From: Flavobacteriales bacterium
GTDB lineage: Bacteria > Bacteroidota > Bacteroidia > Flavobacteriales_D > Crocinitomicaceae
Direction: 5' to 3'
Length of the DNA: 33,800 bases
Assembly: GCA_947476955.1 (NCBI GenBank)
Contig: CANJSS010000016.1
Span: 1-33,800, forward strand
Shown: piece by piece, positions 1 to 33,800 of the stretch
How the letters are laid out: each line of letters opens with the position of its first letter
Numbering within the stretch: position 1 is the first letter of the stretch
The notes under the pieces: generated by a model
Database searches by the model: none
The model's input: only the letters and a program-made list of their open reading frames with translations
What the model was told of the DNA's origin: nothing
Translations under genes and position numbers: made by a program

Positions 1-1
1 T

Positions 2-799
2 ATTATCGCACCGGCAAATATGCAGGTTAGTACAAATAATAATTGTGTAGCTTCTGGATTAATTCTTGGTAATCCAATAGCAACAGATAATTGCACAGTT
101 GCGTCAATTGTAAACGATGCGCCACTTGATTTCCCTGTAGGAACTACAATTGTGACTTATACAGTTACGGATGCAGCAGGAAACACCGCTACGGCTACGC
201 AAACTATTTCTGTATCGGATATTATTAGTCCAACGGCATTGTTACAAAATATTAATGTGACTTTAGATGGTCAGGGCAATGCTTCTATTTCCTTCTCAGA
301 TATTGATACAGGTTCTTCTGATAATTGTGGAATTGCATCAACAAACTTGAGTCAAACTGATTTCAATTGTTTAGATGTTGGTGTAAATAATATTACTGTA
401 TTCATCACAGATAATAATAACAATACAACTATTTCAACAGTTTCAATTACTGTTAAAACAAATGGAATAGATTCAGATAACGATGGAATAGACGATTCTT
501 GTGATGGTGTTGCGGATCCTATTGAACCTATAATTCCGGAAGCATTTACACCAAACGGAAATAATATAAACGAATATTTCGTGATTGGAAATCTTGAAAC
601 TTTTGAGCAACGCGAATTGGATGTATACAATAGATATGGAAATTCTGTGTATTCCAGCAAAGATTACCAAAACGATTGGGATGGAACACGATCGGATAAT
701 GGTCAGGCGCTTCCAGATGCTACCTACTATTATGTTCTGAAACTTTCAGAAAATGATATAAGAAAAGGTTTCGTTTATATCAATAGAGTTAGACAATAA
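2..799 (+). CDS. C-terminal part of a large secreted protein with HYR-like repeat, Asp-rich DxDxDGxDD (thrombospondin type-3-like) segment and gliding-motility/T9SS type B (CHU_C) sorting domain; 5' truncated by window
   Basis: Frame is open to the window edge (IIAPANMQVS...). HYR-like 'FPVGTTIVTYTVTDAAGNTATATQTISV'. C-terminus 'PEAFTPNGNNINEYFVIGNLE...LDVYNRYGNSVYSSKDYQNDWDGT...LPDATYYYVLKL..KGFVYINR' is a classic CHU_C/type B CTD. Confidence 0.93.
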   Translation: MIAPANMQVSTNNNCVASGLILGNPIATDNCTVASIVNDAPLDFPVGTTIVTYTVTDAAGNTATATQTISVSDIISPTALLQNINVTLDGQGNASISFSDIDTGSSDNCGIASTNLSQTDFNCLDVGVNNITVFITDNNNNTTISTVSITVKTNGIDSDNDGIDDSCDGVADPIEPIIPEAFTPNGNNINEYFVIGNLETFEQRELDVYNRYGNSVYSSKDYQNDWDGTRSDNGQALPDATYYYVLKLSENDIRKGFVYINRVRQ

Positions 800-823
800 A
801 TATTCATTAGTAAAAAAATAAAT

Positions 824-1753
824 ATGAAAAAGTATTCAATATATAGTTTGTTTGTTTGTTTCGCTTCGCTTGCGATAAGCAATTCAATTTCAGCTCAGGT
901 TGATCCTAGTTACAGACAATATCGATTTAATGCATTAGTGTTGAATCCAGCACATGCGGGTTCCAATGAATATTCAGATGTTTCGGTACTTGGTTCTCAA
1001 TATTGGGTTGGAATGCCGGGTGCCCCGCAAACAGCAACGATTTCTGGAAATTTCAAAGTGATGGATAATTTTGGAATTGGTGCAACTGTTGTTGCGGATG
1101 AAAACGGTCCTGTTCATTCAACAAATGTTAGCTTAGTTGGAGCATATCATTTGAAATTATCCAATAAATGGAAGTTTTCTACAGGCTTAAAATTATCGGC
1201 GATCAATCACAATGTGATAACCTCTGAATTGCAGACATCTCAATCTTCAGATCCGGATATGCAAGAAAATTTATCCACAGGACTTTCTTTTAATGCAGGT
1301 TTTGGTTTTTTGGTGTATTCGAAGAAGTTATATTTTGGATTTTCAAAACCTAGAGTTGGTACGTTGCGTTTTAATAGAATGGATATGGGAGCATATGTAG
1401 ACAAAAAAAGCGGCTATATTGCATATACAGGAGCAGATTTAAAAATAAACGAAACAGTTGAATTTCGTCCAAGTGTTATGGCGCTTTTTGGTCATGGTGG
1501 TCCACTTAGTTTAGATGTTAATGCTGTCTTTACGATGAATAATCTACTTGATTTAGGTGTGACTTACAATTTTAAAGGAAGTGTTGGAGCAATTATAGGT
1601 GTTAATATCCAGGACAAATTATACCTTGGTTATTCCTATGTTTATCCAATGAACCGCATGAATACAGTATCTATTCAATCCCATGAATTGGGATTGCGTT
1701 TAAAATTTGGCAAGGTTAAAAAAAGTGGAGATAGTCCAAGATTTTTTAATTAA
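824..1753 (+). CDS. PorP/SprF family type IX secretion system outer membrane protein
   Basis: 'AQVDPSYRQYRFNALVLNPAHAGSNEYSDVSVLGSQYWVGMPGAPQTATISGNFKV' is the typical PorP/SprF N-terminus; located directly downstream of a type B CTD protein. Confidence 0.95.
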   Translation: MKKYSIYSLFVCFASLAISNSISAQVDPSYRQYRFNALVLNPAHAGSNEYSDVSVLGSQYWVGMPGAPQTATISGNFKVMDNFGIGATVVADENGPVHSTNVSLVGAYHLKLSNKWKFSTGLKLSAINHNVITSELQTSQSSDPDMQENLSTGLSFNAGFGFLVYSKKLYFGFSKPRVGTLRFNRMDMGAYVDKKSGYIAYTGADLKINETVEFRPSVMALFGHGGPLSLDVNAVFTMNNLLDLGVTYNFKGSVGAIIGVNIQDKLYLGYSYVYPMNRMNTVSIQSHELGLRLKFGKVKKSGDSPRFFN

Positions 1754-1781
1754 AAATGGTTTTACTTAATATTCAAGTATT

Positions 1782-3050
1782 GTGAAGGTTTATTTAATAG
1801 TAATAATTAGTTTTTTTAGTCTTATTTCTTCAGGTCAAAAATTGATAGTAGATACTGTTTGTTTTAATACTCCTTTTGATGATTATGGGGTTAGAATAAT
1901 TGAAAAAGAATTATTTGTAGTTTCTGCATCTAACCCAAAGATCGATGGTAAATCATATGTAGACGAGGTTTTATCAATTCCCTATTCGGATGTTTTTAAA
2001 ATTCAAGGATGCGAATTGACCGAGGCAAAGTTGTTAAGTAAAGAGTACAAAAAGCTAACAACTATTAATTCGGTTATGCACGATGGTCCAATTTCTGCCA
2101 ATAGCAGCGGAAACATGCTCTTCTTTTCTAATAATAGTAATTCCAAGGAAAGTAAATTAGGAATTTTCTATATGTTTTCTGAAGCAGGGGAATGGCTTCC
2201 GCCGCTTTCACACCCATTGAATAGTGATTTATATAATGTTACGCATCCCTTTTTTGATGGCGCAAATAACCGACTTTATTTTGCCTCAGATTTTAAAAAT
2301 GGAAAGCACATTTACGATATTTATTATAGCGATTTTAATGGAAAAGATTGGGGTAGACCAATTGCAATGGATGCAATTAATACAGATTCAACGGAGTGTT
2401 TTCCGTTTCTGTTTAATTCAAAATTGTATTATACTTCCAACAACTCCCAAGGTAAAGGAGGATTAGACCTTTTTGTTTTAGATAATGGAGTAGTCAGAAA
2501 TTTAGGTGATGGTTTCAATTCAGAATTTGATGATCTTGCTTTATTGATGCTTTCAGACACGAATGGTTATTTTTCGAGTAGTAGAAATAGCAATGGGAAA
2601 CAGGATGATGTGTTTACTTTTCATTATGAACCAATTCCAGAAATTGTTGCAGACGTAATCTATGAAATAGTTGAAGAACCAATTATTGCGGATAGAATCC
2701 CTGAGGGAATTGTTTTTGCATTTGATAAATATTCTATTTTACCTACTCAAAAATATAAATTGGATACCTTAATTTCAATTTTGAAAGAAAATCCATCCTT
2801 ATTTGTAATTGCGGAAGGGCACACGGATGCAATCGGATCATCTGCTTATAATATGGAATTGTCTAAAAAAAGAGCTGTAACGGTTCGTAATTATTTAATT
2901 GCAAATGGTGTTTCCGTCAATCGAATTTTAGTGGAAAATTATGGTTTGTCCAAACCAATTGATTCCAACGCTACTCCAGAAGGAAGAGGTAAGAACAGAA
3001 GGGTAGATTTTAGGCTACTAGAAGAATTAGAGAAAAAAATGCCTATTTAG
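1782..3050 (+). CDS. OmpA family protein with N-terminal WD40-like/PD40 beta-propeller-like region
   Basis: C-terminal OmpA domain 'GIVFAFDKYSILPTQKYKLDTLISILKENPSLFVIAEGHTDAIGSSAYNMELSKKRAVTVRNYLIANGVSVNRILVENYGLSKPIDSN...GRGKNRRVDFRL'; GTG start. Confidence 0.92.
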   Translation: MKVYLIVIISFFSLISSGQKLIVDTVCFNTPFDDYGVRIIEKELFVVSASNPKIDGKSYVDEVLSIPYSDVFKIQGCELTEAKLLSKEYKKLTTINSVMHDGPISANSSGNMLFFSNNSNSKESKLGIFYMFSEAGEWLPPLSHPLNSDLYNVTHPFFDGANNRLYFASDFKNGKHIYDIYYSDFNGKDWGRPIAMDAINTDSTECFPFLFNSKLYYTSNNSQGKGGLDLFVLDNGVVRNLGDGFNSEFDDLALLMLSDTNGYFSSSRNSNGKQDDVFTFHYEPIPEIVADVIYEIVEEPIIADRIPEGIVFAFDKYSILPTQKYKLDTLISILKENPSLFVIAEGHTDAIGSSAYNMELSKKRAVTVRNYLIANGVSVNRILVENYGLSKPIDSNATPEGRGKNRRVDFRLLEELEKKMPI

Positions 3051-3063
3051 GTTTTAATAATAA

Positions 3064-3094
3064 TAAAAAAGCAGCGTTTTAGCTGCTTTTTTTT
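3064..3094. terminator. Bidirectional intrinsic terminator between convergent genes
   Basis: AAAAAAGCAGC-GTTTTA-GCTGCTTTTTTTT; short GC stem flanked by A- and T-tracts. Confidence 0.85.
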
Positions 3095-3148
3095 ATGCCT
3101 AATAAACAAAACCTGAATAATCTTCAACTTTAGTTTCTAAAATTTCAA

Positions 3149-5524
3149 TTAATTAACTAACATTTTTTTCAAAGGGTAGTTATAGTTTTCATGGGTTACC
3201 TGTAAGAAATATATTCCTTTCAAAAGGGAAATGTTTTCAATATAAAAATTATTTTCCCCATTGTTTATTTCTATTTTTTGTTTAATTATTTCTTTCCCCT
3301 GAATGTTACACACTGTTAGTGTAGCATTTTTAAGTTTTAACATAGATGTTATTTTTACATAAAAAACACCAGCGTTCGGATTTGGGTAAATTATTATTTC
3401 CTGCTGATCCATATTCGAACACGAATTGCTAATAATTGGGTATGTTTTAGATTTTCCATCTGTATCAAATTGTGTTAATTGATAGTAAATTGGGTTACTT
3501 AAGTTTCGATTATCTAAAACGGAATAGTTTTGCAAACTTGTGGAATTTCCCGCAGAAGGAATTGTTTTTAAGTTTGTCCAATTAAATGAATCTTCCGAGC
3601 TATCCAATTGAAAATGACTAGAGTTATGCTCACTCGCTGTTGACCAAGTTACCTCAATCTTAGAATCGATTATGCAATTTGCTTGAAAATTGAGTAGCTC
3701 AATCGGCAGTGCAGAAGGATTATCTGAAAAAATAGTAAATAGAGAAAATGTTGTAATTCCTGAGCTTTCAATGTTTTGCAAACCAGGAGAACCGCCAATA
3801 TTTGTCCATTGGTTGTTGGAAGCAATGAAATGGCCAATATAAGGAGCAGATACTTGGAAATTGTTTATTTCCTCTGAAATTCCATTCCAATAGAGATTCA
3901 AGGTGACATTACTTCCTCCAGTTATTTCTTCGGCTATCACCCATGTTCGTTTTATAGCTGGAAGAGTTGTTGTTGTGCCAATTCCAGTTCCATTATCCGT
4001 TACATTATCTATAACCCTTAAATTGAACAAATCACTTGTGCCACTATTTGTAACAATGGCAGGATTAAAAGTGGAATTACCAATTGGAAAAATTATTGGA
4101 TTTGTTTGTACGAATTGTTTCAAAACCCCAGTTGCACCCGTGCAAACATAACTACTTGACGTTCCTCCATTAATTGTATTTGCTTTAAAATTATTCATTC
4201 CCAAATTTAGATTACCAGATGTTAGATATAAAACACTTGGATTAGTGGAAGAAGTTGTTGTAGTTAAATTTACTCCTGATGGATTATTAATTGTTAAATT
4301 TCCCGTCAAAGATACAGGTAGACCAGTTCCTGTATTTTGTGAATAGGAGGAAGAACTGGAATTTGCATACACATAATTGCCTCCGGTATTAAAATTTCTA
4401 ATTGTAGTTTGAATATTACCCGATGCGTTTCCTGCCGCGGAAATCCCATCTGGACTTCGACAAATTATCGTTCCCCCGGAATTAATAGAAACTGTCGATA
4501 ATGTTCCGTTTGTGGTATATATTTTACAAGAAGCGCTGCTGCCACAATCAAGTGTTCCACCAGATAACACATCAACACTTCCTGCAATTGTTGCGGTTCC
4601 GATTGCAATATCTGATTTTAAATTAAATGTTGAATTGCTGCGAATAGAGAAATTCCAGTACCGCGTCCAAACAAAACCAGTTTGACCACTTGTATAACTC
4701 GTATAAATAGAAGGTTCATTCAAGGAGTTCTTAAGTCCGGCATTTATTACAGTACCAGTAGAAAAAATCTGTAAATTATCAAGTCCTAATACGCCATTAT
4801 TCCCGGAGCTGCAGTTGATATTATTCCCTGATCCGTATCCAGAAAAAATAATTCTTAATTCAGAAATATTATCTGCGGATGATGGCAAAGAAAAAAAATG
4901 AGATGCCCAATTTCCCTTTGAGGATAAATTTGCCGAAAAAGCAGTCCAGGTTACTCCCAAATCGGTGCTAATGCTATAAGCACTTTTTGGAAAGTTCGGA
5001 TTTGAACCATTTGAATAAATATCCACACTAAAACCAATTCCTGAAAAACCAGTTGTGTTTATTCTAAATTCAAAAAACGTTTGAGTAGTTGTATTTGCTG
5101 GACTTGTTGGTGCTATGGGGGAATTGGAAGTCGTCCATCCGCCGGTTATAATTGCTGCACCGCTATTGTTATTAGCAGTGCCATAAGCCGTTCCGTTTCC
5201 ATTAATGGTGCAAATTGTGGTTGTTGCTCCGCCAAATTTCCCTTGAAAAATACAGTTTGGATTAATCGCTTGTTCTACAGTGTTTTCGGAAATCGCTCTA
5301 TTTGTATTATTTTCAAAATCCCAATATGCGATGGGTAAGCCTTTTGAACTCGAGCTTTGCGCAAACAAATTAGAATTTGAAACAATAGTAAATAATAAGA
5401 AAACACCAACAAATGGTTTTAAGTTTGCAGTGTTCCATCTTTTCAATTCTTTTTTTTGGTTAAATTGAATCGGGAATCTAGAAAATAGGTAGGAGTTGAT
5501 TTTTTTATTGGAGATAATTTTCAT
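3149..5524 (-). CDS. Secreted T9SS type A sorting domain-containing protein
   Basis: C-terminus 'IIIYPNPNAGVFYVKITSMLKLKNATLTVCNIQGKEIIKQKIEINNGENNFYIENISLLKGIYFLQVTHENYNYPLKKMLVN' matches the type A CTD pattern; N-terminal signal anchor/peptide. Confidence 0.9.
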   Translation of the reverse strand: MKIISNKKINSYLFSRFPIQFNQKKELKRWNTANLKPFVGVFLLFTIVSNSNLFAQSSSSKGLPIAYWDFENNTNRAISENTVEQAINPNCIFQGKFGGATTTICTINGNGTAYGTANNNSGAAIITGGWTTSNSPIAPTSPANTTTQTFFEFRINTTGFSGIGFSVDIYSNGSNPNFPKSAYSISTDLGVTWTAFSANLSSKGNWASHFFSLPSSADNISELRIIFSGYGSGNNINCSSGNNGVLGLDNLQIFSTGTVINAGLKNSLNEPSIYTSYTSGQTGFVWTRYWNFSIRSNSTFNLKSDIAIGTATIAGSVDVLSGGTLDCGSSASCKIYTTNGTLSTVSINSGGTIICRSPDGISAAGNASGNIQTTIRNFNTGGNYVYANSSSSSYSQNTGTGLPVSLTGNLTINNPSGVNLTTTTSSTNPSVLYLTSGNLNLGMNNFKANTINGGTSSSYVCTGATGVLKQFVQTNPIIFPIGNSTFNPAIVTNSGTSDLFNLRVIDNVTDNGTGIGTTTTLPAIKRTWVIAEEITGGSNVTLNLYWNGISEEINNFQVSAPYIGHFIASNNQWTNIGGSPGLQNIESSGITTFSLFTIFSDNPSALPIELLNFQANCIIDSKIEVTWSTASEHNSSHFQLDSSEDSFNWTNLKTIPSAGNSTSLQNYSVLDNRNLSNPIYYQLTQFDTDGKSKTYPIISNSCSNMDQQEIIIYPNPNAGVFYVKITSMLKLKNATLTVCNIQGKEIIKQKIEINNGENNFYIENISLLKGIYFLQVTHENYNYPLKKMLVN

Positions 5525-5954
5525 TGTTGCTTTAATTAAAAAGGTTTCGTTTTGATATACTTATTCATAGATGCGAACTTATTATTTTTCAAAAGCTTCA
5601 ATGAACTATTTCAACCAACAACCTTTTATTTTAAAGAATTTTCAGTTAATCTTAATTTAAATAATTTTTGTGTTTTAATTTTAGGATGGAATTTTCCCAA
5701 ACTAAACATATTGTCTTTGGAATGGATCAATACCTAAGAGTAATCGTAATTTCATTATGAATTCACTTTTTGAAATCCATGTATTAAAATTGAGAAATAT
5801 TCTCAAAATGGGAATAATATTCCATTTACGAGAATATTATACCTATGCTAAAATATTAATAAATTGTATTTCAGTCAGTTAGTTTTTTGGCATAATTATT
5901 ACCCTATCTGAAACGATTATCGTAGAGTGGTTTCAAAATAATCAGGTTAGGTAA

Positions 5955-5984
5955 AAAAAAGGAGTAGCATGCTACTCCTTTTTT
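5955..5984. terminator. Perfect 30-nt palindromic terminator downstream of clpB
   Basis: AAAAAAGGAGTAGCATGCTACTCCTTTTTT followed by further T-rich sequence. Confidence 0.85.
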
Positions 5985-6046
5985 GTTTTTATAATTTATA
6001 TGTCTGTTTTTTTTCTTTAGATAAAAATATATTGTATTTTAAATTA

Positions 6047-8659
6047 CTAAATTTCCTCTGACGCGAGAATTGGTTTTCGAAAAACGATTTTTCCGTCAAA
6101 AATATCCATAACAACATTTTTTGTTTTGTCTATTGCTCCGCTTAATAGTGCTTTGGAAAGTTCATTTAAAACGTTTTTTTGAATAACTCGTTTCACTGGC
6201 CTAGCTCCAAAATACGGATCGTATCCAGTTTCGGCAATAAAATGGAATGCGTCATCTGTTATCACAAGGTTTATGCCCTTTTCTTTCAATTGTTTTTTTA
6301 GTTTTTCTAATTGAATAGTAGCTATTTCTCCAACGTTTTCTTTTGTCAATGGCAAAAACATAATTGTTTCGTCAATTCTATTTAAAAATTCTGGTCGTAT
6401 ACGCTGTCTTAGTAATTCTAAAACTTCAATTTTAGCCAATTCTGCCACTTTTTCTAATTCTGCAGGTTTTGCAGTATCAAACTTTTCATGAATCACGTCT
6501 GAACCTAAATTGGAGGTCATTATAATTATGGTATTTTTAAAATTAACAACGCGTCCTTTATTATCCGTAAGTCGTCCATCGTCCAAAACTTGTAAAAGGA
6601 TATTGAAAACATCTGGATGGGCTTTTTCAATTTCATCTAAAAGTACAATCGAATAGGGGCGTCTGCGAACTGCTTCGGAAAGTTGTCCACCTTCTTCATA
6701 GCCAACATATCCCGGAGGCGCTCCAACCATACGCGATACAGAATGTTTTTCCTGGTATTCACTCATGTCTATCCGAGTCATTGCATTTTCATCATTAAAC
6801 AGAAACTCTGCTAATGCTTTAGCCAATTCCGTTTTTCCTACACCTGTGGTTCCAAGAAAAATAAAGGATCCAATTGGTTTTCTTGCGTCCTGTAAACCTG
6901 CTCGTGAACGTCTCACAGCATCGGAAATTGCAGCTATCGCTTCTTCTTGGCCCACAACGCGCTTTCTTAGCTCATCTTCAAGTCGTAAAAGTTTGGAAAT
7001 TTCGCTTTCCATCATTTTTGTTACCGGAATTCCTGTCCATTTGGAAACTACCTCCGCAATTTCTTCAGAATCCACTTCTTCTTTTATCATTTTGCTATTG
7101 GCATGAATCTCAGCTAATCTAGTTTTATCTTTTTCTAAAACCGCTTCAATTTCCTTAATTTTTCCATAACGAATTTCTGCTACTTTGCCGTAATCGCCGG
7201 ATCTTTCTGCTTGTTCTGCTTCCAATTTGAAGTTTTCAATCGCTTCTTTATTTTTTTGTATTGAATCAACAATATCTCGTTCAGCTTGCCATTTTGCTCT
7301 AAATGCATCTCGCTGCTCAGTTAAATTCGCTAAATCCTTCTCAAGTAATTCAATTTTTTTAATGTCATTTTCTCTTTTTAGTGCTGCTCTTTCAATTTCA
7401 AATTGTAGAATTTTTCGCTCCAATTCATCTAATTCCTCTGGTTTGGAATTGATTTCCATTCGTACTTTCGATGCTGCTTCATCAATCAAATCTATTGCTT
7501 TGTCTGGTAATTGTCTATCCGTAATATAGCGCTGGGAAAGTTCCACGGCTGAAATAATCGCAGCGTCTTTAATCAATACTTTGTGGTGGTTTTCGTACTT
7601 TTCTTTGATTCCCCGCAAAATTGAGATAGCATCTTCATTGCTTGGTTCGTCTACCAATACGGTTTGAAATCGGCGAACTAATGCTTTGTCTTTTTCAAAG
7701 TATTTTTGGTACTCATTCAATGTTGTTGCTCCAACTGCTCTAAGTTCGCCTCGCGCAAGTGCCGGTTTTAAAATATTCGCTGCATCCATTGCTCCTTCGC
7801 CGCCACCTGCTCCAACAAGGGTATGGATTTCATCTATGAATAATATGATTTCTCCTTCCGCATGGATTACTTCTTTGATTACTGCTTTTAATCGTTCTTC
7901 AAATTCACCCTTGTATTTCGCTCCAGCAATTAACGCTCCCATATCGAGTGAAAAAACCACTTTGGATTTTAGGTTTTCAGGAACATCACCATCCACAATT
8001 CTATGGGCTATTCCTTCTGCAATTGCTGTTTTCCCAACGCCAGGTTCGCCAATTAATATCGGATTGTTTTTTGTTCTTCTTGTTAAAATCTGAAGCACTC
8101 TTCGAATTTCATCATCTCTTCCAATTACTGGGTCCAATTTACCGGATTTTGCTAATTCGTTTAAATTTTTCGCGTACTTTTCTAAAGATTGATAGGTGTT
8201 CTCTTGACTATTTGATGTTACTTTTTCACCTTTTCGTAAATCCATAATTGCTTGTTTTAGTGCTGTCTTTGTGATTTTATTGTCTTTTAATAAGGAACCA
8301 ATTGAGTCAGAAGAATCAACTAATACGTACAACATCAACTCAATGGATACGTAGTCGTCACCAAATTTACTTAACTCATTTAATGCATTATTTAGAATTC
8401 GATTGGCGTTTTGAGAAAGATAAACGTTTCCACCTTCAACTTTGGAATAGGTTTCTAAAATCCGGTCCAATGCCATTTCAAGTATTGGTTGTTTAACCGC
8501 TAATTTACCAAAAAGGTAAGGGGTCACATCTTTATCCTTTAGAAATATTGCTTTTAGAATATGCCCTGTTTCTATTGCTTGATTGCCATTTTTCTCGGCT
8601 ATTTCTTGTGCTTGTTGAAGTGCCTCTTGTGCTTTGATTGTGAATTTCTGAAAGTCCAT
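6047..8659 (-). CDS. clpB: ATP-dependent chaperone ClpB (Hsp100 disaggregase)
   Basis: Clp N-domain; two AAA+ modules with '[15 protein letters not shown]' and '[16 protein letters not shown]'; middle coiled-coil; '[19 protein letters not shown]', '[10 protein letters not shown]', '[15 protein letters not shown]'. Confidence 0.98.
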
Positions 8660-8907
8660 TTTTTTTCTTTTGATTGTTTTTTATACCTTATTTTGTTTGT
8701 TTTTTACGTTTCTGATGTGTCAAAATCAAAGCCAAAAATCTCTTACCCTTTATTTCGGAAAAAATGACATACTAACCATTGAGATAGTGACGAATTGTCT
8801 ACTAATCAATAGTATATAACGTTGTTAACATTTTTTTTTGACTTTTAAACAATTTACGTAACTTTTTAGTTTTTAAATCGTAAAGGCATTTTATAAATAC
8901 ATGAAGT

Positions 8908-9816
8908 ATGAAGTTAGCACTACTAATTATTGGAATTTCTTTAGTTTTTTTTCCAAAAGCTAGTGAAATTGAAAAGCAAATTTCAAAAAAGGAATATGCT
9001 GAAATATGGCAAGAAATTGCCATTCAACAGATGGTTCAAAGTAAAATTCCGGCAAGTATTACTCTTGCGCAAGGAATCTTGGAGTCAGGAAGTGGAAATT
9101 CTGAATTAGCCAGAAAAGGTAATAACCATTTTGGAATAAAATGCCACGACTGGACAGGCGATAAAATATATTTGGACGATGATTCCGAAGGGGAATGTTT
9201 TCGAGTGTATGCAAATGCAGAGCAATCCTATATCGACCACACAAATTTTCTATTAGATAAAAAAAGATATAGTAGCTTATTTCTTTTGGAATTGACAGAT
9301 TATAAAGGATGGGCGAATGGTCTAAAAGATGCCGGTTATGCTACAAATCCAAAATATTCAGAACTGTTAATTGCCATTATTGATGAGTTGAAATTGTATG
9401 AATTAGATGTTGTTTCAGGAAATAAGTTAAACGCACCAAATTTAACTGCTAAGAATGAAAAAAGTGATTCTCAAAATCATACAATTGCTAAACATCAAAA
9501 TAATGTGAATTATATTATTGCTAAAAAAGGAGACACATTCTATCGCCTTTCAAAAGAATTTGGTTTAGGATTATGGCAATTATACAAGTACAATGATTTT
9601 TATTCCCAAAAGGATATACTAGAAGAGGGGGATATTGTGTACATACAAAGAAAAAGAAACAGGTCGAAAAACAAGGATCTTAAACTAACAAAAAGTATGT
9701 CTTTGCGAGAAATTTCTCAAGAACAGGCTTTGAGATTGGAAGCATTATTAAAATACAATAATAGTATAACACCGGATTTAATTCTCTCAAAAGGTGAAAA
9801 GGTTTCCCTCCGATAA
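8908..9816 (+). CDS. Glucosaminidase (GH73-like) domain protein with LysM domain(s)
   Basis: 'KIPASITLAQGILESGSGNSELARKGNNHFGIKCHDWTG...YIDHTNFL' (glucosaminidase) followed by 'NYIIAKKGDTFYRLSKEFGLGLWQLYKYNDF' (LysM). Confidence 0.93.
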   Translation: MKLALLIIGISLVFFPKASEIEKQISKKEYAEIWQEIAIQQMVQSKIPASITLAQGILESGSGNSELARKGNNHFGIKCHDWTGDKIYLDDDSEGECFRVYANAEQSYIDHTNFLLDKKRYSSLFLLELTDYKGWANGLKDAGYATNPKYSELLIAIIDELKLYELDVVSGNKLNAPNLTAKNEKSDSQNHTIAKHQNNVNYIIAKKGDTFYRLSKEFGLGLWQLYKYNDFYSQKDILEEGDIVYIQRKRNRSKNKDLKLTKSMSLREISQEQALRLEALLKYNNSITPDLILSKGEKVSLR

Positions 9817-9876
9817 TAGATAATTCTAGCCTATTTCAATAGGTGCGTGAGGTTTTTTAGTTTGTTGTTGTTTGTT

Positions 9877-9910
9877 GAAAAGCTTTGGGAAACCGAAGCT
9901 TTTCTTTTTT
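9877..9910 (+). terminator. Intrinsic terminator with GAAA tetraloop
   Basis: GAAAAGCTTTGG-GAAA-CCGAAGCTTTTC followed by TTTTTT. Confidence 0.85.
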
Positions 9911-10007
9911 ACTAAATTTTATTTGTAATTAATAACAAATAATCAATCCTATGCTAAGAAAGTTATTTTCTATTCGTTATTTTTAACGCTTGAAACTTAC
10001 AACATAT

Positions 10008-11534
10008 ATGAAGCCATCCATAGAATTATTCCATCTCATAACGTCTTTGACTAAATCCGAAAAGCGCTTTTTTAAATTGTCATCTTCTTTGCAGTCGGGA
10101 GACAAAAATTACTTGAAAATATTTGATTTTATTGAATCTCAGTCCTACTATGATGAGGCAAAACTCAAAGAAGAATTCAAAGCCGAAATCTTCGTTAATC
10201 ATTTACCTTCTGAAAAAAATCATTTATATAAATTGATATTGAAGAGCTTACGTGCCTTTTACAGTGAGCAATCTATTAGTAGTATTTTAAAACAAGAGAT
10301 AAAAAATGTTGAAATTTTATACAATAAAGCGCTGTACAAAGAGTGTGAAAAATTTGTTTCTAGGGCAAAATTTCAAGCCAGAAAAAACGAAAAGTTTTAT
10401 TATTGGTATGAATTGATTTCTTGGGAGAAAAAATTGATTGAGGAATCCTATGATTCACGAGAATTCTCTGTCAATGTAAAGGAACTCATGCAAGAAGAGG
10501 AAATAGTGATCGAAAAGTTGCGGAATCTAGCGGAATACCAAGTAATTTACTCCAAAATAAATCTTGTTTTTAGAAGCGGCGGTTTCACACGTACGGATGA
10601 AGAAAGAAAAGTTGTTGACGAGATTGCAAATTACCATTTAATTAAAGGGAAAAATACCGCTATATCTACTAGAGCATCTTCTATGTGCTATTATATCAAG
10701 GGTTTGTGTGCTGCAACAAATCGAAATTTTGAAGACAGTTTCCAGTTTTTTAATCGGACGCGCGAAATACTAGATAATAATCCTGAAATCAAAGTGGATT
10801 CTGGACAACGCTATGTCATGACGCTTTCCCACCTGCTTCGGTCCTATATTGTGAGCAAAGAATTTGAAAAAGCTAAAAAATTAATTGCTGATTTAAAATC
10901 CCTAGAAGGCAATAAAGGATTTAATTCAACGGATCTAATGGTTCGGATTTTTACAAATTCCTCAAATTTAGAACTCACACTTTTACAAGCACAAGGTGCT
11001 TTTCAAGAAAGCGTTAATCTAATTCCTGAAATCGAACGTTTGCAAAAGGAATACGCTGAAAAGATAAATAAGGAGCAAGAGGTATTATTGACTTACAACA
11101 AAGCATACAGCTTTTTCGGTAACGGCGAATTCAAAAAAGCACTTTCGTATATAAACATTGTTTTGAACGATAGCGAGCAGAATTTACGACAAGATATTTA
11201 TAGCTTTTCAAGGTTGTTTAATGTTGTTTTGCATTTTGAACTTGAAAATTATGACTTTCTGGATTACCTAATAAAATCTACAAATCGCTACCTGAATAAA
11301 CAGGAACGTAGTTTTGAAATCGAAAATGTATGCATACGAAACATCCGTAAAATAGCAAAACTCTCTGATAATTCAGAAATTTTAAAGACATGGTTAGAAC
11401 TGAAAGTTGAATTGAACGAACTTCTAAATAATCGCAATGAAAAAGTTATTTTGGAATATTTCAACATCAACGCATGGGTGGAAAGTAAGATTGAAAAAAT
11501 TACACTTTCTGAAGCCGTCAAAAGATTGCTGTAA
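10008..11534 (+). CDS. Conserved Bacteroidetes hypothetical protein, all-helical, TPR-like
   Basis: Long intact ORF with helical repeat character ('MKPSIELFHLITSLTKSEKRFFKLSSSLQSGDKNYLKIFDFIESQ...'). ATG at 10008 preferred over the TTG at 9990 in the ORF track. Confidence 0.8.
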   Translation: MKPSIELFHLITSLTKSEKRFFKLSSSLQSGDKNYLKIFDFIESQSYYDEAKLKEEFKAEIFVNHLPSEKNHLYKLILKSLRAFYSEQSISSILKQEIKNVEILYNKALYKECEKFVSRAKFQARKNEKFYYWYELISWEKKLIEESYDSREFSVNVKELMQEEEIVIEKLRNLAEYQVIYSKINLVFRSGGFTRTDEERKVVDEIANYHLIKGKNTAISTRASSMCYYIKGLCAATNRNFEDSFQFFNRTREILDNNPEIKVDSGQRYVMTLSHLLRSYIVSKEFEKAKKLIADLKSLEGNKGFNSTDLMVRIFTNSSNLELTLLQAQGAFQESVNLIPEIERLQKEYAEKINKEQEVLLTYNKAYSFFGNGEFKKALSYINIVLNDSEQNLRQDIYSFSRLFNVVLHFELENYDFLDYLIKSTNRYLNKQERSFEIENVCIRNIRKIAKLSDNSEILKTWLELKVELNELLNNRNEKVILEYFNINAWVESKIEKITLSEAVKRLL

Positions 11535-11551
11535 TTTTACGTTCCTTTGGA

Positions 11552-13012
11552 CTAAAAGCATATCGAGCCGCTGAATACAAAAATTCCAGTGGTACTATTT
11601 ATATCTGCTTGGCTATTCGTAAATGCATAATAATTGCGCTTATTACTGCGTTGGCGATAGGAAAAATCTAAAGTGCAAAGCTTTGTTTTTAACCCAATTC
11701 CACCAGAATAAATAAGATCTGAATTTAGTTCAACTTTCTCCGATTCTTTATAAGCATTGCCATAAAATCCTATTCCGGCTCGTAGATAGAAGCCAGTAAA
11801 AACGACCAATTCGCCACCAAGACGAATATTTACAGCATCCTGAAATACCGTTTTTGCAATCCCATTTTCATACGCATAATCGTATGGCGTATAGGCTATA
11901 TCTTCTGTAGTTTTGAAACGCGCATTCTTGTAATTTAAGTAATCTATGTCTAAATTGACGCAACCTTTCGTGCCAAAAACATAAGCGACAGAACCAACTA
12001 TTTTACCGGGATTCCTGATTTTATATTTATAATTGCCCTTTGGAATGTCCGTTTCAGAAATCTGAACAATAGAATCCTCAAAAGTACATGCCATACTAGC
12101 CGTATAATTATCTTCCAACTCCGCAAATGTGGAACTGTGAATAGCTATGCCAAAGCGCAAGGATTCAGAAACAAGATAAATAGCTCCTAATTTTATATTC
12201 ATTCCGATTCCCTTTGTATCAAACTGGTAGTCATAATTAAAAGAACGCAGCGGCGTATTACTAGTGTCTGTCAATGTTTCAGTATGGGAATAGGAATCTT
12301 GGTAGCGGATAGAACGAATGCCGATATTAGCACCCAAATACAACTTATTTAAATAGTTTGCACTGTAGGAAAAGAAATATTCCCCAATTCCTCCTTTTGT
12401 TTCAACCGTTCTTTTATGCAGCATATCGCCATTGTTCAGCAATGAATAATAGGAATTAGAAGTGTTGTCGTAATTTAGCGCATACGTGTTGTAAGCTAAT
12501 TCGGTACTAAAAGCAAAGTAACTATTTAACTCTTCGGGAAAATAACCATCCGCTTGACTAGAGAACTCATCCAACAAAGATTCAAACTGCTGACCTTCAT
12601 AGGTGAAAGTGTTTTTGAATCGTTCTATTTGGTTAAATCCAAAGCCAATTTGGCGGTAAATAAAGCCGGATGCATCTTCCGATTTATCTTCGGTAAAAAC
12701 AATTGCAAAATTACTAATCCCGCCTTGTCCTTTATTGGCTTGCGTATTGTTCCCTTGAAAATAGGCGGTGTTTTTGGTGGATCCGCCATAAATAGAAATT
12801 CCTACATTCGAAGTGGAGAAGCGGCCATAACCTGCAGGATTAATTTGGGAACTACTCAAATCCGCACCTAGTGCGCCAAAAGAGCCGCCCATTGCCTCAA
12901 ATCGCGCAGTGCCGTAATACATCGTTTTTGAAAACCGGAAGAGATCTGAATCGTTTTGAGCTTTACCAAACTGACTTGAAAACAGAATTCCAATAAATAG
13001 TATATACCGCAT
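11552..13012 (-). CDS. Outer membrane protein, OmpP1/FadL-like beta-barrel
   Basis: 'SKTMYYGTARFEAMGGSFGALGADLSSSQINPAGYGRFSTSNVGISI' N-terminus, beta-barrel strand periodicity, C-terminal Phe. Confidence 0.8.
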   Translation of the reverse strand: MRYILFIGILFSSQFGKAQNDSDLFRFSKTMYYGTARFEAMGGSFGALGADLSSSQINPAGYGRFSTSNVGISIYGGSTKNTAYFQGNNTQANKGQGGISNFAIVFTEDKSEDASGFIYRQIGFGFNQIERFKNTFTYEGQQFESLLDEFSSQADGYFPEELNSYFAFSTELAYNTYALNYDNTSNSYYSLLNNGDMLHKRTVETKGGIGEYFFSYSANYLNKLYLGANIGIRSIRYQDSYSHTETLTDTSNTPLRSFNYDYQFDTKGIGMNIKLGAIYLVSESLRFGIAIHSSTFAELEDNYTASMACTFEDSIVQISETDIPKGNYKYKIRNPGKIVGSVAYVFGTKGCVNLDIDYLNYKNARFKTTEDIAYTPYDYAYENGIAKTVFQDAVNIRLGGELVVFTGFYLRAGIGFYGNAYKESEKVELNSDLIYSGGIGLKTKLCTLDFSYRQRSNKRNYYAFTNSQADINSTTGIFVFSGSICF

Positions 13013-13021
13013 TTTAGAAGT

Positions 13022-13927
13022 CTAATTCCTTTTATGAGAAGGAGCATTATTGCTTCCGCCACGAGAATTGTTGCCGCCTCTGTTTTGAGTTGGATTGATT
13101 TCTCTATTCTGTCGCGGTTGATTTATTTCTCGATTTGGTGCGGTTGGACGCTCAATTCCAGTGGGTCGATTTCCAGCAGGTCGATTTTGGGTTGCTGGTC
13201 GCTGATTTCTTTCTCCAGATGGTCGATATGTATTGGATTCACTCCTAACTGGACGATTTTGGATTTCTGTTGCTCGTGTAGATTCTCTTTGAGAGCCAAT
13301 TGGTCGATCCCTTAAAATAGTGGAGAGAGGTTTATTTCCGGGAGTGGAGGAATATGTAGCTGATTTTAGAACGATTGGATTTGAATTTCTGCTAGCGGAA
13401 TTTCCAAACCCAGAAATACTTCCTCTTGGGCCGGAATGCTGGTTTGTATGAATCTCAGGAATAGTAAAGATTGTTGGACCTGAACTGTAAATTGTACCAC
13501 CATAAATACCAAAAGTATTCATTGGAAAGGCATAAAATCCAGTAGGATAAAATCCATACGAGCCATAAAAATAAGGATCGTAAGCATAAAACGGTGGATA
13601 AAATCTATGTGGATAAAAATTGTGCGAATAAAAGTTCCAAGAATAAAAACTGCAACCGCAACCAAACCTATCGATACTAAAATAGTTGCAACTGGAATTG
13701 TACAAGTAGTTCCTATCGTCTCTGTAATAATTTGAAGCGGTAGTATTTCTTTTTTGACGACTTTTAAATGTCGTGTAGGAAGTTTCATCCGTTAAAGATT
13801 CACCGATAGGCAATGCCTGATTTTTCAAGACATAAACATCGTCATCTACGAGCAACTTAGAAGAATAGCAAGAGGTTAGGAAATGCGTTCCGAAAAGTGC
13901 AAAAGTAAGGTATAGATAAGTTTTCAT
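13022..13927 (-). CDS. Putative lipoprotein with aromatic (Tyr/Phe)-rich central segment and Arg/Asn/Pro-rich disordered C-terminus
   Basis: Lipobox-like 'HFLTSCYSS'; 'YNSSCNYFSIDRFGCGCSFYSWNFYSHNFYPHRFYPPFYAYDPYFYGSYGFYPTGFYAFPMNTFGIYGG'; C-terminal 'QNRPAGNRPTGIERPTAPNREINQPRQNREINPTQNRGGNNSRGGSNN'. Confidence 0.8.
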   Translation of the reverse strand: MKTYLYLTFALFGTHFLTSCYSSKLLVDDDVYVLKNQALPIGESLTDETSYTTFKSRQKRNTTASNYYRDDRNYLYNSSCNYFSIDRFGCGCSFYSWNFYSHNFYPHRFYPPFYAYDPYFYGSYGFYPTGFYAFPMNTFGIYGGTIYSSGPTIFTIPEIHTNQHSGPRGSISGFGNSASRNSNPIVLKSATYSSTPGNKPLSTILRDRPIGSQRESTRATEIQNRPVRSESNTYRPSGERNQRPATQNRPAGNRPTGIERPTAPNREINQPRQNREINPTQNRGGNNSRGGSNNAPSHKRN

Positions 13928-14009
13928 ATCAAAAGTACTATTGATTTATTTAAAGGTAAGGTATAATTTCTAACTTTACAAACAATTAATTGGAGCAAAC
14001 GCAGTTTTC

Positions 14010-15482
14010 ATGGCACAGAAATACACGACAAGAGAAGAGGATTATTCAAAATGGTATAACGAATTGGTTTATCGGGCAGATCTTGCCGAACATTCAGACG
14101 TCAAAGGATGCATGGTAATAAAACCTTACGGATATGCAATCTGGGAGAAAATGAAGGAAATTCTGGATAAGAAGTTCAAAGAAACCGGACATTCAAACGC
14201 ATATTTTCCCTTGTTTATTCCAAAATCATATTTTAGTAAAGAAGCGAGTCATATCGAAGGGTTCGCTAAAGAATGCGCTGTCGTTACCCATTACCGTTTG
14301 AAAAATGCTGAAGATGGAAGTGGTGTAATAGTAGATCCAACTGCAAAATTGGAAGAGGAATTAATTGTGCGTCCTACATCTGAAACTATCATTTGGAATT
14401 CCTATAAAAACTGGATTCAATCCTACAGAGATTTACCTATCTTGATTAACCAATGGGCGAATGTTGTGCGCTGGGAAATGCGTACACGTTTATTTTTAAG
14501 AACGACAGAGTTTCTTTGGCAAGAAGGACATACAGCGCATGCTACGCAAGCTGAAGCAATAGCGGAAGCAGAATTGATGTTGGAAGTTTATGCGGATTTC
14601 GCTGAAAATTATATGGCAATGCCCGTAATTAAAGGCCGTAAAACCGAAAGTGAACGATTTGCAGGTGCTTTGGATACGTATTGTATTGAATCTATGATGC
14701 AGGATGGAAAAGCGTTGCAAGCTGGAACATCCCACTTTCTCGGTCAAAATTTCGCGAAAGCTTTCGATGTGAAATTTGCCGACAAAGAAGGAAAATTAGA
14801 ATATGTATGGGCAACTTCTTGGGGAGTTTCCACCCGTTTAATGGGCGCGTTGATTATGACGCATTCAGACGACGAAGGTCTGGTTCTTCCGCCAGCATTA
14901 GCGCCAATTCAAGTTGTCGCAGTTCCGATTCATAAAACAGAGGAGGAGTTGGAATTAATCAATGAAAAAATGGTGGATTTGGCCGCTAAGTTTAAATCCT
15001 TAGGAATTTCATTTAAATACGACGACGATATCAACCGTCGCCCGGGATGGAAATTTGCAGAATACGAATCAAAAGGGGTTCCTGTGCGCATTGCAATTGG
15101 ACCAAGAGATTTAGCAAATGGAAAAGCGGAAGTCGCAAGAAGAGATACAAAAACGAAAGAAGTTGTTGATTTTGAAGGGATTGAGATTTATGTACAAAAT
15201 TTATTAGATGCAATTCAGTCAAATCTATTGACGCGAGCTAATGCCTACCGAGCTGAAAAAACACAAAAAGTGGATTCATATGAAGAGTTTAAATCCTTAA
15301 TCGATAATGGTGGATTTTACTTGGCCCATTGGGATGGCACGAAAGAAACAGAAGCGAAAATCAAGGAAGAGACTCAAGCGACGATTAGGTGCATTGCACT
15401 AGACCAGGAAATGGAAGAAGGGATTTGCATGGTTACGGGAAAACCTTCCGCATCAAGAGTGATTTTTGCTAAAGCATATTAA
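14010..15482 (+). CDS. proS: Prolyl-tRNA synthetase (archaeal/eukaryotic-type)
   Basis: '[37 protein letters not shown]', '[57 protein letters not shown]', '[14 protein letters not shown]'. Confidence 0.98.
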
Positions 15483-15485
15483 AGT

Positions 15486-16172
15486 ATGAAAAATGAACAA
15501 AATAGAAAGATTATTTTAGATCTTTTAAAAAGTAAAGCGACCTTAAAGCAGAATATCGCCGCTGATGCAGTAATTATTTTTAAACTTTTCAATGATGCAA
15601 TAAATAAAGAGTTAGATGAACTTAAGTTACAGATAAAAGATCCAAGGATCCGCTTATTTACGAAAGAAAAGGGCCAATTTGAAAAACATGTATACATAGG
15701 TAGCGATGTTCTGGTTTTTCATGCGCACAATAACGTTTTTAGATTACCGGACGATAATCCACTTTGGGGAACCCATTATTTTAAAGAAGATGACGACCGT
15801 GGGTTTTTTGGTGTAATTTATATTTATAATTTTTTAGCACAATCATTTTTACAAAATAGGGTGAATGATCATGGCTATTTGATTGGTCGAATCATGTTCA
15901 ATAAAGATCGTCACTTCATGATTGAAGGAAAAGGTCAGCTGGGAATGTTATTTAGAGATCTTGAGCACATGGAAATTAATGAGGTTTCTATTAAATTGGT
16001 TGTTCAAATGGCATTTGTTTTTGCAATTGAATTTGATATGTTAATACCACCATATGAATTTGTTTCAGAAATGACTGTTGAAGAGTCACAAATGATTAGC
16101 AATAACTCACAAATACAAACAGGTAAACGTCTAGGCTTCAAAATGAAATCAGATGATAAAGAAATAATTTAA
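15486..16172 (+). CDS. Conserved hypothetical protein (228 aa) immediately downstream of proS
   Basis: Intact ORF starting 3 nt after the proS stop; no domain recognised by eye. Confidence 0.8.
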   Translation: MKNEQNRKIILDLLKSKATLKQNIAADAVIIFKLFNDAINKELDELKLQIKDPRIRLFTKEKGQFEKHVYIGSDVLVFHAHNNVFRLPDDNPLWGTHYFKEDDDRGFFGVIYIYNFLAQSFLQNRVNDHGYLIGRIMFNKDRHFMIEGKGQLGMLFRDLEHMEINEVSIKLVVQMAFVFAIEFDMLIPPYEFVSEMTVEESQMISNNSQIQTGKRLGFKMKSDDKEII

Positions 16173-16189
16173 AAAAAAACCGCTAGACG

Positions 16190-16220
16190 TTTGCTATTAA
16201 AGAATTTCAGTATATATTTG
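16190..16220 (+). promoter_or_regulatory. Bacteroidetes-type sigma promoter for tRNA-Glu genes
   Basis: TTTG (16190-16193) - N19 - TATATTTG (16213-16220), exact match to the TTTG-N19-21-TAnnTTTG consensus, about 33 nt upstream of the first tRNA. Confidence 0.8.
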
Positions 16221-16253
16221 CACTCCCAAATTAACACGGGAGAATTGATATAA

Positions 16254-16325
16254 GGCCCATTCGTCTAGTGGTTAGGACGCCAGGTTTTCATCCTGGTAAC
16301 AGGAGTTCGATTCTCCTATGGGCTA
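16254..16325 (+). tRNA. tRNA-Glu (anticodon TTC)
   Basis: GGCCCATTCGTCTAGTGGTTAGGACGCCAGGTTTTCATCCTGGTAACAGGAGTTCGATTCTCCTATGGGCTA; anticodon stem CCAGG/CCTGG with loop TTTTCAT; T-arm AGGAG-TTCGATT-CTCCT. Confidence 0.97.
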
Positions 16326-16350
16326 CAAAGTACCAAATTTTAATTAATTT

Positions 16351-16422
16351 GGCCCATTCGTCTAGTGGTTAGGACGCCAGGTTTTCATCCTGGTAACAGG
16401 AGTTCGATTCTCCTATGGGCTA
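16351..16422 (+). tRNA. tRNA-Glu (anticodon TTC), identical second copy
   Basis: 72-nt sequence identical to 16254-16325, 97-nt offset. Confidence 0.97.
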
Positions 16423-16462
16423 CTAGGCAATTTTAAAAATTTTTTTAACAAAACAAAACAAA

Positions 16463-16714
16463 ATGGCGAACCATAAGTCAGCACAAAAGAGAATCAGATC
16501 GAACGAAGCTAAAAAACTTCGTAACAAGTATCAGCATAAAACAACGCGAAATGCGGTTAGAAGACTGCGTGCTGTAACGGATAAAAAAGAAGCGGAAACA
16601 TTGTTTCCAAGTGTTGTAGCTATGTTGGATAAATTAGCAAAAAGAAATGTTATCCACAAAAACAAAGCTGCAAACTTGAAATCTGGTTTACAAGTTGCTT
16701 TAAATAAGTTATAA
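16463..16714 (+). CDS. rpsT: 30S ribosomal protein S20
   Basis: '[38 protein letters not shown]...[22 protein letters not shown]'. Confidence 0.98.
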
Positions 16715-16740
16715 GCGATTCTCGCTGAAAAAACAATATT

Positions 16741-16762
16741 AGGGGCTTTTGCCCCTTTTTTT
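16741..16762 (+). terminator. Intrinsic terminator after rpsT
   Basis: AGGGGC-TTTT-GCCCCT followed by a T-tract. Confidence 0.85.
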
Positions 16763-16784
16763 ATACATTTACTTTTTTTTAACC

Positions 16785-18524
16785 ATGCGCTTTTTTATAG
16801 TGTGTATTTCTCTTTTCTTCTGCGTTTCTTTAAACGCTCAAACTTTTCGTTCCCTTTTTTCTGTTGATTCCCTTAAAATGTTTCACCAATCGGGTGGAAA
16901 ATTGGATTCCATCGATTTAATCATCGGAATGCCCTCTTCTACATTTGTTGGAGGAAGCTGGAATCGACTGGAAAATACACTTGGTCCGAATGAATTCATT
17001 AAATTTAATGGCGGACAACAATTCTATTCGTTTAGTGATTGGAAGAAAATGCGATACACTGGATTGCCGCATCTTGGTTTTGCTTATTCTTTTGGTGGAA
17101 AAGGAACTCAGTTTGTAACCGCAACATATGAGCAAGCTTTTAAGCACTCTGTTTTACTGAATTTAGATTATACAAAATATCGCTCTTCTGGATTTTTAAG
17201 AAACAGCGAATTTACCCACAATGATTTGCAGCTTCAATTGAATAAAACAGGTAAAATTTATTCGTTTGAGCTGAAAGGAGCTTATGAAACTTCCGATGCT
17301 GAGCAAAATGGGGGTTTATTATTAGATTCTCTTGCCGATAATTTTGATTTGGTTTTTCTTCCTGTACAAAAAGAAAATGCAAAATTGGCAACGAGAAGGA
17401 CACGACTTTCGCTTACAAATTATGTTGATTGTATAAAAGATTCAACCAAAGCAATGGGATTATATATACAGCACGAATTAAAAATTAAAAAATTTTCCTA
17501 CACGGAAAAATCTGATTCTCTTTCTCTTTTGTATTCTTCCATTAATAAAGATAGTTTGGTTACCAATGATCAGCACCAATGGTCTCAAATTGCCAATGGA
17601 GTAGGAGTTTTCTGGAAAAATGATTTTCATTTTTTGACGTTTGGACCAACGCTTCGATTTTGGAATTTTCAAAATTTAGGAATTTATCGGGATACGCTTG
17701 AACTTAATTTGGTAGCAAATTATGCCTACAAACGAAAAGATTTAACCCTTCAAGCATTCTCGGAATGGAATCTCGTTGGTGCGCAAAACGAAAGCATTCA
17801 TTTACTATCCGCTAATTACAAAAGCAATAAATTTAAGTTTGCAGGTTCCGTCCTTTATGAGAATAAGTTGCCAGATTATTACCAAAGGTACGCCGTAGGT
17901 AATAATTATGCATGTAATCTTCAGAATCCGAACAAACAAATTCGCTTTCAACCCACTGTTTCTGTCAAAAGTTCTTTAGCGGGAATCTCATTTCTTGGAA
18001 CGTATTCATTTACACTAATGAAAAATAATTACTTTTTTATTCAAGATACTTGGCGAAATGATACGCTTGGTTCCTTTCGTTTTCAACAAATTTCCCTTCG
18101 ACTGGAGTATGCATATAGAAAACTTACTATTCAGCCAAATTATATTTTTACCGTTTCCATGGATAATTTAAAAATAACACCTACACATCAATTTCAAACT
18201 CGCTTATTTTTAAAAGGCTACATTTTTAAGGCTAGAAAGATGCTAGCATATACAGGTATTGACTTTGCGCTACTTTCTTCGTTTCAGCGAATTGGTTATA
18301 GTTCGAATACAGGATCCTTCCAGTTAGATGAAATTTATACCAATAATAAAGGATATACAAATATTCACTTTTTTGCTGGGTTTCAAATTGAAGAATTTAA
18401 ATTTTTCCTCAGAATGGAAAATATAGCTTATTTCTGGAATGATAAAAATAGTGAATTAGTAAAGAATTATCCTTTGCAGTCCAATCTAATTCGTGTTGGA
18501 ATCACTTGGGATTTTTTTAACTAG
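16785..18524 (+). CDS. Putative porin (Porin_10-like outer membrane protein)
   Basis: Signal peptide 'MRFFIVCISLFFCVSLNAQT'; beta-barrel pattern with 'YTGLPHLGFAYSFGGKGTQFVTATYEQAF..HSVLLNLDYTKYRSSGFLRNSEFTHNDLQLQL'; C-terminal 'GITWDFFN'. The TTG at 16749 in the ORF track lies in the rpsT terminator, so ATG 16785 is preferred. Confidence 0.85.
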   Translation: MRFFIVCISLFFCVSLNAQTFRSLFSVDSLKMFHQSGGKLDSIDLIIGMPSSTFVGGSWNRLENTLGPNEFIKFNGGQQFYSFSDWKKMRYTGLPHLGFAYSFGGKGTQFVTATYEQAFKHSVLLNLDYTKYRSSGFLRNSEFTHNDLQLQLNKTGKIYSFELKGAYETSDAEQNGGLLLDSLADNFDLVFLPVQKENAKLATRRTRLSLTNYVDCIKDSTKAMGLYIQHELKIKKFSYTEKSDSLSLLYSSINKDSLVTNDQHQWSQIANGVGVFWKNDFHFLTFGPTLRFWNFQNLGIYRDTLELNLVANYAYKRKDLTLQAFSEWNLVGAQNESIHLLSANYKSNKFKFAGSVLYENKLPDYYQRYAVGNNYACNLQNPNKQIRFQPTVSVKSSLAGISFLGTYSFTLMKNNYFFIQDTWRNDTLGSFRFQQISLRLEYAYRKLTIQPNYIFTVSMDNLKITPTHQFQTRLFLKGYIFKARKMLAYTGIDFALLSSFQRIGYSSNTGSFQLDEIYTNNKGYTNIHFFAGFQIEEFKFFLRMENIAYFWNDKNSELVKNYPLQSNLIRVGITWDFFN

Positions 18525-18706
18525 ATCGGGATAAATAAACCCGGGGCCTTTGCATAAAGTCTTTAGTTTTGCCCAAACTATAAATTAGAATTTGAGTTTT
18601 TTTTTCATCCCAATAAAATTCTATGATACGCAAAGTGTAATTACAATCAATTTTCAATAGAAAATTAGGTAATTATTGATGCCTTAATAATAACAATGGT
18701 AAGAAG

Positions 18707-18808
18707 TCAGTTTTGTAAAAGGGTATCTATTAAAACGTCGAAAGGAGCAAAACAGGCGTTTCGCTCCTTTCAAACCTAACCTAACCTACCTTTTACAACT
18801 AAACCTGA
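18707..18808 (-). ncRNA. Candidate structured small RNA with 6S-RNA-like topology
   Basis: Outer inverted repeat TCAG-TTT..TTGTAAAAGG (18707-18722) / CCTTTTACAA..AAACCTGA (18789-18808) encloses large unpaired strands and an inner hairpin GAAAGGAGC-A-AAAC-aggc-GTTT-C-GCTCCTTTC (18740-18771). Minus-strand promoter-like TAATTTTG (plus 18811-18818) with CTTG 20 nt upstream (plus 18839-18842). Confidence 0.45.
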
Positions 18809-18956
18809 AACAAAATTACAAATTTAGTTTTATAGCTACAAGTTATTTTTAGTTTTTTTTTAATGTTATTTCATTTTTTTTTATGTTTTTCAAATTCTTT
18901 GGCTAAATCAAAATGACTATTACAGTCTTTCCTTATATTTGACAAAAAATAAAAAC

Positions 18957-19703
18957 ATGGGATTATTAGAAAACAAAGTAGTTTTAATTACAGGAGCTTC
19001 CAGAGGAATTGGTAAATCAATAGCAGAAGAATGCGCAAAACAAGGCGCAAAGATAGCATTTACGTATTTATCTTCAGATGAAAAGGCGCGCGCACTTGAA
19101 GCGGAATTATCTGCAAATGGTGGAGTAGCAAAAGGTTTCAAAAGTGATGCTGCTAAGTTTGATGATGCCCAAAAACTCGTAGATGATGTAGTGGCAGAAT
19201 TCGGAACAATTGATGTTTTGGTGAATAATGCCGGAATTACTCGAGATACTTTATTAATGCGAATGACGGAAGAACAATGGGATGATGTGATTAATACAAA
19301 TTTAAAATCTGCATTTAATTTGACGAAAGCTGTTCAGCGACCAATGTTGAAAGCGAAAAGCGGTTCTATTATTAATATGTCTAGTGTTGTTGGAGTGAGC
19401 GGAAATGCAGGCCAATCTAATTACGCTGCTTCCAAAGCTGGATTGATAGGTTTCACAAAGTCAATCGCCCAAGAACTAGGATCTAGGAATATTCGTTGCA
19501 ATGCAATTGCGCCAGGATTTATCGAAACGGAAATGACGGATGCTTTGGATCCAAAAGTGGTGGAAGAATGGCGGAAGTCAATTCCATTAAGGAGGGGCGG
19601 AACGCCACAGGATGTTGCAAACTTAGCTGTTTTCCTTGGTTCTGATATGTCAAGCTACATTACGGGCCAGACCATTAATGTATGTGGAGGAATGTTGATG
19701 TAA
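18957..19703 (+). CDS. fabG: 3-oxoacyl-[acyl-carrier-protein] reductase
   Basis: SDR motifs: 'VLITGASRGIGKSIAEE', 'DVLVNNAGITRD', 'SIINMSSVVGVSGNAGQSNYAASKAGLIGFTKSIAQELGSRNIRCNAIAPGFIETEMT', 'SYITGQTINVCGGM'. ATG at 18957 preferred over TTG 18939. Confidence 0.97.
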   Translation: MGLLENKVVLITGASRGIGKSIAEECAKQGAKIAFTYLSSDEKARALEAELSANGGVAKGFKSDAAKFDDAQKLVDDVVAEFGTIDVLVNNAGITRDTLLMRMTEEQWDDVINTNLKSAFNLTKAVQRPMLKAKSGSIINMSSVVGVSGNAGQSNYAASKAGLIGFTKSIAQELGSRNIRCNAIAPGFIETEMTDALDPKVVEEWRKSIPLRRGGTPQDVANLAVFLGSDMSSYITGQTINVCGGMLM

Positions 19704-19753
19704 ATCCGTTCGTTTTTAATAGCGCTTTGGGTATAATTAATTTGTATTATTCT

Positions 19754-20242
19754 ATGATCTGCCTAACAAATGTTTCAAGTCAATTTAGGATAAAAACAAG
19801 AAATTTTTGGTTTTACCCAGGTGTTTTTACTATTGTAGTGATATTTTTATTCAGTTGCACACAAAAAAAATCGTGTAAGGAATGCGAAAAAAGTAATAAA
19901 AATGGGGAGGTTGTAGGAGAATTAAAACTCATAAATGCACAAAAAAATGAAAAGGTTAATGGTGTCGACAAAAAGGATTTCAAAAACGCCGTTTACCTAA
20001 TTGAAAAAAAATATGGCGATCAATGGGATTTTTGTGCATGCATTTTAAAAGGAGATTCTATTAATAAAGCCATTTTAAATCCAAATTTATCCGATAATCA
20101 GCTACAGAAATTAGTAGGTCGATTTGAATACATAAGCAAAAAGTGCGAGTCTTTTAAAATGCAAGATGCTAGCCGATCGCCTGAGCAACGAAAAGCACAT
20201 GAAAGCAAAGTGAAAGCATGTCTTGAAAGCAGAAAGAAATAG
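19754..20242 (+). CDS. Putative small lipoprotein, Cys-patterned (CxC...C...C)
   Basis: Hydrophobic segment followed by 'FLFSCTQKKSCKEC'; C-terminal region 'DFCACILKGDSINKAI...ISKKCESFKMQDASRSPEQRKAHESKVKACLESRKK'. Start uncertain (ATG 19754 preferred to 19682, which overlaps fabG). Confidence 0.75.
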   Translation: MICLTNVSSQFRIKTRNFWFYPGVFTIVVIFLFSCTQKKSCKECEKSNKNGEVVGELKLINAQKNEKVNGVDKKDFKNAVYLIEKKYGDQWDFCACILKGDSINKAILNPNLSDNQLQKLVGRFEYISKKCESFKMQDASRSPEQRKAHESKVKACLESRKK

Positions 20243-20366
20243 GAAGAAGCAAGTTTTAATTTTACGATTCGCCTTTAATTGTTAATAAAAAGAAGATAAA
20301 AAATAAACTTGTGTGTATCGTTTTTGCTTTTTTAAGCTATTTTTAATCGAATTTAAAAAATATACT

Positions 20367-20669
20367 ATGAAAAAAATAATCGTATCAGCAGCGGTATTGG
20401 CTGTTTTAGTTTTATCGTCTTGTGGAAAAAGTGAAGTTTGTTCTTGCGCTGAAACAGGGCTTTCAATGATGAAAGAATTAAAAGAATCCAAAATGGATCA
20501 AGCCAAAATGGAAGAAATTCAAACCAAATATAAGGCTGATATGGAAAAATGCCAAAAAATGAATGATGGCAAGTCAGATGAGGAGAGAAAAGCTATGGAA
20601 ACTGAAATGAAAGAATGCGATTCATACAAAGAATTGGAAGCTCTTTCTAATGAAATGATGGGGCAATAA
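20367..20669 (+). CDS. Putative small lipoprotein, Cys-patterned, apparent paralogue of the upstream gene
   Basis: Lipobox 'VLVLSSCGKS'; 'EVCSCAETGLSMMKELKESK...YKADMEKCQKMNDGKSDEERKAMETEMKECDSYKEL' aligns to 19754-20242 by Cys spacing. Confidence 0.8.
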   Translation: MKKIIVSAAVLAVLVLSSCGKSEVCSCAETGLSMMKELKESKMDQAKMEEIQTKYKADMEKCQKMNDGKSDEERKAMETEMKECDSYKELEALSNEMMGQ

Positions 20670-20693
20670 TTTTAATATCCTGAATAACTATAA

Positions 20694-20724
20694 CAAGCGC
20701 TCCATAAGGGCGCTTGTTTTGTTT
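20694..20724 (+). terminator. Intrinsic terminator
   Basis: CAAGCGC-TCCATAAGG-GCGCTTG followed by TTTTGTTT. Confidence 0.8.
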
Positions 20725-20747
20725 GAAATAAGTCGTAAATTAGTGTG

Positions 20748-21050
20748 ATGAAAAAAGTACAATGGCTTTCTTATCTTGTCTTGTTTGGTTTCTTTGCAGT
20801 TTTAACTCCTAGAACTCTTTGGCACGATTGCGAAGACCATAAAAAGATAGAATCAAATAACTCAGATGAAACGATTGCTCAAGACAATTGTTTTGTTTGT
20901 GAATATGATCTTGGAATTATACAACAGCCAACATTTTTAGCATTCCATTTTAGTAAAATAACCTATCCGATTGCCAACGAACTTCCGGTTAAAAACTACT
21001 CTCGATTATCTTTTGAATATTTCTCGCGGCGCGGTCCGCCAATGGCTTAA
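20748..21050 (+). CDS. Small hypothetical protein with His/Cys residues (WHDCEDHKK, CFVCEYDL) and C-terminal RRGPP motif, upstream of TonB receptor
   Basis: 100-aa ORF with N-terminal signal-like hydrophobic segment; tightly followed by the TonB receptor. Confidence 0.7.
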   Translation: MKKVQWLSYLVLFGFFAVLTPRTLWHDCEDHKKIESNNSDETIAQDNCFVCEYDLGIIQQPTFLAFHFSKITYPIANELPVKNYSRLSFEYFSRRGPPMA

Positions 21051-21089
21051 TTTCTAAAAGTCCATTTATAAACCGTAATACATCCATTG

Positions 21090-23411
21090 ATGAAATTTAT
21101 TCTTTCATGCGCAATGGTTTCTATATCTTGGTGTTTTTTAGCGCAAAATTGTGTGTATACCATTAAAGGAACCGTGCGCGATAAGCATACGCTGGAAGCA
21201 ATTCCATTTGCTAAAATATTTGTCGTAGAACACGATAAAAACATTCTTACCGATAGTTTAGGAAATTTTCTGCTATCCAATTTGTGCGCTGGTAATCTAA
21301 CCTTGAAATGTATTCCGCATTTAGGCTGCGAACCAGTAATTATTTCTACCTTAATCCCTATAAATGAGCCGATTATATTTTTTATAGAAACCCATACTTT
21401 GGAGTTGGATGAGTATGTAATGGAAGCATTTCGATTTAGACGCGAAAGTCAGGCTGGAATGATGTTACAAACAAATGACCTTTCCATTATTAAAGGAAAT
21501 ACACTTGGTGAACAATTAAGTAGAGTTCCTGGAGTAACAACAATGAATACTGGCTCTTCCATTGTCAAGCCTATAATTAATGGAATGCACAGCAATCGCT
21601 TGGTAATTGTAAATAATGGAATTCGACAAGAAGGGCAACAATGGGGAAGTGAACACGCTCCAGAAATTGATCCAAATCTGGCAGAAAATCTGGAAGTAAT
21701 TCATGGTGCCGCTGGATTGCAATATGGTCCGGACGCTATTGGTGGAGTAATAATTGTTTCACCTCAAAAGCTTCTGTTTGACAAAAAGCTGCACGGTTGG
21801 GTTAAGTTGGGTGGAAATTCGAACGGAAAAGGCGCGTTTTCGTCTCTTCTTCTTGCTGGTTCAACAGGGAAAAGTAAGAATTTTGCTTACCGATTTCACG
21901 GAACGACGAAAACCAATGGTACGCAAAACACACCGGATTATTTACTGAAAAATACTGCTTTGAATGAAATAAGTTATAGTGGAGCCATAGGTTATCGTGT
22001 TAAAAGGTTAGAATTAGATGTGTTTTACAGTCGCTTCACAACCAATTTAGGCATTTTTACAGGGTCGCATATTGGTAATTTAACCGATTTAAATAACGCA
22101 TTTACTGCAGAAAAACCAACAGCTATAGGAGTTTTTACCTATCAAATTGAAAATCCAAGACAACACATTGACCATCATTTGAGTAGAGTCCAATTACTTT
22201 ATAAATGGAATGAGAAAATCTTAACAACAGCGGTTTATGGCTACCAGTATAACATGCGGCAAGAGTACGATTTACATAAAAGTTATTCTGCAACTCCTGA
22301 GAGTCTTAAACTTCCGGCTTTTGAATTGAATTTATGGACGAGCACGTTCGATGTGAAAACTGAAATTAAACATTCTAAAATGTGGATAAGCAATTTTGGA
22401 TTTTTTGGAATGAAGCAGAGCAATGCGTATTCTGGTCGATTTTTTATTCCAAACTTTAAAAAATCGCAATTCGGGATGTATTATACTGGGAAGTTAGAGC
22501 GTGAGCAATGGACATTTGATTATGGCGTGCGTTTCGATTTTTCAGCATTACAGGTTTTTATGTATGAACAAGACAGTTTGATTCGTCCAACCAAGCAATT
22601 TGCAAATGCCAGCTATTCAGTTGGTTTTTCAAAGTTTATTGGCCATCATTTCTTAACACGGTTTAATTTCGGCTCGGCTTGGCGCCCTCCATCCATTAAT
22701 GAATTATACAGCAATGGATTGCATCATGGCGCCGCCGCAATTGAAATTGGTGATCGAAACATGAATAAGGAAATTGTTTACAATGCGCAACTGGGAATAG
22801 AATACAAGTCAAATATTGCAAAACTAAATCTTTCTGTGTTTTACAATTATTTTGATGGATACATCAATCTACAGCCAAGTTTTCCCCCAGTTCTAACCAT
22901 TGTAGGTGCATTTCCGGTATTTCATTACAGACAATCCAACGTGCAATTATATGGTTTTAATGGTCAAATGGATATTCCAATTACTAAATTTTTTACCTAT
23001 ACCTTGCAGGGAAGCGCATTATTCGCTGATGATTTGACCTATAAAAAACCTGTTTTTGGAATTCCAGCAAACAGAATTATACAACGGTTGCGGTTTACAC
23101 TTCCCATAAAAAAGACAGCTTGGAAAACGTTTATTGAGTTGGAAGGTTTGAATGTTTCCAAGCAAAAAAGAATGGATAATGAGGATGATTATGCCCCTGC
23201 ACCGGAAGGTTATTTTTTACTGAATGGACAGGTAGGATTATCCAAAAAAATGAAAGGTGAGCAGACAATGCAATTCGTTGTCGCTTGCCAAAATAGTACG
23301 AATACGCGTTACCGAGATTATATGAATCGCTTCAGATATTTTGCAGATGATTTGGGCAGAAATTGGACAGTTAAATTATTGCTTCCAATACAATCGAATA
23401 AATTAAAATAA
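21090..23411 (+). CDS. TonB-dependent receptor with N-terminal carboxypeptidase-like regulatory domain (possible metal uptake)
   Basis: 'IKGTVRDKHTLEAIPFAKIFVVEHDKNILTDSLGNFLLSNL' domain; plug 'GNTLGEQLSRVPGVTTMNTGSSIVKPIINGMHSNRLVIVNNGIRQEGQQWGSEHAPEIDPNLAENLEVIHGAAGLQYGPDAIGGVIIV'; barrel 'SAWRPPSINELYSNGLHHGAAAIEIGDRNMNKE'. Confidence 0.93.
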   Translation: MKFILSCAMVSISWCFLAQNCVYTIKGTVRDKHTLEAIPFAKIFVVEHDKNILTDSLGNFLLSNLCAGNLTLKCIPHLGCEPVIISTLIPINEPIIFFIETHTLELDEYVMEAFRFRRESQAGMMLQTNDLSIIKGNTLGEQLSRVPGVTTMNTGSSIVKPIINGMHSNRLVIVNNGIRQEGQQWGSEHAPEIDPNLAENLEVIHGAAGLQYGPDAIGGVIIVSPQKLLFDKKLHGWVKLGGNSNGKGAFSSLLLAGSTGKSKNFAYRFHGTTKTNGTQNTPDYLLKNTALNEISYSGAIGYRVKRLELDVFYSRFTTNLGIFTGSHIGNLTDLNNAFTAEKPTAIGVFTYQIENPRQHIDHHLSRVQLLYKWNEKILTTAVYGYQYNMRQEYDLHKSYSATPESLKLPAFELNLWTSTFDVKTEIKHSKMWISNFGFFGMKQSNAYSGRFFIPNFKKSQFGMYYTGKLEREQWTFDYGVRFDFSALQVFMYEQDSLIRPTKQFANASYSVGFSKFIGHHFLTRFNFGSAWRPPSINELYSNGLHHGAAAIEIGDRNMNKEIVYNAQLGIEYKSNIAKLNLSVFYNYFDGYINLQPSFPPVLTIVGAFPVFHYRQSNVQLYGFNGQMDIPITKFFTYTLQGSALFADDLTYKKPVFGIPANRIIQRLRFTLPIKKTAWKTFIELEGLNVSKQKRMDNEDDYAPAPEGYFLLNGQVGLSKKMKGEQTMQFVVACQNSTNTRYRDYMNRFRYFADDLGRNWTVKLLLPIQSNKLK

Positions 23412-23433
23412 CGAATAACTAAAATTAAAAAAG

Positions 23434-23991
23434 ATGAAAAAAATAGTAATTTTTATGGCATTGGTAGTAGTAGCATTTACAAGCTGTGAAAAAGATAAAA
23501 AAAACGACGTTCCCTTGCCACCAGTGCCAAATGAAGAAGAATTGATTACTACTTTTAAGGTAGAATTTACAGATGTAAATGGAGTTTTGCCAACTGTTTC
23601 TGCACTTTTTCAAGATGTGGATGGACCTGGTGGAAATAATCCAACTGCATTCGACACCATTCGTTTAAGTGCAAACGCAACGTATAATGCGGTTATTACC
23701 TTGTTAAATGAAAGTGTTTCTCCAGCAAAAGATATCACTGTGGAAGTTCAGCAAGAAGGAGTCGACCATTTGTTTTGCTTCGATATTTCAGCTGGTTTGA
23801 ATCTGACAATTAACAAAACAGATTTGGATGCGAATAATTTGGTAATTGGAATTCTAAGCGAATGGATAACTGGTTCAATTTCAACAGGAACAACGACAAT
23901 TCGATTGAAACACCAGCCCGGTATTAAAACTGGTGCTTGTGAATTAGGAGATACAGATATTGAACTAATTTTTTTTACTGAACTAAATTAA
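23434..23991 (+). CDS. Putative lipoprotein downstream of TonB receptor
   Basis: 'MKKIVIFMALVVVAFTSCEKDKKNDVPLPPVPNEEELITTFKVEFTD' lipoprotein signal; 22 nt after the receptor gene. Confidence 0.8.
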   Translation: MKKIVIFMALVVVAFTSCEKDKKNDVPLPPVPNEEELITTFKVEFTDVNGVLPTVSALFQDVDGPGGNNPTAFDTIRLSANATYNAVITLLNESVSPAKDITVEVQQEGVDHLFCFDISAGLNLTINKTDLDANNLVIGILSEWITGSISTGTTTIRLKHQPGIKTGACELGDTDIELIFFTELN

Positions 23992-24010
23992 TCCGCAATG
24001 GAATAGCACA

Positions 24011-24042
24011 AAAAAATCCTTTGAGTAATCAAAGGATTTTTT
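24011..24042. terminator. Bidirectional intrinsic terminator between convergent genes
   Basis: AAAAAATCCTTTG-AGTAAT-CAAAGGATTTTTT. Confidence 0.85.
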
Positions 24043-24074
24043 CATATTATTTACCGAAGGAACCGAATTCCCAA

Positions 24075-24581
24075 TTAATGCTGGTGTCCGCCTTCGCCGT
24101 GAACGTGTCCATGATCCAATTCGTCTTTGGAAGCATCCCGAATTCCAACGATGTTTCCTTCGAAATGTAAATCTTTTCCCGCAAGCGGATGGTTAAAATC
24201 CATCTTAATTAACTCGGAATTAATTTCAAGAATTCTTCCTCTTAATTGATTTCCTTCGCTATCTGACATTGGAATTAGTGCATCAACCACAAAATATTCT
24301 TCATCAAAAACTCCTGCTTCATCTCTAAAAACATCTAACGGTATCATTGCTATCTGTTCCTCATCTGTTGGACCATAAGCCATGTTTGACTCAATGGAAA
24401 AAGCAAACGAATCACCAACTTTCTTACCTTGAATATTTTCTTCAAATTGAGGTAAAACTCCTCCAACCCCATATAAAAAAACCATTGGATTTTCAATAGT
24501 TGTTTCTTCGATTGTTTCACCCGTTTTGTGATTAGTGAGCTTATAGCTCAAAGAAACCACTGTGTTTTCTTGAATTGTCAT
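24075..24581 (-). CDS. FKBP-type peptidyl-prolyl cis-trans isomerase (SlyD-like) with His-rich C-terminal tail
   Basis: 'MTIQENTVVSLSYKLTNHKTGETIEE...PMVFLYGVGGVLPQFEENIQGKKVGDSFAFSIESNMAYGPTDEEQIAMIPLDVF...FNHPLAGKDLHFEGNIVGIRDA' and tail 'HGHVHGEGGHQH'. Upstream ATG at 24629 also possible. Confidence 0.93.
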   Translation of the reverse strand: MTIQENTVVSLSYKLTNHKTGETIEETTIENPMVFLYGVGGVLPQFEENIQGKKVGDSFAFSIESNMAYGPTDEEQIAMIPLDVFRDEAGVFDEEYFVVDALIPMSDSEGNQLRGRILEINSELIKMDFNHPLAGKDLHFEGNIVGIRDASKDELDHGHVHGEGGHQH

Positions 24582-24762
24582 TTTTTTGATTTTTTTAGAG
24601 TGTAAATTTACTATATTTTTCTCTTGCATTTAATTGAATTGTCTATCTAATCAAATACAGTAAGTTTTCACATGTTATTTAACTTTTTAGTCAGATCATT
24701 TTTAATTATATTTTTACTTCATAAAAATGCTTTTAACATACTGATTATAAAATACTTGGTTA

Positions 24763-25716
24763 TTAAATATTCTTTTTCTTTTTGAAATATTTTCGGAGTA
24801 AAAAGGAATGTTTTAAAGCTTCCATATTTTGATTAAAACCATCTGTTCCATTTTCTATATTTTCCATACTTTTAGATAGATTTAGCCTGAAATTTGTGTC
24901 CATTAAGAGCGTTCCAATTGCTCCTTCACCATTTTTTATGCGCTGTGAAACGCTTTTTAAATCGCCAGTAATATAGGCAAGTGTATCCGATGCAAACTTA
25001 ATATTTACAATTGTTTGTTTCAATTTCCCCTCTAAACTTTCGTCTGTAATTAGGGCACCCAAAACTCCTTTTCCCATTTGAACATCGTTGATTAAACTGG
25101 AAAGATCCCCTGTTATGGAAGCGGTTCGATTACTCGTTATTTTAATATTTACAACCGCTTGTTTTAAATTTATAGCGACGGAAGTATCCATTAATATGCT
25201 CCACAAATTATTATCATTATTTAGTCGCTCTATAATTTCCCGCAAATTGCTGGCAATGATTGAAACATCTTCATTCGTCTTCCCAATTGTTTGAATCATT
25301 TGATCCGTTTCAAAGGGTAGTTTGGTCGGTAAAAAATCGCCGTCTTGAATTCCGGGCGAATCTTTTAATCCTGGGGTAATATTGATCAGTTTATTTCCCA
25401 TCAAACCATCTGTTCCAATACTCGCAATTGAATTTTTTTTAATGTACGGTTTTGTCTTGTCTTTTATCACCATTACGACAGTTACATTGGAGTCACTTAT
25501 AATATCAACAGACTCTACTGTTCCAATATTGATACCGCCTAATCGTACATTGTTTCCAGGTATTAAGCCATTCACATCCTTGAAATTTGCTTTAATTCTA
25601 AACTTTGAACTAAAAAGATTCTGCTTGTCACCGATAAAATAAAGTGCTGAAATAATAAAAAGCGTGCCCACCAGCACAAATATTCCAACTCGGATATTCT
25701 TTGATTTTTCTACCAT
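24763..25716 (-). CDS. MlaD-family (MCE domain) lipid-transport substrate-binding protein
   Basis: 'RVGIFVLVGTLFIISALYFIGDKQNLFSSKFRIKANFKDVNGLIPGNNVRLGGINIGTVESVDIISDSNVTVVMVIKD' MCE signature; directly adjacent to ABC ATPase and MlaE genes. Confidence 0.93.
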   Translation of the reverse strand: MVEKSKNIRVGIFVLVGTLFIISALYFIGDKQNLFSSKFRIKANFKDVNGLIPGNNVRLGGINIGTVESVDIISDSNVTVVMVIKDKTKPYIKKNSIASIGTDGLMGNKLINITPGLKDSPGIQDGDFLPTKLPFETDQMIQTIGKTNEDVSIIASNLREIIERLNNDNNLWSILMDTSVAINLKQAVVNIKITSNRTASITGDLSSLINDVQMGKGVLGALITDESLEGKLKQTIVNIKFASDTLAYITGDLKSVSQRIKNGEGAIGTLLMDTNFRLNLSKSMENIENGTDGFNQNMEALKHSFLLRKYFKKKKNI

Positions 25717-25718
25717 AA

Positions 25719-26483
25719 TTATTCAAAAAAGGATTTAACTTTTTGGTCAAGGGAAGATTTTAGTTCGTCGTAGGTCCCTTCTGCATAACATTTGCCATCA
25801 ATTAGCAAAACAATTCTATTTGCTACCAATTTCACACAATAAATATCGTGTGAAATAATAATTGAAGAAGTGTTGTATTTTTTTTGAACATCAATCATTA
25901 AATTACTGATTTCTTTTCCTGTAATTGGATCTAAACCGGTTGTAGGTTCATCGTAAAGTATAATTTCCGGTTTTAAAATAAGTGTTCGAGCTAGTGCAAT
26001 TCGTTTTTTCATACCGCCAGAAAGCTCTGCCGGCATCATGTTTTCAGTATTCGGAAGTCCTACATTTGATAAAGCTTCGTGGACTAAAAAATCAACTTCC
26101 GCTTTGCTTTTTTTTATGCCGTGTCGCCGCAATGGGAATTCCAAGTTATCGCGAACAGTCATCGAATCGTATAATGCATTACTTTGAAAGAGAAAACCTG
26201 TTTTCATTCGGATATGGTCTAATTCTGAGCTGTTTAATTCTGGAATGCTCTGTCCAAGCACTTCAATTTTTCCTAAATCCGCTTTCAATAATCCAATGAT
26301 GCATTTAATCAAAACGGATTTACCAGAACCAGATTTCCCTAAGACAACGATGTTCTCTCCCTTGTATAAAGTCAAATTAAAATCTCTTAACACATGGTTT
26401 GTTCCAAAAGTGATATTTAAATTTTGAATGGAAATCATTATTTCTCTGCTGTTTGTTAGGACTTTTTCTATCTTTTTTCCCAT
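25719..26483 (-). CDS. ABC transporter ATP-binding protein, MlaF-like
   Basis: Walker A 'VLGKSGSGKSVLIKCIIGLL', signature 'PAELSGGMKKRIALARTLILKPEIILYDEPTTGLDPITGKEI', 'IIISHD'. Start may be ATG 26438. Confidence 0.95.
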   Translation of the reverse strand: MGKKIEKVLTNSREIMISIQNLNITFGTNHVLRDFNLTLYKGENIVVLGKSGSGKSVLIKCIIGLLKADLGKIEVLGQSIPELNSSELDHIRMKTGFLFQSNALYDSMTVRDNLEFPLRRHGIKKSKAEVDFLVHEALSNVGLPNTENMMPAELSGGMKKRIALARTLILKPEIILYDEPTTGLDPITGKEISNLMIDVQKKYNTSSIIISHDIYCVKLVANRIVLLIDGKCYAEGTYDELKSSLDQKVKSFFE

Positions 26484-26489
26484 CCTATT

Positions 26490-27257
26490 TTATGTTAAAC
26501 CCAATACATCCGTTATCTGAACGGCTAATAAATCAATTATGAATACGAGAAGTGAGGCAATCACAACCGCAGAATTTGCTGATTGTCCAACTCCCTCAGT
26601 TCCTTTTTCGGAATTAAATCCTTTATAACAGCCGATTATTCCTATAATAAAACCAAAGAAAAAAGTTTTAATCAATGCAGGAAAAACATCGCTAAATTCC
26701 AATGTTTCAAAGACTTGTGTCCAAAATAAATCCCAACTTACAACGCCCTGAATATTAGCTCCAAGGTAAGCACCGTATAAGGATACCGCATTTGCGAAAA
26801 TTGCGAGCAGGGGTATCATAATTGTCGTTGCAATAACGCGCGTTACAACCAAGTATTTATAAGGATTTGTTCCAGAAACTTCCATTGCGTCGATTTGCTC
26901 TGTTACTTTCATAGAACCGAGTTCAGCTCCGATTCCAGAGCCAATTTTTCCAGCACATATCAATGCGGTAATTACGGGTGCAATTTCACGAACTAAAGAA
27001 ACAGATACCATCTTTGGTAACCACGATTCCGCACCAAATTCTACAAGGGTTGGCCGCGATTGAATGGTTATTACAAGTCCCATTATAAAAGCTGTAATTG
27101 CAACCAAACCGAGCGATTTGTAGCCAATAAAAAAGCATTGCCTTAGTAGTTCTGAAAACTCTAATCTTGGTTTAAAAACTTCGATAAAAAATCTTCCTGT
27201 GAATCGCGTAATCTCTCCAGTTTCATTAAATAGATTGCGGATATCTTGTGTCAGCAT
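26490..27257 (-). CDS. MlaE family ABC transporter permease
   Basis: 'LVITIQSRPTLVEFGAESWLPKMVSVSLVREIAPVITALICAGKIGSGIGAELGSMKVTEQIDAMEVSGTNPYKYLVVTRVIATTIMIPLL'. ATG 27257 preferred over TTG 27305. Confidence 0.95.
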   Translation of the reverse strand: MLTQDIRNLFNETGEITRFTGRFFIEVFKPRLEFSELLRQCFFIGYKSLGLVAITAFIMGLVITIQSRPTLVEFGAESWLPKMVSVSLVREIAPVITALICAGKIGSGIGAELGSMKVTEQIDAMEVSGTNPYKYLVVTRVIATTIMIPLLAIFANAVSLYGAYLGANIQGVVSWDLFWTQVFETLEFSDVFPALIKTFFFGFIIGIIGCYKGFNSEKGTEGVGQSANSAVVIASLLVFIIDLLAVQITDVLGLT

Positions 27258-27301
27258 AGTTCTTGAGATTAAATCTAAAATGGGAGTAAAATAGAAACTT
27301 T

Positions 27302-27730
27302 TCAAAGCGATTTACTTTTTGAGTCTTCTGTAAAGAATAATTTAACTTGCGCAATAATTTGTTCTAACGTCATGGAATCTGCTTTTTCTACGGCTTTCAA
27401 ACGAGCGGCCAATAGCGTATCTTTAAGAAAGACATCTCTGAGTTGCGTCTTCAGCAAACCAGGTCCAAAAACATAAATTTCACCCGAATTTTTAGTGGTT
27501 TCTATAACATTTTTAAGGAATAGGGTTGTTTGGTGTTTTCTTCTTTCCTCAATTTTTTTTTCTTTGGCAATGTTTTTTTTTGCCTTGAAAATGTCATTAT
27601 CTAATTCATTTTCAGGGTGAACTGCCGTTTCAATATTCGAATTTAGTTCTATTACGTTTTCAATCGAATTGTTCAATTTTACGATTATTGCTTTTGAACT
27701 ATCAATCCATATCCCTATCTTATTACTCAT
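27302..27730 (-). CDS. Hypothetical protein resembling bacterial eRF1-like ('translational machinery'/host-attachment-type) small proteins
   Basis: N-terminal 'IGIWIDSSKAIIVKLN' and C-terminal 'SGEIYVFGPGLLKTQLRDVFLKDTLLAARLKAVEKADSMTLEQIIAQVKLFF' resemble that family's conserved WID and GP...K..L regions (by eye only). Confidence 0.6.
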   Translation of the reverse strand: MSNKIGIWIDSSKAIIVKLNNSIENVIELNSNIETAVHPENELDNDIFKAKKNIAKEKKIEERRKHQTTLFLKNVIETTKNSGEIYVFGPGLLKTQLRDVFLKDTLLAARLKAVEKADSMTLEQIIAQVKLFFTEDSKSKSL

Positions 27731-28090
27731 ACATTGTGTTTTAAAAGGTTCCCTTTTTTAAGACTTAAAACAAAACAAGAAGGATATCTAGGAAATGTAA
27801 AACACCAACAAAAATGCCTATTTCTGCAAAATGAATGAGTTATTCTGCTGAGAGAAGTTGTCATAAAACGTCGTTTTTATTTTTTTACTAATGATAAAAA
27901 ACACACGTCTAATGGAAAATAATAGAATTGATTATGCCGATTTAGTTACACCACTAATTTAAATATTTTTCGCGTAAAACCAAATTCTTGGTGGAATTAA
28001 ATTTACCAAGATTTAAAAAATAGAAATGGGAACAAAGATTTTAGCCAATTTCACGCTGCGAAATACATTTCAACAGATGTTCAAAATGTA

Positions 28091-28549
28091 TTACTTCCTT
28101 TTAAATTTTGTTTCATAAAGATTAATCCATTGCTCGACGGTCATTTTTTTCATTAAATCAGCTAGTAAGTGCATAGGAATGTGCTCCATTTTTTTAAATC
28201 GAATACAACTTTTACCCATATCTAATTTTTGATTGGAATGTTTTGGGTATTCCTTCAAAAACCAATTGTATAGATTTTCATCCGCGTAAATTCCCATGTG
28301 GTAAATTGCAATAAAATTCTTCTGAGATGCAATTGCTAAAAAGGGAAGGGGAAGTTTAGAATCGCAATGGTAACCGCTTGGATAGATGGAATGCGGTACA
28401 ACATACCCAATCATTCCATAGGACATTTCTTCTTTAAATCCAGGAGGTAAATTGGCGATTATGTTTTCTCTTAAGTTCTGAAAAATAGCTTTTCTATCTT
28501 CTGGTAATTGTGCAATATATTCTTCCGGATTTTCCGCTTTTACCTGCAT
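28091..28549 (-). CDS. DUF1801 domain-containing protein
   Basis: 'EYIAQLPEDRKAIFQNLRENIIANLPPGFKEEMSYGMIGYVVP...LPFLAIASQKNFIAIYHMGIYADENLYNWF..EY....KLDMGKSCIRFKKMEHIPMHLLADLM'. Confidence 0.88.
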   Translation of the reverse strand: MQVKAENPEEYIAQLPEDRKAIFQNLRENIIANLPPGFKEEMSYGMIGYVVPHSIYPSGYHCDSKLPLPFLAIASQKNFIAIYHMGIYADENLYNWFLKEYPKHSNQKLDMGKSCIRFKKMEHIPMHLLADLMKKMTVEQWINLYETKFKRK

Positions 28550-28716
28550 TTGTTCATTTTTATGACAATTTTACGAATAAAAAATTAGGGATTTAGTGTG
28601 TCTGAAAAAAATCTTGTAAAATAATTAAATTGAATGGATGATTAAGAACGAGAGTTGAAAATAGAAAATCCAGGTAGAAATTAAAACCATTAAATGCTTC
28701 GCGTTTTCTTATAATT

Positions 28717-29433
28717 TCATTCTAAAATAAGTTTTCCACTCGAACTTTCTTCCATTTTGACAATCTCAGGCGGATTTCCTTTGACATATAAATTTCCTTC
28801 TCCAGAAAGTTTGTAAGTCACGGATTCTGTGCAGAAAATCCTGCAATCTCCTTTCGAAGCGTTTTCAATTAAAGCAGTATTTGTATGCAGTTTACTGGCA
28901 TCAACAGCCATTAATGCAACGTTCCAAATTTTAAGGACGTTTATATTTCCCATCAAGGTTAGTTTACCGCCGCAAGGAAAATTATTCCAGTAATAAAATG
29001 TTTCACATTGTAGATCCAACGTTGCTTGATTTAATTTACTTGTCATAACCAATCCAATTTCATCCCCAATCAGCGTATTATCAGTTATAATATTGCACGT
29101 TTCATTTGCCGTAATTTTTGAAAGTTTATTTACCATAAGAAAAATTACAACTTTGTTTTTTCCTGGATGCATCCAATTTCCATTGTACTTATTTTCAATA
29201 TTTAAGGTGTTGTTTTCAATGGAAATTGTAATTTTTTCCAGAATTTTTTGTGCTGCTTCAATTTTTATAGTGTTTGCCGAGCCTTGAATAAGGTGCACCT
29301 CAAAAACACTATTTAAAACTAAACTGTCAAATTCCTCTAAACTTTTCTCGAAGGTTTCTTTTGCTAGTTGCTTTTTACAGGATGTACTTGCAAATGCACT
29401 AATTATAAGTAATATAAAAATCCCTTTTTTCAT
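28717..29433 (-). CDS. GIN-domain (DUF2807-like) putative auto-transporter adhesin-type lipoprotein
   Basis: 'FASTSCKKQLAKETFEKSLEEFDSLVLNSVFEVHLIQGSANTIKIEAAQKILEKITISIENNTLNIENK'. Confidence 0.82.
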   Translation of the reverse strand: MKKGIFILLIISAFASTSCKKQLAKETFEKSLEEFDSLVLNSVFEVHLIQGSANTIKIEAAQKILEKITISIENNTLNIENKYNGNWMHPGKNKVVIFLMVNKLSKITANETCNIITDNTLIGDEIGLVMTSKLNQATLDLQCETFYYWNNFPCGGKLTLMGNINVLKIWNVALMAVDASKLHTNTALIENASKGDCRIFCTESVTYKLSGEGNLYVKGNPPEIVKMEESSSGKLILE

Positions 29434-30530
29434 TTTGTTCTAGTAAAAAAGTAACCAAATCCTAGTTCTGGATAATCTAAAATATGGAGATGTGATTTCA
29501 TCGAAAAGCTTATTAGAAATGTATCGTTAAATTTCCATCGCAGAATTGCCCTATTGTACATAGTTTTTTTTGCAACATGGTCGGTCATTCCTATATAAAT
29601 TCCTTCCTGTAAAATAAAACTGAATCGGTCGTAAACCAATTCTTGGGAAAAATGAATACCTGTTCGGAAATCGTACATGGAGGTGTATTTTTCTGCACCT
29701 GGAACATTCATTTCCGTTTTGGTGGAGGAATCATAAAACAGATCCAAACCGCCTCCAATATGCAATTTTCGTTTCCAATGAAATTTATATTCACCTGAAA
29801 GAGAAGAGGTAATGTAAACGGTTGATTGTAAAGCTCTCGTATGCTTTCCGCCAACTGCAGCAATAAATGCCACTTCGTGTTTTTTATCCGGGACAGGTAG
29901 TATCGTTTTCGTAAAAGGAGTTTGCTCTCCAATCGAATAATTAATTCCTGTAAATGCAGTGAAGGTATTCACTCCTAAATTTGGCTCAGCCATGTTGGCG
30001 TTCGAATAATGACTAAAAGAAAGTCCGGCGTTCAAATAAATTTTTTCTGTAAGCATAAATCGGGAACTTAATTTGAAGTTGAAATGTACATTGAAATGAG
30101 AACCAACTGAAATATTTTCAAAATTACTTTCTAAGTCAAATTTTTTGGTGGCATAACCCAAACCCAAACCAAATTGGTTCGCTAATTGAAATTTCTTTTT
30201 ACGAATAAAAAAGGATTGAAAATAGGGGTAAATCGCATATTCTTCTCCAAATACTTTTTGATTTCCAAGTGTTGAAAAGGAAAAAGTCAAACCGAATTCC
30301 GGGTATTTATATGCTTGTTCCCAACTGGTTTTTCCAGTCGTTTTTTTAGTTAAACTCAATTCAAATCCTAGAATTGGTTTTTCAACAAGGTAATTGAAAT
30401 GCTGGTATTCTGGTAAAACAAAGCCATAATTACCATCGAAACGAAGGGATAGATTATTGCCGGGTTTCTGTGAATATAGGGTAAGAGGTAATATTAATAT
30501 GAGTATCCCTATTTTCCAGTCGCAGTTCAT
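29430..30530 (-). CDS. Acyloxyacyl hydrolase / PagL-like lipid A deacylase family outer membrane protein
   Basis: PagL-like segment 'LNAGLSFSHYSNANMAEPNLGVNTFTAFTGINYSIGE'; signal peptide; beta-barrel pattern. ATG 30530 preferred over TTG 30563. Confidence 0.75.
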   Translation of the reverse strand: MNCDWKIGILILILPLTLYSQKPGNNLSLRFDGNYGFVLPEYQHFNYLVEKPILGFELSLTKKTTGKTSWEQAYKYPEFGLTFSFSTLGNQKVFGEEYAIYPYFQSFFIRKKKFQLANQFGLGLGYATKKFDLESNFENISVGSHFNVHFNFKLSSRFMLTEKIYLNAGLSFSHYSNANMAEPNLGVNTFTAFTGINYSIGEQTPFTKTILPVPDKKHEVAFIAAVGGKHTRALQSTVYITSSLSGEYKFHWKRKLHIGGGLDLFYDSSTKTEMNVPGAEKYTSMYDFRTGIHFSQELVYDRFSFILQEGIYIGMTDHVAKKTMYNRAILRWKFNDTFLISFSMKSHLHILDYPELGFGYFFTRTK

Positions 30531-30855
30531 ACTTATTTTTTTTATTAAAAGTAATAATAACAATCCTTCTTACAGCTACATTATATAACTATTAATCTTC
30601 ATTATTTTTTATTTATATAAAATTTTCTCCCGTTTTTAAATAGTTAATATCCTAAAATCGAAAGCAATATTTACGGATTAAAAAGTGGGTAACTAATTAA
30701 TTAAATTTGAAAAGCCATTTATTTTACAAGCGGTTTCAAAGTATCACTCTTACTTTGAATAAGCAGAGAATATAAAACAGAGCAGGAAATACCTGAGGAT
30801 TAGTCCAAATTAACTAAAAAAAATATTGGAGCAGAGAAACACCCTTTATAGTCAT

Positions 30856-30894
30856 AAAAAAGCCGTTCCATTTTTAAATGAAACGGCTTTTTTT
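30856..30894 (-). terminator. Intrinsic terminator downstream of the M16 gene
   Basis: AAGCCGTTCCATTT-TT-AAATGAAACGGCTT with one mismatch, A-tract on plus 5' side and T-tract on 3' side (functional on either strand). Confidence 0.8.
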
Positions 30895-30908
30895 AATTAT
30901 TTTAATGT

Positions 30909-32990
30909 CTATTTAAAGCTTTTTAAATCGCCTGAACCATTTATAAGTATAGAAGTGATTTTTCCATTAAAAACAACTTCACCCATTGCGATGGTTACGG
31001 AATGAGGAAATAATATTCCATCAACTTCTTTATAGTCGCTATAATTAGATGTTGTTTCTTGAACTACTTCTCCTTCTTTTTGTATGGATATGGATTGTAA
31101 TTTGAGGAAAGTTTTTGTATCGAAGTAGTCAAATGTTTCCGTTGCCCCATTTAATACTTTCAATACATAAACATCACTACCATTTTGATTTTCAATTCCT
31201 ACAAGTTCGGTATTCAATCCTTCACTTGCGTAATTCATTTCGGGGAATAGTCCAGTCATTTTCTGCTTTGAATTGATTTCATCCTCCGTATAGTTTTTGG
31301 ATCCAGTTTGCATATTTGATGAAGCTCCTGTTTTCCCATCGAAAAATGATTTTTGAAATGTCATTCCTTGCCCTTCTAATTTTTGTCCTTCCATGTTTGG
31401 AGAAATCCAAAGTCGTGTCGATTTCAAAGGAAAAGGAATTTGTGCCATGCTCAATTCTGTTTGTTCCTCTACGGATTTGATTTTCTTTAATTTCTTTGTG
31501 GCTGAATTTAAAGAAGTGGTTTTTGTAACAGATAAAATATATTTTTCAATTAATTGTTCTTTGGTAATATCCGCTTTTTTCAAATCTTTCACTTCATTAC
31601 CATACGCATCTAGAAATTCTATTTTTCCATCGGCATCGAATTGTTTCAATCGTTCGATTATCTGATCGTTTCCAACAACGACAATATTGCAATTTTTTGA
31701 GGTGAAATATTTTTGTGCCATCGTTAAAACTGCTTCTTTGTTTACTGCTTCCAAACGTGTAAGGTACGTTTGATAGTATTGTTTGTCTAATTCATTTTTG
31801 ATAATGTTTAAAGCAAAACGCGCAATAGTCTGAGGGCGTTCCAAAGAACGCGCAAAACCTCCAGCCATAGATGATTTTGTAAGATTTAACTCTTCATCTT
31901 TCACATATCCATTCGTAATATTATCCAATTCAAATAAAATTTGTATGATGGCAGAATCCGTAACATCGTTTCTGAAATTTCCACCGATCGACATCCAAGA
32001 ACCATCTTCTGTGATGTTCAAAGAAGAATAACAGCCATACGTGTATGCTTTGTCTTCGCGAAGATTTTGCATTAAACGTGTACCAAAACCACCGCCACCA
32101 AGTATTCCATTTAAAACAGTTAACGGCAATTGATCTTCATCACCTGTTCTAATTTTCATTGGAAATGATATTTGAATCACAGATTGAACAGCACCAGGCT
32201 TTTTAACGAAAACAACACGATTCCCCTTGTTTAGATTGCCATCACCAGCATCTTTTTTAAATGGTTCCGTTCCTTCCCATTTCAAGAAATATTGATCAAC
32301 TAAGGCAATTGCTTGACTTTTCGTAATATCACCAATAATTACCAAATAACTTCCTTTTGGGGTAAAGGTTGATTTGAAATAGTTCAAAACATCTGCGCGA
32401 GAAATAGCATTTAAGGTTTCCTCGGTCATAATTTCACCATACGGATGGTTGAGGAAATTTGCCTTTTTCTCGGCATTATCTGCCATGGATCCCGGATCTG
32501 ACTTTGCTGCCATCAAACTAGATTCATTTTGTTTTTTGATCCGGTCAAATTCTGTTTGGGGGAAATTAGCATTCATCAAAACGTCCGAAAACAATATTAA
32601 ACCTTTATCCATGTGTTTGGTCAAACAAGAAAGAGATAATGAAGTTGCACTGGCATCGATGGATGCACCAATATAATCTTTCTCATTGTCCAATTGATCT
32701 TTTGTACGATTGTTCGTTCCGGAAAGAATCATGGATCCTGCAATCGAAGACAATCCGGCTTTTGAACCTTCTATTTGCGGATCAGCACCCATCACCAAAT
32801 CAAAAGAAACTTTAGGTAATTTGTGATTTTCAGACAATATAACAGTAATACCATTAGAAGTTTTGAAAACTTCAGAATCCTTAATATTAATTATTGGGGC
32901 TTTAGCTGGTGCTGGTTGAATCGATCGATCCAATTGACCAAAAAGCACTGCTGGGAAAATAATTCCAGTAAAAATGATTAACTTTTTCAT
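30909..32990 (-). CDS. M16 family peptidase-like protein lacking HxxEH (non-catalytic partner type)
   Basis: 'ITVILSENHKLPKVSFDLVMGADPQIEGSKAGLSSIAGSMILSGTNNRTKDQLDNEKDYIGASIDASA', 'GGFGTRLMQNLREDKAYTYG' (M16 C-domain R/Y motif); the usual HxxEH position reads LSSIAG. Confidence 0.92.
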   Translation of the reverse strand: MKKLIIFTGIIFPAVLFGQLDRSIQPAPAKAPIINIKDSEVFKTSNGITVILSENHKLPKVSFDLVMGADPQIEGSKAGLSSIAGSMILSGTNNRTKDQLDNEKDYIGASIDASATSLSLSCLTKHMDKGLILFSDVLMNANFPQTEFDRIKKQNESSLMAAKSDPGSMADNAEKKANFLNHPYGEIMTEETLNAISRADVLNYFKSTFTPKGSYLVIIGDITKSQAIALVDQYFLKWEGTEPFKKDAGDGNLNKGNRVVFVKKPGAVQSVIQISFPMKIRTGDEDQLPLTVLNGILGGGGFGTRLMQNLREDKAYTYGCYSSLNITEDGSWMSIGGNFRNDVTDSAIIQILFELDNITNGYVKDEELNLTKSSMAGGFARSLERPQTIARFALNIIKNELDKQYYQTYLTRLEAVNKEAVLTMAQKYFTSKNCNIVVVGNDQIIERLKQFDADGKIEFLDAYGNEVKDLKKADITKEQLIEKYILSVTKTTSLNSATKKLKKIKSVEEQTELSMAQIPFPLKSTRLWISPNMEGQKLEGQGMTFQKSFFDGKTGASSNMQTGSKNYTEDEINSKQKMTGLFPEMNYASEGLNTELVGIENQNGSDVYVLKVLNGATETFDYFDTKTFLKLQSISIQKEGEVVQETTSNYSDYKEVDGILFPHSVTIAMGEVVFNGKITSILINGSGDLKSFK

Positions 32991-33002
32991 AATAGTCCCT
33001 TA

Positions 33003-33800
33003 TTATTTTTCTTTTGGTAAATAGTGCAGGATTATGCGCGCATCCTGCGTGAAATAGGTATTTGCAACCCGCATAATATCTTCACGTGTAACTTTCATGT
33101 AATTTTCTAATTGTGTATTTACTCGGTTTGCAGATCCATAATACACGTAATCATCTGCCAAGTTTTCAGCAATTCCAGCAATGGAAGAATTAGAAGAAAC
33201 CAAATTATTCTCAAACTGGTTTTGGACTTTCTCAAATTCTTCTTGCGAAATCAAATTTATTTTGATTAAATCAATTTGAGCATCAAACTCTTTTTGAATA
33301 CTATCTAAACTAATTCCTTTGGCCGCTATGGCCGCAAAAATACCAAGTCCTGAATCTTCTAGTCCATAGTTGAAAGAAAAAGCAAAAGTTGCCATTTCTT
33401 TTTTCTCTACGACAGTTTTATTGATCCGAGAACTACTTCCGCCTGACAATACTTCGTTCATCATTTCTAGCGCATAAACATCTGGATGAGTTTGTGCCGG
33501 GAATTTATATCCCATAAATAACGCTGGAAGTTCAATGTTGTCATAAACAATATCTTTTGTAATTCCTGTAAGTTTCTTTGTGTCTTTTGCAGGACGCGGA
33601 ATGTCAATTGGTTTAGTTGAATAGCTTGCAATTATTTTTTTTGCCTCAGGATTTTTGGAATTCATAAAATCTTTCGCATCAAATTTAGACTTTGCAATTT
33701 TATATGTTTTTTCAAAGTTCTCATCGCTTAAATTCTCATAATCGCGCAATAAATTTATTGCCTGACCCTTTGGAATTGATGTGAAATAGGTATTAATCCA
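33003..33800 (-). CDS. M16 family peptidase, C-terminal part (5' end outside window)
   Basis: Frame open to window end (WINTYFTSIPKGQAINLLRDYENLS...); 'IELPALFMGYKFPAQTHPDVYALEMMNEVLSGGSSSRINKTVVEKKEMATFAFSFNYGLEDSGLGIFAAIAAKG'. Confidence 0.9.
   Translation of the reverse strand, partial: WINTYFTSIPKGQAINLLRDYENLSDENFEKTYKIAKSKFDAKDFMNSKNPEAKKIIASYSTKPIDIPRPAKDTKKLTGITKDIVYDNIELPALFMGYKFPAQTHPDVYALEMMNEVLSGGSSSRINKTVVEKKEMATFAFSFNYGLEDSGLGIFAAIAAKGISLDSIQKEFDAQIDLIKINLISQEEFEKVQNQFENNLVSSNSSIAGIAENLADDYVYYGSANRVNTQLENYMKVTREDIMRVANTYFTQDARIILHYLPKEK

Follow-up and report, generated by a model that had tools for sequence, protein, structure and literature searches.

A predicted small RNA gene with an invariant leader, located between a porin gene and fabG and recurrent in one family of Bacteroidia

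Introduction

What is encoded in the gap between the porin gene and fabG in the genome of this Flavobacteriales bacterium? The window, which is the whole stretch of 33,800 nucleotides that was analysed, has no open reading frame covering this gap, in agreement with the original prediction for this DNA. That prediction had proposed a 6S-like regulatory RNA on the minus strand, in which a closing stem surrounds a large central bubble and an apical hairpin and which would imitate an open promoter. To our knowledge, sRNA regulation in Bacteroidota outside Bacteroides has been little mapped, and a literature search found no published account of this RNA. Comparison with related genomes indicates that the window most likely encodes an uncatalogued regulatory RNA of about 70 nt which recurs in one family of Bacteroidia.

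Results

The structures which had been named in the gap were all found by sequence inspection where they had been placed: the arms of the outer repeat (TCAGTTTTGTAAAAGG at 18707-18722 and CCTTTTACAACTAAACCTGA at 18789-18808), the inner hairpin (GAAAGGAGC...GCTCCTTTC) and the promoter boxes. When RNA folding of the interval was compared to that of shuffled sequences, the signal was stronger on the minus strand (z = -4.53) than on the plus strand (z = -2.97), and the minus-strand hairpin had the most base pairs among the terminator-like sites within 14-33.8 kb of the window. Homologues were gathered by BLASTN of the gap against 60 relatives, and the part which they share is a minus-strand unit. 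This unit holds a promoter, a leader and a terminator in the same fixed order in 52 copies. Comparative sequence thus bears out the proposal that the minus strand carries a gene for a regulatory RNA, the RNA itself being predicted.

The promoter position had also been called correctly. The -7 element TAATTTTG lies at 18818-18811 on the minus strand and a TTG (the -33 element) lies at 18841-18839, exactly 20 nt upstream. The -7 element follows TAnnTTTG, the housekeeping promoter of Bacteroidota, which has been described as the sigma-A -7 box of flavobacteria (PMC9723704). An exact TAnnTTTG was found 5-6 nt before the core of the leader in 34 of the 52 copies, where shuffling gave an expectation of 0.5, so that the promoter stands at the fixed distance from the RNA which is looked for in an intrinsically terminated sRNA. 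Among these 34 copies a spacing of 20 nt to the TTG was the commonest (16 cases). One genus (loci L064-L084) has a degenerate -7 box, exact in 5 of 21 loci and matching at ≥ 5 of six positions in 14 of 21.

Directly downstream of the promoter are 26 conserved nucleotides, GUUUAGUUGUAAAAGGUAGGUUAGGU, which would form an invariant single-stranded 5' leader, GTTTAGTTGTAAAAGGTAGGTTAGGT (18779-18804, minus strand), with three UAG motifs; this is the proposed pairing region. The 22-nt core of the leader (GTTTAGTTGTAAAAGGTAGGTT) was found in 51 of 241 genomes of the family, belonging to 10 of 24 genera, and was exact in 48 of the 52 copies, while the first 27 nt of the predicted RNA had a mean unpaired probability of 0.71, as would suit a conserved, unpaired seed-type region. 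Substitutions in the leader hit a UAG triplet in 1 of 5 cases, and UAG has disappeared from some of the divergent copies and from some siblings. The core is normally present once per genome, and a control with the reversed pattern gave 5 chance matches in the same genomes. A dispersed repeat or MITE was ruled out, as the source genome has only one copy of the core, and no plasmid match was found for the sRNA. One genome carries a second exact 22-nt core (G002:C85:336-414, locus L025), which has a poor -7 box and is followed by a terminator hairpin of unrelated sequence. In a search of the whole class, exact matches to the core were restricted to the same family; two near matches (L061 and L062) were set aside as they were found without the hairpin and promoter. 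Within the family the core is missing from large parts, including genus g43 (some 87 genomes).

The leader is followed, 0-12 nt after the 22-nt core, by a hairpin (18738-18773 in the window, minus strand) whose sequence is fully different between genera with the pairing kept, the leader core meanwhile staying invariant. Across 35 relatives all 14 of its 14 pairs change on both sides, and 94.6% of hairpin cells were paired, compared to 79.4% in shuffles and 48-57% in slid controls; none of 500 shuffles was as good. Hairpin energies over the copies ranged from -13.6 to -23.4 kcal/mol and a T-run comes next: over 52 copies, the 9 nt which follow the hairpin hold 5.8 T on average. A terminal hairpin with compensatory changes and a T-run after it are what an intrinsic terminator of an sRNA would show. 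Several other genera have a far longer T-run than the window, where it is short (TTTT at 18732-18735) and separated from the stem by CG; some read-through may therefore occur here. Taking the start from the -7 box and the end from the T-run, the predicted transcript occupies 18805-18731 on the minus strand and is about 75 nt long. Together, promoter, leader and terminator point to an sRNA of about 62-75 nt across copies, with an unstructured 5' leader plus a terminator. A covariance model of this unit (R1) matched 18731-18818 on the minus strand with 90 bits, the window being a member of its training set. The predicted RNA has the layout of an sRNA which carries a 5' seed and ends at an intrinsic terminator.

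The chance test divided the feature which had been read as a 6S-like RNA: the inner hairpin, with its covariation, and the promoter are kept in relatives and the outer stem is not. Taken alone, the window does allow a closing stem, two unpaired strands and an apical hairpin to be drawn, and there the outer stem is above chance (z = -2.66). Over the 52 homologous copies, however, the duplex which the leader would form with the nucleotides behind the hairpin had a mean z of -0.10, with the window the strongest of all; a weaker outer stem is retained in a near relative (G018, z = -1.04), and the stem is absent from the alignment of relatives. Its distal arm (18707-18722) is not conserved and, being located past the terminator, would be missing from a terminated transcript. 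Of the two strands in the supposed bubble and stem only one is conserved, and this strand is the invariant single-stranded 5' leader. The compensatory changes which had been sought in relatives do exist in the inner hairpin, although there they mark a terminator; the closing stem had no support in relatives. The Rfam 6S and 6S-Flavo covariance models had no match in the window, either at the gathering threshold or up to E = 10. The 6S-Flavo model also had no match in 60 relatives, but its control gave only a single match, below the cut-off, in 13 more distant genomes, so this negative is weak taken alone, and the structural test across copies is the stronger evidence against 6S. Like 6S-Flavo RNA (RF01685), the predicted RNA is small, non-coding, from Bacteroidota and contains a hairpin; it differs in that its conserved unit has no closing stem or bubble and no model match. 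A role as an open-promoter mimic to which RNA polymerase would bind is thus extremely improbable, and on comparative grounds we regard the 6S reading as already refuted.

Most copies, in many genera, are convergent to a porin gene (Porin_10, PF14121) and divergent from fabG. This common setting would suit a DNA or cis element of the locus, which might be an operator, a terminator used by both genes or an antisense RNA directed at the porin mRNA only. Neither neighbour was found, however, at several loci (e.g. L019, L020, L033, L035, L038-L040 and L054-L056), and copies placed elsewhere in several genera keep promoter, leader and terminator intact, which argues for a separate gene instead of a cis element of porin or fabG. 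Furthermore, the T-run is found on the minus-strand side only, and complementarity of the leader to the start regions of porin and fabG in the window was not above chance. We consider a cis element very unlikely.

No RNA was identified by Rfam in the window at the gathering threshold except two tRNAs elsewhere, and nothing convincing was found up to E = 10; the Rfam sRNA families also had no match at gathering level in 36 related loci, and none in the sibling loci that were scanned. Two tandem tRNA-Glu(TTC) genes lie upstream of rpsT (16254-16326 and 16351-16423, plus strand).

The porin-fabG sRNA seems to have sibling copies with UAG-rich leaders, some of them in tandem arrays. R1 found matches in 117 of 241 genomes of the family and 16 of 24 genera, the weaker of which represent other leader types in the same layout: type B (TGATTTAGGTGGTTAGGTTAGGTTGATTA), with three in tandem in L146 (G030); type C (TTTTCATAAGTAGTAGTTTAGGT), with a tandem array of at least four copies in L149 that precedes a lepA-like gene; and type D (AGTAGTAGTAGGTTAGGTTGATTAGT), on the same plan. 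Tandem arrays of siblings were seen in genus g41 (L149, L151, L147 and L148). The source genome has a type C copy (G000:C15:28591-28665, L273), a type D copy (G000:C39:9552-9645, L272) and a candidate within the window at 5917-5993 on the plus strand. This candidate has the leader AATCAGGTTAGGT and a strong terminator, AAAAAGGAGTAGCATGCTACTCCTTTTT, with a T-run, and scored 34.2 bits with R1 (window E-value 6e-6, the E-values of these models being rough). It faces the 3' end of clpB (8659-6047, minus strand), and on its other side lies the gene (5524-3149, minus strand) for a secreted protein that carries a Por_Secre_tail domain. A broader model (R2) gave it 51.2 bits, a score which is not independent because this copy sat in the R2 training set. 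R2 also found consistent members in a second family (f24, mainly in one genus) with leaders such as TTTAGTTAAGTTTAGTTAGGTTAGGTTAG; its hits of about 40 bits in other families were not counted, as they mostly resemble plain terminators, one of which scores 27 bits in the window. Seven leader types contain 28 UAG, compared to 7.3 expected from composition and 19.7 ± 1.8 from dinucleotide shuffling, an enrichment which is partly selected since the models favour motifs like UAGGUUAGGU. The sibling hairpins (A1 and A3) often have an apical loop of GCCC, GCCT, GCTA or ACCC closed by C-G, on stems which differ; such recurrent loops may simply be common among terminators of these genomes in general.

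We also searched for mRNAs which the leader could pair with, and no conserved target was found among complements in the source genome, in scans of 30 genomes or among the genes of the window. The best complement in the source genome is a perfect 15 nt (L063, about 1501-1515; G000:C2:29141-29155) in the 5' UTR of a gene for a 120-aa Cys-rich protein, which has no Pfam match and is present in 230 of 241 genomes of the family. This 5' UTR was rejected as a target: only G018 retains the complement, with one mismatch, and the 28 other orthologues read do not have it. Scans for a seed plus start codon in 30 genomes gave no excess over reversed patterns (a crude control) and, self hits aside, no recurrent gene. 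Of 27 window genes tested, two had z values of about -2 to -2.6, no more than chance would give; porin and fabG were not these two.

Discussion

We think it probable that the minus strand holds an independent sRNA gene at 18805-18731, whose leader pairs in trans and whose terminator ends the RNA. RNA polymerase would start at TTG-N20-TAnnTTTG, make an RNA of about 75 nt and stop at the intrinsic terminator, steps for which there is comparative support. The invariant 26-nt leader would then be single-stranded and use short seeds to pair in trans with several mRNAs, and this seed pairing would change the translation or stability of those mRNAs. The terminator would guard the 3' end and be exchangeable, and an RRM-type protein may be a partner.

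While trans pairing is ranked most likely, its main rival is that the UAG repeats (UAGGUUAGGU and relatives) dock a small RNA-binding protein, for example one with a single RRM, which the sRNA titrates or recruits. A pairing RNA whose targets drift would not usually be conserved completely over 26 nt, and this counts against pairing; along with the lack of a long complement in any genome, the conservation fits either a protein site or several targets bound through short seeds. The excess of UAG in the leader types and the failure to find a complementary target favour docking, as does the finding that the RRM protein RbpB binds single-stranded regions of the FopS sRNAs of Bacteroides (PMC11697453). 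On the other hand, the excess comes in part from how the types were found, the non-UAG linker is as invariant as the triplets in most copies, and in divergent copies UAG and linker positions both vary. Docking of a protein at the repeats appears rather unlikely as the main function, and we would give still less weight to a wider proposal, that of a superfamily of UAG-repeat sRNAs in at least two families of Bacteroidia, amplified in tandem and mainly titrating a UAG-recognising RRM protein.

For the trans-pairing sRNA that we prefer, the nearest known system, by analogy of layout and not of leader sequence, is FopS/GibS of Bacteroides thetaiotaomicron. FopS has a single-stranded 5' seed and a Rho-independent terminator, is multicopy and has RbpB as partner (PMC11697453). 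The two systems share this seed and terminator, paralogous copies and a place in Bacteroidota. They differ in that the porin-fabG type is mostly present in one copy per genome, with targets and protein partner unproven, and in that neither the window nor the 36 loci had an Rfam sRNA match; FopS is reported as deposited in Rfam (PMC11697453), and the Rfam copy that was searched may not hold its model. Flavobacterium psychrophilum has TAnnTTTG promoters and trans-acting sRNAs, including Rfp18, which is described as strongly structured and as pairing through its third stem-loop (PMC9723704). The porin-fabG RNA shares with Rfp18 the promoter type and, as proposed, trans action of a flavobacterial sRNA, but has an unstructured leader and one hairpin; it is set apart by this description and not by sequence.

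Since ten genera share an identical 22-nt string although the sequence around it is replaced, this string must be under very strong constraint, and the sRNA therefore probably touches something basic. In other bacteria, CsrB and RsmZ titrate CsrA through GGA motifs. If the superfamily proposal is true, the UAG-repeat RNAs would be the Bacteroidota counterpart of the CsrA/CsrB circuit, an analogy which lies in a short motif repeated in an RNA; here the motif is UAG instead of GGA, it is not placed in hairpin loops and no binding protein is known. The sibling types, the tandem arrays and the common UAG motif offer a testable way into RNA-based control in these bacteria and towards a partner RNA-binding protein.
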